Both the position numbers and the translations under genes were made by a program. The notes beneath the pieces were generated by a model. That model was given only the letters and a program-made list of their open reading frames with translations, ran no database searches and was not told where the DNA came from. Positions 1 through 64,000 of a stretch of 64,000 nt of DNA are shown here, in pieces (position 1 is the first letter of the stretch; the number at the start of each line of letters is the position of its first letter). This DNA comes from Polycladomyces abyssicola (GTDB lineage Bacteria > Bacillota > Bacilli > Thermoactinomycetales > JIR-001): contig NZ_AP024601.1 of assembly GCF_018326425.1 (NCBI RefSeq), positions 1,042,001 through 1,106,000 of the forward strand, given 5' to 3'.

Positions 1-2363
1 TGGAAGCGATGCTCCGGGAAGAAGGCATCAGCCGTCACGATCTGGGCAGGGAGAAATTCCTGGAGAAAGTGTGGGAATGGAAGCATCATTATGCGCAGAT
101 CATCCGCGATCAATGGCGGAAGATGGGGCTGTCGCTGGACTACTCGCGTGAGCGTTTCACCTTGGATGAAGGGTTGTCCCGTGCGGTGCGGGAAGTTTTT
201 GTGCGTTTGTATGAAAAAGGGTTGATCTATCGCGGCAAATACATCATCAACTGGGACCCGGTCGCGCGCACCGCGCTCTCGGATATCGAAGTGATCCATA
301 AAGAAGTGAAGGGTGCGCTTTATCACATGCGGTACCCGCTCAAAGACGGTACGGGATATATTCAAGTGGCCACGACGCGTCCGGAGACGATGCTGGGTGA
401 TACGGCCGTGGCGGTTCACCCGGAAGATGAACGTTACCAGCACCTGATCGGAAAAACCGTGATCCTGCCCATCATTGGCCGGGAAATCCCGATCATCGCC
501 GATGAATACGTGGATCCGTCGTTCGGCTCCGGTGCAGTGAAAATCACACCGGCACACGATCCCAACGATTTCGAGATCGGGCAGCGTCACAACCTGCCGC
601 AGGTGTTGGTGATGGACGAGACAGGCAAGATGAACGAAAACGCGGGACCCTATCAAGGGTTGGACCGGTTCGAGTGCCGGAAGCGCATCGTTCAGGATTT
701 GCAGGAGCAGGGCGTACTCGTTCATATCGAAGAACACGTGCATTCCGTCGGGCACAGCGAACGTTCCGGCGCGGTGGTGGAACCGTATCTGTCCACGCAA
801 TGGTTTGTGCGGATGAAACCGCTCGCCGAACGGGCCATCGAACAAACCCGATCGGGTCAAGGGGTCCGGTTCGTGCCGGAGCGGTTTGAAAAGATTTATC
901 TACACTGGATCGAAAATGTGCGCGACTGGTGCATTTCGCGGCAATTGTGGTGGGGTCACCGCATCCCGGCTTGGTATTGCGGTGACTGCGGTGAAATGAC
1001 CGTGGCGCGCGAAGAGCCGGAAACCTGTCCAAAATGCGGCAGCCGGAATCTGGAGCAGGACCCGGACGTATTGGATACCTGGTTCAGTTCAGGGCTGTGG
1101 CCGTTCTCCACATTGGGGTGGCCGGATGAGACCGAAGACTTGAAGCGCTATTTCCCGACGGATGTATTGGTCACCGGGTATGACATCATCTACTTCTGGG
1201 TGGCCCGCATGATCTTTACCGCGTTGGAATTTACGGGACAAAAACCGTTCCGCGACGTGTTGATCACTGGTCTGGTGCGGGATGCCGAAGGGCGCAAAAT
1301 GTCCAAGTCACTCGGGAACGGCGTCGATCCGATGGAAGTGATCGACAAGTATGGTGCCGATGCGATGCGGTTTATGCTGGCCACCGGATGTACGCCTGGC
1401 AACGACCAACGCTTCCGTTGGGAGCGCGTGGAATCGGCGCGGAACTTTGCCAACAAGATCTGGAACGCGTCCCGGTTTGCTCTGATGCATCTGGATGGCG
1501 TTTCGGCAGAAGAATTGAAGCTGACCGGCCCGTTCTCCACGGCGGATCGCTGGATTTTGCACCGGCTGAATGAAACCATTGAAGAAGCGACCCGCCTGTT
1601 GGAACGTTATGAGTTTGGCGAAGTGGGGCGTGTCCTTTACAATTTTATCTGGGACGAGTTGTGCGACTGGTATATCGAGTTTGCCAAACTCCCGCTGTAC
1701 GGAGAAGACGAACAAGCCAAACGGGTAACACGCTCCGTGCTGGCGTATGTGCTGGATCAATCGTTGCGCCTGCTGCATCCGTTTATGCCGTTTGTGACGG
1801 AGGAGATCTGGCAGCACCTGCCGACGGCTGGCCGGAGTATCACGGTGGCCGAGTGGCCGAAACCGTCTGCGGAGTGGGAAGCGCCAGAAGCGGTGCGGGA
1901 TATGAAGGTGCTGATCGAGATCATCCGTTCGGTGCGCAACATCCGGGCGGAGATGGAAGTGCCGGTCAAACAGCAAGTGGAACTCCTGATTCGCGCCGAC
2001 GCCGAGGTATTGTCCGCGATCGGGCAAAACGAAGCGGCCATTCGCCGGCTGTGCGGAGCAGAACAGGTCACGGTCGGGGAAGACGTCACCCGCCCGGACA
2101 AAGCGATGACCGCGGTTGTCACCGGTGCGGAAGTATTCGTGCCGCTGGCGGGCTTGATCGATATCGACCAAACGATCGCCCGTCTGGAAGCAGAGCTGAA
2201 AAAGCTGGATGCCGAAGTGGCCCGTGTGGAGAAAAAATTGTCCAATCAGGGATTTGTGACCAAGGCACCGAAGCACGTCGTGGAAGAAGAGCGGCGTAAA
2301 GGGGAAGAGTATCGCGAGAAACGCGAAAAGGTATTGGCACGGTTGAACGAGTTGAAAGGGTAG
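1..2363 (+). CDS. valS: Valine--tRNA ligase (5'-truncated by window edge)
   Basis: Class I aminoacyl-tRNA synthetase that charges tRNA-Val. The frame is open from base 3 and no start lies in the window, so roughly the first 100 residues, including the HIGH motif, are outside. Visible parts: the CP1 editing domain ([17 protein letters not shown]), a Cys4 zinc-ribbon (CGDCGE ... CPKCGS), the class I motif [10 protein letters not shown] near base 1300, the anticodon-binding helical domain, and the C-terminal coiled-coil arm rich in Lys and Glu ([20 protein letters not shown]). The neighbour folC follows 59 bases later, the usual Bacilli order. A T-box leader would lie upstream and cannot be seen. 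Identification is secure. Confidence 0.97.
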
Positions 2364-2422
2364 GACTCCCCCTGCCCTTTCACTCCCAACTATAGAGTTG
2401 TCGACGGAAGGGAACGGTCAGG

Positions 2423-3751
2423 ATGGATCAACGGTTTGTCACCGCTGAAGACGTGTTTCGTTGGATGGATGAAACGTGCGTGCAAGCGATTCAACCGGGG
2501 TTGGATCGGATGGAATGGGCGCTGGACCGGTTGGGACACCCGGAACGGCGGATGAAATGGATTCATATCGCCGGGACCAATGGCAAAGGCTCAACGGCTG
2601 CGATGATCGCCAAGGTACTTGAACAGGCCGGTTATCCGGTGGGGATGTTTACGTCTCCATATCTGATGCATTGGAGCGAGCGCATTCGTTTCGACGGAGA
2701 AAACATCCCGGAGGAATCCTTCGTACGCTGGGCCAACGAGCTGAAGCCCGTTGTCGAGGAAATGATCCGATCCGGCGTCGGACAACCTTCGCCGTTTGAA
2801 TTTTGGACGTTGCTAGCGATTTGTTATTTTGCCAAAGAAGCCCTGCCTTGGTTTATCGTCTGGGAGACGGGGCTTGGAGGCAGATGGGACGCGACCAACG
2901 TGGTATATCCGTTGGTGTCGGTCATCACCAATGTCGGGCATGATCACATACATTTATTAGGGGATTCATTATCTCAAATCGCAGAGGAAAAAGCCGGTAT
3001 CATCAAACCGGGTGTACCCGTGGTGTGCGGTTGCGAGGATGAGACCGCCGTGCGGGTGATCGCAGAAAAGGCAGAAGCGGGTCGAAGCTCCCTGTATTTG
3101 ATCGGCCGGGATTATGAGGCGGAAACCATCGAATCGACGTCGTCACATCAGCGTATTCGATTCCGCAATATGTATCGGTCATTGGAAGAGATCATCATCC
3201 CGCTGGTGGGACAGCACCAGGCAAAAAATGCAGCCACGGCGATGATGACCCTGGAAGTGTTGCGCCAGTTTTACGCTACGGTATTGGAAGACGAAGATGT
3301 GTTGGCCGGATTTTCCAAGGTGCAATGGCCTGGACGATTGGAAAAAGTGGCGGATGACCCGCCAATCTGGCTGGACGGCGCACACAATCCGGAAGGCGCA
3401 GAAGCGTTGGCGGCGTTTCTGTCCGGGCAAGTGACATATCGGCGATTACACTTGTTACTCTCCGTGATGGAAGACAAAGAGGTGGAACGGGTGTTGCAGC
3501 CGTTGGTGCCGCTGGCTGAACAAATCGTCGTCACACAGGCGAGTCACCCTCGAGCGATGAAAGCGGAACGGCTCGCCGGGTTGGTGCGGTCACTTACATC
3601 CGCGGAGGTGGAAACGGCCGAAACGCCGGAGGAAGGACTGAACCGCCTGCGACAACGGGCGTCCGCGGATGATCTCATCTTGGTGACGGGATCACTGTTT
3701 CTCGTGTCTGACATTCGCAAGCAAGTGGTATCAGGGGAAAATCAAGGATAA
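2423..3751 (+). CDS. folC: Bifunctional folylpolyglutamate/dihydrofolate synthase
   Basis: Adds glutamate to folates (and to dihydropteroate) in the cytoplasm with ATP. 442 residues, normal for the family. The P-loop HIAGTNGKGSTAAM is near residue 50; the Mur-ligase central-domain signature TNVGHDHIHLLG and the Lys-containing EEKAGIIKPG follow near residue 170-195; the C-terminal domain has WLDGAHNPEGA. The ATG is preceded by GGAAGGGAACGG. It follows valS as in Bacillus subtilis and ends 15 bases before the murC start, so the two are probably co-transcribed. Confidence 0.96.
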   Translation: MDQRFVTAEDVFRWMDETCVQAIQPGLDRMEWALDRLGHPERRMKWIHIAGTNGKGSTAAMIAKVLEQAGYPVGMFTSPYLMHWSERIRFDGENIPEESFVRWANELKPVVEEMIRSGVGQPSPFEFWTLLAICYFAKEALPWFIVWETGLGGRWDATNVVYPLVSVITNVGHDHIHLLGDSLSQIAEEKAGIIKPGVPVVCGCEDETAVRVIAEKAEAGRSSLYLIGRDYEAETIESTSSHQRIRFRNMYRSLEEIIIPLVGQHQAKNAATAMMTLEVLRQFYATVLEDEDVLAGFSKVQWPGRLEKVADDPPIWLDGAHNPEGAEALAAFLSGQVTYRRLHLLLSVMEDKEVERVLQPLVPLAEQIVVTQASHPRAMKAERLAGLVRSLTSAEVETAETPEEGLNRLRQRASADDLILVTGSLFLVSDIRKQVVSGENQG

Positions 3752-3766
3752 AGGTTGGTGGGCAGG

Positions 3767-5161
3767 ATGAATCAGACCAAACACGTCCATTTTATCGGGA
3801 TCGGCGGATATGGCATGAGCGCGATCGCCCGTGTGTTGTTGGATCAGGGGGTCAAGGTGACCGGATCGGATGTTGCCATGAACAAATTGGCGGAAAATCT
3901 GGTCAAACGGGGTGCCGTCGTCCATATCGGTCATGATGCCGCGCAGGTCGGGGAACCGGACGTGGTTGTCTATTCCTCCAGTATCGCGATGGACAACGTG
4001 GAGCTGCTAGCCGCAAAAGAGAAAGGTATCCCGGTATTGCACCGTTCTCAAATGTTGGCTCGTCTGCTCAACGACAAAAAGGGGATTGCCGTGGCAGGCG
4101 CACACGGGAAAACGACCACTTCGTCCATGATCGCGCAAACGCTGGAGATTTGCGGTGTCGATCCATCGTTCATCATCGGAGGGGAAGTGGTCGGGCTCGG
4201 CAGCAACGCCAAGGCTGGCAAGAGCGATTTTGTCGTCGCCGAAGCGGATGAGAGCGACGGTACATTCCTGGAATATTACCCGGAAGTGGCTGTGGTTACC
4301 AACATCGAACCGGATCATCTGGAAAATTACGACGGACAATTCGACAATCTGAAACGGGCGTACCGCCAATTTTTGAGCCAAGTGAAGCCGGGCGGACTGG
4401 CCGTGTTATGCATGGATGATCCGCATCTGCGAGAAATGGTGAAGGATTTAGGCGTTCGAGTGATCACGTATGCATTGGACCAACCGGCGGATTATACGGC
4501 GGAAGGGATCCGTCAGCATCTGCGTCAGATCACGTTTACGATGAAAAAAGGGGACACCCCGCTCGGCGAAGTAAAGCTGAACGTTCCCGGTCGGCACAAT
4601 GTGGCCAACGCGATGGCCGCTATTATCGCATGTATGCATGCGGGCGTTCCTTTTGAAGAAGCCGCCCGGGCGATTGCGCAATTCAGCGGGGCCAAACGGC
4701 GTTTTCAAGTGATCGGAGAAGTGGACGACATTTTGGTAGTGGATGATTATGCACACCATCCGACTGAAATTCGGGCAACCATTCAGGCTACACGGGCACT
4801 GAATCGGCGGATTGTGGTGGTATTCCAGCCTCAGCGCTATTCCCGCACACATCTGTTGATGGACGAGTTCAGCCGTGCATTCAGCGAAGCAGACGAAGTG
4901 ATCATCAATCGCATTTACGCTCCGCCGGGCGAAAAGCCGATCGATGGTGTCACTGCGGAGCGGTTGGCGGAGTTGATCCGGCAAAACAGCAATCACAACG
5001 TGCGGTATTTCGATACCAAAGAGGAAGTGAAACAATACCTCCTCGAACATGCGCGTCCCGGCGATGTTGTGCTGACGATGGGAGCGGGCGACATTTGGCG
5101 GGTGGCACATGAGCTGGTACCGGCATTGGAGGAGAGAAGGACCATCAAGGACTGCGGTTGA
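3767..5161 (+). CDS. murC: UDP-N-acetylmuramate--L-alanine ligase MurC
   Basis: Adds L-Ala to UDP-MurNAc, the first peptide step of peptidoglycan synthesis. 464 residues from the ATG at 3767; a TTG at 3755 and a GTG at 3758 are in frame, but the AAGG...GG tract upstream fits the ATG better. N-terminal Rossmann motif HFIGIGGYGMSAIA, ATP loop GAHGKTTTSSM, central-domain motif EADESDGTFL and NIEPDHLENY, C-terminal DDYAHHPTEI. Placing murC directly after folC is not the B. subtilis order, so this is a local arrangement. A strong terminator closes the unit. Confidence 0.95.
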   Translation: MNQTKHVHFIGIGGYGMSAIARVLLDQGVKVTGSDVAMNKLAENLVKRGAVVHIGHDAAQVGEPDVVVYSSSIAMDNVELLAAKEKGIPVLHRSQMLARLLNDKKGIAVAGAHGKTTTSSMIAQTLEICGVDPSFIIGGEVVGLGSNAKAGKSDFVVAEADESDGTFLEYYPEVAVVTNIEPDHLENYDGQFDNLKRAYRQFLSQVKPGGLAVLCMDDPHLREMVKDLGVRVITYALDQPADYTAEGIRQHLRQITFTMKKGDTPLGEVKLNVPGRHNVANAMAAIIACMHAGVPFEEAARAIAQFSGAKRRFQVIGEVDDILVVDDYAHHPTEIRATIQATRALNRRIVVVFQPQRYSRTHLLMDEFSRAFSEADEVIINRIYAPPGEKPIDGVTAERLAELIRQNSNHNVRYFDTKEEVKQYLLEHARPGDVVLTMGAGDIWRVAHELVPALEERRTIKDCG

Positions 5162-5174
5162 CGGGAATCATTGA

Positions 5175-5215
5175 CAGCAAAAACCCCAGCGATGGCTGGG
5201 GTTTTTGCTGATGAT
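5175..5215 (+). terminator. Rho-independent terminator after murC
   Basis: Perfect 16-bp inverted repeat (5175-5190 with 5195-5210) with a GATG loop and a run of T inside the 3' arm (GGGGTTTTTGCTG). It ends 14 bases after the murC stop and directly abuts the urease remnant. Confidence 0.85.
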
Positions 5216-5642
5216 ATGGCGAAACTCTCTTTCCGGAGGGAGCGGAAGTGCTTCTCACGTGGCCGGTTCTTGGTTTCGCTATGATTTGTTACAATCCCGG
5301 ACGGACGTGTACATGGAGGACCAGCTTGTCTTGTATGATCATTTGAAATTGGAACCGGATCGGGATATGTTGGGCCTTGGGTATATGGAGGGATTTACGC
5401 ACCTGGGTTCGTTGATTGCCATTCAGGAAGGAATCGATGCCGGGTTTGTCGAACGCATTCACCGATTGCTCGAACCGTTCTCCGGAGTGAAAATCGGGTT
5501 GTCCATGCTGATGGTACCGGGGTTGTCTCTCCGTGTATTGGCCCAACGCACACAGGACGTGGAAACGATTTTTGATCTCTGCCGCGCATTCCTGCGGGGG
5601 AACAGGTGGGGCACAAAAACAGCATTTTTGCGCAAATATTGA
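5211..5642 (+). pseudogene. ureD: UreD (urease accessory protein) 3' remnant
   Basis: Only the C-terminal half of UreD is present. From base 5275 the frame reads WFRYDLLQSRTDVYMEDQLV and later LEPDRDMLGLGYMEGFTHLG, which is UreD-like in my reading (recognition by memory). Just upstream, the +1 frame at 5245-5274 reads EVLLTWPVLG, a plausible continuation of UreD, so a frameshift sits at about 5274. Everything before it, including the structural genes ureABC and ureEFG, is missing; the murC terminator abuts the remnant. UreD normally loads nickel into the urease apoenzyme with UreF and UreG, and none of these is nearby. Not functional as it stands. Confidence 0.75.
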
Positions 5643-5656
5643 AAAAAGGATTGTGA

Positions 5657-6289
5657 ATGATGGTACAAGGGTTATGGTCCACTTTGTTGTTGGGGTTTTT
5701 GATGGGGATCAAGCATGCATTCGAGCCGGATCATGTCGTGGCGGTCACCACGATTGCGAGTCGGAGCAATAGGTGGTACCGTTCTTCGCTGGCAGGGATT
5801 TTCTGGGGAATTGGGCATACGGCAACCTTGTTCGTAGTCGGGCTGCTCTTGATTGTGTTAAAGGGTCAGATTTCCGAAAAATGGGCATTGTCGCTAGAGT
5901 TTTTGGTGGGGATCATGCTGGTTTACTTGGGGTGGACCGGTATACGTTCGTACCAGCCTATGCATTCCCCACGGGCATCTTATGAAAAGTCGCTGTTGGT
6001 CGGATTTGTTCACGGGCTTTCCGGGAGTGCGGCGATGGTGTTGCTGACGATGACCACCGTGCAAACGGTCGTGGAAGGAGCATTGTACATTCTGATCTTC
6101 GGGATGGGAACGGTGGCAGGGATGTTTGCCTTCTCCACATGTATCGGTATTCCCTTTGTCATGACGTCCCGCAATCAGTCGATCCATCATGTGTTGACCC
6201 GGGTGGCGGCGTTATTAAGTACCGTCTACGGTCTTTATTACATGTACAGTACGTTCGTGTCGGAAGGATTGTGGCGGATGTGGATCTGA
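5657..6289 (+). CDS. ureH: UreH/NiCoT-type nickel permease
   Basis: Polytopic membrane protein of 210 residues with about six hydrophobic segments. The first helix carries HAFEPDH, the HX4DH signature of nickel/cobalt permeases, followed by AVTTIASRS; helix 2 has GIGHTATLF and helix 4 HGLSGSAAM. This matches the UreH proteins that close urease operons in thermophilic Bacillus. AAAAAAGG precedes the tandem ATG ATG. It sits 14 bases after the ureD remnant and appears intact, so a nickel importer may have outlived its urease. A HupE/UreJ-type protein is the alternative name for the same fold. Confidence 0.85.
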   Translation: MMVQGLWSTLLLGFLMGIKHAFEPDHVVAVTTIASRSNRWYRSSLAGIFWGIGHTATLFVVGLLLIVLKGQISEKWALSLEFLVGIMLVYLGWTGIRSYQPMHSPRASYEKSLLVGFVHGLSGSAAMVLLTMTTVQTVVEGALYILIFGMGTVAGMFAFSTCIGIPFVMTSRNQSIHHVLTRVAALLSTVYGLYYMYSTFVSEGLWRMWI

Positions 6290-6419
6290 AGCGGTTCGGC
6301 AAGCTCGAAGGTTGCTCTTGGTAAAACGGTCACTCCATGCTGTCATAAGCGACTCCGATTTCCCGTCGAGCGCAGAGCGGAGACGGAATATATCGGAGCT
6401 TGCAGACCTTGTCAACAGT

Positions 6420-6441
6420 GCCCTTTCGAAGGGCTTTTTTT
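6420..6441 (+). terminator. Terminator after ureH
   Basis: GCCCTTT CGA AAGGGC-type hairpin (6420-6434) followed by seven to eight T. The 130 bases between ureH and this hairpin also hold a separate stem (6353-6359 with 6392-6398). Confidence 0.8.
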
Positions 6442-6553
6442 CATGACGTTCGCACTCTCAACATTTGTGTGGCGTTTTTGCAAAAGGGGATGATAAAAGG
6501 GGAAAATATGGTATGGTTATACTGTCGTATGCCCGATTTGGGAGCGTGAACGT

Positions 6554-6994
6554 ATGAGGAAGATGGGCGGAATCGCGTTGACCGTTTTGTTGTTGAGTAT
6601 GTGGGTGCTTCTCGGCGGTTGTACCGGGGCGGATGAACATCGGCATCACAAGGGTGCGACTTCGGAGAAGATGACATCCGTTTCACTCTCCATGCCGAAA
6701 GTGTCCCTATCATTTACACCTGCCACTCCCAAAATCGGTGAGTCCATCCAAATTCACGTACATGTGACAGTGGACAAACAGCCGGTAAATGATGCGGATC
6801 GGGTGCAGGTGGAAGTGTGGAATCCGGCGCGTCCCGGAGAGCATCACCGTATGATCGGGACCAAACGGACCGGAAACGGTATTTATACGGCCGCTGTCCG
6901 TTTGGATCAACCGGGTGCGTATCAGGTGATGTATCATGTGACAGCCAACGGGGCCCACGTCATGAATGCACAAAAGTTGGAAGTACGGCAGTGA
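6554..6994 (+). CDS. YtkA/FixH-like lipoprotein
   Basis: 146 residues with a lipoprotein signal peptide (VLLGGC lipobox, Cys about residue 23) and a His-rich stretch just after the Cys (DEHRHHK). The rest is one beta-sandwich domain of the YtkA/FixH kind: PATPKIGESIQIHVHVTVD, then VEVWNPARPGEHHRM and a GAYQVMYHVTANGAH end. Proteins of this family are exported and often found with oxidase or copper genes. Here it lies 26 bases before a SCO gene, which supports a copper or oxidase-assembly link; that link is inference. The ATG at 6554 follows GGGAGCGTGAACGT. Confidence 0.75.
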   Translation: MRKMGGIALTVLLLSMWVLLGGCTGADEHRHHKGATSEKMTSVSLSMPKVSLSFTPATPKIGESIQIHVHVTVDKQPVNDADRVQVEVWNPARPGEHHRMIGTKRTGNGIYTAAVRLDQPGAYQVMYHVTANGAHVMNAQKLEVRQ

Positions 6995-7020
6995 CGGATC
7001 AGGAAAGGTGGTGTAACCTG

Positions 7021-7668
7021 ATGTCGGTGAGCATACGAAAAGGGTGTTTGGGGATTGCCATTTTGCTGCTGTGCCTCGTGATGACGGCATGCGGCCAGGC
7101 GGCGCCGTCCAAGTCGTCCGCGCCCACCCCAAGAGCCCATGTCAACAACCAGTCCAATGATGTGTCCCACCTGAACTGGCGGGTGCCGGAATTCCGGTAC
7201 ACGGACCAGAATGGACGGGCTTTCGGTTTGTCGCAGCTGAAGGGAAAAGTGTGGTTGGCCAACTTGATTTTCACACGTTGCCCGGATATTTGTCCACCGA
7301 TGACTTCCAACATGGCTCGCGTTCAAAAGGCACTGAACCAAGCGGGACTGAAAGCGGATATCGTCTCGTTCAGTGTCGATCCGTCATACGACAAACCGGA
7401 CAAGCTTCGTGCATTTGCAGAGGAACACGGGGCCAAGACGGACAACTGGCATTTTCTGACCGGTTATTCGGATGAAGAAATTCGCAAATTTGCCCAATCG
7501 GCGTTTAAACAAGATCTGATGCGGTCTGAAACGAACGGTACGGTGATGGTCAGCCATACGGCCCGTTTCTATCTGATCGGTCCCGACGGCCGGGTGATGA
7601 AAATCTACGACGGCCTGCGCCCGGATGAGAAGGCCATCGTCAATGATATTCGGCAACTTCAGAAATAA
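7021..7668 (+). CDS. SCO1/SenC-family copper chaperone (lipoprotein)
   Basis: Thioredoxin-fold protein that delivers copper to haem-copper oxidases from the outer face of the membrane. 215 residues from the ATG at 7021, which has GGAAAGGTGG upstream; the frame runs further 5' but without a signal sequence. Lipobox VMTACG, then the copper motif TRCPDICPPM (CxxxC) near residue 92 and the metal-ligand His in MVSHTARFYLIGPDG. Pairs with the YtkA-like gene before it. The qox operon 37 kb away encodes a quinol oxidase without CuA, so the client of this SCO is not obvious. Confidence 0.9.
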   Translation: MSVSIRKGCLGIAILLLCLVMTACGQAAPSKSSAPTPRAHVNNQSNDVSHLNWRVPEFRYTDQNGRAFGLSQLKGKVWLANLIFTRCPDICPPMTSNMARVQKALNQAGLKADIVSFSVDPSYDKPDKLRAFAEEHGAKTDNWHFLTGYSDEEIRKFAQSAFKQDLMRSETNGTVMVSHTARFYLIGPDGRVMKIYDGLRPDEKAIVNDIRQLQK

Positions 7669-7673
7669 CGGAT

Positions 7674-7715
7674 GACAAAAGCCCGTTTCCACGAAGGAAA
7701 CGGGCTTTTGTGTTA
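7674..7715. terminator. Bidirectional terminator between SCO gene and pdxS
   Basis: Inverted repeat AAAAGCCCGTTTCC ... GGAAACGGGCTTTT with A and T tracts on both sides, between two convergent genes. Confidence 0.88.
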
Positions 7716-8603
7716 CCATCCCCGATCCTGCATCCGGGCCGCCGGTTCCAAACGGTCGATCTCGATGCCCGGCATCGCACCACCCAATCCTTTGGACAGA
7801 TGGGCGATCAGCTCAAAATCTTCGTAGTGCGTCGTCGCTTCCACGATCGCACGGGCATATTTTTCAGGATTCTCCGATTTGAAAATCCCCGATCCGACAA
7901 AGACGCCGTCGGCACCCAGGTGCATCATCAACGCCGCGTCCGCCGGTGTCGCCACACCACCCGCCGCGAAGTTGACGACCGGCAGGCGGCCGGTTTCGTG
8001 CACTTGCAGCAACAGCTCATACGGTGCTCCCAGCTGTTTGGCTTCCGCCATCAATTCGTCGCGGGACATCGATTGCACCTTGCGGATCTGGCTCTGCATC
8101 ATCCGCATATGGCGGACGGCCTCGACGATATTGCCGGTACCGGGTTCCCCTTTGGTCCGGATCATCGATGCACCTTCCCCGATCCGGCGCAGCGCTTCAC
8201 CCAAATCCCGCGCTCCGCAGACGAACGGCACGGTAAATTGCGTTTTGTCAATGTGAAAACGGTCGTCGGCCGGCGTGAGCACTTCACTTTCGTCGATGTA
8301 GTCCACGCCCAATGCTTCCAACAGACGTGCCTCAACGAAGTGTCCGATCCGCGCTTTGGCCATGACCGGAATGCTTACCGCGTTCATCACTTCTTCGATG
8401 ACGGTCGGGTCCGCCATCCGTGCCACACCGCCCGCGGCCCGAATATCGGCCGGGACGCGCTCCAACGCCATGACGGCCACTGCTCCGGCGGCTTCAGCAA
8501 TTTTGGCTTGTTCGGCGTTGACGACGTCCATGATGACGCCGCCTTTTTGCATTTCGGCCATGCCGCGTTTCACACGGTCCGTACCGGTTTGATGTTGGCT
8601 CAT
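7713..8603 (-). CDS. pdxS: Pyridoxal 5'-phosphate synthase lyase subunit PdxS
   Basis: Makes PLP from ribose 5-phosphate, glyceraldehyde 3-phosphate and ammonia. 296 residues, typical. Start [18 protein letters not shown] with GGGGGAACC upstream. Conserved parts: [20 protein letters not shown], the Lys in [12 protein letters not shown], the phosphate loop [14 protein letters not shown] and GSGIFKS. The usual partner pdxT (glutaminase) is not next to it: the downstream side is the convergent SCO gene. Divergently transcribed from a PdxR-type regulator. Confidence 0.97.
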
Positions 8604-8647
8604 GATGATGGTTCCCCCTTTTTTTCTCCACTTTCGGCTGAATTTTA

Positions 8648-8690
8648 TGTATCATCATATGTAACAGTCAATATCAGATTGTAACAGTTG
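8648..8690. promoter_or_regulatory. Divergent pdxS/pdxR control region with direct repeats
   Basis: TGTAACAGT occurs twice, at 8660-8668 and 8680-8688, exactly 20 bp (two helical turns) apart; a weaker copy TGTATCATC is at 8648-8656. On the minus strand a TTGACT -35 for pdxS (8666-8671) lies between the repeats with an AT-rich -10 near 8645-8650. MocR-type regulators of PLP synthesis are known to bind direct repeats. The Shine-Dalgarno of the regulator gene begins right after the second repeat. Confidence 0.65.
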
Positions 8691-8701
8691 GAGTGAATGC
8701 G

Positions 8702-10171
8702 ATGAAACTCGTCATCAACCGCCAATCCAAAGTGCCGCTCGCCCAGCAGATCCACCAAGCCATTGCCGACCGGATTTTGTCCGGACATCTCGAGCGGGGT
8801 GCCCGGTTGCCTTCCGTCCGCCAGTTGGCCAAGATGTTGCAGGTAAGTCCGGTCACGGTGGTTCATGCACTGGATCTGTTGGAGGCGGAAGGATTGATCA
8901 CCCGTGTCCATGGCAAAGGAACGTTCGTCTATGAAGAACATGCGAAAACCGATCAGACGACAGAACGACAAAAAACGTTTCCTGTCGTGGACTATTTATA
9001 TCGCTCGCAATATTGGCAGTATCAGAAGAGTGAAGTCCCCATCGATTTTGCCCAATCGGTCGTACATCCTTCTCTGTTGCCCACGCAGGCGTTGGCGGAC
9101 AGTATTCGACGCTTGATCCGGGAGGAACCGGACGTATTGGTGCAATACGGCGAGATTCAGGGAGATCTCGCGTTGCGTCAAGCTTTGGCGCGGTACATCA
9201 GCGGGGAACGGATTACCGCTTCCGCTCATGAAATCTTGGTGACCAATGGCTCGCAACAGGCAATCGATCTGGTGGCGCGGAGTTTTGTGGGCCCGCAGGA
9301 CGTGGTTGTCACCGAAGAGCCCACTTACACGGCGGCCATCGATGCGTTTCGCAGTCGGGGCGCCACCGTGCTTTCCGTACCGGTGGACGAACATGGGATG
9401 CGGATCGATGAGTTGACCGGTCTGTTGGATCGATGCACACCCAAATTGATCTACACGATCCCCTCCTTTCACAACCCGACGGGTTCGGTGATGAGCGTCA
9501 AGCGGCGGCGGGAGTTGATTGACATCGCTTCTGAAGTCAATTGCCTGGTATTGGAGGATGATCCATGGAGCGAAATCCATTTTGATGAACCGCCCCCGCC
9601 GCATCTCAAATCGATGGATGAAACGGGCAATGTCATTTATATCAAAGGACTGGGTAAAATCTTATCCCCAGGTTGCCGGATCGGTTTTTTGATCGCGACC
9701 GGCCCGGTATTGGAACGATTGGTGGCGGCCAAGACCAATGCCGACCTGGGAAACCCCCTGCTGAATCAGAGAGTCATCCTTCCCTTGTTCGAAAACGGAT
9801 CGATCCGGGAAAGCCTGCGCCGTCTTCGGGAAACGTTGCGCGAAAGACGGAATTTGACGCTTCGTGTGTTGGAACGGCATGCACCCGACGGTGTGACTTG
9901 GAAGATTCCCAAAGGCGGCTTTAATGTATGGGTGTCATTGCCTGAAGGAGCCAATGCCAACGAACTGATGGCGGAGGCAGAAAAAGTTGGCATTCGGTTT
10001 TTGCCGGGGTCTGCGTGTGATCCCAATCAGATTCAGTGGCGGCATTTACGTATCAGTTTCTCGCCGACTACGGAGGCAGATTTGGAGCAAGGTCTCACTA
10101 CACTCTGTCACGTGATGGAACGGTATCTCTCTTTGCTCGTGAACAAAAAAGGAAAGTCGCCTTTGTTTTGA
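8702..10171 (+). CDS. MocR/PdxR-type transcriptional regulator (GntR HTH plus aminotransferase-like domain)
   Basis: 489 residues. N-terminal GntR winged helix (about 5-75: PLAQQIHQAIADRILSGHL, SVRQLAKMLQVSPVTVVHAL, HGKGTFVYEE), then a fold-type I aminotransferase domain with NPTG (PSFHNPTGSVMS) and the PLP lysine in YIKGLGKILSPGCRIGFL. Start ATG 8702 chosen because GGAG lies nine bases before it; GTG 8693 is possible. The divergent pdxS suggests a PdxR that senses PLP and controls pdxS. Other MocR roles cannot be excluded. Confidence 0.88.
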   Translation: MKLVINRQSKVPLAQQIHQAIADRILSGHLERGARLPSVRQLAKMLQVSPVTVVHALDLLEAEGLITRVHGKGTFVYEEHAKTDQTTERQKTFPVVDYLYRSQYWQYQKSEVPIDFAQSVVHPSLLPTQALADSIRRLIREEPDVLVQYGEIQGDLALRQALARYISGERITASAHEILVTNGSQQAIDLVARSFVGPQDVVVTEEPTYTAAIDAFRSRGATVLSVPVDEHGMRIDELTGLLDRCTPKLIYTIPSFHNPTGSVMSVKRRRELIDIASEVNCLVLEDDPWSEIHFDEPPPPHLKSMDETGNVIYIKGLGKILSPGCRIGFLIATGPVLERLVAAKTNADLGNPLLNQRVILPLFENGSIRESLRRLRETLRERRNLTLRVLERHAPDGVTWKIPKGGFNVWVSLPEGANANELMAEAEKVGIRFLPGSACDPNQIQWRHLRISFSPTTEADLEQGLTTLCHVMERYLSLLVNKKGKSPLF

Positions 10172-10351
10172 GCCACAGTCGTTTTTGGGGTTTGACGGAC
10201 ATGGTTCTATTTTATATTAGAAAAACCAAAAAAGAGTATCACAAGCAGATAAAATAATAATAGACAACCTTATACAAAATGATAAAATATATACATGGCA
10301 AAACATGACTATCCCAAATGAAAACAAGCTACTATGACAGGGGGCGTAGGT

Positions 10352-11374
10352 TTGCCGGAACCGAATTGGTTGTCCATCGCCATCCGACTGGGTGCATCCG
10401 ATTTGCACCTCTCCGTGGCTCATCGACCGTACATGCGTCTGGACGGCAGGATCTGTCCCATGAGTAATGAGGTTTTGACGGTTGATGATGTAAACGTTTG
10501 GGGGATTGCGTTGCTGGGGGAAAGAGGGTGGAAATGTGCACGGGAACGGAATGAAACTGACACGGCGTCCGAATGGAACGGGTCGACGCGTATCCGTGTA
10601 CATACATTTCACAAAGGGGCGGGGGAGATGGCCATATCCGTCCGCATTTTGCCCACCTGCATTCCCACACCCGAAAGTATCGGCATTCCGCAATCCGTGT
10701 TGCAACTTTCTGAGCGGATGCATGGTCTGTTGGTGGTCGTCGGACCGACGGGAGCAGGGAAAACGACAACCGTAGCCGCTTTGGTACACCATTTGAACAC
10801 GCACTACGCATTGCGGATCATCACGTTGGAAGACCCGATCGAGTATCGGCACATTCCTTGGCGATCGATGATCGAGCAGAGGGAAGTCGGGTGCGATACC
10901 ACGGGGTTTGATCGAGGATTGTATGCGGCTTTGCGGCAAGATCCAGATTGTCTGGTTGTGGGGGAGTTACGTGACCGGGAAACGATGCATACCGCCATTC
11001 GTGCCGCAGAAACAGGCAGATTGGTATTGGCGACGATGCATGCCGCGGACACGGTCTCGGCAGTGTACCGGTTGATTGACGCATTCCCTGCCGATCAACA
11101 GTCTTATGTCCGTATGCAGTTGTCCGAACAATTGGCCGGTGTAGTCGCGCAACGGCTGTTGCCCCGAAGGGAGGAGGGCGGCCGTGTGGCTGCATTTGAG
11201 GTGTTGATCAACACCCCTGCTGCAGCCAATCTCATCCGCTCAGGTCAACTTCATCAGCTTCCGTCACTCATGCAGGCAGGGACAGCATGGGGGATGCAAA
11301 CGTTCGAACAGGAGATGGATCGCTTGCTGCAAATGGGAGCGATTGACTCTGGAGCAGTGAAATCATGGATGTGA
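10352..11374 (+). CDS. PilT/GspE-family secretion ATPase
   Basis: Hexameric ATPase of type IV pilus or competence machines. About 340 residues; TTG at 10352 has AGGGGGCG upstream, an ATG at 10334 does not. N-terminus ASDLHLSVAHRPYMRLDG, Walker A VVGPTGAGKTTTVA near residue 133, Asp box TLEDPIEY, Walker B LVVGELRDRETM, His box LATMHAADTVSAVYR, and the PilT-like C-terminus RSGQLHQLPSLMQAG with GMQTFEQEMDRLL. By these features it is closer to PilT than to ComGA. It overlaps comC by 10 bases. No other pilus genes are nearby. Confidence 0.85.
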   Translation: MPEPNWLSIAIRLGASDLHLSVAHRPYMRLDGRICPMSNEVLTVDDVNVWGIALLGERGWKCARERNETDTASEWNGSTRIRVHTFHKGAGEMAISVRILPTCIPTPESIGIPQSVLQLSERMHGLLVVVGPTGAGKTTTVAALVHHLNTHYALRIITLEDPIEYRHIPWRSMIEQREVGCDTTGFDRGLYAALRQDPDCLVVGELRDRETMHTAIRAAETGRLVLATMHAADTVSAVYRLIDAFPADQQSYVRMQLSEQLAGVVAQRLLPRREEGGRVAAFEVLINTPAAANLIRSGQLHQLPSLMQAGTAWGMQTFEQEMDRLLQMGAIDSGAVKSWM

Positions 11375-12072
11375 TCGGGGTATGGGCGACGGTTGGTGGT
11401 TGGTGGGTGGGGGGCTGGCTGGTACGCTTCAGTTGGTTTCTCTGCACTCGATGGGGAAGCGGGTTCCCATCGAAATGGCATCATATCTCCATGTGGCACC
11501 CCGCCATGGAATGGATCATGCCGGTGTGTTTAGGAGGGGTTTACGGGCTTCTCGCTGTATTGGGCCCCGGGATACCTGAGTCGGCGGTAGCGATGTTGTT
11601 GTTTGCCGTGTTGTTGGTCGTGACGATTACCGATTTGCACCTGCAGTGGATACCGGATATGGTCATTTACCCAGCCACATGGTTGTTTGCCATCCTTCGA
11701 TTGTGGGTGGGGCCCCAACCTTGGACTACCTACTTTACCGGTTGTTTGACCGGAGGTTTGATGTTGGCGATTCTGGCTTGGATCAGCAAGGGGATCGGAT
11801 GGGGAGACGTCAAACTCTTGGGAATGGCTGGCTGGGTGTTGGGATGGCCTGCCGTAGGGGTTGCACTGTGGCTCTCCGTGTGTGTCGGTGGCGTGACAGC
11901 GTTGTGGTGGTGGGCAACTGGTCGTGTTGGTGCGGGAGAGGCGATTCCTTTTGGTCCGTTTTTGGCGACAGGGATCGTCACTGCCTATTTCTGGGGAGAG
12001 GCATGGGCGGCATGGTATGGCTCGCTTCTGGCGGGTTCTATCTTCTCTAGCAAAACCATATACATGTGGTAG
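11365..12072 (+). CDS. comC: Prepilin peptidase (ComC/PilD, A24 family)
   Basis: Membrane aspartyl protease that trims prepilins. 235 residues with about six hydrophobic segments. The two catalytic aspartates are in ITDLHLQWIPD (about residue 91) and GWGDVKLLGM (about residue 149). The N-terminal part lacks the four-Cys methylase motif seen in many PilD proteins. The position between a pilus ATPase and spoIIB matches comC of B. subtilis. Confidence 0.88.
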   Translation: MDVIGVWATVGGWWVGGWLVRFSWFLCTRWGSGFPSKWHHISMWHPAMEWIMPVCLGGVYGLLAVLGPGIPESAVAMLLFAVLLVVTITDLHLQWIPDMVIYPATWLFAILRLWVGPQPWTTYFTGCLTGGLMLAILAWISKGIGWGDVKLLGMAGWVLGWPAVGVALWLSVCVGGVTALWWWATGRVGAGEAIPFGPFLATGIVTAYFWGEAWAAWYGSLLAGSIFSSKTIYMW

Positions 12073-12096
12073 CAGATTGGATAAGGAGAGATGACC

Positions 12097-13206
12097 ATGC
12101 CCCAACCCCGGATCACACTGCGTTCCCAGTCCCCCGGTGGGAAGGGGGAGCCCGCCGAAGCTCCCAAACAAATCAAAGTAGGTGGCAAACCGCTGTCGCC
12201 GAAGGTTGAAACAAACCGGGAAGATCCAACGTCTATGACAACAGAGGTTGTCCGTTCCAAGGAGGAGGAATCAATCCGTTCCCGGTTTCCGCTCGTGTTT
12301 TCAACGTATGAGGAGCAGTGGGATGAAGGGATTGGATGGCGTTCCCCGTCCTCTCCCCTGCATTCTCGTCGGAATCGGGTTTCGCTGTTTTCAGGTTGGC
12401 CGGCGGGTTGGTTGATCCTGTCCATCATCGGTGCGATCGTGTTGGGCACATTGATGGGGATGACGCTGTTGTCTACATTTTTTTCGGGTGATGCTGTGCA
12501 CACCCGCACGATTGATTCCCATCTGAAGAGCACCCCGTCGGATTTGGAGAATGGAAAAGTCTCGCAAAAACCGGGCGCGGCTGTTTCGCTTCCCTCCTTG
12601 CAGGCGGTCCTCTTGCAGGCAGGAAGTTATTCCGAAAAAAAGAGAGCGCAACAAACAGTGGAAGGTCTTCGGAGCGAAGGGTGGGCGTCGGTGATGACGC
12701 CCGATCCACCGCATCGGATCTATCTGGGGGTGGGCATCAATCGGGATGACGCCCTGAAGCTGTCCGTCATCTATCAAAAACAGAATGTCCAGGTCTATCT
12801 GAAGGACTGGGTCGTAAGAGGCGATGGGGTTCGCATCCCGGAAGAACAAGCTCGTTCGTCCAAGGAGATGGCGGTTTTTGCGGAAAAAGGGCATGAATTG
12901 TTTCATCGGTTGGGCCAACAGACAGTGTCTCATTTGCAGAGCAACAACACCGTGACGGCTTTTTCGGGGATGACCGATTTGCAGAAACAGTATCAAGCGT
13001 ATGTGATCCAAGGTACCCGATTGGAATCCAAACTGCCCAAAAAAGCGAAGTCGGCAGCTCTGGGCATGATGCAGGCGCTGGATCTTGCAGTGCAGGGCGC
13101 GGAGGAAGCACAGAAAAACCCCAGTTCTGCTCTTATTTGGCAGATGCAAGAGGGGTTGGTTCGCTATGCACTGGCTTATGAACAATTCGTGTCGGCCTGG
13201 AAGTGA
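12097..13206 (+). CDS. spoIIB: SpoIIB-like membrane protein with SPOR domain
   Basis: 369 residues. A charged cytoplasmic N-terminus of about 105 residues, one membrane helix (WLILSIIGAIVLGTLMGMTL) and an extracytoplasmic SPOR-like repeat (AVLLQAGSYSEKKRAQQTVE ... RIYLGVGINRDDALKLS), then a helical tail. SpoIIB helps engulfment by targeting the septum. Called mostly from context (comC before, maf after, as in B. subtilis) plus architecture; sequence conservation is low. ATG 12097 is preferred over 12091 because AAGGAG is then 8 bases away. Confidence 0.75.
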   Translation: MPQPRITLRSQSPGGKGEPAEAPKQIKVGGKPLSPKVETNREDPTSMTTEVVRSKEEESIRSRFPLVFSTYEEQWDEGIGWRSPSSPLHSRRNRVSLFSGWPAGWLILSIIGAIVLGTLMGMTLLSTFFSGDAVHTRTIDSHLKSTPSDLENGKVSQKPGAAVSLPSLQAVLLQAGSYSEKKRAQQTVEGLRSEGWASVMTPDPPHRIYLGVGINRDDALKLSVIYQKQNVQVYLKDWVVRGDGVRIPEEQARSSKEMAVFAEKGHELFHRLGQQTVSHLQSNNTVTAFSGMTDLQKQYQAYVIQGTRLESKLPKKAKSAALGMMQALDLAVQGAEEAQKNPSSALIWQMQEGLVRYALAYEQFVSAWK

Positions 13207-13463
13207 GCGAAATCTTGCTTGTTCGCCCCCTTTGATTTTGCTACACTAAAAACGAGAGTGGTCCTATGAGGTTTTGAATGGTTTCACCTTCAACCCGCTG
13301 AAGATCCTTCCGTCCTGCTTGTTGCCTTCCGTCTTGGGGAAGGTTCTTCTTGTCTTCCCGAATGCCGTCATAACTGAACGGGACATGTTCCCATACTCCT
13401 TCGTGCAGACTATCACATGTCTGGTTATTCAACACGTTTGCTGTTTAAAGACTGGAGGCGTTG
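13207..13463. other. Intergenic region before maf
   Basis: 257 bases without a convincing gene. A short TACACT -10-like box lies near 13240 and could start the maf-radC-mre unit. Small open frames here have no ribosome-binding site and resemble nothing I know. Confidence 0.4.
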
Positions 13464-14102
13464 GTGTTGATCAAGCGGGCACTGGTTCTCGCATCCGCTT
13501 CCCCTCGCCGCCGTGAGGTTTTAAGCGGCTTAGGTCTTTCATTTGAAGTAATACCCAGTACAATCGACGAACAGATATCCCGGCCGCTTCCTCCAGGTGA
13601 AATGGTGGAACAACTGGCGCTCCGAAAAGCCGAGGACGTCGCCCGATCCTGCAAGTATTCTCTGGTCATCGGCGCGGACACCGTCGTCGTGCTGGACGGT
13701 AAGGTCCTGGGCAAACCGGCGGATCGTCGGGAAGCGTATGCGATGTTGGAGCGGCTGCAAGGCAGAACCCATCAGGTATACAGTGGCCTTGCGCTGGTGG
13801 AAACGGACAGAGATGGGCAGATATCTCGCCGGAGTGTCCGCCATCGCATTACCCGGGTTCACATGCGGCCCATGAGCCCCGACGAGATCGAATGGTACAT
13901 CTATACGAATGAACCGATGGACAAAGCCGGTTCCTACGGCATTCAGGGTCTGGGATCCTTCTGGGTCACGGGGATTGATGGTTGTTACACCAACGTGGTG
14001 GGCCTTTCGGTCCCTTTGCTGTACGAAATGGTGCGGGACATGGGGTATTCGTTGATCGATTTCACCAAATTTGGGCCATCGGACGGGAGAACCCGGCGAT
14101 GA
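13464..14102 (+). CDS. maf: Maf-family nucleotide pyrophosphatase
   Basis: House-cleaning nucleoside triphosphate pyrophosphatase (dTTP/UTP type by family), about 212 residues. N-terminal signature LASASPRRREVLSGLGL, then IGADTVVVLDGKVLGKP and the C-terminal EPMDKAGSYGIQGLGS with the catalytic-region Asp and Lys residues. TTG 13461, GTG 13464 and TTG 13467 are all in frame; GGAGG at 13454 best fits 13464 or 13467. First gene of the maf-radC-mre run. Confidence 0.93.
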   Translation: MLIKRALVLASASPRRREVLSGLGLSFEVIPSTIDEQISRPLPPGEMVEQLALRKAEDVARSCKYSLVIGADTVVVLDGKVLGKPADRREAYAMLERLQGRTHQVYSGLALVETDRDGQISRRSVRHRITRVHMRPMSPDEIEWYIYTNEPMDKAGSYGIQGLGSFWVTGIDGCYTNVVGLSVPLLYEMVRDMGYSLIDFTKFGPSDGRTRR

Positions 14103-14120
14103 AAGTCGGGAGATGCGGGG

Positions 14121-14840
14121 GTGCAACGTGTGAACCCGGGCGCACATTTGAGAATCCGGGATGTACCGGAAAGCGAACGTCCCCGTGAGCGGATGATGCG
14201 CGAGGGGGCTGAGCGCTTGTCCAATGCGGAGCTGGTGGCGATTCTGCTACGGACGGGCACATCGTCGGAATCGGCTCTCCGTCTGGCGGAACGTGTGCTC
14301 ACGCAAACGGGCGGACTGCGTGAATTGGCTGATGTGACACTCAACGAGCTGATGAACATTCGCGGGATCGGCCCGGCCAAGGCGGTCCAACTGTTTGCGG
14401 GGATCGAATTGGGCAGGCGGATCTCCCGTACGCTGCCCCCCGAGCGAAAAGCGGTTCGTTCGCCGAAAGATGCCGCTGACTGGGTCATGGAGGAGATGCG
14501 CCACCTCAAGCAGGAGCATTTCGTTTGTCTCTTTTTAAACACCAAAAATCATGTACTCGAAAAAGAGCGCATTTTTGTCGGGACTTTGAACAGTTCAGTC
14601 GTTCACCCGAGGGAAGTGTTCCGTCAAGCGATTCGCCGCAGTGCCGCCGGCGTCATTTGCTTCCACAATCATCCCAGTGGAGATCCGAGCCCGAGTGTGG
14701 AAGATATTCAGGTGACGGAACGGTTATTTCGGGCAGGAAGGATCGTCGGGATTGAATTGATCGATCATATTATCATTGGTGACGGCGTGTTTTTCAGTAT
14801 GCGCGAAAACGAGTATCTGCCTGGCGAACCGCGAGAGTGA
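14121..14840 (+). CDS. radC: RadC-family JAB-domain protein
   Basis: 239 residues. N-terminal helix-hairpin-helix region (AERLSNAELVAILLRTG, then LMNIRGIGPAKAVQLFAGIE) followed by a JAB/MPN metallo domain whose zinc motif is HNHPSGDPSPSVED near residue 180. The old DNA-repair name is not well supported for the family; the true substrate is unknown. GTG 14121 lies behind CGGGG. Gene order maf-radC-mreB is standard. Confidence 0.92.
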   Translation: MQRVNPGAHLRIRDVPESERPRERMMREGAERLSNAELVAILLRTGTSSESALRLAERVLTQTGGLRELADVTLNELMNIRGIGPAKAVQLFAGIELGRRISRTLPPERKAVRSPKDAADWVMEEMRHLKQEHFVCLFLNTKNHVLEKERIFVGTLNSSVVHPREVFRQAIRRSAAGVICFHNHPSGDPSPSVEDIQVTERLFRAGRIVGIELIDHIIIGDGVFFSMRENEYLPGEPRE

Positions 14841-14918
14841 CGGGAGGGTGGACGGCTGATGCGCATAGGGATAGAGTTGGGAAGCAATGAAGAGGACAGT
14901 CGGAAGGAGAGATTCCCG

Positions 14919-15962
14919 ATGTTTGGCGGATTTACGAGGGATATGGGGATTGATCTGGGCACTGCGAATACATTGGTATACGTGAAAGGACAGGGGATCG
15001 TCGTGCGCGAGCCTTCCGTCGTGGCTATGGAAACCGGGACGGAAGAAATCAAGGCGGTCGGCAACGAAGCGAAACGAATGATCGGACGTACCCCGGGCAA
15101 CATCGTGGCGATCCGTCCGATGAAGGATGGTGTGATCGCCGATTACAATACGACGGCGACCATGATTGAGTACTTCATTCGTCAGGCCCAAAAACAACAC
15201 CGGATCTATATTCCACGCAAACCCAACGTGATGGTGTGTGTACCCTCGGGCGTCACACCCGTGGAGAAGCGGGCAGTGGAAGAAGCGACGCGCCAAGCGG
15301 GGGCCAAGGAAGCATACACGATTGAGGAGCCGTTTGCAGCGGCGATCGGTGCGGAATTGCCGGTATGGGAACCGACCGGCAGCATGGTGGTTGATATCGG
15401 TGGGGGAACGACGGAAGTGGCCGTCATCTCGTTGGGAGGAATCGTAACGAGCAAATCGCTTCGTGTGGCCGGCGACGAGATGGATGAAGCCATCATTCAA
15501 TACATCAAAAAGAATTATAACCTGATGATCGGAGAGCGCACCGCGGAGACATTGAAGTTGGAGATTGGATCCGCTATGCCGACAGACGACGGCAAGGCGA
15601 TGGATATTCGCGGTCGCGACCTGATCACAGGGTTGCCCAAAACGATCCATATCACTTCCCGGGAAATAGCCGAGGCGTTGTCCGACACAGTGGATGAAAT
15701 TTTAGACGCGGTGAAACAGACGTTGGAGCAAACCCCGCCCGAATTGGCCGCTGACATCATGGATCGCGGTATTGTGCTGACGGGCGGCGGTGCCTTGTTA
15801 CGCAATTTGGACAAGCGGATGAGCCTGGAAACTGAGATGCCGGTGGTCGTGGCGGACAATCCGCTTGATTGTGTAGCCATCGGCACCGGTCGGGCGTTGG
15901 AAAACATCCATTTGTTCACATCCGGTTCGTCCACGGGCTTCCGATTCGGACGACGTCGGTAA
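14919..15962 (+). CDS. mreB: Rod shape-determining protein MreB
   Basis: Bacterial actin that guides lateral wall synthesis. 347 residues from the ATG at 14919, with AAGGAGA eight bases upstream; the frame opens 20 codons earlier but those are not MreB-like. N-terminus [20 protein letters not shown] (phosphate 1), [18 protein letters not shown] (phosphate 2), [13 protein letters not shown] (adenosine motif). mreC follows after 15 bases. Confidence 0.97.
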
Positions 15963-15977
15963 CCGGGGTGATCGCCG

Positions 15978-16841
15978 TTGTTGTCGCGACTGTTTGGGAA
16001 TCGAAGATTGTTGGTGTTGTTGTTGTCGATGATCGCCCTGTTGTCCATGATGGGAATGACTCGCGGAGAGCGCAACGAATTGACGCTCCCCGAGCGCTGG
16101 ATCAAAAACGTGACGGACACGGTGGGAAGTGGGTTGTATCGACCCACTTCCGTTTTGGTCGGGTGGTTTCATGCTTCTCCGCCGGAGGCTGCCACTTCCA
16201 CTCAGGTACTGCAGTTGAAATCGCAACTGGCAAAACTACAAGAGGAGAACCGCCAGTTAAAAGAGATCATCGGATACCGGAAAGGAAATGAAGTTTCCTA
16301 TATTGCGGCCCATGTGGTGGCGCGCAATCCGGATCGGTGGAACAACCGGGTGGTGATTGATCGCGGTACGGAAGACGGGGTATTGCTCAATATGCCGGTG
16401 ATTACCAACCAAGGGCTGATTGGGCGGGTCACAGCGGTTACCGGGCACATGGCCGATGTCCAGTTGCTGACCGATTCGGACGAAAGCCCCGGCATCGCGG
16501 CGCATTTGCAGACCACACACGGAACCTATTTCGGCATTGTGGACGGTTTTGACGAAGGACGAAAACGCTTGGTCATGAAGTATATCCCGGCAACGGCCAA
16601 ACCGAAAAAAGGCGATATTGTGGTTACGTCCGACCAATCCGACATCTATACCGGCGGTTTGCTGATCGGCACTGTGGACGGTGTCGCACCCGGTGAGTAC
16701 GGGGTGGACAAGACGGTGTACGTCAAACCGGCGGCCTCCTTGGAACAGCTAAGCTATGTGCTGGTCGTGCGCGACCCGGAGAAGATTCAACTGCGTCAGT
16801 TTGAACGTCAGACGGGTGCCGCCGGCAATGGGGGGAAATGA
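15978..16841 (+). CDS. mreC: Rod shape-determining protein MreC
   Basis: 287 residues. One N-terminal membrane helix (RLLVLLLSMIALLSMMGM), a coiled coil (LQLKSQLAKLQEENRQLKEI) and the paired beta-barrel domain (VVIDRGTEDGVLLNMPVITN, GLIGRVTAVTGHMADVQLLTD). It bridges MreB to extracellular wall enzymes. TTG start (15978 or 15981) behind GGGGTGAT. The end overlaps mreD by four bases. Confidence 0.93.
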   Translation: MLSRLFGNRRLLVLLLSMIALLSMMGMTRGERNELTLPERWIKNVTDTVGSGLYRPTSVLVGWFHASPPEAATSTQVLQLKSQLAKLQEENRQLKEIIGYRKGNEVSYIAAHVVARNPDRWNNRVVIDRGTEDGVLLNMPVITNQGLIGRVTAVTGHMADVQLLTDSDESPGIAAHLQTTHGTYFGIVDGFDEGRKRLVMKYIPATAKPKKGDIVVTSDQSDIYTGGLLIGTVDGVAPGEYGVDKTVYVKPAASLEQLSYVLVVRDPEKIQLRQFERQTGAAGNGGK

Positions 16842-17365
16842 TGGTGTATCGCGCAGTCTTCGTCGGGTGCCTTTTCTTTTTATTGGTGTTGGAAGGAACG
16901 GTGTTGCAATGGGTGCTTCCCCAGGCTTGGGGAAGCACTATTGTGATTGTTCCCCAATTGGTGGTGGCCGGTGTGGTCATTCTCTCACTGTTTCGTGGGG
17001 AACGAGCCGGACTGATTTACGGTTTCGGTTTCGGTCTGTTGTATGATGTTGTGTATGGTCCGGTCCTTGGCATGCACGCATTTACAATGGCGGCAGTCGG
17101 CTATTTCGCCGGTCTCATTTCCCGTCAATTCGCCCCCGGTGCGATCGTGTCGTTACTGACCACGTCACTCAGTATCACGGTCCATCTGATCATGACATAC
17201 GGTTTGTTTCGTCTGTTTGGATTGACGGATATGGATTGGAATCAGGCTTTGGTTTATCACGTCGCGCCGTCCGTGGTGTTCAATGTTGTAGCCGCCCTCC
17301 CTGTCGACCGTGTGTTTCGGTGGGTGAACCAGAAATGGGATACCCGTTCCCTTTCATTTGATTGA
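16838..17365 (+). CDS. mreD: Rod shape-determining protein MreD
   Basis: 175-residue membrane protein with about five hydrophobic segments (FVGCLFFLLVLEGTVLQWV, LIYGFGFGLLYDVVYGPVLG). Part of the elongasome. ATGA overlap with mreC indicates translational coupling. Family assignment rests on hydrophobicity, size and position. Confidence 0.9.
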   Translation: MMVYRAVFVGCLFFLLVLEGTVLQWVLPQAWGSTIVIVPQLVVAGVVILSLFRGERAGLIYGFGFGLLYDVVYGPVLGMHAFTMAAVGYFAGLISRQFAPGAIVSLLTTSLSITVHLIMTYGLFRLFGLTDMDWNQALVYHVAPSVVFNVVAALPVDRVFRWVNQKWDTRSLSFD

Positions 17366-17467
17366 TCCCGTTACGCCTTGCGTTCCGCCGTGAACCGCCC
17401 CTTGGTGGAAGAAGGAAATTGCGTGAGATTCGCCGAAATCCATATGTTGAGACGGGGTGACACGAGC

Positions 17468-18142
17468 ATGAAAAAAGTGCTAAAACCGGGCGTAACCATC
17501 AAGGGGACCAAAGATGGGCTGCTGTTTTTATTTGACGATTCACGCCCGTTTTCCGACATCCTGAATGAATTGAAGCATAAATTGGACAGCGGCGGCCCGA
17601 TATGGGACGGTCCCGATACCCGTGTGTGGATCAAGCTGGGACAAAGGCAGATCACACAGCAGGAAGAAGCGGAGATGCGTAAGCTGTTTTCGCTTCGCAA
17701 AAACCTGATCATCACATCCATCGAGGCGGACGGCATGCCATATCTAGCAGACGGGAATACGGGGATTCGCATGTTGACCGGCACGGTTCGGTCGGGGCAA
17801 GTGTTGGAACATCGGGGCGATTTGTTGTTGATGGGGGATGTCAATCCGGGTGGATGCGTCCGCACGACGGGCAGCTTGTATGTTTTGGGCGCCTTGCGCG
17901 GGCTGGCTCATGCCGGCAGTGAAGGCGACGAGACAGCGATCATCGCTGCCGCTCAGTTTCGTCCGACGCAGTTGCGCATCGCGGATACCATCTCCCGTCC
18001 GCCCGACGAGTGGGACGAATCGGATGTGGAGATGAAGTTCGCCTATTTGGTCAATCATCAGATTGCGGTGGACAAGATTCATCATTTCAGCCTCATTCGA
18101 CCAGATAAAGAATGGAAAGAAAACCGAATGCGGCGATGGTAA
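17468..18142 (+). CDS. minC: Septum site-determining protein MinC
   Basis: FtsZ inhibitor that stops division at the poles. 224 residues from the ATG at 17468 (GGGGTGACACGAGC upstream). N-terminal domain MKKVLKPGVTIKGTKDGLLF, linker, then the C-terminal beta-helix (TVRSGQVLEHRGDLLLMGDV, GSLYVLGALRGLAHAGSEGD) that binds MinD and itself. minD starts 30 bases later. Confidence 0.94.
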   Translation: MKKVLKPGVTIKGTKDGLLFLFDDSRPFSDILNELKHKLDSGGPIWDGPDTRVWIKLGQRQITQQEEAEMRKLFSLRKNLIITSIEADGMPYLADGNTGIRMLTGTVRSGQVLEHRGDLLLMGDVNPGGCVRTTGSLYVLGALRGLAHAGSEGDETAIIAAAQFRPTQLRIADTISRPPDEWDESDVEMKFAYLVNHQIAVDKIHHFSLIRPDKEWKENRMRRW

Positions 18143-18172
18143 GAGGGGGTAAGCCCGAGAGGAGGAGAAGTT

Positions 18173-18967
18173 GTGGGGGAGTCCATCGTTGTAACATCGG
18201 GAAAAGGCGGTGTGGGCAAATCCACCACGACCGCCAACGTCGGTACCGCCCTCGCCTTATCAGGAAAAAAAGTGTGCTTGGTGGACACCGATATCGGATT
18301 GCGCAATTTGGATGTGCTGATGGGACTGGAAAATCGGATCGTCTACGACCTCGTCGACGTGATCGAAGGAAATTGCCGTTTGCAGCAGGCGTTGATCCGA
18401 GATAAGCGTTGTGATGAACTGTATCTGTTGCCAGCGGCGCAATCCAAGGACAAGTCAGCTGTTTCCGCCCATCAGTTGCGCAAATTGATCGGTGAGTTGA
18501 AGGAAGAATTCGATTATGTGATCATCGATTGTCCGGCCGGGATTGAAACCGGTTTTAAAAATGCTGTCGCCGGTGCCGATCAGGCCATTGTCGTAACGAC
18601 ACCGGAAAACGCTTCGGTCCGGGATGCCGACCGGGTGATCGGATTGCTGGAGAAGGAACGTGTGGAAGCCCCCAAGCTGGTGGTGAACCGTCTCAAAACC
18701 CAAATGGTCAAAGACGGGGGCATGATGGACGTCGATGAAGTGGTGTCCGTTTTGGCCATCGACCTTCTGGGTGTCGTACCCGACGACGAGCGCATCATCC
18801 GTGCCGGTAATCAAGGGGAACCGATCGTTTTGCATCACGATTGTCTGGCTGCACAGGCTTATCGCAACATTGCGCGCCGAATCCAAGGGGAATCGGTACC
18901 GCTTTTGGTATTGGACAAAGAGCGGAATGTGATGTCCAAATTGAAAAGGTGGCTGGGATTTGCCTGA
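18173..18967 (+). CDS. minD: Septum site-determining protein MinD
   Basis: Membrane-cycling ParA-type ATPase, 264 residues, GTG start behind AGAGGAGGAG. Deviant Walker A VVTSGKGGVGKSTTTANVG, switch region DTDIGLRNLDVLMGLENR, DCPAGIETGF, and a C-terminal amphipathic helix (SKLKRWLGFA) for membrane attachment. No minE or divIVA is near, as in other Bacilli. Confidence 0.97.
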   Translation: MGESIVVTSGKGGVGKSTTTANVGTALALSGKKVCLVDTDIGLRNLDVLMGLENRIVYDLVDVIEGNCRLQQALIRDKRCDELYLLPAAQSKDKSAVSAHQLRKLIGELKEEFDYVIIDCPAGIETGFKNAVAGADQAIVVTTPENASVRDADRVIGLLEKERVEAPKLVVNRLKTQMVKDGGMMDVDEVVSVLAIDLLGVVPDDERIIRAGNQGEPIVLHHDCLAAQAYRNIARRIQGESVPLLVLDKERNVMSKLKRWLGFA

Positions 18968-18997
18968 CTTGATGATGTACATAATCATGCACAGTTT

Positions 18998-19022
18998 CGG
19001 GGGAAATATTCCCCCGTTTTTT
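18998..19022 (+). terminator. Terminator after minD
   Basis: CGGGGG AAATATT CCCCCG hairpin followed by six T. It separates the mre-min unit from the sporulation pair, so spoIVFA must have its own promoter in 19023-19110. Confidence 0.9.
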
Positions 19023-19039
19023 GATGAGGTGCAAATCCC

Positions 19040-19100
19040 TTTTCCCATCGGCAATGTGAGCATAACTAAACCGCTTGTCTCATATCTTGGTAACAAATAC
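19040..19100 (+). promoter_or_regulatory. Possible sporulation (sigma-E-like) promoter for spoIVFA
   Basis: GCATAAC near 19060 followed about 14 bases later by CATATCTT (19081) resembles a sigma-E-type -35/-10 pair. This is a weak match read by eye; expectation from B. subtilis, where spoIVF is sigma-E dependent, is the main support. Confidence 0.3.
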
Positions 19101-19121
19101 AAGGACATGCCGAACGAAGGG

Positions 19122-19910
19122 ATGGGGTCAAAGATGCGGGAGTGGGCCCAGGGAATCCGTAAGCGTCGGGAACGTCAAGTGCGGGCGATTCAACAGGGTC
19201 AGCCTCCTTTACCGTTTCGCTCTTCCCGACCGTGGGCGGATCGGCGCGATCGGTGGCGGGAAGAGAGTGCGCCGTGGAACCGACCGGGATGGTGGGCGGA
19301 GGAGCCGAAGAAAAACAACACCGGTCGGTTACTCTATCAAACGTTTGCAGCTTTTTTGCTCCTCTCTTTTACCTATTTGGTGTTCCAATCCGATTCGACC
19401 ATGAGCCGGCGCACTCAAGAGTGGATCAGTGAAGCGCTCCATCGGGACTTCAATTTTGCGGGTGTGGCTGAGTGGTATCGCACATATGCGGGGAACGCGG
19501 AGGACTTTCTTCCGGCGTTTTCCGGGGTGACGGACAATCAAAGCGTCAAACCGACACCGTCTTGGTACACACCGGTTAAAGGGAAAGTGGCGCAACCTTT
19601 TGCCAAGGATGGACGCGGCGTGGTGATTCGGAGTACGAATTCAGCCCCGGTCGTGGCGGCATCGGACGGTTGGGTTGTGTTTGTCGGGTCAAAACCGGGG
19701 TTGGGAAAAACCGTGGTGATACGTCATACCGACGGCAGGGAAACATGGTATGGCTGGTTGGAAACAGTTCGGGTTCGGCCCAAGGATTGGGTGACCGGGA
19801 AACAATTGTTGGGAGAGATCGGTCAATCAGGCGGACGTCCCCTGCTGTACTTCGCTTTGCGCCGAAACGGAACATTTGTCAATCCCACGGAAGTGATACC
19901 GTTTGAATAA
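19122..19910 (+). CDS. spoIVFA: Stage IV sporulation protein FA-like (LytM-domain membrane protein)
   Basis: About 262 residues from ATG 19122 (19107 and 19134 are alternatives). Basic N-terminus (REWAQGIRKRRERQVRAIQQ), one membrane helix (LLYQTFAAFLLLSFTYLVF), then an M23/LytM-like fold (YTPVKGKVAQPFAKDGRGVV, VVAASDGWVVFVGSKPGLGK, VVIRHTDGRETWYGWLE). The catalytic His-x-His of active M23 enzymes is not seen, fitting a scaffold that holds and inhibits SpoIVFB in the forespore membrane. Overlaps spoIVFB by eight bases. Confidence 0.88.
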   Translation: MGSKMREWAQGIRKRRERQVRAIQQGQPPLPFRSSRPWADRRDRWREESAPWNRPGWWAEEPKKNNTGRLLYQTFAAFLLLSFTYLVFQSDSTMSRRTQEWISEALHRDFNFAGVAEWYRTYAGNAEDFLPAFSGVTDNQSVKPTPSWYTPVKGKVAQPFAKDGRGVVIRSTNSAPVVAASDGWVVFVGSKPGLGKTVVIRHTDGRETWYGWLETVRVRPKDWVTGKQLLGEIGQSGGRPLLYFALRRNGTFVNPTEVIPFE

Positions 19911-20748
19911 TCGCCTGCCGTGGCAGGGATTGAAGGTCCGCATTCATTTCCTGTTTTGGATCGTCATCCTGTTGACGGTGGTGATGGGACGCTTTTTGGA
20001 AATTGTGACGTTGTTCGTGTTGGTCATCATCCACGAGATGGGCCATGTCACCGCGGCATGGTCTTTGGGGTGGCGGATTCGTTCTTTAGAACTGTTACCG
20101 TTCGGCGGAGTAGTCATGACGGATGAATGGGGAAGTGTACCCATTCATGAAGAACTGATCGTCGCGCTGTCCGGACCGTTTCACAATGTCATGATGATAT
20201 TGGCGGGCGCCCTGTTTATGTGGATCGGTTGGTGGGATCAGGAGTGGACCCGCTATTTCGTCCATCTCAATGCCATGCTGGTCGGGTTTAACCTGTTGCC
20301 GATCTATCCGCTGGACGGCGGTCGGGTGATGCAGGCGCTCTTGGGTTATGTGTTACCGTATCGGAAAGCGGTGGTATGGTCGGTGAAGATCAGCACCGTC
20401 GCGGCCGGACTGCTGATGGTTTGGGGATGGATCGGCGGTATTCATGTCAATCTCGTTCTGATCGCCGCATTTTTATTGCACGCCAATTGGCAGGCGTGGC
20501 GGCAACGCGAATTCCAATTCATGCGTTTTTTGGTCAGTCGAAAAAATCATCCGCCACCGCCGTCATCCCGTTTGATTACCCTGCGTGTTTCTCCGCGGGC
20601 CACATTGTTGTCGGTAGTCAAAACATGGCGGAAAGAAGCGTACCATGTAATCATGGTTCGGGGTACCCGACACGTGATACCGGAAGAAGTGGTGCTGTCC
20701 AGATTATTGGATCATCGCGAACACGACCGCTGCATCGGGGAATTGTAA
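19903..20748 (+). CDS. spoIVFB: Site-2-type intramembrane protease SpoIVFB
   Basis: 281 residues, TTG start overlapping spoIVFA. Cleaves pro-sigma-K in the mother cell. Zinc motif HEMGH in LVIIHEMGHVTAAWSLGW near residue 46 and the second metal-ligand motif NLLPIYPLDGGRVMQALLG near residue 128; several membrane segments and a C-terminal CBS-like tail. Order FA-FB-rplU is the Bacillus order. Confidence 0.93.
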   Translation: MNNRLPWQGLKVRIHFLFWIVILLTVVMGRFLEIVTLFVLVIIHEMGHVTAAWSLGWRIRSLELLPFGGVVMTDEWGSVPIHEELIVALSGPFHNVMMILAGALFMWIGWWDQEWTRYFVHLNAMLVGFNLLPIYPLDGGRVMQALLGYVLPYRKAVVWSVKISTVAAGLLMVWGWIGGIHVNLVLIAAFLLHANWQAWRQREFQFMRFLVSRKNHPPPPSSRLITLRVSPRATLLSVVKTWRKEAYHVIMVRGTRHVIPEEVVLSRLLDHREHDRCIGEL

Positions 20749-20756
20749 AGCAGGAT

Positions 20757-20785
20757 TTGACAAGAACGTACGTTTATGCTAAGAT
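20757..20785 (+). promoter_or_regulatory. Sigma-A promoter of rplU-prp-rpmA
   Basis: TTGACA at 20757-20762, 17-base spacer, TAAGAT at 20780-20785. It starts nine bases after the spoIVFB stop. Confidence 0.85.
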
Positions 20786-20791
20786 CTTCGT

Positions 20792-20893
20792 TGTGTACTT
20801 ACGCCTTTTCCCGGAAAGGCGTACAACCGCACGGTAAGGGTTTGTAAGAGATGTTCCACCCTTGGCCGGCGAGTCTTGAGTAGAGGAGGTACC
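20792..20893 (+). ncRNA. Probable L21 leader (ribosomal protein autoregulation)
   Basis: About 100 bases of untranslated leader between the promoter and the rplU ribosome-binding site. It contains a hairpin ACGCCTTT..AAAGGCGT near 20800-20823 and ends at the GAGGAGGT of rplU. Bacilli carry an L21 leader RNA at exactly this place. I judged position and hairpin only; a covariance-model match was not tested. Confidence 0.5.
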
Positions 20894-20896
20894 GGG

Positions 20897-21208
20897 ATGT
20901 TTGCAATCATCGAAACAGGCGGCAAACAATACCGCGTCAAACAAGGCGATGTCATTTATGTGGAAAAACTGCCGGTGGCCGAAGGTGAACCCGTCACCTT
21001 TGACAAAGTCCTGCTCGTGGCCAAAGAAGACGGAACGGTCGTCGGCAAACCGGTCGTGGAAGGTGCCGTGGTGAAAGGCAAAGTGGAACAACACGGCAAA
21101 GGCAAAAAAATCACCGTATTCAAGTACAAACCGAAGAAAAACTATAAACGGAAACAAGGTCATCGCCAACCGTTCACCAAAGTGGTGATCGAAGCGATTG
21201 AAGCGTAA
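20897..21208 (+). CDS. rplU: 50S ribosomal protein L21
   Basis: 103 residues starting [18 protein letters not shown] at ATG 20897 behind GAGGAGGTACCGGG. C-terminus [15 protein letters not shown] is typical. First gene of rplU-prp-rpmA. Confidence 0.97.
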
Positions 21209-21219
21209 GTGAAGCCAAA

Positions 21220-21558
21220 ATGATTCAGGTGGATGTTTTCCGGAAGCGCGGGCGAATCGAACGGGTGATCGTAGAAGGCCACGCCTATTTCGACGAACCG
21301 GGGCGCGACATCGTCTGTGCCGCTGTTTCGTCGATCACCATCGGCATGGTCAATGCGACGGAAAAACTGTTGGGTGTCCGCGTGTACGAAGCGGACGAAT
21401 CCGCAGGCAGGATCGAGTGTCGCATTCCCGAGCTGGAACCGAACACGGCCGAACGTGTGCAGTTGCTGATGGAGGCGATGGTTCACTCGCTCGCCGAGAT
21501 CGCCGAAGCGTATCCGGATCATGTTCGGATACAGAATCGTGAGGCCCGACAGGGCTGA
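21220..21558 (+). CDS. prp: Ribosomal-processing cysteine protease Prp (YsxB)
   Basis: 112 residues. The catalytic His and Cys lie in [19 protein letters not shown] (about residues 22-35). Prp removes the N-terminal extension of L27 in Firmicutes; the next gene encodes an L27 with that extension, so enzyme and substrate are adjacent. No strong Shine-Dalgarno is visible, suggesting coupling to rplU. Confidence 0.93.
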
Positions 21559-21575
21559 AAAGGAGGTTGACACCC

Positions 21576-21872
21576 ATGCTGAAAATGAATCTGCAATTCT
21601 TCGCTCAGAAAAAAGGGGTCGGCTCCACGAAAAACGGTCGGGACAGCATCGCCAAACGTCTCGGCGTGAAACGTGGAGACGGTCAATTCGTTACCGCCGG
21701 CAGCATCTTGGTGCGCCAACGCGGTACCAAAATTTACCCGGGCTTTGGCGTAGGTATCGGTGGAGACGACACCCTGTTCGCCAAAGTGGACGGTGTGGTT
21801 CGTTTTGAACGGATGGGACGCGACCGGAAAAAAGTGTCCGTCTATCCGCAAGAAGCGGTTGTTCAAGCCTGA
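21576..21872 (+). CDS. rpmA: 50S ribosomal protein L27 (with Prp-cleaved extension)
   Basis: 98 residues behind AAAAGGAGG. The N-terminus [20 protein letters not shown] carries the Firmicute extension; cleavage after NLQFFA would leave [14 protein letters not shown] at the peptidyl-transferase centre. The rest ([20 protein letters not shown]) is canonical L27. Confidence 0.97.
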
Positions 21873-21888
21873 GATCACGGAATATATG

Positions 21889-21913
21889 CCCCGGTTCCTA
21901 CCGGGGTTTTTTT
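21889..21913 (+). terminator. Terminator after rpmA
   Basis: CCCCGG TTCCTA CCGGGG hairpin followed by seven T. Confidence 0.9.
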
Positions 21914-21983
21914 GTGGGTCGTATTGAAGTACAATAGGAACGCCTATAAAAATATCTGAAAAAAGAGATGGGAGTCGGTGCCT

Positions 21984-24015
<2,032 letters not shown>

Positions 24016-24038
24016 CAGTCGTGGGAAGGAGTTTTGGT

Positions 24039-25250
24039 GTGAATATTTTGTGGGGAATCGCCGGCATGCTGGTGGTGCTGGGGATCGCTTTCCTGATGTC
24101 CACCAACAGGAAAGCGATCCGCCTGCGCCCCGTTCTTGTCGGTTTGGCAATACAGTTTTCTTTTGCCTTTTTCGTGTTGAAATGGCCGATGGGGCGTGCT
24201 GTCTTGCAGTGGTTTAGTTCACAGGTGGAGAAAGGGATCGGATATGCGGACCAAGGCATCCGGTTTCTGTTCGGTCCGTTGTTGGAAGGTCATCAGGCAC
24301 CGGTATTTGCCCTTCAGGTACTTCCGGTGATCATATTTTTCGCTTCCCTGATCGGGGTGCTGTATTATCTCGGCATCATGCAATGGATCATTCAAATCTT
24401 GGGCGGAACCATCTCCTGGTTGATGGGCACCAGCAAGGTGGAGTCATTGACCGCGGTGGCGACCGTTTTTCTCGGACAATCGGAGTCACCGATTCTGATC
24501 CGCCCATATTTGGCTCGGCTCACCTCTTCCGAACTGTTTGCGGTGATGACCGGCGGATTTACTTCGGTTGCCGGTTCGGTTCTGGTGGGTTATTCCCTGT
24601 TAGGTGTGCCGCTCCATTATCTGCTCGCGGCCAGCATCATGGCGGCACCCGCCGGTTTGGTGATGGCAAAAATCGTGATGCCGGAAACGGAAACCCCGCT
24701 GGCCGATGAGGAGATACGCATGGCCAAAGACACCGAATCGGTCAATGTGATCGATGCCGCAGCCCGGGGTGCGATTGACGGATTGAAACTGGCACTGAAC
24801 GTCGGCGCATTGTTGTTGGCGTTTATCGGGTTGATCGCATTGATCAATGGAATATTGGGTGGAATCGGCAACTGGGTGGGGGTACCCGGATTGTCGATGC
24901 AAAAAGTATTGGGCTATCTCTTCGCCCCCATCGCGTTTGTGGTGGGTGTGCCATGGTCGGAAGCGATTCAGGCCGGCGGTTATATCGGGCAAAAGCTGAT
25001 TCTCAACGAGTTTGTATCTTATACTGCTTTTGGTCCGCAAATTCCGCATTTGTCTGAAAAAACAGTGGCGATCGTCACATTTGCCTTGTGCGGATTTGCC
25101 AACCTTTCCTCGATCGCGATTCAGATCGGGGTGATTGGTTCACTCGCTCCCAACCGTCGGAGCGATGTGGCCTGTTTCGGTTTGCGCGCCATGATTGCCG
25201 GTATGATGGGTTCGCTGTTGAGTGCGGCCATGGCCGGCATGTTGGTATGA
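24039..25250 (+). CDS. CNT-family nucleoside transporter (NupC-like)
   Basis: Concentrative nucleoside permease, 403 residues from GTG 24039, which has GGAAGGAG seven bases upstream. About nine to ten membrane helices; signatures [20 protein letters not shown] and the late [24 protein letters not shown] are characteristic. It directly follows obgE, where B. subtilis has pheB; probably inserted in this lineage. Substrate (pyrimidine or purine nucleoside) cannot be told. Confidence 0.9.
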
Positions 25251-25263
25251 GGGTATCAAGGTT

Positions 25264-25298
25264 GAAAACCGGAATCCGAAGGGATTGTCGGTTTTTTG
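25264..25298 (+). terminator. Terminator after the nucleoside transporter
   Basis: AAAACCG ... CGGTTTTTT with an inner AATCC/GGATT stem. Confidence 0.7.
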
Positions 25299-25341
25299 TT
25301 TGCGATTACTCCGATTCTGTTATTTTTCAACCACTCCCATA

Positions 25342-25378
25342 AATAAAAATCCCCTCCAAGGTAGTGGAGGGGTTTGAG
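25342..25378 (-). terminator. Probable terminator for the phosphatase gene
   Basis: CCCCTCC ... GGAGGGG stem at 25348-25374; on the minus strand it is followed by a T-rich tract (complement of AAAAAT). About 100 bases past the phosphatase stop. Confidence 0.6.
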
Positions 25379-25476
25379 GTCGATTTCAAGAATGGAACCG
25401 CCCTTTTTTGAGTCATGATGGCGCCTCTGGCAGATTCCTTCTGTCCGGGTGCGCCTTTTTTCGCTTTCAAGAACGA

Positions 25477-25947
25477 TCACTTCCACCCTTGTTCCTCTTT
25501 GATCCGTTCCAAGAGACCGCGACAACCGGCGGACACCAACTCGTAAACCTCTTCAAAGTTTCCCGTATAGTAGGGGTCCGGCACTTCCCTGTATGTCGTG
25601 TCCGGGATGAAATCGGTCAACCGATAGAGGCGTTGGTGATTTCGCTCGGCCATGCGGCGCAAGTAGGACAAGTTGTTGTCGTCCATGGCGATGATGTAGT
25701 CGAAGTCTTCCAAATCCTGTTTTTTCACCTGACGGGCGCGAATACCTTCGTGGGGGATGCCGTATTGTTTGAGAATACGGCGTGTACCATGGTGAGGGGG
25801 CTCGCCCGTATGCCAATCGCCTGTGCCCGCCGAATCAACACGGATTCGATCTTCCAAACCTTCTTCTTTCACCATGTGTCGGAAGACCGCTTCTGCCATC
25901 GGTGAGCGGCAAATGTTGCCTAAACAGACGAACAACACGGAAACCAC
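25477..25947 (-). CDS. Low-molecular-weight protein-tyrosine/arginine phosphatase
   Basis: 156 residues, GTG start behind GAGGGAGAGAGC. P-loop signature VCLGNICRSPMAEAVF (CX5RS) at residue 7-15 and the general-acid loop VPDPYYTGNFEEVYEL near residue 122. Family members in Bacilli (YfkJ, YwlE) remove phosphate from tyrosine or arginine; the residue after CLGN (Ile rather than Thr) favours the tyrosine type, which is only a hint. Divergent from the pheB operon. Confidence 0.9.
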   Translation of the reverse strand: MVSVLFVCLGNICRSPMAEAVFRHMVKEEGLEDRIRVDSAGTGDWHTGEPPHHGTRRILKQYGIPHEGIRARQVKKQDLEDFDYIIAMDDNNLSYLRRMAERNHQRLYRLTDFIPDTTYREVPDPYYTGNFEEVYELVSAGCRGLLERIKEEQGWK

Positions 25948-26036
25948 GCTCTCTCCCTCCTTTGTAAATGATGACGAATTCTATGGTATCACAGTCCGAT
26001 TGGTTCGGCATTTTTTCGCACGGTTCAAAAAAATAC

Positions 26037-26066
26037 TTGCCTGACAGCGCTTCCAACTCTTATAAT
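26037..26066 (+). promoter_or_regulatory. Promoter of pheB-thrC-thrB-pheA
   Basis: TTGCCT at 26037-26042, 18-base spacer, TATAAT at 26061-26066. Confidence 0.7.
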
Positions 26067-26109
26067 GTCCAAAGTAAACAAACATTTGTCTATTACAGGA
26101 GGACGTCGC

Positions 26110-26559
26110 ATGGGATTTGAAGCGGACGCCTATTATTTGGTCAAGGGAGAGCTGTTACCGGAAGCGATACAGAAAACAGTGGAAGCCAAACAGTTGCTGG
26201 CAAAGGGAGAGGTTCGCACGGTTCAGGAAGCCGTGGAACGGGTGGGGCTGAGTCGCAGCTCGTTCTATAAATACAAAGACGGGATCTTCCCGTTCAATGC
26301 GATGGTCAAATCCAAGATCGTTACCATCTCACTGGCGCTGGAACACCGCTCCGGTGTGTTGTCCCAAGTGTTGCGGCACTTGGCGGATCATGGCGGGAAT
26401 GTATTGACGATTCATCAGACGATCCCGTTGCAAGGTGTGGCCAACGTCACCATGTCGGTGGATACCGTCTACCTGAATACCGATGTCACCCGTCTGATCG
26501 ACGGGCTGCAGGAATTGGACGGTGTCAGCCGTGCGATGCTGGTGGGTTCAGGCGAATAA
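26110..26559 (+). CDS. pheB: ACT domain protein PheB
   Basis: 149 residues from ATG 26110 behind AGGAGG. N-terminal helical region with an HTH-like YKYKDGIFPF segment, C-terminal ACT domain (SLALEHRSGVLSQVLRHLAD). Historically called a chorismate mutase, but the sequence shows an ACT-domain regulator. Starts an aromatic/threonine operon. Confidence 0.9.
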   Translation: MGFEADAYYLVKGELLPEAIQKTVEAKQLLAKGEVRTVQEAVERVGLSRSSFYKYKDGIFPFNAMVKSKIVTISLALEHRSGVLSQVLRHLADHGGNVLTIHQTIPLQGVANVTMSVDTVYLNTDVTRLIDGLQELDGVSRAMLVGSGE

Positions 26560-26604
26560 ACTTCCCGCACAGGGAACGTGATGGGAACAAAGGAGAGAGA
26601 AAAC

Positions 26605-27675
26605 ATGTGGAGAGGACTGCTGCATCATTATCGATCGTATCTGCCGGTCAACGATCAAACGCCCATGATTACCTTGCATGAAGGAAACACACCGCTGGTC
26701 AAAGCGGAAAAGTTATCAGAAGAATGGGAAGTGGAGCTGTATTTCAAAGTGGAGGGCGCCAACCCGACCGGATCGTTTAAGGATCGGGGCATGGTGATGG
26801 CCATCGCCAAAGCATTGGAAGAGGGCAGCCGGGCGGTGATCTGCGCATCGACGGGCAACACCTCTGCCTCTGCCGCTGCGTATGCCGCGCGGGTCGGATT
26901 GCGCTGTATCGTATTGGTGCCCAATAACCATGTCGCCTTGGGGAAATTGTCGCAGGCCGTGGTCTACGGAGCTGAGGTACTTGCGGTGGAAGGCAACTTC
27001 GATCAGGCGCTCACATTGGTGCGCGAAATCGCTGACCAACACCCGATTACGCTGGTCAACTCGGTCAATCCCTACCGGTTGGAAGGACAGAAAACGGCGG
27101 CATTTGAGGTGTGCGACCAGTTGGGGGATGTGCCCGACATCTTGGCAATCCCGGTCGGCAATGCGGGCAACATCTCCGCGTACTGGAAGGGATTTGTCGA
27201 GTACAAACAAGCCGGTAAGATTGACCGTTTGCCGCACATGTGGGGGTTCGAAGCCGAAGGGGCGGCGGCGATTGTCCGCGGTGAACCGATTGAACGCCCC
27301 GAGACGATCGCAACCGCCATCCGCATCGGAAATCCGGCCAGCTGGTATTTGGCAGTTCAGGCGGCGGAAGAGTCCGGGGGACGGATCGATTGTGTTTCCG
27401 ATGAAGAAATCCTGACCGCATACCGGACTTTGGCCCGTTCGGAAGGTATCTTCGCCGAGCCGGCTTCGGCCGCGTCGTTAGCCGGTGTGATGAAAATGCG
27501 GGCTCAAGGGGCATTGCGTACCGGTTCCAAAGTGGTGTGCGTACTGACCGGCAATGGGTTGAAAGATCCATCCACGGCATTGGAGGCGGCAGCGGTGAAG
27601 CCGCGTGTGATTCCCTGCACGATGGATGCAGTGTTGGAAGAAATCCTGAAGGAAAAAGGTGTTTCCCATGTGTGA
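26605..27675 (+). CDS. thrC: Threonine synthase
   Basis: PLP enzyme converting O-phosphohomoserine to threonine. 356 residues from ATG 26605 (AAAGGAGAGAG upstream). PLP lysine in [20 protein letters not shown], then [20 protein letters not shown] and [11 protein letters not shown]. Overlaps thrB by eight bases. The homoserine dehydrogenase gene hom, usually next to it, is absent here. Confidence 0.96.
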
Positions 27676-28606
27676 ACAAAGCATTGAAATCGCGGTGCCG
27701 GCCAGCACCGCCAACCTGGGCCCGGGGTTTGATTCGATCGGGATGGCCTTGAACCGCTTCCTCCGCATACGTGCATATCCTGCGGAACGGACGGAGCTGG
27801 AACTGATCGGCCCGCATCTTCAAGGATTACCACAGGACGGGCAAAACTTCCTGTTGCAGGTGGTGGAAGACGCGTGCCGCTCAGTCGGTCAAACGGCTCC
27901 TCCCCTCCGCATTCAAGTGGAGAGCGATATCCCGTTGATGAGAGGGTTGGGCAGCAGTGCATCAGCGATTATCGCTGGCCTTTTGCTGGCCAATCATCTC
28001 TTGGGTGAACCGTGGGATCGGGAGGAAATCCTGCTCAAGGCAACCCAGTATGAAGGGCATCCGGACAATGTGAGTGCATCACTGCTGGGCGGTGTGGTGA
28101 TTGGTTCATGGGACGGCGAGCGGGTGGATGTCGTGCAAGCCCCCTGCCCGGATTGGGACGTGGTGGCGGCCATCCCCGCGTATCCGTTGCCGACTTCCCA
28201 GGCACGGCAGGCGCTCCCGTCTCAGTTGCCGCACAATGAAGCAGTGTTGGCCAGCAGTCGGGCCAACTTGCTGACGGCCGCCTTTTTCACCGGCAAATGG
28301 GAACTGTTGCAGACGGCGATGCGGGATCGTTTTCACCAACCTTATCGCGCTTCGTTGATCCCAGGGATGGAACGGGTATTACGTGAGGCACCGCAAAACG
28401 GTGCATGGGGGGCGGCCCTGAGTGGAGCCGGTCCGACGGTCATCGCTTTCGCACGTGAGACCAAGCCTCTCGTAGCCTTTATGAGGGAGGCGTTTGGTCA
28501 GGCGGGTACCCCCGTCCACATCGAAGTGTTGAAGCCTTGGCCTGAGGGGGCGACTGTCCAATTGACAACATTCGAAAAATGGGGTACATTCATGGGAAAC
28601 ATCTAA
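27668..28606 (+). CDS. thrB: Homoserine kinase
   Basis: GHMP kinase, 312 residues, ATG 27668 overlapping thrC. Motif 1 [22 protein letters not shown] loop [21 protein letters not shown]-terminal motif [14 protein letters not shown]. Supplies O-phosphohomoserine to ThrC. Confidence 0.96.
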
Positions 28607-28619
28607 AAGGAGATGAACG

Positions 28620-29498
28620 ATGAAACCGACGGTAGGGTATTTGGGACCAGAGGGCACATTCACACACGAAGCGGCATGCCAGATGTTTTCGGATCAGGCC
28701 GTTCACATGATGCCGTATCCCACCATCCCGGATGTGCTGTCGGCTGTCGATCGGGGGGAATGCACGCACGGTGTGATCCCGGTAGAGAACGCCATCGAAG
28801 GGGCGGTCAACCTGACCTTGGATTGGTTGATTCACCAAGTGGATGTCCCCATCGTTGGTGAATTGGTTCACCCGATCACCCAGTGCCTGCTCGTTCATCC
28901 CGCGCAAATCGACGGTCCGAAGGAGGCGTGGAGCAGGATCATTTCCCATCCGCAGGCGGTCGCACAATGTCAGTTGCATCTGCGCCATCATTATCCGCAG
29001 GCACAGGTGGAATTTGCCAACAGCACGGCAGAAGCGGCGGAAAAAGTGAGCCGACATCCGGACGAGGCATGGATTGCGATCGGCACGCGGCAAGCCGCAA
29101 AGCGCTACGGCCTGCATATACTGGCGGCCGATGTACAAGACTTCCAAAACAATTACACCCGCTTTATTGCGGTGGGCGCCCCTTTGCCGGAACGCCGCAT
29201 ACCGCCTGGTCAATGGAAAACCAGTTTGTGCGTAACCCTGGCCAGCGATTTTCCCGGCGCGCTGCATCAAGTGCTGGCTACATTCGCCTGGCGCAAGATC
29301 AACTTGACGAAAATCGAATCCCGTCCGACCAAAACGGGTCTGGGGAACTATTACTTTATTATCGATGCCGAAATGGAAAGGGAGCATGTGCTGCTGAAAG
29401 GAGCCATCGCCGAAATCGAGGCGTTTGGTTGCCAAGTACGTGTATTGGGTTCGTATCCTTGCTATCGTTCACAATCTGTTCAATCACTCTCCCGTTGA
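28620..29498 (+). CDS. pheA: Prephenate dehydratase
   Basis: 292 residues behind AAAAGGAGATGAACG. Makes phenylpyruvate. Catalytic domain MKPTVGYLGPEGTFTHEAA, VIPVENAIEGAVNLTLDWL, NNYTRFIAVG, and a C-terminal ACT regulatory domain (LCVTLASDFPGALHQVLATF, KIESRPTKTGLGNYYFIID) that binds phenylalanine. Last gene of the operon; its stop codon lies inside the -35 box of the ilvE promoter. Confidence 0.96.
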   Translation: MKPTVGYLGPEGTFTHEAACQMFSDQAVHMMPYPTIPDVLSAVDRGECTHGVIPVENAIEGAVNLTLDWLIHQVDVPIVGELVHPITQCLLVHPAQIDGPKEAWSRIISHPQAVAQCQLHLRHHYPQAQVEFANSTAEAAEKVSRHPDEAWIAIGTRQAAKRYGLHILAADVQDFQNNYTRFIAVGAPLPERRIPPGQWKTSLCVTLASDFPGALHQVLATFAWRKINLTKIESRPTKTGLGNYYFIIDAEMEREHVLLKGAIAEIEAFGCQVRVLGSYPCYRSQSVQSLSR

Positions 29499-29523
29499 CA
29501 TCAAGCGGGAGGGGGTTTATAAT
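29495..29523 (+). promoter_or_regulatory. Consensus sigma-A promoter of ilvE
   Basis: TTGACA (29495-29500), 17-base spacer, TATAAT (29518-29523): a perfect consensus. The TTGACA contains the TGA stop of pheA. Confidence 0.93.
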
Positions 29524-29554
29524 TATCCTCAATATTCGAAATCATTGTTCAGTC

Positions 29555-29660
29555 AGGAGGATACCTAGGGTTCCGCTTCGCCGAATCGGCGAAGGTCTGC
29601 GACCGAGCGGTATCAACACCGGAAACCGGTGTACACCGTGGGGATAAAAGCCTCGTGCGG
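29555..29660 (+). ncRNA. ykkC-class riboswitch aptamer, probably ppGpp type
   Basis: The leader contains the ykkC hallmarks in order: CCTAGGGTTCCGC, then GGTCTGCGACCGAGCGG, then ACACCGTGGGGATAAAAGCC, with a perfect hairpin (CCTTCGCC/GGCGAAGG-like, 29576-29594) and another hairpin (ACACCGG/CCGGTGT) between them. Guanidine-I, ppGpp and PRPP riboswitches share this core; ppGpp versions are known in front of branched-chain amino acid genes, in particular ilvE, in Firmicutes. The downstream gene here is ilvE, which favours ppGpp. Class: high confidence. Ligand: inference from context. Confidence 0.8.
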
Positions 29661-29711
29661 CAGGTTCTGACGTTTCGTTTGACCTGTGCAGAAAAGGCTT
29701 TTTTATTTTTA
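29645..29711 (+). terminator. Riboswitch-controlled terminator before ilvE
   Basis: AAAAGCC at 29646 can pair with GGCTTTT at 29696, with an inner GCAGGT/ACCTGTGC stem, followed by TTTTTTATTTTT. The 5' arm is the conserved GATAAAAGCC end of the aptamer, so ligand binding and terminator formation exclude each other, giving an ON switch by ligand. Confidence 0.78.
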
Positions 29712-29730
29712 CCTTTCTTGGAGGTGTCTT

Positions 29731-30642
29731 GTGGTGACAGAACGATGGATTTATATGAGTGGAGAGTATGTTAAAAAAGAAGATGCCAAGGTATCCGTGT
29801 TCGACCACGGTTTTCTATACGGGGACGGTGTGTTTGAGGGCATCCGCGTATATGACGGCAACGTGTTCCGGCTGAGGGAGCATCTCGTGCGGCTGTACGA
29901 TTCCGCCAAGTCCATTCTGCTCCACATTCCTTACACGATGGAAGAAATGGAACAAGCCGTGGTTGAAACGGTGCGGAAAAACCAATTGCGCGATGCCTAC
30001 ATTCGGTTGATCGTCTCGCGCGGCGTAGGCGAATTGTGTTTGGACCCTGAAAAATGTGCCCGACCCGAAGTGATCATCATTGCCGATCAGGTGCGTCTGT
30101 TCCCGCAGGAAACCTATGAAAAGGGCCTGCATATTGTGACTGTTCCGACCCGTCGGAATGTACCGGACGCCTTGAACCCGAAGATCAAATCGCTCAACTA
30201 CCTCAACAACATTTTGGTGAAAATCGAAGCGAACCGCGCGGGTGTGGGTGAAGCCCTGATGTTGAATTCCGATGGATATGTGGCGGAAGGATCAGGTGAC
30301 AACATCTTCATCGTCAAACGCGGTGTGCTGTACACCCCGCCGGGGTATGTGGGAGCACTGGAAGGCATCACCCGCCAAGCCATCATCGACCTGGCACATC
30401 AGCTGCAATTCCAGGTCAAGGAAGAGCCGTTTACACGGCACGATGTCTATGTGGCGGATGAGGTGTTTTTGACGGGAACCGCCGCCGAAGTGATCGCGGT
30501 CGTCAACGTGGACGGTCGGGAGATCGGCGACGGCAAACCGGGACCCATCACGCGCCAACTGCTAACGGAGTTCCGCCGCTTGGTGCGGGTGGATGGCGTG
30601 CAAGTATACCCCGAATCCGCCGTAGGTGTACACGCCGGATGA
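29731..30642 (+). CDS. ilvE: Branched-chain (or D-)amino acid aminotransferase, IlvE-type
   Basis: Fold-type IV PLP enzyme of about 303 residues. GTG GTG start at 29731/29734 behind TTGGAGGTG. Motifs: FDHGFLYGDGVFEGIRVY near residue 24, PLP lysine in NPKIKSLNYLNNILVKIEA, and VAEGSGDNIFIVKRG, FLTGTAAEVIAVVNVDGR. No other ilv/leu genes are near, so it is a stand-alone unit with its own riboswitch. D-amino acid transaminase or ADC lyase are the family alternatives, but the length and the C-terminal motif fit IlvE. Confidence 0.9.
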   Translation: MVTERWIYMSGEYVKKEDAKVSVFDHGFLYGDGVFEGIRVYDGNVFRLREHLVRLYDSAKSILLHIPYTMEEMEQAVVETVRKNQLRDAYIRLIVSRGVGELCLDPEKCARPEVIIIADQVRLFPQETYEKGLHIVTVPTRRNVPDALNPKIKSLNYLNNILVKIEANRAGVGEALMLNSDGYVAEGSGDNIFIVKRGVLYTPPGYVGALEGITRQAIIDLAHQLQFQVKEEPFTRHDVYVADEVFLTGTAAEVIAVVNVDGREIGDGKPGPITRQLLTEFRRLVRVDGVQVYPESAVGVHAG

Positions 30643-30667
30643 GGACAATTTAAAGGAAAACATAAAA

Positions 30668-30702
30668 AAGCAAGGGATTCGGTGTTCCCTTGCTTTTTTT
30701 GT
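30668..30702 (+). terminator. Terminator after ilvE
   Basis: GCAAGGGA ... TCCCTTGC hairpin flanked by A and T runs. Confidence 0.9.
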
Positions 30703-30939
30703 GTCTCAAAAAACACCCGGTCCAGATGGCCCGGGCTTCAAATCCACCATGTGGGTTGTCCAATCCCATTACTATCATAACTTAGCACTAAAAAATTGTA
30801 GTGGAAAAATCTTTGTCAATCACTTTGTGGCGTCATCAGGTCAACGGTAGAACGGGGTAAGACCGGTTGCACACGAATATGTCATACGTTAAAACAAAAA
30901 GAGAAACGCACTGTGATCTGATGAAGGGAGAACACATCC
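30703..30939. other. Intergenic region after ilvE
   Basis: No gene seen. A CCCGG/CCGGG hairpin sits at about 30716-30736, next to a CTTCAAA anticodon-loop-like heptamer; it does not fold as a complete tRNA. A ribosome-binding site AAGGGAG for the next gene is at about 30922. Confidence 0.4.
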
Positions 30940-31239
30940 ATGCACAACACCGACTGTCGCATAACCACCGTAGAGATCAGGGGCGCATTGGGAAACTGGA
31001 TCTATTTGGAATTGGCGGATTCATCGGGTTCCACGTTGCGTGCCAAAGTGAAAAAAAACGGTTGTTTTCATTGGGAGATTTACATGGAAGAACGGGTTTG
31101 GATGGGAGACCGTCCCATTGTCGGATGGGTATTGAAAAAGCATGAGCACTGGAAACGCCGGGCGGTCCGGAAAGCGAAAACGCTGTTGGATCAAAAGTGG
31201 CGCGAATTGCATACCGTCAATCCCCAACAGCCGGCATGA
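30940..31239 (+). CDS. Small protein of unknown function
   Basis: 99 residues, behind GAAGGGAG at about 30921. Basic, no membrane segment or signal peptide: a predicted beta-rich first half (VEIRGALGNWIYLELADSSG) and a Lys/Arg-rich helical end (HWKRRAVRKAKTLLDQKWRE). I do not recognise the family. Codon use looks like neighbours, so it is probably real. Confidence 0.5.
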   Translation: MHNTDCRITTVEIRGALGNWIYLELADSSGSTLRAKVKKNGCFHWEIYMEERVWMGDRPIVGWVLKKHEHWKRRAVRKAKTLLDQKWRELHTVNPQQPA

Positions 31240-31314
31240 CAGATGACCGATTGCTGTTCTGACGTCTTATGAAGGTGATGGAGCATCCCCGGAAGTACAA
31301 GAGAGGGGATCGTC

Positions 31315-31539
31315 CTAGTGCTGGTACTTGGCGGCTTTGTCCATCCAGCTCCCCTCAGTTCCAAGGAAATCGATGCGGACGATATGTGTCAGCAGGCCCC
31401 AGGGCCATTGAGCCATCACCAGACCGAACGCCACTCTCGGCATCACTGGTTCGTCTCCAGCATAGACTGTTGAGCTTGCAGTGAAACAGCAGAGAGCAGG
31501 AAAAGGCTTACCCGAGCGATCCGGAAGTCTTGTCATCAT
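31315..31539 (-). CDS. Hypothetical 74-residue protein coupled to the COX4-like gene
   Basis: Starts with ATG ATG overlapping the stop codon of the COX4-like gene (ATGA arrangement), so it could be translated by coupling. Sequence includes FPALCCFTASSTVYAGDEPV and VAFGLVMAQWPWGLLTHIVR; not recognised. May be a degraded piece of a longer oxidase-related gene, or not a gene at all. Confidence 0.3.
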   Translation of the reverse strand: MMTRLPDRSGKPFPALCCFTASSTVYAGDEPVMPRVAFGLVMAQWPWGLLTHIVRIDFLGTEGSWMDKAAKYQH

Positions 31540-31820
31540 TTGGTATACCACATGTACCAAGCGAAAATCAAACCCAAAATGAAGCCGCTGCTGATGAACA
31601 GGATGGGTAATGCGTTGTTTTTCTTTTCCTTGAGATGCATGAAGGAATACAGTTGCAAAATCACTTGGACAAGTGCCAAGACGAAGACTACAGGGATGAC
31701 TACATTGGGCGGAACCCGTAGCCAAACAAGAGCGAACGCGATAGCGGTCAGTACCATCATGGCTGCAAAGGACAGCAGCATGATGCGCATTTCGGCGTGG
31801 TTGGTGTTAGTTGTTTTCAT
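31536..31820 (-). CDS. Cytochrome c oxidase subunit IV-like (COX4_pro/CtaF-QoxD type)
   Basis: 94 residues from the ATG at 31820 with AAGGTGA upstream. Three membrane helices: MLLSFAAMMVLTAIAFALVW, IPVVFVLALVQVILQLYSFM and LPILFISSGFILGLIFAWYM. The middle helix and the HLKEKK loop match prokaryotic subunit IV of haem-copper oxidases and resemble QoxD of this window. No catalytic oxidase subunit is adjacent, so this is an orphan subunit. Confidence 0.72.
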   Translation of the reverse strand: MKTTNTNHAEMRIMLLSFAAMMVLTAIAFALVWLRVPPNVVIPVVFVLALVQVILQLYSFMHLKEKKNNALPILFISSGFILGLIFAWYMWYTK

Positions 31821-31886
31821 TTTGTTCACCTTGCGTGTAAGACGTTTTTTTACAGTATGGCGCAATAGGAGGAGTGCGATACCGAC

Positions 31887-32606
31887 GTGGAAGTGAAAAA
31901 GGAAACATGGCTTCATGAGTTCACAGAACGGGTGAGTCCACTGCGGATTTCTCTGCCGGAAGGACTGTTGTTGGGTGTCATTACCGGGTTGGGATACTTT
32001 TCCGCTTACTTGTCGGAGGTCGGTTACAAGGCGTATTTCCATCTGCCGTCCATGTATGCGGACATCAGTGTCAATACATTGATCTTATCTGTCAGTATCA
32101 TCGTGTTAATCTGCCTGTTGGGTATCTTGTCCTTGCAAGTTCCATGGATTCATCAGTACGGGCGGTTTGTGTTCCCGCTGTTGATCCCGTTGTCGTTGTG
32201 GTTTGTAACGAGTGTGAAGATGGGATTCTTTTTTGACTGGGAACACCCCTACAAATGGTGGGGGCTTTGTCTATTCAACGTCGCGGCGATCGGGGTGCTT
32301 TTCGAGTGTCTGCACAGGAGGCGATTACTGGCGGGTGCACTGGTGCTTGTCGTGTTGGTGGTGATCACGGCACGGATCAGCGGGGAATTGGTCGCTGAAA
32401 ATCAACAGTGGTATTTGGTGGCGAAGAGACCACAACCCGTTGTTGTGGTGGATACTTATAAAGATGCACTGATCGTGGCGCCGATCAATCTGCAAAAACG
32501 AACGATCCAACCGCGTTACCAATTGATCGATGCCAAAGGGGAACCGGATCAGGCTTTGTCCTTTCAGCCGATGCGGGTTGGTCCGCTTCGAGTGGAAAAC
32601 CGGTGA
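31887..32606 (+). CDS. Membrane protein of unknown function
   Basis: 239 residues, GTG start behind AGGAGG. Four to five hydrophobic segments in the first 165 residues (LPEGLLLGVITGLGYFSAYL, LILSVSIIVLICLLGILSL, WWGLCLFNVAAIGVLFECL, LLAGALVLVVLVVITARIS), then a soluble C-terminal domain of about 75 residues (VVVVDTYKDALIVAPINLQK). Divergent from the COX4-like gene. I do not recognise the family. Confidence 0.65.
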   Translation: MEVKKETWLHEFTERVSPLRISLPEGLLLGVITGLGYFSAYLSEVGYKAYFHLPSMYADISVNTLILSVSIIVLICLLGILSLQVPWIHQYGRFVFPLLIPLSLWFVTSVKMGFFFDWEHPYKWWGLCLFNVAAIGVLFECLHRRRLLAGALVLVVLVVITARISGELVAENQQWYLVAKRPQPVVVVDTYKDALIVAPINLQKRTIQPRYQLIDAKGEPDQALSFQPMRVGPLRVENR

Positions 32607-32612
32607 CCGCTC

Positions 32613-33359
32613 CTACAACTTGGTCAATATTTGCGGTCCGTTCGATGTGATGGCGACAGTGTGTTCATACTGGGCGGACCATTTTCCATCCACTGTTCGG
32701 GCGGTCCAGCCATCGGGATCAATTTTGGCTTGCCAATCACCCATATTGAGCATGGGCTCGATGGTGATGACCATGCCTTCTTCCAAACGCTGGCCGGTTC
32801 CGGGGCGCCCGAAGTGAGGTACGACAGGTTCTTCATGAATCCGTTGCCCGATCCCGTGCCCGACAAATTGTCGAACCACCGAGAAACCCTCTTTTTCTGC
32901 CAATGATTGGATGGCGTGACCGATGTCACCGATCCGATTTCCAATCACGGCTTGGCGGATACCGGCTTCCAGCGCCCACAGGGTTGTCTGCAGCAATTTG
33001 CGTGCGCGTGGGGAAACGATCCCCACGGGATAGGACCAGGCGGAATCAGCCAGCCAACCGTTTAAGTTGACCACCATGTCGATGGTGACGATGTCGCCGT
33101 TATTTAGCGGCTCTTCATTGGGAAGTCCGTGACAGATCACATCATTGACGGATGCGCATGTGGCGTACGGATACCCCATGTACCCCTTTTGTTCCGGTTT
33201 GGCACCATGTTTTTTCAAAAAATGCTCCACAAACGAATCAATCTCCCTCGTTGTAACGCCCGGCCGGATGCACCGGGCGATTTGCTTGTGACACAGTGCC
33301 AACAAATGTCCCGCTTTTCGCATGTTTTCCAATTGTTCAGCTGTTTTGGTCGTGATCAT
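32613..33359 (-). CDS. map: Type I methionine aminopeptidase
   Basis: 248 residues behind GGAGG. Removes initiator methionine. Metal ligands are in GDIVTIDMVVNLNGWLADSA (two Asp), FVGHGIGQRIHEEPVVPHFG (His), VITIEPMLNMG (Glu) and QYEHTVAIT (Glu). The main map of Bacilli lies in the ribosomal protein cluster; one here, alone and convergent with a membrane gene, is probably a second copy like B. subtilis YflG. Confidence 0.93.
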   Translation of the reverse strand: MITTKTAEQLENMRKAGHLLALCHKQIARCIRPGVTTREIDSFVEHFLKKHGAKPEQKGYMGYPYATCASVNDVICHGLPNEEPLNNGDIVTIDMVVNLNGWLADSAWSYPVGIVSPRARKLLQTTLWALEAGIRQAVIGNRIGDIGHAIQSLAEKEGFSVVRQFVGHGIGQRIHEEPVVPHFGRPGTGQRLEEGMVITIEPMLNMGDWQAKIDPDGWTARTVDGKWSAQYEHTVAITSNGPQILTKL

Positions 33360-33602
33360 AAGTCCTCCGGTCCTTGATTCGTGATTTTACAGCGTATGAA
33401 ACCAAATCGGGGGATTTACAAAAATTGGATCTCTGCCCGGCGGATTGATCACCGATTCGGGTATTCGCCCATAAGATAAACTGTGTCAAATCATCGGGAG
33501 GGAGTGGCATGTTCGGTTACGGCAATCTGTTTCCCCTGGATGACGTCCGCATGGCCATCTGTTGTTTCTCCAGCTCCCACGCAGGAAACGGCTTTCCCCT
33601 AT

Positions 33603-34370
33603 ATGCTCACTCCGTTCTCCGCTCAGCTTCCCATTCCTACCGTGCCGGCGGAAATCAGTCAGTTGCCCCCGCTGACCGGCGGGCCGGAGCGGCCTGGGCA
33701 GCGTCCGCCCTATTCGCGGACGATCGATTGGGCCTCGCTTTATCCCCGGGATATCATTTTGCGCGGTCCGATGGACAGACGGGAAGTGGCCCTGACGTTT
33801 GACGACGGACCGGATGCGGTATTCACGCCACAGATTCTGAATGTCTTGCGTCGAACAGGGGGCAAAGGCACTTTTTTCGTCGTGGGCAGACGGGTTCGAC
33901 GCTATCCAGGCGTATTACAACGCATGTTGCGGGAAGGGCACGAAGTGGGCAATCACTCATGGAGTCATCCCAAGATGTCTCGGCTATCGGCGGGACAAGT
34001 CCGAACGGAACTGCGCAGAGCGAGTGACGAGATGAATCGGGTGGGTAACGTGCGGCCCCGTTTTTTCCGGCCGCCGTACGGCGCTTTGAGTGAAACGGTG
34101 ATCCAGGTGGCGGTGGCGGAAGGGTACAAAATCATTTTGTGGAATGTGGACAGTCTCGACTGGTCAGGCATTCCGAGGACGGCCCTTGCAACTAATGTGT
34201 TGTCGCAGGTTCGTCCCGGATCGATCATTCTGATGCATTCGGCCACGGGAAGAGGGGGCAATTTGCAAAACACGGTACAGGCCTTGCCCAGCATCATCCG
34301 ACGTCTGCGCCGCGAGGGATACCGTTTTGTCAAGGTATCTGAACTGCTCGATATGCGGGCATATCGATAA
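33603..34370 (+). CDS. Polysaccharide deacetylase (NodB domain)
   Basis: Deacetylates a surface or wall polysaccharide. NodB motifs: VALTFDDGPDAVFTPQILN (motif 1, metal Asp), EVGNHSWSHPKMS (motif 2, His ligands), FFRPPYGALSE (motif 3), ILWNVDSLDWSG (motif 4), PGSIILMHSAT (motif 5). The start is uncertain: the frame is open back to a GTG at 33483, but the only strong ribosome-binding site (GGGAGGGAG) precedes an ATG at 33509 in another frame. I placed the start at ATG 33603, before the conserved domain. No clear signal peptide is readable in this frame. Confidence 0.8.
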   Translation: MLTPFSAQLPIPTVPAEISQLPPLTGGPERPGQRPPYSRTIDWASLYPRDIILRGPMDRREVALTFDDGPDAVFTPQILNVLRRTGGKGTFFVVGRRVRRYPGVLQRMLREGHEVGNHSWSHPKMSRLSAGQVRTELRRASDEMNRVGNVRPRFFRPPYGALSETVIQVAVAEGYKIILWNVDSLDWSGIPRTALATNVLSQVRPGSIILMHSATGRGGNLQNTVQALPSIIRRLRREGYRFVKVSELLDMRAYR

Positions 34371-34434
34371 TAAACGGGAACACGCAGCTCGTGGTCCCTT
34401 CGGATCGTGCAGGAAGAGATGCGGTTCCCGTTTA
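34371..34434. terminator. Long inverted repeat between convergent genes
   Basis: TAAACGGGAAC (34371-34381) pairs with GTTCCCGTTTA (34424-34434) across a 42-base loop, between the deacetylase and the convergent ABC permease. Plausible shared terminator. Confidence 0.5.
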
Positions 34435-34500
34435 CTTCGACTATGGATTGTCCATCCATACCGACTTGCATCACTTTCCGGCTCGTTTCATCTGCGTCCG

Positions 34501-35493
34501 CTATGCCAACACATCGCGCCGGGTGAATACGGCAAATGCGACAACGAGACTGACCAGCGACCAGACGGACAGTACGACGAGGGAGAAGGGAAGCGTCAAC
34601 CCCTCCACCATTGTCGGAGAGCCAGAAAGAAAATTGGTCAGCTCAAGATTGGTGAAAGCGAGATATTTGAGCGCCGACCAGGAAGGGGCCAGCTGGGAAA
34701 GCAGGGTACCGGAAATCAGGGCGGCCATCATGATACCCATACTGGCGGCCGTACTGTGTACCAAGACCGACACCATCAGCGAGATTGTGGCCACGGCGGA
34801 GCAGGCGAACCATGCCAGTCCGTAGCTCATCAGGATGTATTGCCATTGCGGTACCAGATGGACATGAGTGGTGATCAGCTCTCCACCGCGTTCCTGAAAG
34901 CCGGTCAGCACAGGCATTGTCCATCCGGAGTATCCGAACAGCACCCCGGAGATCACATAAGACAAAATAGCACTCAACAGCAACATCAGCGCCACCGCCA
35001 ACTGAAGGGCGACGAACTTGCTCCACAACACGCGACTGCGGCGAACCGGCCGGGTGAGGAGCAATTTGATGGTACCAGCCCCGTACTCGGACGAAACCAT
35101 GTCCGATGCGATCACCACCACCAGCAACGGGAGAAACAGGGACAACGATTCTTCCGCAAATTTTCGGACGAATGTAGGTGCTCCGGGACTGGTCGGGTTG
35201 ATGTTGTGATCCAGGTAATATTGTTGCTGTTGTATGTTGAGGCGAATCCAGTTTTTCCACTCCTCCGGCAGGCGGCTGGAAGACAGACGGTTTTGCATGT
35301 CGATGATTTGCTGTTGCACGACGGCGCGCCAATCGGAGGTGCCCAGCTGTTTCACGGTATTTTGCACGGTGCGGTACTGGGCGTATGTAAAAACCGGAAT
35401 CAGCACGGCCAAGATCAGCAGAACGACCAGAATTCGCCGTTTGCGCAACACTTTCAACAGTTCGTTGTAGACCAAACCCGCGAAATTACGCAA
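34501..35493 (-). CDS. ABC transporter permease (ABC-2 type)
   Basis: 330 residues, TTG start at 35493 overlapping the stop of the ATPase gene, behind GGAGGGGAG. Six membrane helices with a large first extracytoplasmic loop: ILVVLLILAVLIPVFTYA, then a 100-residue loop, LFLPLLVVVIASDMVSSEYG and AGTIKLLLTRPVRRSRVLWS (signature of the NatB/YhaP-like ABC-2 permeases). Works with the ATPase encoded upstream; exported substrate unknown. Confidence 0.88.
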   Translation of the reverse strand: MRNFAGLVYNELLKVLRKRRILVVLLILAVLIPVFTYAQYRTVQNTVKQLGTSDWRAVVQQQIIDMQNRLSSSRLPEEWKNWIRLNIQQQQYYLDHNINPTSPGAPTFVRKFAEESLSLFLPLLVVVIASDMVSSEYGAGTIKLLLTRPVRRSRVLWSKFVALQLAVALMLLLSAILSYVISGVLFGYSGWTMPVLTGFQERGGELITTHVHLVPQWQYILMSYGLAWFACSAVATISLMVSVLVHSTAASMGIMMAALISGTLLSQLAPSWSALKYLAFTNLELTNFLSGSPTMVEGLTLPFSLVVLSVWSLVSLVVAFAVFTRRDVLA

Positions 35494-36415
35494 TGTGGCT
35501 CCCCTCCGTCGTCTCCAGGAATAAGTCTTCCAATGTGGGTCGTTTCTGCTGAATGCCGAACACGTCCACTCCCGCTTCCAACAAGGCACGGTTGACTTGG
35601 GAAATTCGCTCTTCCGGCATCTGTGTCAACACGCCGCCGTCTTCCGTTGTCTCCAAGACCACTACATCGGGTAGGGAGCGCAATACCTGTTCGCCTTTTG
35701 CAACAGAACGCAGGTTCCACTCCACACGGGGATACCCCGCCAACAATTGCTGGACGGTACCGGTTTTAACCAAGCGGCCTTGGTGGATGATGGCAACCCG
35801 GTCGCACATCAATTGCACCTCGTGCAAAATGTGACTGGAGATGAACACACTGATGCCTTCCGTTTTGGCCAATTGCCGAACAAACGCCCGCAGCTCCCGG
35901 ATTCCGGCGGGGTCCAGCCCGTTGGTCGGTTCATCCAAAATGAGCAACGAGGGACGCCCCAGCAAGGCCTGGGCAATGCCGAGACGTTGCCGCATTCCGA
36001 GCGAATAGGTGTTGACGCGATCGTCGATGCGGTGGTCCAACTCCACCAACCGAACGACTTCCTCGAGTCGCTCAGCGCTCACGTCTCCCTGCATACGGGC
36101 GAAAATTTCCAGGTTTTCTCTTCCGGTCAGGTAGGGGTACATCTCCGGATTTTCCACGATGCAACCCACATGGCGGATCGCACGCAAAAAGTCGGTTTGC
36201 AAATCATGACTGGCGATGCGGATCGATCCTGCAGTGGGCCGGATCAACCCGACCAGCATACGGATCGTGGTCGTTTTCCCCGCGCCGTTGGGGCCGAGAA
36301 AGCCGAAGATTTCACCTGGGCGCACTTCAAAGGAGACGTGATCCACGATGGTACGCGAACCGATCGTTTTGGTGAGACCCTCGACTGACAAGACGGGCGC
36401 AGATTCATTGGGCAT
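35486..36415 (-). CDS. ABC transporter ATP-binding protein
   Basis: 309 residues; ATG 36415 chosen because GGAGGTGACACCC precedes it. Walker A GFLGPNGAGKTTTIRMLVGL, signature TYSLGMRQRLGIAQALLGRP, Walker B LLILDEPTNGLDPAG, switch His SSHIL. C-terminal extension of about 90 residues as in BcrA/NatA-type exporters. Overlaps the GDSL gene upstream. Confidence 0.93.
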   Translation of the reverse strand: MPNESAPVLSVEGLTKTIGSRTIVDHVSFEVRPGEIFGFLGPNGAGKTTTIRMLVGLIRPTAGSIRIASHDLQTDFLRAIRHVGCIVENPEMYPYLTGRENLEIFARMQGDVSAERLEEVVRLVELDHRIDDRVNTYSLGMRQRLGIAQALLGRPSLLILDEPTNGLDPAGIRELRAFVRQLAKTEGISVFISSHILHEVQLMCDRVAIIHQGRLVKTGTVQQLLAGYPRVEWNLRSVAKGEQVLRSLPDVVVLETTEDGGVLTQMPEERISQVNRALLEAGVDVFGIQQKRPTLEDLFLETTEGSHIA

Positions 36416-37223
36416 GGGTGTCACCTCCGCTTGACGGATTCATCACTTGGATCAGCCGTTGGGCCATCAAGCGATAACCGTCTGAGTTGGGGTGGAAATG
36501 GTCGGTATACAGATATCGACCGGGATTCAGTTGAAACAGATCGAACGTGGGTACCACCACCACGCGGGGATACTGATTGGCCACGCGTTGCAGTGTATTG
36601 TTCCACTCCCAGATGAGACGGGAAGTTTGGTCTTTGCCCGCCAAGTCTCCAAACGGGTTGTACAAACCGAACACGAAAACGGGAGCGTTCGGATTGTGTT
36701 TGCGAATATTGTCCAGAATGTGCCGCAGATTTCGCTCATATAGGCGGAGGGCTTGTTCCGATGCGTCCGTGTTGATGCGCTCCGGACCGCCGCTTCCCCT
36801 GAACAAGTCGTTTCCACCGATGGTGAAGGTAATCCAGCTGGCGGAACGTACCAGTTGACGAACACGCGGTTCATCGGTTTGTTGAGCCAATTGGGTGGAA
36901 GTCTGACCTTTGACCGCCAGATTGACCAGACCAACGGGATGCCGTGTTTGCTTTTCCAAGGCATCCCGTACGTAACCGATATAACCTTTACCGGAGAGAT
37001 CCCCCGTTCCCCTGGTCAGTGAATCACCCAAACCGACTAGAAGCCCGTTGCCGACAGTAACCCTCGTCGGCTCCTGTTTGCTTGTGGTAGCAGGGACGGC
37101 CGGTGCATCCGGTGGCGACAAGACCTCTTTGACACCGAGAACAAATCCACCGGCAAAGAGAAGCAAGGCTGCACAGGAGATCATGCTGACCAAAAACCAT
37201 ACGGGATTCGGTTTGATTTTCAT
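36405..37223 (-). CDS. SGNH/GDSL-family esterase, membrane-anchored
   Basis: 272 residues from ATG 37223 behind AGGAG. N-terminal membrane anchor (VWFLVSMISCAALLLFAGGF), then block I LVGLGDSLTRGTGDLSGKGY (Ser), block III ITFTIGGNDLFRG, block V YTDHFHPNSDGYRLMAQ (Asp and His). Probably hydrolyses an ester at the outer membrane face; lipid or wall acyl groups are likely targets. Heads an operon with the ABC pair. Confidence 0.88.
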   Translation of the reverse strand: MKIKPNPVWFLVSMISCAALLLFAGGFVLGVKEVLSPPDAPAVPATTSKQEPTRVTVGNGLLVGLGDSLTRGTGDLSGKGYIGYVRDALEKQTRHPVGLVNLAVKGQTSTQLAQQTDEPRVRQLVRSASWITFTIGGNDLFRGSGGPERINTDASEQALRLYERNLRHILDNIRKHNPNAPVFVFGLYNPFGDLAGKDQTSRLIWEWNNTLQRVANQYPRVVVVPTFDLFQLNPGRYLYTDHFHPNSDGYRLMAQRLIQVMNPSSGGDTHAQ

Positions 37224-37380
37224 CGCGATCGCTCCTGTCAAAGGGTTCCAAGCCTACGATATCGATTTGCGCTTGATCTCGTCAACTATCCGGTCCGACG
37301 AAATCGCAACATTTTGTTAAAGTAAGCAAATCGCCCATGGGTGCATATGATGTAAGTAGACGTTCAACTGTGATACAGGG

Positions 37381-37420
37381 CGCTTCCGAATCGTCGGAGC
37401 GTGTTCCTTTTTTCAGCGGA
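37381..37420 (+). terminator. Hairpin with T tract upstream of safA
   Basis: CGCTTCCGA ATCG TCGGAGCG hairpin followed by TGTTCCTTTTTT, about 25 bases before the safA start. Either a terminator of an incoming transcript or an attenuator. Confidence 0.45.
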
Positions 37421-37443
37421 GTTTTTATGGGAGGGAAGAACGG

Positions 37444-38010
37444 ATGAAAATTCATATCGTGCAATCGGGGGAAACACTAAATGACCTGTCGACGCGTTAC
37501 GGTGTTGCCATTGCCACGTTGAAAGAGTTCAACCCGCAATTAAGTGACGGAGACGGATTGCCACTGGGAACCAAAGTGAAAATACCCACGGGTCGGGTGA
37601 AGGTGAACACCACCTTCTCAAAATCGACGGCAGGCGAGAAGGAGTCTTCCTCCTACCAGGATCCTCCTCCCCCTCGCCCCCGTCGTCCCATAGTCCCGCG
37701 CATCCCGACACCGATCCAGCCGCCAGGTTATCCGAGGCCCTTTCATCCCGGCATACCGCCCCTACCCTATCCCCCGTATGAGTTCTATCCGCCAGTGTTT
37801 CCCAACACACCTGATTACCAGACGTATTATCCACCGATGTTCTCGCCTTATTGGAATACGTGGCCGTCACCCTCATCGGGGATTCCACGTACTTCGGGAA
37901 AACCGTCTGGTCTGTCGCGGACGCAAGCCGTAGAGGAATCTCCGACACAACCTGCTTTTGAATGGGAAAGCGCGGTGGAGACGGCGGAAAGTTCATCGGC
38001 GGAATATTGA
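37444..38010 (+). CDS. safA: SafA-like spore coat morphogenetic LysM protein
   Basis: 188 residues behind GGGAGGGAAGAACGG. One N-terminal LysM domain (MKIHIVQSGETLNDLSTRYG, PLGTKVKIPTG), then a low-complexity Pro/Tyr/Phe-rich region (PPPPRPRRPIVPRIPTPIQP, PPLPYPPYEFYPPVFPNTP) typical of spore inner-coat proteins. SafA binds the cortex through LysM. In B. subtilis safA lies just upstream of yebC-bofC-ruvAB; here the same neighbourhood holds a CotS-like gene, nadE and yebC. Confidence 0.82.
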   Translation: MKIHIVQSGETLNDLSTRYGVAIATLKEFNPQLSDGDGLPLGTKVKIPTGRVKVNTTFSKSTAGEKESSSYQDPPPPRPRRPIVPRIPTPIQPPGYPRPFHPGIPPLPYPPYEFYPPVFPNTPDYQTYYPPMFSPYWNTWPSPSSGIPRTSGKPSGLSRTQAVEESPTQPAFEWESAVETAESSSAEY

Positions 38011-38023
38011 CGGTGAAGGGAGC

Positions 38024-38971
38024 ATGAAAGAAAAAGACCTTCTGCGGGTGGCCGATGTACTGGGCACCCCGGTCTGGGGAGTGGAACCGTTTCGGCGCAT
38101 ATGGCGGGTACGTACTTCCAGAGGAGATTGGGTAGCCAAACCGGTTCGGCACGTTACCCACTTGCACTGGTGGCTGTGGGTGGACCGGGAGATGCGGATG
38201 CGCGGCTTTCATCTGATGCCACAAATCCGGACGGACGGGAAGCGATGGGTGTTGACACCACTTATCCCGGGACAACCGGCTTCATACAAAAACTTGTCGG
38301 ATGCACGGAAAGCAGTGCGTCAACTGGCCTGGTTTCATCGGTTGGGAAACGGTTTGCAGACCCGGTCGTATCATCAGGGGGAATATTTACTGGAAGAGCG
38401 TCTGGGCATCCGGCTGCGCGAGTTTTATCGGACGATAACGACATCCGAAGATACGGATCATGAGTTGGCCTCCTTGATAAAGGCATATGGTCCGTTTTTT
38501 TATCAAGCCGGGGTGGCGGCGATGTCGCGGTTGAACGCGCTGGAGTTGCGCAAGTGGGTGAAACGGGATCGTCGCCTTCACCGTTTGGCACACCGTGATT
38601 TGGCCAGTCACAATTGGGTGACGGACACAAAAGGACAGTTGTGGCTGATCGATTTTGAGACAGCCGATTATGACAGCCAGCTGGGAGATGTATGGCAATT
38701 GATGTCCCGCACGCTGTCTGAACATCGTTGGTCACCGGATATATATCGGATGCTCTTGGCCGAATACGAATCGATTCGTCCTCTTTCCGCCGGGGAAAAG
38801 ACACTACTCATCGTGCTGCTTTCGTTTCCCAATGAAGTTTTCCGGGAAGCGGTCGGTCTTGCCCAAGAGAAGAGAGGATACGTACTTGTCAAATCGTTGC
38901 CCTATCTCAAACAGCTCATCCGGGACCGGGAACATTGGCAGCGATTTCTCGAAACAATAAGATCTTGGTAG
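38024..38971 (+). CDS. CotS/YutH-like spore coat kinase-fold protein
   Basis: 315 residues, ATG 38024 behind GAAGGGAG, 13 bases after safA. Kinase-like fold of the aminoglycoside phosphotransferase/CotS group: lysine in RGDWVAKPVRHVTHLHWWLW, catalytic loop LAHRDLASHNWV, metal loop LWLIDFETADYDSQLGD. Coat-associated kinases phosphorylate Cot proteins in Bacillus; whether this one is active is not known. Pairing with safA supports a coat role. Confidence 0.8.
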   Translation: MKEKDLLRVADVLGTPVWGVEPFRRIWRVRTSRGDWVAKPVRHVTHLHWWLWVDREMRMRGFHLMPQIRTDGKRWVLTPLIPGQPASYKNLSDARKAVRQLAWFHRLGNGLQTRSYHQGEYLLEERLGIRLREFYRTITTSEDTDHELASLIKAYGPFFYQAGVAAMSRLNALELRKWVKRDRRLHRLAHRDLASHNWVTDTKGQLWLIDFETADYDSQLGDVWQLMSRTLSEHRWSPDIYRMLLAEYESIRPLSAGEKTLLIVLLSFPNEVFREAVGLAQEKRGYVLVKSLPYLKQLIRDREHWQRFLETIRSW

Positions 38972-38976
38972 CATGG

Positions 38977-39020
38977 AAAGGCTTATGGTATCATGAAGAA
39001 TGATTTCATAAGCCTTTTTT
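38977..39020 (+). terminator. Terminator after the CotS-like gene
   Basis: AAAGGCTTATG ... CATAAGCCTTTTTT stem-loop with T tail, directly before the nitrilase gene. Confidence 0.85.
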
Positions 39021-39042
39021 GTTGTTTTGAGGAGGCCGATCG

Positions 39043-39900
39043 ATGAGAATAGGGTTGGCGCAGATCCGTCCCGCACTGGGACGGTTGGATCGTAATCTCG
39101 CATTGCACCGGGAGATGATCCAGCAAGCGAAGGAGAACCAGGTGGATCTCCTCATTTTCCCGGAGCTCAGCTTGACGGGATATCAACTGCAAGATTTAAC
39201 GTATGAAGTGGCCCGGACGATGGACCATCCCGAGATCCAGGAGCTGGTATCGCTGTCCGAAGAGATGGATCTCGTGTTCGGGATGGTGGAGGAAAGTCCG
39301 GATCATATTTTGTATAATGCCGGTGTCTATGCGAGCGGCGGCCGGATCGTGCACGTTCATCGCAAAGTATATCTGCCCACGTACGGCATGTTTGACGAAG
39401 CCAGGTATTTCGGGCGTGGGAGAAATATCCGCAGCTTCGAGACCCGATTCGGCCGGATGGGCATGCTGATTTGCGAGGACATGTGGCATGTTTCGGTGCC
39501 GTATCTGTTGGCACAGGATGGGGCGGAATGGCTCATCGTTCTGTCCAATTCCCCGGCTCGCCGCGTGGGAAGTGAAGGGTTGGGGTCTGAGCAGGTGTGG
39601 CACCGTCTGCTTTCCACTCATGCGATGCTGCATGGGTCTTATGTCTTTTTCTCCCACCGTGTCGGTGTAGAGGACGGTGTCACCTTTTTCGGCGGATCGA
39701 TGGCCTACGATCCGTTCGGCCGTCTGATCAAGCAAGGTGCCTTGTTCGAGCCGGAATTGGTGCTGGTCGACGTGAAGCCGGATCAGATTCGCCGGGCCCG
39801 TTTCCAAATGCCGATGTTGCGCGACGAGGATGTGGAGTTGACGGCGCGTGAACTGAACCGGATCATTGCTCAGCGGACGGAGGAGGGGACCCGGTCATGA
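39043..39900 (+). CDS. Carbon-nitrogen hydrolase, glutaminase subunit of NAD synthetase
   Basis: 285-residue nitrilase-superfamily protein. Catalytic triad Glu in IFPELSLTGYQL, Lys in HRKVYLPTYGMFDEARYF, Cys in LICEDMWH. This is the domain fused to the N-terminus of glutamine-dependent NadE in many bacteria; the PTYGMFDEARYF loop is typical of NadE amidases. Here it is a separate gene whose stop overlaps the nadE start (ATGA), so it probably supplies ammonia from glutamine to NadE. ATG behind GAGG. Confidence 0.88.
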   Translation: MRIGLAQIRPALGRLDRNLALHREMIQQAKENQVDLLIFPELSLTGYQLQDLTYEVARTMDHPEIQELVSLSEEMDLVFGMVEESPDHILYNAGVYASGGRIVHVHRKVYLPTYGMFDEARYFGRGRNIRSFETRFGRMGMLICEDMWHVSVPYLLAQDGAEWLIVLSNSPARRVGSEGLGSEQVWHRLLSTHAMLHGSYVFFSHRVGVEDGVTFFGGSMAYDPFGRLIKQGALFEPELVLVDVKPDQIRRARFQMPMLRDEDVELTARELNRIIAQRTEEGTRS

Positions 39901-40748
39901 ACAGGATCGAAGAGATGTTTGTGCAAGCACCGTATTTACGGGTGGATGAAAAACTGACCGTCGATCTCTTGACGCGTGCACTGCGGGAAGAGGTGGAAAA
40001 AGCTGGGTTTGATCGGGTCATCCTCGGGTTGTCCGGCGGCATCGATTCCGCTCTGTCGTTGTATCTGTGCGTCGAAGCGTTCGGCAAGGATCGTGTGACG
40101 GCTGTGCGGATGCCGTACAGAACGAGCAGTCCGTCCAGTTTGGCCGATGCGCAGGCAGCGATCGACGACACGGGTGTGGAGTCGATCACCATCGATATCA
40201 CTCCGCAGATCGATGCCTATTTTGAGCGGTTTCCCGATGCCACCCCACTCAGACGGGGAAACAAAATGGCACGCGAACGGATGACGATTTTGTACGACCT
40301 GTCCGCCCAATACAACGCATTGGTGATCGGTACCAGCAACAAGACGGAACTGTTGTTGGGTTACGGGACCCAATACGGCGACATGGCGTCGGCGGTCAAC
40401 CCGCTCGGGGATCTGTACAAAACACAGGTGCGCCAACTGTCTGCCTATCTGGGCGTCCCGCAACAAATCATCGACAAACCGCCGAGCGCTGATCTGTGGC
40501 AGGATCAAACCGACGAAGGAGAATTGGGTTTCAGTTACTTCGACGTCGACCGGCTCCTGTACTACTTGATCGATTGCCGCTATACGCGGGAACAGCTGTC
40601 GGAGCTGGGGTTCCCATCCGATTTTGTGGAAAGGGTGACTCGCCGGATCGTGCGAAACCAGTACAAACGCCGACTGCCGGTGATTCTGAAGCTGGGAGAC
40701 CGCACGATCGGCGTCGACTTCCGTTACCTGCGTGATTGGGGTTTGTAA
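39897..40748 (+). CDS. nadE: NAD+ synthetase (ammonia-transferring subunit)
   Basis: 283 residues. Adenylates and amidates nicotinate adenine dinucleotide. PP-loop [15 protein letters not shown] near residue 45, then [40 protein letters not shown] and [20 protein letters not shown]. Translationally coupled to the nitrilase gene. Length and lack of an internal amidase domain mark it as the short form. Confidence 0.94.
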
Positions 40749-40783
40749 CAATACGGATGACGCTGTGGGAAGAGGTGTGGAAC

Positions 40784-41539
40784 ATGGCTGGTCATTCCAA
40801 ATGGAAAAACATTCAACATCGTAAAGGACGGCAAGACGCACTGAGGGGCAAACTGTTCGCCAAATTGGCTCGCGAAATCTTCGTCGCCGCACGGGAAGGC
40901 GGCCCGGATCCCAATAACAACCAGCGGTTGCGCTTGGCCATCGCCAAGGCGCGCTCGCAAAACATGCCCAACGACAACATCGAACGGGCGATCAAAAAGG
41001 CGACAGGAGAAAGCGGAGGCAACAACTACGAGCATATCGTGTACGAAGGGTACGGTCCCGGCGGCGTTGCGGTGATGGTGGAGGCACTGTCGGACAACCG
41101 CAACCGGACTGCCGCCGACATGCGGCACATTTTTTCCAAACGAGGCGGCAACCTGGGTGAATCCGGCTGTGTGGCCTGGATGTTCGACCGCAAAGGGCTG
41201 CTGGTTATCGACCGGAGCCAAACGGACAAGGACGAGGAAGACATTTTGGCTGTGGCGTTGGAAGCCGGAGCGGAGGATTTCCAAACGACGGACCAAACCT
41301 ATGAAATCACAACCGATCCGGAAAGCTTCGAGGAAGTGAAAAATGCGCTGGAAGCAGAGGGATTGTCCTTCACCACCGCCGAAGTGACGATGGTGCCGCA
41401 AAATACGGTCCAGCTGTCGGGAGAAGATGTTCCCAAAATGCTGGCCTTGATGGAAGCGTTGGAAGACCATGACGACGTACAAAACGTCTATGCCAACTTC
41501 GACATCAGCGAAGAAGAAATGGAGAAATACAATGGTTAA
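40784..41539 (+). CDS. yebC: YebC/PmpR-family protein
   Basis: 251 residues, ATG 40784 behind GGAAGAGGTG. N-terminus [20 protein letters not shown], acidic middle and C-terminal domains ([20 protein letters not shown]). Family members act as transcription factors or, as shown for some, as translation factors easing proline-rich stalling. Matches yrbC of B. subtilis near safA. Confidence 0.94.
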
Positions 41540-41874
41540 ACCGTTGTTTGCTGGTGAGCGGGTTCGGTTAGCCCGCTCTAAAAATATCCACTGATTTCCT
41601 CATGAGATTTCACAAAAAGAGATCGGAGAGAAAGGAAAGAAGACAAAAAAGGTTATTTTCTACTGTTTTCAATAGAAAATCGGGCCTGTTTGCAAAATGT
41701 CGAATCGTGACGATCGTGGTACAATGAAATCATCCGTTCGCTCGATCGGTTTGGACGGCAGGCATAACCCGAAGGGTGCGGTGACGTGAACTGCACCTTC
41801 TCTTTTTGTGTTGATTTTTTTCTATCATTAACAAATGAGTAGAGAGAGTTTGAGAGAAATGGGAGGGAACGTAT
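41540..41874. other. Intergenic region after yebC with several hairpins
   Basis: Contains a GAGCGGG/CCCGCTC stem (41553-41575, possibly the yebC terminator but without a T run), an ATTTTCTA/TAGAAAAT stem (41655-41678), a TACAAT -10-like box at 41720, and a GAAGGGTGC/GCACCTTC stem followed by TCTTTTTG near 41770-41815. The last two could bound a small RNA of about 90 bases. Confidence 0.45.
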
Positions 41875-42828
41875 TTGCGACTGTGGAGCCGGTTCGCACT
41901 TTTGGGGGTGATGGTCTTGTTGGGTGCGGGCTGTACGGGTCAGGAAACAGCGAAGTCGGCCCCCGCTTCGAAGCCGCACGTGGACCATCAGCAACAACAT
42001 ACTGCACAGCATCAACCGCCCGCATCCGGCGCAATTCCGCAATCCAAACATGCATCACCCGCATCAGGCACACAGCCTGCCAAACAGCCGGAGCAAAGGG
42101 CGTTGCCGGACAGCAAGCATACCCAAGCTGACACCCGGAACAATCACTGGAAAGGCTCCACCCAACTGTCGGAGCAAAAACCGTCTGCCCAATCCGAGCC
42201 ATTGATCATTTTCAAGGGATCGGGCGGAAAAAAAGCCGTGGCGCTCACCTTTGATGACGGACCGGATACATACTACACGAAGCGGGTGTTGGACATCCTG
42301 AAAAAAGAAGGGGTCCACGCCACCTTTTTTGTTACGGGGAAAAATGCCCAAGCACATCCGGAGATGATCCGGCGAATTCTCCAGGAAGGACATGTGTTGG
42401 GCAACCATTCTTGGAATCATCCCGATTTGACCCGTTTGACCCCGAGTCAGGCGGTAGCACAGATTGAACGGACCAATACCGTCATTTTCAATTTGACGGG
42501 TATGCGTATGCTGTTGGTTCGTCCGCCGTACGGAAAGCTGAATGATCAGCTCGAACAGCGGTTTCATCAGCTGGGATACACCATCGTCAACTGGAGTGTG
42601 GATACCCGCGACTGGGCGGGTACGCCGACGGCCAAAATCATGCGCTATGTACAGAACCAGACGGGACCGGGCGGCATCATCCTGCAACACTCGGCGGGAG
42701 CGCCCGGACACCTGGACAACACGATCAAAGCGTTGCCGCATATCATTCACTACCTCAAATCACACGGCTACGAAATCGTGACGATACCCGAGTTGCTGGC
42801 CAAACCGGCTTATGTCGGCATCAGATGA
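41875..42828 (+). CDS. Polysaccharide deacetylase lipoprotein
   Basis: 317 residues, TTG start behind GGGAGGG. Lipobox VLLGAGC (Cys about residue 20), a His/Gln/Ser/Pro-rich linker to about residue 110, then a NodB domain: AVALTFDDGPDTYYTKRVLD, HVLGNHSWNHPDLT, LVRPPYGKLND, NWSVDTRDWAG, GGIILQHSAGA. A wall- or membrane-attached deacetylase, resembling PdaA/PgdA-type enzymes. Paralogue of the deacetylase at 33.6 kb. Confidence 0.9.
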   Translation: MRLWSRFALLGVMVLLGAGCTGQETAKSAPASKPHVDHQQQHTAQHQPPASGAIPQSKHASPASGTQPAKQPEQRALPDSKHTQADTRNNHWKGSTQLSEQKPSAQSEPLIIFKGSGGKKAVALTFDDGPDTYYTKRVLDILKKEGVHATFFVTGKNAQAHPEMIRRILQEGHVLGNHSWNHPDLTRLTPSQAVAQIERTNTVIFNLTGMRMLLVRPPYGKLNDQLEQRFHQLGYTIVNWSVDTRDWAGTPTAKIMRYVQNQTGPGGIILQHSAGAPGHLDNTIKALPHIIHYLKSHGYEIVTIPELLAKPAYVGIR

Positions 42829-42833
42829 ACATA

Positions 42834-42875
42834 AACACCCCATGCTACATGCATGGGGTGTTCACATTTTTGCTC
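42834..42875 (+). terminator. Terminator after deacetylase lipoprotein
   Basis: AACACCCCATGC TACAT GCATGGGGTGTT, a perfect 12-bp stem, then CACATTTTTG. Confidence 0.88.
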
Positions 42876-43051
42876 TTTCAATCGCTTTTGCATTTCCAGC
42901 CCCATTTTTTCAGCAGTCGGATCAGCTGCTCCTTTTCCTCTATCGACAAGCCGCGACTGAGCCCGGTGCAGTTTTCGGTATGGTGCGGTATAATAATTTC
43001 GAATTGAATGGTATCAAAATTGAGAAAAATGCATGAGGAGGAACACGTCGG

Positions 43052-43654
43052 ATGACCCTCAGCGTGAAAGAAGCCATTGAAAGCCGGCGCAGTATTCGAG
43101 AGTACGAACAAAAGCCCATTCCGCGTGCAGATTTGCAGGAGATCCTGTGGTTGGCCCATTTGGCTCCCAGTGCGTGGAACGTACAACCGTGGCGCTTGAT
43201 CGTCGTGACCGATCCGGAATTGAAATCACAGTTGCAAGAGGCGGCCTACGGACAAAAGCAGGTTGGCTCGGCTCCCGCCGTCATCGTGGTCACCAGCGAT
43301 ATGGAGGATGTACTCCAACACCCCCGGGAATTTGCACACCCCAACATGCCGCCCGAAGCGGTGGACCGGTTGGAGAAAACCATCTTGGATACGTTCGGAT
43401 CGCAAAGTGTAGAACAACGTGGAGCATGGGGAGCGGCTCAGACATATATCTTTTTGGGATTCTTGCTCATTGCGGCGAAAGGAATGGGATACGACACCTC
43501 CCCCATGCTCGGGTTTGACCCCGTCAAGGTGCGACGGCTTCTCAACCTGGCGGATCACGTGCAAATTCCCGCTTTGGTGGCGATCGGCAAAGGTGCTGAA
43601 CCTGGCTATCCCCATCACCGCCATTCTCTGGATCGCATTGTGACGTACCGTTAA
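43052..43654 (+). CDS. Nitroreductase-family FMN oxidoreductase
   Basis: 200 residues, ATG behind GAGGAGG. FMN-binding starts: IESRRSIREYEQKPI near residue 10, HLAPSAWNVQPWRLIVV near residue 40, and the late AAKGMGYDTSPMLGFD. Cytoplasmic NAD(P)H-dependent reductase; true substrate unknown. Single gene with its own terminator. Confidence 0.9.
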   Translation: MTLSVKEAIESRRSIREYEQKPIPRADLQEILWLAHLAPSAWNVQPWRLIVVTDPELKSQLQEAAYGQKQVGSAPAVIVVTSDMEDVLQHPREFAHPNMPPEAVDRLEKTILDTFGSQSVEQRGAWGAAQTYIFLGFLLIAAKGMGYDTSPMLGFDPVKVRRLLNLADHVQIPALVAIGKGAEPGYPHHRHSLDRIVTYR

Positions 43655-43734
43655 TATTCCCCAATCTCATTATCCAAGGTCGATCCTCTTTGCACGGGAT
43701 CGCCCCTCTTCGTATGTGCCATTTTTTCATGAAA

Positions 43735-43770
43735 AAACCGGGTTCCCATTAAGGGAATCCGGTTTTCGTT
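43735..43770 (+). terminator. Terminator after nitroreductase
   Basis: AACCGGGTTCCC ATTAA GGGAATCCGGTT hairpin flanked by A and T runs. Confidence 0.8.
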
Positions 43771-44173
43771 ACTTCCGGCAGGCAAGTCGACTGTATACAC
43801 TATCGAATTGGATCCTGCCCAAAAGTTGAGAAAAGAAGCTGTATCCAATCCTGATAGAACCAGGTGTGTATGATTTTAGGTAATTTATCCCATATATGTG
43901 ACGTTTTTATCGACAAATGGTGGCTGATTTGTTTCATCTTGTTGAAATTCATTTGAATTCGAGCTGAAACCGGGGACTGCAAGGGATAGGATTTGATATG
44001 ATGGGATGGAATCAAAATCCTTTACAAAGCCCTAACATATCCTGAAACACCCTAAAATTACCGGTTATTACCGGAAACCAACCGAAAGTGAAGGAGCATC
44101 GGCGAAACCTTGGGATCGACTTATGTGAAAAGTTGAACAATTTTGCGCTGATGCGGGAAAGGGGATAACGACG
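43771..44173 (+). promoter_or_regulatory. qox upstream region with repeats and leader hairpin
   Basis: About 400 bases without a gene. CCCTAA occurs at 44030 and 44050, exactly 20 bp apart; ATTACCGG occurs twice in tandem at about 44058-44074. Closer to qoxA, GCATCGGCGAAA (44096) pairs with TTTGCGCTGATGC (44143) with one G-U and one bulge, forming a long leader stem. These are candidate sites for control of the oxidase operon. Confidence 0.45.
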
Positions 44174-45097
44174 ATGGAGCCATTTCGCAAACGTTTACGT
44201 CAATGGCTGACACTGATCGGCTTGTCGGCGGTGTTGCTGCTGGCGGGCTGCAGCCGTGAACAATATGTGGTACTGGATCCGAAAGGCCCTATCGCGAAAC
44301 AACAATATGATCTCATCGTTTGGTCGTTCGGATTAATGTTGATCATCGTTTTGGCGGTATTTGGGATTTTTGCGTACGTGATCATCAAATACCGGGCCAA
44401 ACCGGAAAACAAAGGCTACGAACCGCCGGATCAGGAGGGCAGCAAGCTCCTTGAGACGGTCTGGACGTTGATTCCCATCGTAGTCGTCATCGCATTGGCG
44501 GTTCCCACGGTGAAGGCGACATACGGCTTGGAAAAACAGCCTTCCAGTGACAAACCGCCGATCACCATCAAGGTGACGTCGGCGGATTGGAAATGGATTT
44601 TCCGCTATCCCAAGGAAGGAATTGAGACGGTCAACTACGTGACAATTCCCGCCGATACACCGGTCAATTTCGAGATGGACGCGGTGGGACCGATGAACTC
44701 GTTTTGGGTTCCTTCACTGGGCGGACAGGAATATACCATGCCCGGCATGGTGATGCATCTGTGGTTGCAGGCGGATCAACCCGGTGTGTACCAAGGGAGA
44801 AGTGCCAACTTCTCCGGTAAGTATTTCACCCACATGACCTTTGACGTCATCGCCAAATCGCCTGCGGATTATGACAAATGGGTTCAGCAGGTGAAGAAAA
44901 CCGCGCCGAAACAAACGGAAGAGCAGTATCTTCAGTTGTTGGAGCGTGGTTTGGCGAAGAAAATGACCTTCTCTTCCTATCCCAAAATTGCCGATCAAGC
45001 GGGATTGATTGGGGAAGTCAAAGGCATCCGGGATAAGATGAACGGGCCGAAAGAGCCTGACACCGGAACGATGCACCATCACCATCACGCCCACTGA
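44174..45097 (+). CDS. qoxA: Menaquinol oxidase aa3 subunit II (QoxA)
   Basis: 307-residue lipoprotein: signal with lipobox VLLLAGC, two membrane helices (about 45-70 and 90-112), then an extracytoplasmic cupredoxin domain. The copper-A ligands of cytochrome c oxidases are absent: where CxxxC should be, the sequence is QGRSANFSGKYFTHMTFDVI. With NSFWVPSLGGQEYTMPGM this identifies the quinol oxidase form. The C-terminus is a natural His tract (MHHHHHAH). ATG behind GGAAAGGGG; first gene of qoxABCD. Confidence 0.93.
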   Translation: MEPFRKRLRQWLTLIGLSAVLLLAGCSREQYVVLDPKGPIAKQQYDLIVWSFGLMLIIVLAVFGIFAYVIIKYRAKPENKGYEPPDQEGSKLLETVWTLIPIVVVIALAVPTVKATYGLEKQPSSDKPPITIKVTSADWKWIFRYPKEGIETVNYVTIPADTPVNFEMDAVGPMNSFWVPSLGGQEYTMPGMVMHLWLQADQPGVYQGRSANFSGKYFTHMTFDVIAKSPADYDKWVQQVKKTAPKQTEEQYLQLLERGLAKKMTFSSYPKIADQAGLIGEVKGIRDKMNGPKEPDTGTMHHHHHAH

Positions 45098-45119
45098 GGG
45101 AGAAGGAGGATTGGCAAGT

Positions 45120-47072
45120 ATGGGATTTCATCTTCCCAAGAACTTTTTGGTGACCGGCGAACCGATGATTGTTGTCGCCGAAGTGTTGAGCGTGCTCACT
45201 CTCGCCGGGATCATTTTCGTCTTGACTTACTATAAGAAATGGAAATGGCTGTGGGACGAATGGCTGACGACCGTTGATCACAAAAAGATCGGGATCATGT
45301 ACATTATGACGTCCCTGTTGATGTTGTTCCGCGGGGGCGTGGACGCCTTGCTGATGCGGACGCAGTTGGCTTTGCCCAACCTGCACATTCTGGACGCGGA
45401 ACACTATAACCAGATTTTCACCGCGCACGGTACGATCATGATCTTTTTCATGGCCATGCCGTTCATCTTCGGATTGATGAACGTGGCCGTGCCGCTGCAA
45501 ATCGGAGCGCGTGACGTCGCATTCCCTTACCTGAACGCCATCAGCTTCTGGCTGTTTTTCGTCGGTTGCATGCTGTTCAACATCTCGTTCATGATCGGTG
45601 GCGCGCCGGATGCGGGTTGGACCAACTACACACCGCTGGCCGGCAGTGATCTTGCTCCCGGACCCGGTATCAACTACTACCTGATCAGCTTGCAGATTTC
45701 CGGAATCGGGTCGCTGATGACCGGGATCAACTTCCTGGTCACCATCCTGAAAATGCGCGCGCCGGGCATGACGTTGATGCGGATGCCGATGTTTACGTGG
45801 TCCGTGTTGATCACGTCGATCATCATCATCTTCGCGTTCCCGGTGCTGACCGTTGCGTTGGCCTTGTTGACAATCGACCGGTTGTTCGGGTCGCACTTCT
45901 TCACCATCTCCGGTGGAGGAGAGCCGATGATGTGGGCCAACCTGTTCTGGATCTGGGGTCACCCGGAAGTGTATATCGTGGTTTTGCCCGCATTCGGCAT
46001 TTTCTCCGATGTGATCAGCACGTTCGCCCGTAAGCGGCTGTTCGGATACGGCGCGATGGTGTACTCGATGGTCGTGATCTCGGCACTCAGCTTCCTTACA
46101 TGGGTGCACCACTTCTTCACGATGGGCGCAGGACCGGCCGTTAACTCCTTCTTCTCGATATCGACGATGGCCATCGCCATTCCGACCGGGGTGAAGGTGT
46201 TCAACTGGCTGTTTACGCTGTACAAAGGACGGATTGAATTTACGACGCCGATGCTGTGGTCGGTCGGCTTCATCCCCACGTTCCTGATCGGGGGCCTGAC
46301 CGGGGTGATGCTCGCTGTGGCACCGGCGGATTACCAATATCACAACAGTTACTTCCTGATCTCCCACTTCCACTATGTATTGGTCGGGGGAACCGTTTTC
46401 GGTTGTTTGGCGGGGCTGTACTATTGGTGGCCCAAAATGTTCGGTTTCAAGCTGGACGAACGGCAAGGGAAATGGGCGTTTTGGCTGTTTAACATCGGGT
46501 TTAATGTCTGCTTCTTCCCTCAGTATTTGGTGGGCTTAATGGGGATGACCCGGCGGATATACACCTATCCGGAAGGGCTTGGCTGGACTCCGTACAACTT
46601 TATCTCTACGGTGGGCGCCTATATGATGGGTGTCGGGTTCCTCATCATGGTGTACAACATCTTGTACAGCGTGCGTCACGGCGAACGCGATGTCACGGGC
46701 GACATCTGGAACGGGCGGACGCTGGAGTGGTCGATCTCCTCGCCGGCACCGCACTACAACTTCGCCCGCATCCCGGAAGTGGATGACGTGGACGCGTGGT
46801 GGCACATGAAGAAGCGGAAACGGAAACAACCTTGGGAACTGCGACCACTCAAACCGATTCACATGCCCAACAACTCTGGCCGGCCGTTTATCATGTCGAT
46901 TTGGTTCTTCATCGCCGGGTTTGGGTTGGTGTTTGAATGGTATTGGATGGGTATCATCGGATTGCTCGGCGTGCTGTATTGCATGCTGAAACGTTCGTTT
47001 GAATACGACGATCACCACTACATTCAAGTGGATGAGATCGAGCGTACGGAATCTGCGGCAGGGAGGGCGTGA
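45120..47072 (+). CDS. qoxB: Menaquinol oxidase aa3 subunit I (QoxB)
   Basis: 650 residues, ATG 45120 behind AGAAGGAGG. Catalytic haem-copper subunit with about 14-15 membrane helices. Haem and copper ligands: FTAHGTIMIFFMAMPF, IWGHPEVYIVVLPAFG (CuB His and the cross-linked Tyr), TWVHHFFTMGAGP (CuB His pair), ISHFHYVLVGGTVFG (haem ligands). Pumps protons while reducing oxygen with electrons from menaquinol. Confidence 0.97.
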   Translation: MGFHLPKNFLVTGEPMIVVAEVLSVLTLAGIIFVLTYYKKWKWLWDEWLTTVDHKKIGIMYIMTSLLMLFRGGVDALLMRTQLALPNLHILDAEHYNQIFTAHGTIMIFFMAMPFIFGLMNVAVPLQIGARDVAFPYLNAISFWLFFVGCMLFNISFMIGGAPDAGWTNYTPLAGSDLAPGPGINYYLISLQISGIGSLMTGINFLVTILKMRAPGMTLMRMPMFTWSVLITSIIIIFAFPVLTVALALLTIDRLFGSHFFTISGGGEPMMWANLFWIWGHPEVYIVVLPAFGIFSDVISTFARKRLFGYGAMVYSMVVISALSFLTWVHHFFTMGAGPAVNSFFSISTMAIAIPTGVKVFNWLFTLYKGRIEFTTPMLWSVGFIPTFLIGGLTGVMLAVAPADYQYHNSYFLISHFHYVLVGGTVFGCLAGLYYWWPKMFGFKLDERQGKWAFWLFNIGFNVCFFPQYLVGLMGMTRRIYTYPEGLGWTPYNFISTVGAYMMGVGFLIMVYNILYSVRHGERDVTGDIWNGRTLEWSISSPAPHYNFARIPEVDDVDAWWHMKKRKRKQPWELRPLKPIHMPNNSGRPFIMSIWFFIAGFGLVFEWYWMGIIGLLGVLYCMLKRSFEYDDHHYIQVDEIERTESAAGRA

Positions 47073-47074
47073 CG

Positions 47075-47707
47075 ATGGCAGAACACGCATTGCAAACGCA
47101 CGGTAAATCCGCGGAAGAGTCCGCCTTGCCCTTGGAGTACTCAACAGAGGAAGGTCGTCTGAAAATCTTCGGTTTCTGGGTGTTCCTGGGTGCGGAAATC
47201 GTCTTGTTCGCCAGTTTGTTTGCCACGTATCTCGTTTTGGCGGGGCGCACTGCCGGCGGACCGACAGCGAAAGAACTGTTTGAGATCAAGGATTTCATGA
47301 TGGAAACGATCATCTTGTTGACCAGCAGTTTCACCTGCGGTCTCGGCACCTTGGCCTTGCGCAACCGGAGCAAGGGAGGTATCCTGTTCTGGTATGTTGT
47401 GACTTTGCTCTTGGGTCTGGCCTTCATCGCACTGGAAATAACGGAGTTTGTCCATTACGTGGGTGAAGGCGCGACCATGCAACGAAGCGCATTTCTGTCC
47501 GGCTTCTTCACGTTGGTGGGCACGCACGGTGCGCACGTCAGCCTGGGGATTCTCTGGATGACACTGATCTTGATCCAATTGGTTCAACGCGGCGTCACCG
47601 CCGCCACGGCCAGGAGAGTGTTCATCGTCGGCTTGTACTGGCACTTCCTGGACGTGGTCTGGATCTTCATTTTCACGCTCGTCTACCTGATGGGGGTGGC
47701 GTACTGA
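47075..47707 (+). CDS. qoxC: Menaquinol oxidase aa3 subunit III (QoxC)
   Basis: 210 residues, ATG 47075 behind GGGAGG. Five membrane helices: FGFWVFLGAEIVLFASLFAT, then METIILLTSSFTCGLGTLAL, FWYVVTLLLGLAFIALEIT, FTLVGTHGAHVSLGILWM, VGLYWHFLDVVWIFIFTLVY. Structural subunit III of the oxidase. Stop codon overlaps the start of qoxD (TGATG). Confidence 0.95.
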   Translation: MAEHALQTHGKSAEESALPLEYSTEEGRLKIFGFWVFLGAEIVLFASLFATYLVLAGRTAGGPTAKELFEIKDFMMETIILLTSSFTCGLGTLALRNRSKGGILFWYVVTLLLGLAFIALEITEFVHYVGEGATMQRSAFLSGFFTLVGTHGAHVSLGILWMTLILIQLVQRGVTAATARRVFIVGLYWHFLDVVWIFIFTLVYLMGVAY

Positions 47708-48030
47708 TGGCAAAAGAAAAAGGAAACGCACAAACCGGCAACGGTCATCGTGAAACACCGATCAAGCATATTTTGGGGTTCATCCTCTCCTTGGTCCTGA
47801 CGTTCGCGGCGCTGTGGGTAGCGTTGTATGCACCGGTGACCAAGCCGGTCATGTTGACTGCCATTCTCGTACTGGCTGTGATGCAGTTCTTCGTCCAACT
47901 GTTGATGTTCATGCACTGGACGGAGGGCAGCGGAACGTACCAAGTGGTGACCACTTTGTACGGTGTTTTCGTCGCGGTGGTGACCGTCGTTGGTTCAGTC
48001 TGGATCTTTTTCGGCATGTACGGGATTTGA
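47707..48030 (+). CDS. qoxD: Menaquinol oxidase aa3 subunit IV (QoxD), stop codon supplied by an IS
   Basis: 107 residues with three membrane helices (ILGFILSLVLTFAALWVALY, AILVLAVMQFFVQLLMFMH, LYGVFVAVVTVVGSVWIFF). The last codon ATT and the TGA stop straddle the edge of the IS605-type element: bases 48027-48030 (TTGA) are the element's end. If the element is removed, the gene reads ...ATG TAC GGG ATG TAA, so the original protein ended in GMYGM and the present one ends in GMYGI at the same length. Confidence 0.9.
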   Translation: MAKEKGNAQTGNGHRETPIKHILGFILSLVLTFAALWVALYAPVTKPVMLTAILVLAVMQFFVQLLMFMHWTEGSGTYQVVTTLYGVFVAVVTVVGSVWIFFGMYGI

Positions 48031-48200
48031 CACTCCACACGGCAAAAGCCGTGGGATTCTTGAGTGGTTAACGCCCTCAGTCCATTTCTGTTTCGGGCAA
48101 CCCTCAAGCTAGGGCTGTGTCATCAGCCCATCCCACCCGGTTAGCACGTACCCGGATGGGCGGCACACCTGTTACCAGTGTGCTAGGCTACTAACCCTGA
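48027..48200 (-). ncRNA. Predicted omega RNA (reRNA) of the tnpB element
   Basis: The stretch between the tnpB stop and the right end, which in IS605-type elements is made into the guide RNA of TnpB. It contains the terminal hairpin and TCAA end; a guide would continue into the flank, beginning ATCCCGTACATGCCGA on the minus strand, i.e. antisense to the 3' end of qoxD. Exact 5' end unknown; it may reach into tnpB. Confidence 0.6.
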
Positions 48201-49238
48201 AATGGCTTTGGCGATGTTGATCGCCCCATTCAGATCAGCATGGATAGTGTATCCGCACTGTTTGCACTTGAAGCGGATACCGCTTCTGTTCGCCTTTTCG
48301 CGATAACCGCACTTGCAGGTTTGGCTGGTGTATTCGGGATTGACGATCTCCACCCGAATACCCGCCATCTCTGCTTTGTAGCGGATCATCTCTTTCAGCT
48401 GATAAAACGACCAGGAATGCAGGTTCCGTCCAGCTTCTTTTTTTGACTTAGCTCGGTTTCGGATGTCCGTCAAGTCTTCCATACGGATGATTCCAACACC
48501 GTTGGATACCGCAAAGTTGACGATTTGACGGCTGATCTTGTGATTGTGATCTTTCATCCACCGGGCTTCTTTGTTCTTGGACTTGCGGATCGCATCGAGC
48601 TTCTTGGCTTTGCCCAGCTTCCGCCGTTTGGCGGCGTAGCGTCTGCGTATGTATGCGCATTGATTCCCTTTAAAGAACAGGGATTTGGTTCCGATGCTTG
48701 CCACCGCCAAATAGCGGAGTCCGAGGTCAATGCCCATCACCTTTTCGCCTTGGCTGGCTTCCACATCAAACGTGATCGGCAAGGCAATGAACCATTTGCG
48801 CTTCTTCTTGTAGAGCTTCGCCGTTCCTTGTTTGGCCATTCCGTCGATGATCCGATCCAGCCATTGTTGCTGATATGACCGAGCCACAACCGGCACACCG
48901 ATGCGCTTCTCAAGCATAGGGAACGACACCGTGTAGAAGTCGCCGTTTTTCTCGACTTTCAGGTTCTGATTGTTGAACGAACACCACATCTTCCTGAATG
49001 CCCGAGCTTGTTGGTGTTTCTTCTGCGATTTCACATCCCGGATCGTTTGGTTTATGATCGCAGACGGGAACTTCTCGTCAGAAAACTCCTTGAAAATCTT
49101 GCTGGTCGCCTTGTTCACGTCGGGATGAAGCAAGAGCCAGTTTGCAAACTTCGTGTTGATCTGTGTCATTCGTTCATACATGGCCTGTTTGAATTTGATT
49201 GGTTTATACAGTTCCAGCTTGAGTGTGATGGTGGGCAT
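48183..49238 (-). CDS. tnpB: TnpB RNA-guided endonuclease (IS605 family)
   Basis: 351 residues from ATG 49238 (MPTITLKLELYKPIKFKQAM); the frame opens 12 codons earlier. RuvC-like catalytic residues look intact: Asp in KVMGIDLGLRYLAVASIG, Glu in GIIRMEDLTDIRNR, Asp in HADLNGAINIAKA. Zinc finger CKCGYREKANRSGIRFKCKQ plus CGY. Cuts DNA next to a short target-adjacent motif guided by the omega RNA. Starts five bases after the tnpA remnant. Confidence 0.92.
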   Translation of the reverse strand: MPTITLKLELYKPIKFKQAMYERMTQINTKFANWLLLHPDVNKATSKIFKEFSDEKFPSAIINQTIRDVKSQKKHQQARAFRKMWCSFNNQNLKVEKNGDFYTVSFPMLEKRIGVPVVARSYQQQWLDRIIDGMAKQGTAKLYKKKRKWFIALPITFDVEASQGEKVMGIDLGLRYLAVASIGTKSLFFKGNQCAYIRRRYAAKRRKLGKAKKLDAIRKSKNKEARWMKDHNHKISRQIVNFAVSNGVGIIRMEDLTDIRNRAKSKKEAGRNLHSWSFYQLKEMIRYKAEMAGIRVEIVNPEYTSQTCKCGYREKANRSGIRFKCKQCGYTIHADLNGAINIAKAISGLVA

Positions 49239-49242
49239 CCAT

Positions 49243-49449
49243 TCACCCCCTTTTCTTCTCTTGTTCTTCCACATATTGCCGGATCGTTTCTCTTGAAACG
49301 TTTCCAGCCTGACAAATGTTTTTCACCAACTGTTTGAATCTCTCTTCCACTTGGTTTATCAACACTTTTCTGCGATAACGTGGGCAGAAAACAAAGTGGT
49401 AGTTAATCAGAGATACCGTCTTTTTGGTCCTTCTGTATGGTTGTCCCAT
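49243..49449 (-). pseudogene. tnpA: TnpA (Y1 HUH transposase) with internal deletion
   Basis: 68 residues. The N-terminus (RRTKKTVSLINYHFVFCPRY, RRKVLINQVEERFKQLV) and the C-terminus (QAGNVSRETIRQYVEEQ) are TnpA-like, but the roughly 65 residues between them, holding the HUH metal motif and probably the region leading to the catalytic Tyr, are missing in frame. It cannot be an active transposase, so the element is non-autonomous. Confidence 0.8.
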
Positions 49450-49618
49450 GTTTTTAGTTGTATCAGTATTTTATTAATACTGCAACAACTAAAAACAAAA
49501 AATGTTGCTCTAAGCGCCCTCTTCAGAGGGCACCGAGCAACGCCGCCTTTCATCCCACGATTGAAATACCCCAAGGGTACTTCCTATGGGCGCCGTGGGC
49601 TTTCAGGCGACTATTTCT

Positions 49619-49792
49619 GTAAAAAAGTTGGCCGTCCTTTCGTGAGAAAGGGCGGCTTTTTTCGTGGTACTTCGCAATCCGTTATGCTATAGTTGGGAAC
49701 TGTTTGAGAGAGGGATGCGATAACTGCCGGTGGAAGTGTTGACCGATTGACGGATTTGCCGGATGGGCGATCGGGAATCCATTGATGGGCTA
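49619..49792 (+). terminator. Original qox operon terminator (49632-49660) now behind the IS
   Basis: GCCGTCCTTTC GTGA GAAAGGGCGGC followed by six T. It lies 13 bases past the element's end, i.e. it would have been 14 bases after the original qoxD stop. The remaining bases to 49792 show nothing clear. Confidence 0.8.
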
Positions 49793-50575
49793 CTATTCCT
49801 TTTTAGCCAACCAAATCGTCCAATAATCTTGCTCGACAATTTCTTGCGTACTGCGATTACGCAAGCGTTCGCATATATATTGAACGAGATATTCCAATTC
49901 CAGATCCGATAGTTCGTGCAAAATGGACCGACCTGTTCTCGCCAAAAGTTCATCCTTGAGCTCCTCAAGACCGGTGTAGGTTTTTCTTGTCTCACTTAAT
50001 TTGTATTCGTCAATGGATCGGAAGCACGCTTTCAGCAAGGCTTTCTTCACGGTTTTGCCATCGTGTCTTCGTTCGGCTTCTATTTGAATGAGTCTTGGGT
50101 ATACTTCGAAGAAATACCCTCGAATATGATGCTCATTCGGCGGTTGCAAGGCATCCTCAATGGTGCGGCTCTGCACAATCAATATGCCGCTAGGTTTCAA
50201 TAGCCTATAGGCCTCACGGAAACACGCTTCCTAGTCCGTCAGATGGTGAATAAGTGCCCTTTCCAGAATCACATCATACTGGGAACTTGGTAAGTTCGTA
50301 TCAAGTGCATCCCCTTCGACAAACGTGATTTGGGGATAGCCCTTGCAGTTTTCTACAGCGCCTTTGATCATCTCCTTAGAAAAATCGACTCCGGTAACAT
50401 GTTCTGCACCCATCTCAGCAAATGCCTTACAGTAAATACCCCCACCGCAGCCGACATCCAAAATGTGTTTGCCTTTCACATCAACGATTTTTTGGATCCC
50501 AGACATCCAAGATGAATCAGCCCGACGTGTAGCATAGGTGAAACGGTTGTCCTTAGAATGAAAGTCAATCGGCAT
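49793..50575 (-). pseudogene. SAM-dependent methyltransferase interrupted by an in-frame amber codon
   Basis: One continuous 260-codon frame with a single TAG at 50231-50233. Upstream half: start MPIDFHSKDNRFTYATRRAD behind GGAGGAGAG, motif I HILDVGCGGGIYCKAFAEMG, motif II TGVDFSKEMIKGAV, QYDVILERALIHHLTD. Downstream half resumes EACFREAYRLLKPSGILIVQ and ends DYWTIWLAKKE. Both halves belong to one class I methyltransferase. Target unknown. Either a recent pseudogene, a sequencing error, or stop readthrough. Confidence 0.85.
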
Positions 50576-50738
50576 GAGACTCTCCTCCTCACTCGTTCCC
50601 TGCCGTTCACCGTTTAATTAGGGAAGCAAAATAAGACACCCCCATGTCACAGTTAGGAACCGTGGCCCCAAATCCCTTCACCCATGATGTTCCGATGTTT
50701 AGTAGTTTGAACTTTCATTCTAGTTGGGAAGATATGAG

Positions 50739-51779
50739 ATGTCAACCTACAACGAAAGGATGAAGCGTGTGGAAATCTCCGTTCACGATATCTTCCGGGC
50801 GCGTCACCACATCGAACATTTCGTCGATCGGACCCCTTTGGCCCCATCGGTTCCACTCAGTAATTTGATCGGGGCACAGGTGCGGTTCAAGTTGGAAAAC
50901 TACCAACGAACTGGTTCGTTCAAGCCCAGAGGGGCGATCAACAAGATGAGAATGTTGTCCGAGGAAGAAAGAAAAAGGGGTGTGATCGCCGCATCCGCCG
51001 GGAATCACGGGTTGGCGGTAGCGTATGCGGCGGGATTGGTGGGTACGTCGGCACAGGTGGTGGTACCCGAACGAACACCCAAGACCAAGGTGGCAGGCAT
51101 TCAGCGATTAGGAGCGGAACTGGTGTTTCACGGGACCAACTATGATGAAGCGGAAGAATATGCGTACCGATTGGCAGCGGAAAATGGCCGGTCATTTATT
51201 CATGCCTATGAAGACCAGCATACCATCGCCGGGCACGGTACGATCGGACTGGAAATCTTACTTGATTGGCCTGAGGCAGATGTGATCGTAGTTCCGGCCG
51301 GAGGTGGCGGATTGATCCTGGGTATCGCGATCTTGGCCAAATCGGTTCGTCCAGATATTCGGATCATCGGTGTGCAGAGTCATGCCTCCCCGCCGTGGTA
51401 CTATTCGTTCCGTGCAGGACGGATGGTGGAAGTAACGTATCGAGAGTCGCTCGCCGAAGGTTTGCATGGGGGCATCGGTCAAAAGATCTTTCCATTGGTT
51501 CTGCATTATGTCGATGATTTCGTACTGGTGGGGGAAGAGGAGATTGCCGAGGCCATGTGTTGGATGGCTCGTCAACACCATCAGAGGGTGGAGGGTTCCG
51601 GTGCCGTCGGAGTGGCTGCATTGCGTAACGGGCGTATTCCGGATATCGCCGGTAAAAACGTGGTCTGTCTCATCAGCGGGGGCAACGTGGATGACGAGCG
51701 GTTGTTAGGATTGTTGGAGGCTCAAGAAAGAGTGGAAAAAACCGCAGATCGTGGTTTATCCATAACGCCCCCCAGTTAA
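50739..51779 (+). CDS. Threonine/serine dehydratase-family PLP enzyme
   Basis: 346 residues from ATG 50739 (GGGAAG upstream; TTG 50724 and ATG 50760 possible). Fold-type II PLP enzyme: lysine in NYQRTGSFKPRGAINKMRML, IAASAGNHGLAVAYAAGL, PLP phosphate loop VVPAGGGGLILGIAILAK, ending VVCLISGGNVDDE. No ACT domain, so it is the short catabolic type (TdcB-like) rather than biosynthetic IlvA. Intact amid decayed neighbours. Confidence 0.9.
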   Translation: MSTYNERMKRVEISVHDIFRARHHIEHFVDRTPLAPSVPLSNLIGAQVRFKLENYQRTGSFKPRGAINKMRMLSEEERKRGVIAASAGNHGLAVAYAAGLVGTSAQVVVPERTPKTKVAGIQRLGAELVFHGTNYDEAEEYAYRLAAENGRSFIHAYEDQHTIAGHGTIGLEILLDWPEADVIVVPAGGGGLILGIAILAKSVRPDIRIIGVQSHASPPWYYSFRAGRMVEVTYRESLAEGLHGGIGQKIFPLVLHYVDDFVLVGEEEIAEAMCWMARQHHQRVEGSGAVGVAALRNGRIPDIAGKNVVCLISGGNVDDERLLGLLEAQERVEKTADRGLSITPPS

Positions 51780-51795
51780 GGGGGGCTAATATAAT
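51762..51795 (+). terminator. Terminator after the dehydratase gene
   Basis: GCCCCCC AGTTAA GGGGGGC stem overlapping the stop codon; short T content, so moderate. Confidence 0.6.
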
Positions 51796-51819
51796 CCGAT
51801 TGAAATCAACTACAGTATC

Positions 51820-52530
51820 TCAGCGTCTCAAACTACCGCTCTTCGGATATTTATACACCACAAAATCTTTGTGATAGATTTCTCTGAGCAACTGTTTTGT
51901 TTCTGAATCATAAAAACTGTCAACAGTGGGTAATTCCCCTCCCAATGCAACATATGTCTTTGAAAAAGGAACCTCTGCAAATTCTCCCGTCATGGTCATT
52001 TTATTGGACTGATGATGAGCAGATCTTGTAATGAGGGAGAGTGGAAATGGTCTCAAACCATGTTGTTTTTCCAGTTTGCCAATTTCTTGTTTAAACCGCT
52101 CGAGATACAGATAACGACGAACAATTGTTTCTTCTCCCTCCATATACTTGCGGAGCAATATGTGGGTCGATTGCACCATGTCTTTTCAGCTGTTTTTTTA
52201 CCCAATACAAATAAGGTTTAAATGCTATTTTCTCGTCGGGCATCGAAACTCCAAGCATCTCTTTGTGCACCACTGTAGCAATAAAAGAGCTGACGGCTCT
52301 TATATAGGGGTTTCTTACCAGTTTATAAGTTTGTTTTTTCCTTTTAATAACTGGTTAACCAGACGGTGCTGGTAATTATTTCTGTTTATATACTCAATTC
52401 TATCGTAATGAACCCAGTCATATTTACGTGGATACTTGATGTGATAAAAGAACCATTTTGTCAGGGATGTACAGCCACATTTGGCACTCCAAAACAAGAT
52501 CAAGGGAAAGGAAGGATGAAAAAGCGGCAC
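51820..52530 (-). pseudogene. Sulfotransferase-family gene broken by frameshifts
   Basis: Three consecutive frames on the minus strand join into one protein. 52530-52315: PLILFWSAKCGCTSLTKWFF, the 5'-phosphosulfate loop of sulfotransferases. Then a frameshift near 52315-52330 into LVRNPYIRAVSSFIATVVHK (the 3'-phosphate motif) down to IDPHIAPQVY, then a second shift near 52160 into KYMEGEETIVRRYLYLERFK and the family-like end DSETKQLLREIYHKDFVVYK. PAPS-dependent carbohydrate sulfotransferase by motif; inactive as read. Confidence 0.75.
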
Positions 52531-52832
52531 TGTCCTGGTATTTCTGCTGCATTGCTTGCCTGAAATACTTTAATGGGAATACAAAATAAACCTAAAGAGT
52601 TTTAGCGCATGTTCAACAAGTGTTACAAACACTTAGAACCACAAGAAGCATGCCTATGAAGTAGTACTTTGTAAACATGCGCTGACAGTACCTGTAACTG
52701 ACCTTTTACGGGTGGATATCCCAGATGTTTGCAGCAAGTAAATCAGAAAGAAACGGGATGCTCTATTAAGCATCCCGTACTGTCGTTTTATACGTACATA
52801 ACCGCTAAAGAACCAGCTAAAGGTTTTTTCCG
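52531..52832. other. AT-rich non-coding stretch with nested inverted repeats
   Basis: AGCGCATGTT (52604-52613) is repeated inverted as AACATGCGCT (52674-52683); inside lies AAGTGTT/AACACTT (about 52618-52634). A second hairpin CGGGATGCT/AGCATCCCG (52755-52778) has a T-rich tail on the minus strand and probably terminates the small membrane gene next to it. No open frame of note. Confidence 0.5.
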
Positions 52833-53108
52833 TTATGTGATGAATTCCCCCGCAATGCACCCCAATATCAAGATGCAAAGTGAAACCCAGTAAGAGACCT
52901 TGATCCTGTCCAGGCGAACCAGCCGCAACAGTCCGTCAATCAACAGCACTGCACAAACAACAATCAGCAATGAGAAATACCACGACAGCCCTGGGACGAT
53001 GTGATCCGTGAATTTTCCAATGACGAAGGCGATGGGAAGAAGGAAAGAATCGCTCAGGGGAACCGATTTTTTTAACTTAGCTATCAAAGGATTCCCTCCA
53101 ACCAACAT
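52833..53108 (-). CDS. Small membrane protein of unknown function
   Basis: 91 residues with three hydrophobic segments (FLLPIAFVIGKFTDHIVPGL, WYFSLLIVVCAVLLIDGLL, VSYWVSLCILILGCIAGEF). GGAGGG lies near the start. Not recognised. A hairpin 55 bases downstream looks like its terminator. Confidence 0.55.
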   Translation of the reverse strand: MLVGGNPLIAKLKKSVPLSDSFLLPIAFVIGKFTDHIVPGLSWYFSLLIVVCAVLLIDGLLRLVRLDRIKVSYWVSLCILILGCIAGEFIT

Positions 53109-53164
53109 AGATATATACCATCATAGATGATGAAACTTGAATGAAAAAGAGGTCCTTCCCTGCT

Positions 53165-53232
53165 ACAGACACAAAAAAAGCCAATGAAATCTACGAAGGA
53201 GTACTTCATAGACTCAATGGCTTTTTGCTTGA
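53165..53232. terminator. Bidirectional-type hairpin
   Basis: AAAAAGCCAATGA ... TCAATGGCTTTTT, an imperfect long stem with A and T tracts on both sides, at 53171-53228. Confidence 0.6.
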
Positions 53233-53269
53233 CCCTACTGCAGTTTACGGTAAAGGTCGCTTACAGGTA

Positions 53270-53420
53270 GGTGCTTTTTTTTCGTCTTGTGACTTGCTCT
53301 ACTGGACTTGGCGTGTGGTGCTAAAATGGTTGTGAAACTCCCAGTACCTGCCCCCAAATCAATAATATCTAAACCTTTAACCGGCTTGATTTCTTCACTG
53401 AGAAAGGGTTTACTAAACCA
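53270..53420 (-). pseudogene. Methyltransferase fragment
   Basis: On the minus strand from about 53408 the frame reads KPFLSEEIKPVKGLDIIDLG followed by AGTGSFTTILAPHAKS, i.e. motif I of a class I SAM methyltransferase, then loses similarity. No start codon or continuation. A leftover of a deleted gene. Confidence 0.6.
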
Positions 53421-53470
53421 ATTTTTTAGTATAGGATTTGATTAAATATTATTTATATTCTGCACAATGC

Positions 53471-53500
53471 ACAATGTACAATATCTTGTATTTTGTATAA
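53471..53500 (+). promoter_or_regulatory. Promoter/operator of the yhf-type operon
   Basis: TACAA TATC TTGTA inverted repeat (53477-53490) inside a series of ACAAT/TTGTA half-sites, followed by TATAAT (53496-53501). A TTGTAT further 5' is too close for a normal spacer, so the -35 is unclear. The repeat is a good candidate for binding by the first gene product, YhfZ. Confidence 0.5.
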
Positions 53501-53526
53501 TGACCAATTTAGAAAGGATGTGGTCG

Positions 53527-54441
53527 ATGAGAGAGGCTTTATTGCAAAAGAGCGCGATTGCCGTCATGAAATTGGCACGGGAACTGATGCCCTTGAAAAA
53601 GGGAGATAAAATCTTAACCATCTCCGATTATGTGGATAAACTGAACATCTCAAGAGGAACCATCCAAAACGCCTTCAGTTATTTAAAAAAGCAAGAAGCG
53701 GTCATATTGGAAAGCAGAGGACATCTGGGGACGTTCATAGTTGAAATCGATTATAAGAAACTGTGGGAGCTGACGGGAATTGGTCTCTTGACCGGTTCTA
53801 TGCCGCTTCCTTACTCCAAACTATATGAAGGCCTGGCAACCGGATTATATAAATCGTTTACAAAAGCTGGTTTGGATTTCAGCCTGGCCTATGTACGCGG
53901 ATCGAAGTACCGCATTCGAATGTTGAAAAAAGGGGCTTACAGCTTTGTCATCACCTCCAAACTCGCCGCGAAGCAAGCGATGGAGAAGGGGGAAGCGGTT
54001 GATATTTGCATCGACTTTGGCCCGCACACGTATTTGTCCGAACACGTCGTCTTATTTGCATCACGCGATAAAAATCGCATTGAAAATGGAATGAAGGTTG
54101 CCGTTGACTCCAATTCCTTTGATCAATATTTCATTACCCAACAGATCTGCAGGGACAAAGACATAGAGCTGATCGATATGCCTTATAACCAAATTGTTAG
54201 TGCAATAAGCGATAAAAGAGTCGATGCTGGTGTCTGGAATCTGGATGAAGTGAAAGAGAAAAAGTTGGACCTTCATTACCGAACCATCAATGATTTAACA
54301 GGCGAAACGACACATGCGGTGTTAGTTGTTTCAAAAGAGAACAATGGAATTGTAAATATTTTACGAGGTATTTTAGACCCTGTTTACGTCACCAATATTC
54401 AAAAACTGGTCGTGCGAAACCAGATGATTCCCAGTTACTAA
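53527..54441 (+). CDS. yhfZ: YhfZ-like transcriptional regulator
   Basis: 304 residues from ATG 53527; AAAGGA lies 11 bases before. N-terminal winged-helix part (ISDYVDKLNISRGTIQNAFS, then ILESRGHLGTFIVEIDYKKL) and a C-terminal ligand-binding domain resembling periplasmic-binding-protein type regulators (SKLAAKQAMEKGEAVDICID, YNQIVSAISDKRVDAGVWN). Matches E. coli YhfZ in architecture and in the genes it precedes. Likely controls this operon through the inverted repeat upstream; ligand unknown. Confidence 0.85.
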   Translation: MREALLQKSAIAVMKLARELMPLKKGDKILTISDYVDKLNISRGTIQNAFSYLKKQEAVILESRGHLGTFIVEIDYKKLWELTGIGLLTGSMPLPYSKLYEGLATGLYKSFTKAGLDFSLAYVRGSKYRIRMLKKGAYSFVITSKLAAKQAMEKGEAVDICIDFGPHTYLSEHVVLFASRDKNRIENGMKVAVDSNSFDQYFITQQICRDKDIELIDMPYNQIVSAISDKRVDAGVWNLDEVKEKKLDLHYRTINDLTGETTHAVLVVSKENNGIVNILRGILDPVYVTNIQKLVVRNQMIPSY

Positions 54442-54455
54442 AATGGAGGATATCC

Positions 54456-54815
54456 ATGGATCTGTTGCAGCAAAGAATTGATCTTCTGCATCAATCCGGG
54501 CAGATTGACGTTCAGACCAAAGAATCTTTACATAACGTCTTGCGCTTGCTGAACCAGCAATTTGGGATGGATCTGAACGAAGAAACCGGTTCGATGATGA
54601 TCACTCATCTGGCGATGGCGGTATCCCGTCAGCTGGAAGGAAAGAGCATCAAGGAAATGAACGAGGGTCAGTATTCAGAATTGCGAGATGATGGGGATTT
54701 TGAAAAAGCGAGTCATATATGGAAGGCCGTTCAAGAAGTGCTCCCTGTTCCATTTACCACCGCTGAAAAGCAGTATATGTTACTTCATCTGGCTGCTTTA
54801 TTAAAACAAATCTGA
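54456..54815 (+). CDS. yhfY: YhfY-like PRD-domain protein
   Basis: 119 residues behind GGAGG, 14 bases after yhfZ. A single PTS-regulation domain with conserved His in MMITHLAMAVSRQLEGKSI and KQYMLLHLAALLKQI. PRDs are usually phosphorylated by PTS proteins; here the domain stands alone without DNA-binding part, as in E. coli YhfY. Suggests a phospho-signal input into the pathway (inference). Confidence 0.82.
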   Translation: MDLLQQRIDLLHQSGQIDVQTKESLHNVLRLLNQQFGMDLNEETGSMMITHLAMAVSRQLEGKSIKEMNEGQYSELRDDGDFEKASHIWKAVQEVLPVPFTTAEKQYMLLHLAALLKQI

Positions 54816-54842
54816 TCATGGAAACGTGAAGGAGTGAAATAG

Positions 54843-55205
54843 GTGAAAAAGATTGTTGTAGGTGGTTATTTGGAAAAGGAAAAGATCGCTGAGATGATCA
54901 AGGAAATCGGCAAAGATCAAGTGAGTTTGGAGATTAAGTCTGACTTCGAGGCGGCGATGGCAGTAAAAAACAACCAGGCTGATTATTATTTTGGCGCATG
55001 CAATACCGGCGGCGGAGGCGCACTTGCCATGGCCATTGCCATGCTGGGAATGAATCAATGCGTGTCCGTATCGACTCCCGGAAAGATGCTCAGCGACGAA
55101 GAGATTCTTCAAAGCGTTAAAGACGGCAAAAAAGCGTTCGGCTTTACGCCGCAACATGCAGAGCAAGTGATTCCTGTCATTTTAAATGCAATTTTAAACG
55201 GATGA
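54843..55205 (+). CDS. yhfU: YhfU-like protein (DUF2620)
   Basis: 120 residues, GTG behind AAGGAG. Small alpha/beta protein: MKKIVVGGYLEKEKIAEMIK, then NNQADYYFGACNTGGGGALA with a Gly-rich loop, ending AEQVIPVILNAILNG. Function unknown in all members I know. Directly precedes the membrane protein YhfT, so it may be its soluble partner (inference). Confidence 0.85.
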   Translation: MKKIVVGGYLEKEKIAEMIKEIGKDQVSLEIKSDFEAAMAVKNNQADYYFGACNTGGGGALAMAIAMLGMNQCVSVSTPGKMLSDEEILQSVKDGKKAFGFTPQHAEQVIPVILNAILNG

Positions 55206-55239
55206 ACACTGAATCATGTGAGGGACCGGAGGGATTCAA

Positions 55240-56556
55240 ATGTTTGAAAATACCGAACTCATGAGGTATTTCGTCATCGCGCTCATCGGCGCGATCTCAG
55301 CTGTTCTGGTAAACCGGAACGTTGCCGTATTTAACGACGGACTCCGGCCGATCATGCCGGAATTTATCGAAGGTCGCATGGATCGTAAAGCTCTTGCAGC
55401 CACAAGCTTTGCGCTTAGCTTCGGACTTGTCGTCGGTTTTGGGATTCCCTTTTCGATCGGTACGAATATTCTTTTGATCCATAGCGTCCTTCTTGGTACG
55501 GACATCATCGGTACCTGGTTCCCATCAAGCAAAAAAGGTTTTGTGCTTTCCGGCGTTGTCGGAGCGCTTTACGGAATGGGGCTCGTTTATGGACTGGAGC
55601 TGATTGTTGATACCTTTAAGAAATTGCCTGTCAACTTCATCCCGGCCATGGACGCTGTTGGTGCGCCTGTTATTACGGCTTTTGCCGCATTCCCCGCACT
55701 TGTTGTTGCCATGCAATACGGGTTTAAGAGAGGAATTCTGACTTTTATTCTTACGTTTTTAACACGTCAATTCTTCGCCTATTACGGAAACATAAAGATG
55801 GGAGCAACGGCCGTTACATTAAATGCTGACGGGATGGCATTGCTGGTTGGCATGTCGATGATGATCTTTTTTGCCATTCGCCAAAAAGCGGATCCGAATG
55901 AATCGGGAGCAAATGCTGCATTGTTAAGCTTGTTTGCCGACCGGGTGGCTCAAATTAAAAAGAACATCTGGTTTCTCGCGGTCAGCGGGGGGTTGATTGC
56001 CGCTGCGGCCAGTATGCTGATGATGGCTGGTGACCCCATTTCGTTAAACCTGGTAAAACAAGGGAACCTCTCGGCGGCCAGCATGACTTCATTGGCCCGG
56101 GCGATCAGCTTTGTCCCGCTGGTGGCGACGACAGCCATCGTCACAGGCGTATACAGTCCGGCGGGAACTAAATTCGTTTTTGTAGTGGGCTTCCTGTTCC
56201 CGCACAATCCTCTCCTCGCTTTCATTGCGGGTGCGCTTACTGTGATGTTCGAAGTTTACACCCTTGATTTGATTGCAAAAGCGCTTGATAAATACCCGGG
56301 CATGAAAGCAGCCGGTGAGCATATTCGCGTCGCCATGAACAAGGTGTTGGAAATTTCATTGCTTGTCGGCGGTATGATGGCTGCTGACAAAATTGCACCG
56401 GGATTAGGTTTTCTATTCGTGGCAGGGATTTTCACCTTGAACAAATATATGAAAAAGCCTGTTGATGACATGGCTGTGGGCCCGGTTGCCGCCATATTGC
56501 TGGGTATTATCGTCAATATTCTGTATGTTGTCGGTCTGTACGTCCCGGGTAAATGA
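55240..56556 (+). CDS. yhfT: YhfT-like polytopic membrane protein
   Basis: 438 residues with about 11-12 hydrophobic segments (YFVIALIGAISAVLVNRNVA, AATSFALSFGLVVGFGIPF, SFVPLVATTAIVTGVYSPAG, LLVGGMMAADKIAPGLGFLF). Start ATG behind CGGAGGG. Looks like a permease; Asn/Asp/Gly motifs in the membrane (NVAVFNDGLRPIMPEFIEGR, IPAMDAVGAPVITAF) recall PTS-EIIC-like or other sugar permeases, but no family signature is firm. Probably brings the unknown substrate into the cell. Confidence 0.83.
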   Translation: MFENTELMRYFVIALIGAISAVLVNRNVAVFNDGLRPIMPEFIEGRMDRKALAATSFALSFGLVVGFGIPFSIGTNILLIHSVLLGTDIIGTWFPSSKKGFVLSGVVGALYGMGLVYGLELIVDTFKKLPVNFIPAMDAVGAPVITAFAAFPALVVAMQYGFKRGILTFILTFLTRQFFAYYGNIKMGATAVTLNADGMALLVGMSMMIFFAIRQKADPNESGANAALLSLFADRVAQIKKNIWFLAVSGGLIAAAASMLMMAGDPISLNLVKQGNLSAASMTSLARAISFVPLVATTAIVTGVYSPAGTKFVFVVGFLFPHNPLLAFIAGALTVMFEVYTLDLIAKALDKYPGMKAAGEHIRVAMNKVLEISLLVGGMMAADKIAPGLGFLFVAGIFTLNKYMKKPVDDMAVGPVAAILLGIIVNILYVVGLYVPGK

Positions 56557-56574
56557 TTCATCTGCATATGATTC

Positions 56575-56625
56575 CAGCGAAGGGAGAGAGATTCAACCTC
56601 TCTCTTTCCTCTTTACTTGAGCAAA
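56575..56625 (+). terminator. Hairpin between yhfT and php (attenuator-like)
   Basis: GGGAGAGAG ATTCAAC CTCTCTCTTT stem followed by a CT/T-rich tail inside the operon; may lower expression of the downstream enzyme genes relative to the transporter. Confidence 0.5.
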
Positions 56626-56644
56626 TGATCATTTGGTGATAGAG

Positions 56645-57538
56645 ATGGAGTACATCGATGGATATACCTTTATGCATGAACATATTTTTGTCGACCTGTC
56701 CGGAGTCAAAGAAAACCTTGACTGTCGGTTGGATTGCTTTGCCGATACAGTGGAGGAATTGAAGCGCCTTGCCCGGCAAGGGGTTCGCAATATTGTTGAG
56801 GTTACCAACATCGGCATGGGGCGCAATGTGGAATATATGGAGCGGGTTGCCAGGGAATCGGGAATGAATCTCATATATTCAACCGGGTTTTACAAAGAGC
56901 CTTTTTATCCGGAATACGTAAAAGAAAAAACAGCGGATGAGCTCGCTGCCATCATGATTGGAGATATCGTAAACGGCATGGATGGGACAGGTATCAAGGC
57001 AAGCGTCATCGGTGAGATCGGTTCTTCCAAAAATGTGATCAAGCCGACCGAGGAAAAAGTGTTTCGTGCTGCAGCCAAGGCCCATCTGGAGACGGGAAAA
57101 GTGATTACCACTCACACGACTTTTGGAACCATGGGGTTGGAGCAGATCCGATTATTGAAAGAGATGGGTGTAGACGTGAATCGGGTCATTATCGGTCATG
57201 TCGATTTAAGCGGTGATTTGGAGTATATCCTGCGTCTCATCGACAGCGGCGCTTACGTACAATTCGATACCATCGGTAAAAACAATTATTTGCCGGATGA
57301 AACCCGTGCCGATATCCTGGCTGAAATTGCGGGGCGCGGGCTGGATGAACGCGTGATGCTGTCTTTGGACATTACGCGTAAATCCCACTTATTCAATCAC
57401 GGGGGAATCGGATATACCTATCTGATCGACCATTTCCTTCCCATGCTGAAGGAACGGGGAGTCAGGGATCAAGCGATTGAAAACATGCTTAGATGGAATC
57501 CGCAAAGAATTTTGAAAGGAGGAATCATTGCAGCATGA
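56645..57538 (+). CDS. php: Phosphotriesterase-family hydrolase (Php/YhfV)
   Basis: 297 residues from ATG 56645 (TTG 56633 possible). TIM-barrel amidohydrolase with two metals: HEH in YTFMHEHIFVDLSG, a Glu (SVIGEIGSSKN) at the bridging position where phosphotriesterases have carboxylated Lys, His in ITTHTTFGTMG, His in IIGHVDLSGDLEY, Asp in MLSLDITRKSH. Related enzymes hydrolyse lactones or phosphate esters; substrate here unknown. Stop overlaps yhfS (ATGA). Confidence 0.9.
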   Translation: MEYIDGYTFMHEHIFVDLSGVKENLDCRLDCFADTVEELKRLARQGVRNIVEVTNIGMGRNVEYMERVARESGMNLIYSTGFYKEPFYPEYVKEKTADELAAIMIGDIVNGMDGTGIKASVIGEIGSSKNVIKPTEEKVFRAAAKAHLETGKVITTHTTFGTMGLEQIRLLKEMGVDVNRVIIGHVDLSGDLEYILRLIDSGAYVQFDTIGKNNYLPDETRADILAEIAGRGLDERVMLSLDITRKSHLFNHGGIGYTYLIDHFLPMLKERGVRDQAIENMLRWNPQRILKGGIIAA

Positions 57539-58641
57539 AGACCTTTCCGTTGCCCGGCTTGACTTTACAAGAAGCAAAAGAATTGCAATTTCGCCTCGTA
57601 GATGAAATCACCCGCGAGTTTCGCGGCAGTGAAATTTTGACGCGCGGTGATCTTGGCGTCGTCAAAGGATTAAATAAACCCAGAATCACTGAAAAAGTGG
57701 AGAAAGTATTGGCACGGTTTTTCCGCACCGATAGTTGCATGCTGGTGCGTGGTGCAGGAACCAATGCGATCCGGATGGCGCTGTTTTCTTGCGTGAATCC
57801 CGGTGACCACATCCTGGTTCATGACGCTCCGATTTACCCTACCACCCAAACGACGATCGATCTGTTGAATTTACAGGTCGTACGCGCCGATTTCAACCGG
57901 ACGGAATCCATTGTAGAAACCCTGGAATCGAATCCAAATGTGAAAGCGGCTCTTATTCAATATACCAGGCAGAAAATGGATGACCGTTATGATATGAAAG
58001 CGGTGATTGAAACGATTAAATCCAACAGACCGAATCTGCCCGTCGTAACGGACGACAATTATGCCGCCCTGAAGGTGAAAAGAATCGGTGCAGAGCTGGG
58101 GGCGGATCTCTCTTGTTTTTCTTTGTTTAAATTGCTGGGTCCGGAAGGGATCGGTTGCATCGTCGGAAAAGCGGAGTATATCCGCAAACTGGTTCGACAG
58201 AATTATTCCGGGGGCTTACAAGTTCAGGGATATGAAGCATTGGAAGCGTTGCAAGGTTTGATCTATGCACCCGTTATGCTTGCGATTCAAGCGGAAGTCA
58301 ATGAGCGTCTGGTTACACGTCTGAATAACAAGGAGATTGCCGGTGTGAAAAGAGCTTTTCTGGCCAATGCTCAGTCCAAAGTATTGCTGGTTGAATTTGA
58401 ACAGGAAATTGCGGAAAAAGTGCTGGAGGAAGCTGAAAAACTGGGTGCGGCTCCGTATCCTGTTGGAGCTGAATCGCGGTATGAATTTGTGCCTATGTTT
58501 TATCGCGTTTCCGGAACGTTTTTGGCCGCAGTCCCCGCGTTGGAGAAGCGGATGATTCGCATTAATCCGATGCGCAGCGGTGAGGAGACGGTCTTGCGGA
58601 TCCTGAAGTCTGCTATCGAAAAAGCCGTAGAGAGTATGTAG
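57535..58641 (+). CDS. yhfS: YhfS-like fold-type I PLP enzyme
   Basis: 368 residues from ATG 57535 (AAAGGAGG upstream), translationally coupled to php. Aminotransferase/beta-eliminating-lyase fold: MLVRGAGTNAIRMALFSC near residue 70, PVVTDDNYAALKVKRIGAEL with the PLP Asp, and the Schiff-base lysine in SCFSLFKLLGPEGIGCIVG. Homologous in kind to E. coli YhfS, whose reaction is not established. Transaminase or lyase on an amino compound is likely. Confidence 0.86.
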   Translation: MKTFPLPGLTLQEAKELQFRLVDEITREFRGSEILTRGDLGVVKGLNKPRITEKVEKVLARFFRTDSCMLVRGAGTNAIRMALFSCVNPGDHILVHDAPIYPTTQTTIDLLNLQVVRADFNRTESIVETLESNPNVKAALIQYTRQKMDDRYDMKAVIETIKSNRPNLPVVTDDNYAALKVKRIGAELGADLSCFSLFKLLGPEGIGCIVGKAEYIRKLVRQNYSGGLQVQGYEALEALQGLIYAPVMLAIQAEVNERLVTRLNNKEIAGVKRAFLANAQSKVLLVEFEQEIAEKVLEEAEKLGAAPYPVGAESRYEFVPMFYRVSGTFLAAVPALEKRMIRINPMRSGEETVLRILKSAIEKAVESM

Positions 58642-58649
58642 GTGATGAT

Positions 58650-59813
58650 ATGTTTCTGGATGTAACCTTGCGACGCAACAGAGCGCTTGTAGACTACGCA
58701 TTCGAATTGCACCAATCCGGGGCCATTTTCCCCGATACGTACGTGATTGATCTAGATGCCGTCGTTGAAAACGGAAGCCAGATGATCCGGGAAGCACAAA
58801 AACATCAGGTCATGTTATTCGTCATGACCAAACAGCATGGCCGCAACCCGATTGTGACACAGGAACTGATGAAATTGGGATTTCACGGTGCTGTTGTTGT
58901 CGATTACAAAGAAGCGAGGGTTCTTCATCAACATCAAATTCCGATCGGGCACATCGGCCATCTTGTGCAAATTCCTTCCGGATATATGGATGAAGTGATC
59001 GGGATGAATCCGGGTTTCATCACCGTGTACAGCGTTGAAAAAGCGAGAGAAGTCGATGAGGCATGCCGGAAAAGGGGAAGAAAACAAAATGTTTTCCTTC
59101 GCATCATCGATGATGAAGATGTGTTGTATCCGGGCCAATACGGCGGTTTTTACCTGAATGAACTAAATGAAGTGATTCCCCAAATCCGGCAGTTATCTCA
59201 CATTCAGATTGCCGGCCTGACCTCTTTTCCTTGCTTTCTCTACAGTGACACGGAGAAAGATATCATCCCGACCAAGAACGTTGCCACATTGAAAAAAGCA
59301 AAAAAGTGCCTGGAAGAACGATTGGGTATGGAAATTCCGCATCTGAACCTTCCATCTGCCACTTGCACAAGTACGATCGCCAAAATCCGCGCCAATGGCG
59401 GAACGCAAGGGGAACCGGGCCACGGACTTCTAGGATCGACCCCTATGCATGCGAAATATGAGCTGATTGAGCGGCCGGCCATGGTGTATGTCAGTGAAGT
59501 GTCTCATAACCTGGGTAAGAAAAGCTACTGTTATGGTGGTGGTCACTACCGCCGATCTCATCTGGAAAATGCCCTGGTCGGAAAGAGCTTGCAATCAGCG
59601 GTTCGGGTTAAAGCAGAGATGTCGGACCCGCACAGCATTGACTACCATATTGGCTTAAATCAACCTCTAACCATCGGCGATACAGTGATCATGGCTTTTC
59701 GTTCGCAAGTGTTTGTCACTCGCAGCGATGTGGCCGTGGTGAAGGGCTTATCCAGCGGAAAACCGGAACTTGTCGGAATTTTTGACAGCTTAGGTAAAGA
59801 GATTGGCAGGTGA
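58650..59813 (+). CDS. yhfX: YhfX-like PLP enzyme (alanine-racemase fold)
   Basis: 387 residues, ATG 58650 eight bases after yhfS. Fold-type III barrel: FPDTYVIDLDAVVENGSQMI then the PLP lysine in MLFVMTKQHGRNPIVTQEL, a His-rich IPIGHIGHLVQIPSGYMDEV, and a C-terminal beta domain. Members of this group racemise or decarboxylate amino acids; no activity is established for YhfX. Overlaps the open frame of yhfW. Confidence 0.87.
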   Translation: MFLDVTLRRNRALVDYAFELHQSGAIFPDTYVIDLDAVVENGSQMIREAQKHQVMLFVMTKQHGRNPIVTQELMKLGFHGAVVVDYKEARVLHQHQIPIGHIGHLVQIPSGYMDEVIGMNPGFITVYSVEKAREVDEACRKRGRKQNVFLRIIDDEDVLYPGQYGGFYLNELNEVIPQIRQLSHIQIAGLTSFPCFLYSDTEKDIIPTKNVATLKKAKKCLEERLGMEIPHLNLPSATCTSTIAKIRANGGTQGEPGHGLLGSTPMHAKYELIERPAMVYVSEVSHNLGKKSYCYGGGHYRRSHLENALVGKSLQSAVRVKAEMSDPHSIDYHIGLNQPLTIGDTVIMAFRSQVFVTRSDVAVVKGLSSGKPELVGIFDSLGKEIGR

Positions 59814-59817
59814 GAAC

Positions 59818-61026
59818 ATGGGAAGGTTTATCATCGTAGTATTGGATAGTTTTGGAATCGGATATATGGATGACGTTCCCAAAGTCCGTCCGCAAGATGT
59901 GGATGCCAACACATGTAAGCATATTCTCGAAGCCAGGACTGATTTATACTTGCCGAATTTAGAGAAATTGGGAATCATGAACGCGCTCGGGGAAGAAGTG
60001 GGCAAAATGCGCTTTTCTGAGAGAGCTGTTTACGGCAGTTCCGATTTGATGCATTTTGGAGGCGATACCTTTTACGGCCATCAGGAAATGATGGGCACAC
60101 TCCCCAAAAAACCGCTGATTCAGCCTTTTAACGAAGTGATTGATGAAGTGTACGCTGCCCTGAAAAAACAGGGATATGAAGTTGAGTATGTCGGAGATGA
60201 TCTTAAAATCCTGATGATCAACAACTGCGTGACCGTTGGCGACAACCTGGAGACGGATCCCGGGCAGGTATATAATATCACGGGATGTTTGGATGTGATT
60301 GATTTTGAAGGCATCGCAACGATTGGTAAAGTGGTCCGAAGTGCGGTGAGTGTCTCCCGTGTCATTGCCTTCGGCGGCAAAGATGTCACGATCGGGGACG
60401 TGCTGGCAGCCCGGAAAGAAAAAGCGGGAAAATATGCAGGGATTGACACACCTCAATCAGGGGTATACAACAGGGGTTATCAGGTTATTCACTTGGGATA
60501 TGGAGTTGATCCCGAGGTACAGGTACCCACCATCCTCGGCAAACAAGGCATCCCGGTAGTTCTGCTGGGCAAAGTGGCGGATATCGTAGAAAATCCTTAT
60601 GGCACAAGCATTCCCGGTGTGGATTCGGCCTGGTTGTTTGAACAGACCATCGAACAAGTGCGCAACATGCGCCACGGTTTTGTTTGCTTAAATATCCAGG
60701 AAACGGATCTTGCCGGTCATGCCGAAGATGTGGATCAATATGCCGACCGCCTGCAAATATCTGATCGTTATCTTGGAAAGCTAATGGAAGAATTGACCGA
60801 AGATGATGTTCTGATCGTGATGGCTGACCACGGAAATGATCCGACCATCGGCCACAGCAATCATACACGGGAAAAAGTACCCATTTTGGTCTACAAAAGA
60901 GGCCTGACTTCACGTACCATCGGCCATCGTAAAACCATGTCCGATGTGGGAGCTACAGCTGTTCAATATTTCGGTGCAGGAAAAACACAGAACGGTGAAT
61001 CGTTCTTATTCTTGTTACGAAGTTAA
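59818..61026 (+). CDS. yhfW: YhfW-like phosphopentomutase-superfamily protein
   Basis: 402 residues, ATG 59818 behind GGTGAG. Alkaline-phosphatase superfamily, DeoB-like: metal Asp in FIIVVLDSFGIGYMDDVPK, the cap domain, and metal ligands in VLIVMADHGNDPTIGHSNHT. DeoB has Thr-Gly-His-Trp-Glu at the phosphorylated Thr; here the equivalent reads GDTFYGHQEMMGTLP, so Tyr stands where the Thr nucleophile would be. Either another residue is used or the reaction differs. Ends the operon; GGGAG/CTCCC stem with six T follows at about 61033-61066. Confidence 0.86.
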   Translation: MGRFIIVVLDSFGIGYMDDVPKVRPQDVDANTCKHILEARTDLYLPNLEKLGIMNALGEEVGKMRFSERAVYGSSDLMHFGGDTFYGHQEMMGTLPKKPLIQPFNEVIDEVYAALKKQGYEVEYVGDDLKILMINNCVTVGDNLETDPGQVYNITGCLDVIDFEGIATIGKVVRSAVSVSRVIAFGGKDVTIGDVLAARKEKAGKYAGIDTPQSGVYNRGYQVIHLGYGVDPEVQVPTILGKQGIPVVLLGKVADIVENPYGTSIPGVDSAWLFEQTIEQVRNMRHGFVCLNIQETDLAGHAEDVDQYADRLQISDRYLGKLMEELTEDDVLIVMADHGNDPTIGHSNHTREKVPILVYKRGLTSRTIGHRKTMSDVGATAVQYFGAGKTQNGESFLFLLRS

Positions 61027-61113
61027 TAGGCTGGGAGTGCTGTTATAAACGTCCCTCCCTTTTTTCTAACAAAAGTATCGATACCTAGAGCGCGCCGATC
61101 ACATAAAAATAAC

Positions 61114-61142
61114 TTGACAAAATAATATAAATATGTTAAAAT
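61114..61142 (+). promoter_or_regulatory. Promoter with overlapping palindrome before the MBL gene
   Basis: TTGACA (61114-61119), 17-base spacer, TAAAAT (61137-61142). The -10 begins a perfect palindrome AAAATAAAATTTTATTTT (about 61138-61155), and TGTAGCTACA lies near 61189. Likely operator sites for an unknown repressor. Confidence 0.7.
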
Positions 61143-61225
61143 AAAATTTTATTTTGAAATTAATTATGCAGTTTGGTATCATAGTAGTGTAGCTACACAA
61201 AACCAAACATGAGGATGGAGGAACC

Positions 61226-61963
61226 CTGAAGCAAATAGCCGAAGGATTGGAAATGTTGGGAATTACGGCGAATCTGATGAGAGAGCAGATGACGATTCAT
61301 CCGGCCCTGATCTGGGAAGAGGATACTGTTATCTTGGTGGATGCAGGGTATCCCGGTCAACTCCCCCTGTTTCGTGAGGCGATGGAGGCGGCCGGTGTCC
61401 CTTTTGAGAAGCTCCATAAAGTGATTCTCACGCATCAGGATATTGATCATATTGGATGTTTGCCCGATCTGCTCAATGCGTCTCCTCAAAAGGTCGATGT
61501 ACTGGCGAGTGAACTGGAAAAGCCGTATATTCAGGGTGAGAAGCCTTTGATCAAACTCGAGAAGGTCATGGCCCGACTGAATGATTTCCCACAGGAACAT
61601 CGTGAAGGATTAAAACGGGTGTTTGAAAATCCGCCCAAAGCTTTGGTGGACAAAACGGTGGCAGATGGAGAGGAGTTGCCGTTTTGCGGTGGAATCACCG
61701 TTATTCACACGCCGGGTCATACCCCTGGACATATCAGTCTGTATCATCAACCAAGCAAGACCCTGATCGCCGGAGATGCTCTGGCCGTCGTGGATGGTCA
61801 GTTGGTTGGACCGGTACCGCAATATACGCTGGATATGGATGTCGCCATTCAGTCGTTAAAAAAACTGGCGCAATATGATATTGAAGCGGTCATCTGCTAT
61901 CACGGCGGCCTGTATCGGGAGAATGTCAATCGCCGTATTGCAGAATTGGCCGACGGTCGTTAA
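61226..61963 (+). CDS. MBL-fold metallo-hydrolase
   Basis: 245 residues if started at CTG 61226, which has GGAGG four bases upstream and gives an N-terminus MKQIAEGLEMLGITANLMRE typical of the family; the first conventional start in frame is TTG 61247. Metal motif VILTHQDIDHIGCLPDLLN, His in HTPGHTPGHISLYH, Asp in IAGDALAVVDG and final His in VICYHGGLYREN. Glyoxalase II/lactonase-like superfamily member; substrate unknown. Confidence 0.88.
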   Translation: MKQIAEGLEMLGITANLMREQMTIHPALIWEEDTVILVDAGYPGQLPLFREAMEAAGVPFEKLHKVILTHQDIDHIGCLPDLLNASPQKVDVLASELEKPYIQGEKPLIKLEKVMARLNDFPQEHREGLKRVFENPPKALVDKTVADGEELPFCGGITVIHTPGHTPGHISLYHQPSKTLIAGDALAVVDGQLVGPVPQYTLDMDVAIQSLKKLAQYDIEAVICYHGGLYRENVNRRIAELADGR

Positions 61964-61984
61964 GAAGTCGATGAGAAATGGACC

Positions 61985-62030
61985 GGCGCTGATCTTCCGC
62001 CATGATAAATGGAAGATCAGCGCTGTTTAT
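61985..62030. terminator. Inverted repeat between MBL gene and MATE gene
   Basis: GGCGCTGATCTTCC paired with GGAAGATCAGCGCT across a 12-base loop, followed by GTTTATT; sits between convergent genes. Confidence 0.75.
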
Positions 62031-62085
62031 TGAAGTGTGTGATCGACCGGTTCATCCTTCACTTACGTATGGGTTTGGATCACTG

Positions 62086-63711
62086 TCACGTTCCCCCCGC
62101 CGGTTCCGGCCCGTCAAAAAAGCGCTGATGTTGGCGGTTGATCCAGAACAGGCGGTAGTAGGTATATTGGGCTGCCAATCCAAACGCGAACGCAATGGGG
62201 TACGCCATCCAGATCCCACGCAGACCGATAGTGTGAGACAACAGAAAAGCAACCGGCACCTCGACTCCCCAGATGGTGATAATGCCGATCAGTGTCGGCC
62301 AGAAAACGGTGCCGCTCGAGCGCATCACACCCGAGAGGATCATCATGTTGCCGAAGATCATGAACGACCACAGTGTGATATACAGCAGTTCTTCCGCGAC
62401 CGACAGCGTTGCGGGATCGGTCAAAAACCAGGACAAAATGCTGCGGCTGAACATATAGACGATCCCGGTCAGCAGAATGCCAATCACGTAATTCAACATG
62501 ACGGCGCTTTTCACCAGGAGCCGCAGTCGGGCCTGTTTTCCAGCACCGATCAGTTGTGCGCCGAAGATCCCGGAGGCGATCCCCAAGCTCAGCGCGGGCA
62601 TTTGCACGTAATTGATCACTTGGATGACTGCGCCATAAGCGGCGGTGGCATGGGCGCCGAACCGGTTGACAAATGTAACGACGGCCACTTCGGACAACGA
62701 GACGAAAATCATCTGGATTCCGGTTGGCAAGCCGATTTTGATCAGCAGTTTGACGATTTGCGGATCCAGTCGCAGTTTTTTAATCGTCTCCCGATCCAGC
62801 GCCAGCGGGTGACGTTTCCATCCCAGATAGGCGATGGTGACGATCAGTGTAATAATGGATGATACCACCATGGCCAGTGCGGGACCTTTCACACCCAACC
62901 GGGGCAGGCCACCCCATCCGAAAAGGAAAACGGGGGTTAAACCGACGGTCAGTATGGTGCTGAAAAGCAGTAAATAAAACGGGGTTTTGGCGTCTCCTGT
63001 CCCGCGCAAAAAAGTGGTGTAGTTGATATACAGGAAGAAAAACGGGAGTCCCGTAAACAACACATGGGCGTAGCCGATCGAATACGGGATGATGGATGCC
63101 GGTGTTCCGATCAGCTCCAGCAATTCGCGGGCGAACAGGTTGCCGACTACGGCCGTGAACAGTCCCAGGATAAAGGCAAAGGTCAAGGAGGTCCCGACTG
63201 TCGCTTTCATCCGCTCCGTATTGCCGCTCCCGTAGGCTTGACCGATCAAAACAGAACTGGCGCTTCCCAGTCCGATGATAAACGAGATCAGGAAAAACGT
63301 CACCGGAAAGACGGCACTGGCTGCTGCAAGTGCATATTCTCCGAGACCTCGTCCCAACAGGATGGAGCTGACCGTTCCGCCGATGGATTGCAGGATGTTG
63401 CTCAACATGAGCGGGATGAGGAAGAACAGCAGGGACAGCCACATCGGGCCTGAGTCCATCGCCCCCCGACCCCACCCGCGGTTGCCTGATGGCACGCCCT
63501 GAGCAGGTCCGGTTGGTTGACCGGTCGCCTCATCAGTTGGGGACGGGTGGAGTTTGTTGGGAGCGTAGACCGCGGTTTCACCGGAAGTACGGAGATCGGA
63601 GGTTGAATCGGTTGCGGAAGATGCCGGATCACGTGCCGTTGTGGAGTCAGCTTTGTCGGATTCTTTTTGATCCCCTGTGTTGGTGTGGTTCTGATCGTCG
63701 ATCGGTTTCAA
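62086..63711 (-). CDS. MATE-family efflux transporter with long N-terminal extension
   Basis: 541 residues, TTG start at 63711 behind AAAGAGGTG. Twelve membrane helices in two MATE repeats (LLFFLIPLMLSNILQSIGG, VLIGQAYGSGN ... ALSLGIASGIFGAQLIGAGK). Ion-coupled multidrug exporter. The first about 85 residues are hydrophilic and Ser/Thr/Asp/Pro-rich (SDKADSTTARDPASSATDST), which most MATE proteins lack. An internal start at the Met of RGWGRGAMDSGPMW would give a normal 455-residue protein. Confidence 0.9.
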   Translation of the reverse strand: MKPIDDQNHTNTGDQKESDKADSTTARDPASSATDSTSDLRTSGETAVYAPNKLHPSPTDEATGQPTGPAQGVPSGNRGWGRGAMDSGPMWLSLLFFLIPLMLSNILQSIGGTVSSILLGRGLGEYALAAASAVFPVTFFLISFIIGLGSASSVLIGQAYGSGNTERMKATVGTSLTFAFILGLFTAVVGNLFARELLELIGTPASIIPYSIGYAHVLFTGLPFFFLYINYTTFLRGTGDAKTPFYLLLFSTILTVGLTPVFLFGWGGLPRLGVKGPALAMVVSSIITLIVTIAYLGWKRHPLALDRETIKKLRLDPQIVKLLIKIGLPTGIQMIFVSLSEVAVVTFVNRFGAHATAAYGAVIQVINYVQMPALSLGIASGIFGAQLIGAGKQARLRLLVKSAVMLNYVIGILLTGIVYMFSRSILSWFLTDPATLSVAEELLYITLWSFMIFGNMMILSGVMRSSGTVFWPTLIGIITIWGVEVPVAFLLSHTIGLRGIWMAYPIAFAFGLAAQYTYYRLFWINRQHQRFFDGPEPAGGT

Positions 63712-63878
63712 ACGGATACACCTCTTTTATTAATGGACTGAAATTCCTCGTCTTTGTCAGGATATGACAAATCAATATCTCCATTATAAACTTTGTTGGG
63801 GGGAAATAGGGAGGGGGATGTTGTGATATAATCGACACACGGCAAACGAAAACATGTTCGCAACAGAGGGGGAACGTT

Positions 63879-64000
63879 GTGAAGATCATGGGTATCGACC
63901 CGGGCATCGCCATCGTCGGTTACGGCGTATTGCACCGTCAGGGAAATCGCCTCAGGGCTGTCGAATACGGCAGTATCCAGACAGAGGCGGGTCTGGCGAC
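63879..64000 (+). CDS. ruvC: Crossover junction endodeoxyribonuclease RuvC (3'-truncated by window edge)
   Basis: First about 40 residues only. GTG at 63879 behind GAGGGGGAACGTT. MKIMGIDPGIAIVGYGVLHR contains the first catalytic Asp of RuvC, then GSIQTEAGLA. Resolves Holliday junctions with RuvAB, expected just outside the window. Confidence 0.9.
   Translation, partial: MKIMGIDPGIAIVGYGVLHRQGNRLRAVEYGSIQTEAGLA

Follow-up and report, generated by a model that had tools for sequence, protein, structure and literature searches.

An eight-gene yhf-type set in the Gram positive Polycladomyces abyssicola: a possible operon for uptake and breakdown with a link to the phosphotransferase system

We analyzed a stretch of 64,000 nucleotides of the Polycladomyces abyssicola genome (contig NZ_AP024601.1, positions 1,042,001 to 1,106,000), hereafter the window. 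Between its positions 53471 and 61026 lie eight genes, all on the plus strand and spaced from a 4-base overlap (php/yhfS) up to an 88-base gap (yhfT/php), that pair one-to-one with Escherichia coli yhfZ, Y, U, T, php, S, X and W. When the eight proteins were compared with the eight of E. coli K-12 by BLASTP, the namesake was the single match for each of them (E from 3e-10 to 2e-158), with identities from 22% (YhfY) up to 55% (YhfS). The main family of every protein exceeded its Pfam cut-off: YhfZ_C and HTH_41, PRD, DUF2620, YhfT, PTE, YhfS-like_C with fold-I PLP domains, YhfX-like_C with Ala_racemase_N, and Metalloenzyme. The initial annotation had proposed this correspondence, and both searches confirmed it together with the gene order that it gave, Z-Y-U-T-V-S-X-W. 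The order in E. coli K-12, Z-Y-X-W-V-U-T-S, is not matched by the window; order varies among the relatives and is hence not a defining trait. The NCBIfam models YhfZ_full and PRK12383 also found their proteins within the set, with 387 and 607 bits over cut-offs of 260 and 254, respectively, and Php scored 395 against PRK09875, under the cut-off of 486. DUF2620 and YhfT had one match each in the genome. No kinase family was found among the eight genes with Pfam or NCBIfam, though YhfW belongs to a phosphomutase family.

The first gene, yhfZ (53527..54441, +), codes for a GntR-like regulator with a ligand-binding C domain (PF14502, PF14503 and NF041241, all above cut-off) that has a solved relative, 2ozz. 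Its start is probably at 53527, since in the alignment the first residue of E. coli YhfZ pairs with residue 21 of the longer frame. Ahead of it we detected the palindrome TACAATATCTTGTA (53477..53490, +), a candidate YhfZ operator. The exact form TACAA-N4-TTGTA is found at yhfZ in 5 of the 12 loci of the window's phylum, and YhfZ may bind it. A terminator-like hairpin in the yhfT-php gap (56581..56608, +) is possibly an attenuator. A regulatory RNA in this gap was considered and discarded, the fold energy of the hairpin being ordinary (z -1.33).

The enzymes occupy the second half of the set. The phosphotriesterase-family metal hydrolase Php (yhfV, 56645..57538, +; PF02126) keeps the metal-ligand positions and has solved relatives (1bf6 and 4lef). 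It is followed by the fold-I PLP enzyme YhfS (57535..58641, +; PF22475; solved relative 4j8l), with Lys199 kept in 46/46, and by the fold-III PLP enzyme YhfX (58650..59813, +; PF21279 and PF01168; solved relative 4kbx), with Lys61 kept in 58/58 and matches to alanine racemase (E 1e-5) and D-threonine aldolase (E 4e-4). The last gene, yhfW (59818..61026, +), codes for an enzyme that we call phosphopentomutase-like after the name of its NCBIfam model (PF01676, and NF009049 above cut-off), with Thr/Ser84 in 51/51. Proteins shorter than set lengths were excluded from all residue counts given here. The catalytic residues of the enzymes are conserved, in support of the first reading.

The small DUF2620 protein YhfU (54843..55205, +) is predicted to adopt the fold of the RpiB/LacAB isomerases. 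Comparison of its model by VIA returned RpiB/LacAB proteins in all the top 23 rows (Z 8.9-13.5), the best one with a Z of 13.5 and an rmsd of 2.2 over 111 residues, and the next row had 7.7. Foldseek pointed to the same family (E 1.3e-4) and a profile search matched RpiB (E 0.0014). The loop cysteine, Cys53, is kept in 61/61 and aligns with the RpiB cysteine. In the alignment YhfU has no conserved His opposite His99 of E. coli RpiB, and its C-terminus falls near RpiB residue 128, short of the C-terminal arginines of RpiB, which we take to be phosphate-binding. Pfam gave no YhfU match to other isomerase families up to an E of 10. Judging from these alignments the remaining active-site residues seem to be missing; we do not class YhfU as an isomerase, and this activity has probably been lost. 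At all 61 loci YhfU is accompanied by a membrane protein. Here this protein is YhfT (55240..56556, +; PF10797), polytopic and presumably a carrier. Its model has many helices and its best VIA match was SLC26Dg (Z 5.6 across 41 residues); Foldseek gave no convincing match, an absence that proves nothing for a model with a pLDDT of 76 made from 22 sequences. The idea that YhfT is related to DUF4311 and DUF4310, or is a fusion of the two, was rejected (hhalign E 0.29 or worse, with four sequences on the DUF side).

Sets of this kind recur, contiguous and on one strand, in unrelated genomes: we found them in the window's phylum (Bacillota), Coriobacteriia, Fusobacteriota, Vibrio and Enterobacterales. 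Of 398 genomes of the window's phylum, 12 had YhfT above cut-off, and these were also the ones with DUF2620 above cut-off. The tally took in 61 loci of at least 9 kb, with L089 excluded. All 56 complete loci contained Y, U, T and X, and 55 of them Z, so the co-occurrence expected from the first reading is borne out. S is absent from 12/56 and W from 7/56, which indicates that these two are dispensable in some versions of the operon. Calling the operon complete is right against the E. coli set. However, many relatives hold a ninth gene of the amidase-signature type, found in 8 of the 12 operons of the window's phylum, in one of a Coriobacteriia and in that of Cetobacterium, and absent from the window operon and from E. 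coli. Its Lys, Ser, Ser positions, presumably the catalytic triad of the amidase signature, are kept in 9/9 aligned proteins (L085 not included), and this ninth enzyme suggests an amide bond. A further candidate (G142/L088) had a YhfT match below cut-off (E 5e-5) and no yhf neighbours, and was not counted. A connection with phages was rejected, megablast against phage records having given no match.

PRD domains are best known as the PTS-controlled domains of regulators. YhfY (54456..54815, +; PF00874, 30.1 bits over a cut-off of 23) is a stand-alone PRD protein, with no DNA-binding domain in the Pfam result, whose gene is in the operon in all 56 complete loci and whose His51 is kept in 59/59 relatives. 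In one relative (G355) a gene for HPr, with the HPr active-site motif, lies 35 bases downstream of yhfW and ends the operon, which supports the phospho-input that had been suggested for the PRD. An HPr gene adjoins yhf in only this one of the 63 loci searched. An HPr-like match in an Aeromonas locus (L098) is on the opposite strand and was not counted as yhf-linked; by gene sizes it presumably belongs to an rpoN-ptsN-npr group. EI and HPr were present in all 17 genomes or records examined. EI was found in 12/12 yhf carriers versus 68/196 of the others (p 6e-6, with no correction for kinship). Of the 18 genomes with arabinose isomerase, our control, 14 also had EI (counted by hand, with G085 and G120 as weak matches among the 18). 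Carriers and control did not differ (p 0.13). Arabinose isomerase, which needs no PTS, is enriched too, and PTS co-occurrence taken alone is weak evidence for a link. No EIIA, EIIB or EIIC domains were found in the eight proteins, and YhfY or YhfU as an ordinary EIIA or EIIB was rejected on this ground.

A second gene cluster bears on this point. It contains PRD, SFCGS, DUF4312, DUF4311, DUF4310, amidohydrolase, DgaE and DgaF genes, and on two Bartonella plasmids it is followed by an HPr-EI fusion. YhfU and SFCGS have a Cys-Gly loop in common and match weakly, with 20.1 bits in Pfam under a cut-off of 27.3 and an hhalign E of 5e-4 at a probability of 30%; they may be distant relatives.

The reading that we favour, with a probability of about 0.45, is that yhf is a self-regulated operon for the uptake and breakdown of an amino or amide compound, with a link to the phosphoenolpyruvate phosphotransferase system (PTS). 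YhfT would move the compound across the membrane with YhfU as its cytosolic partner, while YhfY, receiving phosphate from HPr, would gate or drive the uptake. The imported compound would be opened by Php, and by the amidase-type enzyme where present, epimerised or cleaved by YhfX and have its amino group removed or cleaved by YhfS. YhfW would shift a phosphate so that the carbon can enter central metabolism. YhfZ, bound to TACAA-N4-TTGTA, would keep the operon repressed as long as its ligand is absent. Our results show the families, the co-inheritance, the conservation of key residues, the predicted YhfU fold, the HPr gene of G355 and the palindrome, whereas we infer the transport, the phosphate route, the substrate class, each reaction and their order. 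Uptake and breakdown, also the initial proposal, is the most natural reading of the set. The co-inheritance of YhfT and DUF2620 and the constancy of Y, U, T and X speak for the favoured reading. The link to the PTS is argued from the YhfY histidine, the HPr gene of G355, the Bartonella fusion, the general presence of EI and HPr and the absence of a kinase family. The role given to YhfU draws on its fold and profile matches to RpiB, the amide-type substrate from the ninth gene, and the self-regulation from the YhfZ ligand domain and the palindrome. Against it stand the EI frequency, like that of the control, the single adjoining HPr gene, the missing EII domains and the weak YhfU-SFCGS kinship; the Bartonella cluster is an analogue, its membrane proteins having no detectable kinship to YhfT. 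No protein moved to a well-characterised family with a function that explains the set, and the first interpretation is overall partly supported.

YhfT could instead be a secondary carrier of the ordinary kind, whose compound is either free or already phosphorylated, with PRD and HPr only regulating the operon by the state of the PTS. We regard this as rather unlikely, although the usual role of PRD domains, the lack of EII domains and an EI co-occurrence not above that of arabinose isomerase all agree with it. YhfY is a lone and constant PRD without a DNA-binding domain, a separate regulator, YhfZ, exists in 55/56 loci, and a dedicated HPr-EI pair at the SFCGS cluster would seem excessive for regulation alone. 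Much less credible is an active YhfU sugar-phosphate isomerase of the RpiB/LacAB kind, in a pathway of pentose or amino-pentose phosphates with YhfW as its last step. Its fold, the invariant cysteine and the phosphopentomutase-like YhfW would fit, but the missing His99 counterpart, the early end before the arginines, the Pfam result and the constant pairing with a membrane protein all argue against it. Similarly improbable is an operon for biosynthesis, damage repair or export. S and W can be absent, and YhfT could work in either direction; yet a regulator that binds a ligand and controls its own operon, the hydrolases, the PTS linkage and a patchy occurrence (12/398) would be more typical of an optional route for uptake and breakdown.

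A bolder extension of the PTS-linked uptake reading, which we consider doubtful, is that YhfY-YhfU-YhfT, in parallel with PRD-SFCGS-DUF4310/4311/4312, form an unrecognised kind of PTS permease, in which phosphate would go from HPr to the PRD His and the RpiB-fold Cys and on to the crossing substrate. If true, a sugar-isomerase fold would have been reused as a transport phosphocarrier, in a new type of group translocation.

In the titles and abstract openings of the literature searched, no function was found for the yhf set, that of E. coli included, nor in passages of PMC11227560, PMC10659101 and PMC4448311; the first of these lists a yhfS deletion among six mutants with ~30% less biofilm. E. 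coli K-12, the best-studied bacterium, has in yhf a conserved eight-gene set without a known substrate. To the first reading our analysis adds a predicted RpiB-like fold for YhfU, an amidase-type ninth gene in relatives, a linkage to HPr and the TACAA-N4-TTGTA palindrome. The comparison supplies a physical PTS link, a predicted fold for DUF2620, an enzyme suggestive of an amide and a candidate operator, all of them testable in laboratory strains of E. coli.

Among known systems, the E. coli K-12 yhfZ-yhfS genes (b3376-b3383) have the same eight families one-to-one on one strand and differ from the window in gene order and sequence (22-55% identity). The RpiB/LacAB sugar-phosphate isomerases resemble YhfU in predicted fold and loop cysteine, whereas their other active-site positions appear lost in it. 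YhfW and the phosphopentomutase DeoB have in common the superfamily, the Thr/Ser nucleophile position (Thr/Ser84) and the metal-ligand positions, whose roles we assume to be as in DeoB, but their phmmer alignment is limited to the two ends (approximately residues 3-103 and 245-400). Classical PTS permeases are similar in the HPr linkage seen among yhf relatives, and they have EIIA, EIIB and EIIC domains, none of which was found in the yhf proteins. The SFCGS cluster, in which none of the genes lying between those for the PRD and the aldolase is named as a kinase, also combines a lone PRD, an RpiB-like small protein, membrane protein(s), a metal hydrolase and a PLP enzyme. In contrast, its DUF4310 and DUF4311 proteins are without detectable kinship to YhfT, its enzymes differ and its DUF4312 has no counterpart in the yhf set.

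At about 53527-61026, eight co-directional genes identified with Pfam and NCBIfam code, in this order, for YhfZ, the PRD protein YhfY, YhfU (DUF2620), YhfT, the phosphotriesterase-family protein Php (yhfV), YhfS, YhfX and the phosphopentomutase-like YhfW. The initial annotation had proposed that these adjacent genes correspond one for one to the yhf kinds of E. coli, and this was borne out. Each protein matched just its namesake among the eight Yhf proteins of E. coli K-12, with identities from 22% (YhfY) up to 55% (YhfS). Intergenic spacing, taken from the gene coordinates, goes from a 4-base overlap up to 88 bases. The G+C content of the operon is lower than that of the window (47.0% vs 52.6%), possibly a sign of transfer. 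Profile matches revealed that QoxB, MreB, MinC and Obg are also encoded in the window, together with a CotS-like protein (115 bits, under the cut-off of 172.7). These proteins are consistent with a spore-forming member of the Bacilli, and we take the phylum to be Bacillota. Some 4 kb ahead of the operon lies the gene of an IS605 OrfB/TnpB-like protein (48186-49274, reverse strand), and downstream there is a metallo-beta-lactamase-fold hydrolase (61247-61963, forward strand) whose gene is preceded by a promoter-like site (61114-61142).

Just upstream of yhfZ we located the palindrome TACAATATCTTGTA (53477-53490), a candidate YhfZ operator. Exact TACAA-N4-TTGTA was present at yhfZ in 5 of the 12 Bacillota loci, four of them having a single copy within the fetched 13-20 kb, and looser forms could be seen by eye at several other loci. 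A further exact copy in the window (46653-46666) lies within the QoxB gene and is probably due to chance. In a shuffle control, based on counts only and allowing one mismatch, 8 of 100 shuffles equalled the palindrome count.

The set is found in few genomes of the phylum. YhfT exceeded its cut-off in 12 of 398, or in 13 when all matches with E of 0.001 or lower are counted, and the 12 above cut-off are also the 12 with DUF2620. Searching genome contigs with two YhfT peptide patterns, biased toward E. coli-like forms, retrieved 49 loci, mostly from Enterobacterales and one from Coriobacteriia, while plasmid records contributed the sets of Cetobacterium somerae and Vibrio halioticoli. Three E. 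coli records of chromosome size are filed as plasmids (NZ_CP134663.1, NZ_OL790696.1, NZ_CP141089.1). Among 61 loci of at least 9 kb with yhfT, 5 were truncated by a contig end; in the remaining 56 the genes travel together, with Y, U, T and X in 56/56, Z and V in 55/56 (yhfZ is absent from locus L004 and php from L087), W in 49/56 and S in 44/56. Both W and S are missing from seven Yersinia loci. These 56 loci amount to 11 distinct gene strings, some distinguished by loss alone. The plasmid of V. halioticoli (AP024877.1, L128:9441-15851) carries an unannotated set Z-Y-V-U-T-X-W, without S. In G398, a genome of the same genus as the host, the operon survives as a decayed remnant (L089:393-1885) with a YhfT fragment of 43 residues, the last part of YhfX and a YhfW divided over two frames; the third genome of this genus gave no YhfT match. 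In Trabulsiella odontotermitis strain 01 (L049) yhfT and yhfS are each broken into two frames, both being whole in a second strain (L050).

A ninth gene of roughly 300-390 codons is present in 8 of the phylum's 12 operons, in those of Coriobacteriia and Cetobacterium, and in 9 of the 56 complete loci. Four of the five products tested exceeded the Pfam Amidase cut-off over a short stretch, the Coriobacteriia protein falling under it, and matches to NCBIfam amidase models were all under the model cut-offs. The profile of these proteins matched GatA in the PDB (E 1.7e-7), and K60, S110 and S134, which we take to be the positions of the amidase triad, are kept in 9/9 aligned proteins. The four genomes whose operons lack this gene (the host G000, G209, G298 and G384) gave no match elsewhere. 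The amidase type of this gene suggests that an amide bond is encountered in many of the bacteria that use the pathway.

Residues to which we assign catalytic or metal-binding roles are conserved in Php (His10, His12, His156, His184 and Asp241 in 61/61; Glu123 in 60/61, the exception being a paralogue in L089), YhfX (Lys61, 58/58), YhfS (Lys199, 46/46) and YhfW (Thr or Ser84 and the metal-ligand positions, 51/51). The four enzymes are probably active. Profile comparison placed YhfX between alanine racemase and D-threonine aldolase, and the nearest proteins to YhfS outside its own family were methionine gamma-lyases. Structures have been solved for relatives of YhfZ, YhfX, YhfS and Php. YhfT is a membrane protein of many helices (model pLDDT 76) for which Foldseek and VIA gave no convincing fold match; from its topology, neighbours and regulation we infer that it is a transporter.

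The operon may be linked to the phosphotransferase system (PTS). YhfY is a stand-alone PRD, and its His51 is conserved in 59/59 proteins. In genome G355 an HPr gene (L080:16443-16697) starts 35 bases after yhfW, preceded by AAGGAGG and followed by a terminator-like hairpin; its product carries the GLHARPA motif, and that genome has five HPr matches. With E. coli HPr as query, this was the sole case beside yhf among 63 loci of at least 9 kb. The second linkage involves SFCGS, a putative distant relative of YhfU found in PRD-SFCGS-DUF4312-DUF4311-DUF4310 clusters that also contain an amidohydrolase and DgaE; DgaF is there too wherever the fetched stretch extends far enough. On two Bartonella plasmids (L099:631-10421, NZ_CP104889.1; L129:272-10062, NZ_CP104895.1; Pfam check on one of them) the full cluster through DgaF is followed by a PRD/EIIA regulator and then an HPr-EI fusion. 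An Enterococcus faecalis SFCGS cluster (NZ_CP143580.1, L095:9385-12120) has an inserted PTS EIIC, a small uncharacterised protein and a MupG-like protein. Pfam and NCBIfam found no kinase family among the eight window proteins, and the annotated SFCGS records name none between the PRD and aldolase genes, even though both YhfW and DgaF are members of phosphosugar-type families. EI and HPr were present in all 17 genomes or records examined. Against a background of 71/199 genomes in the phylum, EI occurred in 12/12 yhf carriers vs 68/196 others (p 6e-6, kinship not corrected). However, EI was also present in 14 of the 18 genomes that have arabinose isomerase, an enzyme independent of the PTS, no different from the yhf carriers (p 0.13), so that co-occurrence adds little. 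The argument rests on the two gene linkages, each from one lineage. The best reading, to which we give slightly less than even odds (about 45%), is a PTS-linked operon for uptake and breakdown of an amino or amide compound, for which the reaction order suggested in the initial annotation is tentative.

As for known systems, the AlphaFold model of YhfU (pLDDT 93) resembles the RpiB/LacAB isomerases (Foldseek E 1.3e-4; VIA Z 13.5, rmsd 2.2 over 111 residues), which fill VIA rows 1-23 before a fall to Z 7.7. The two best PDB matches of a joint YhfU and SFCGS profile were RpiB (E 0.0014 and 0.0018), in alignments that pair the cysteines. Single hhalign comparisons were weaker (YhfU vs E. coli RpiB, E 0.026, probability 2%; SFCGS vs RpiB, E 1.2e-4, 55%; YhfU vs SFCGS, E 5e-4, 30%). 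Cys53 is kept in 61/61 YhfU proteins. The remaining isomerase positions appear lost and Pfam gave no isomerase family; we classify YhfU under its predicted RpiB/LacAB fold and not as an isomerase. The window operon is a genuine further member of the already known, functionally unsolved yhf set, and its order Z-Y-U-T-V-S-X-W, read correctly in the initial annotation, differs from the Z-Y-X-W-V-U-T-S of E. coli K-12.
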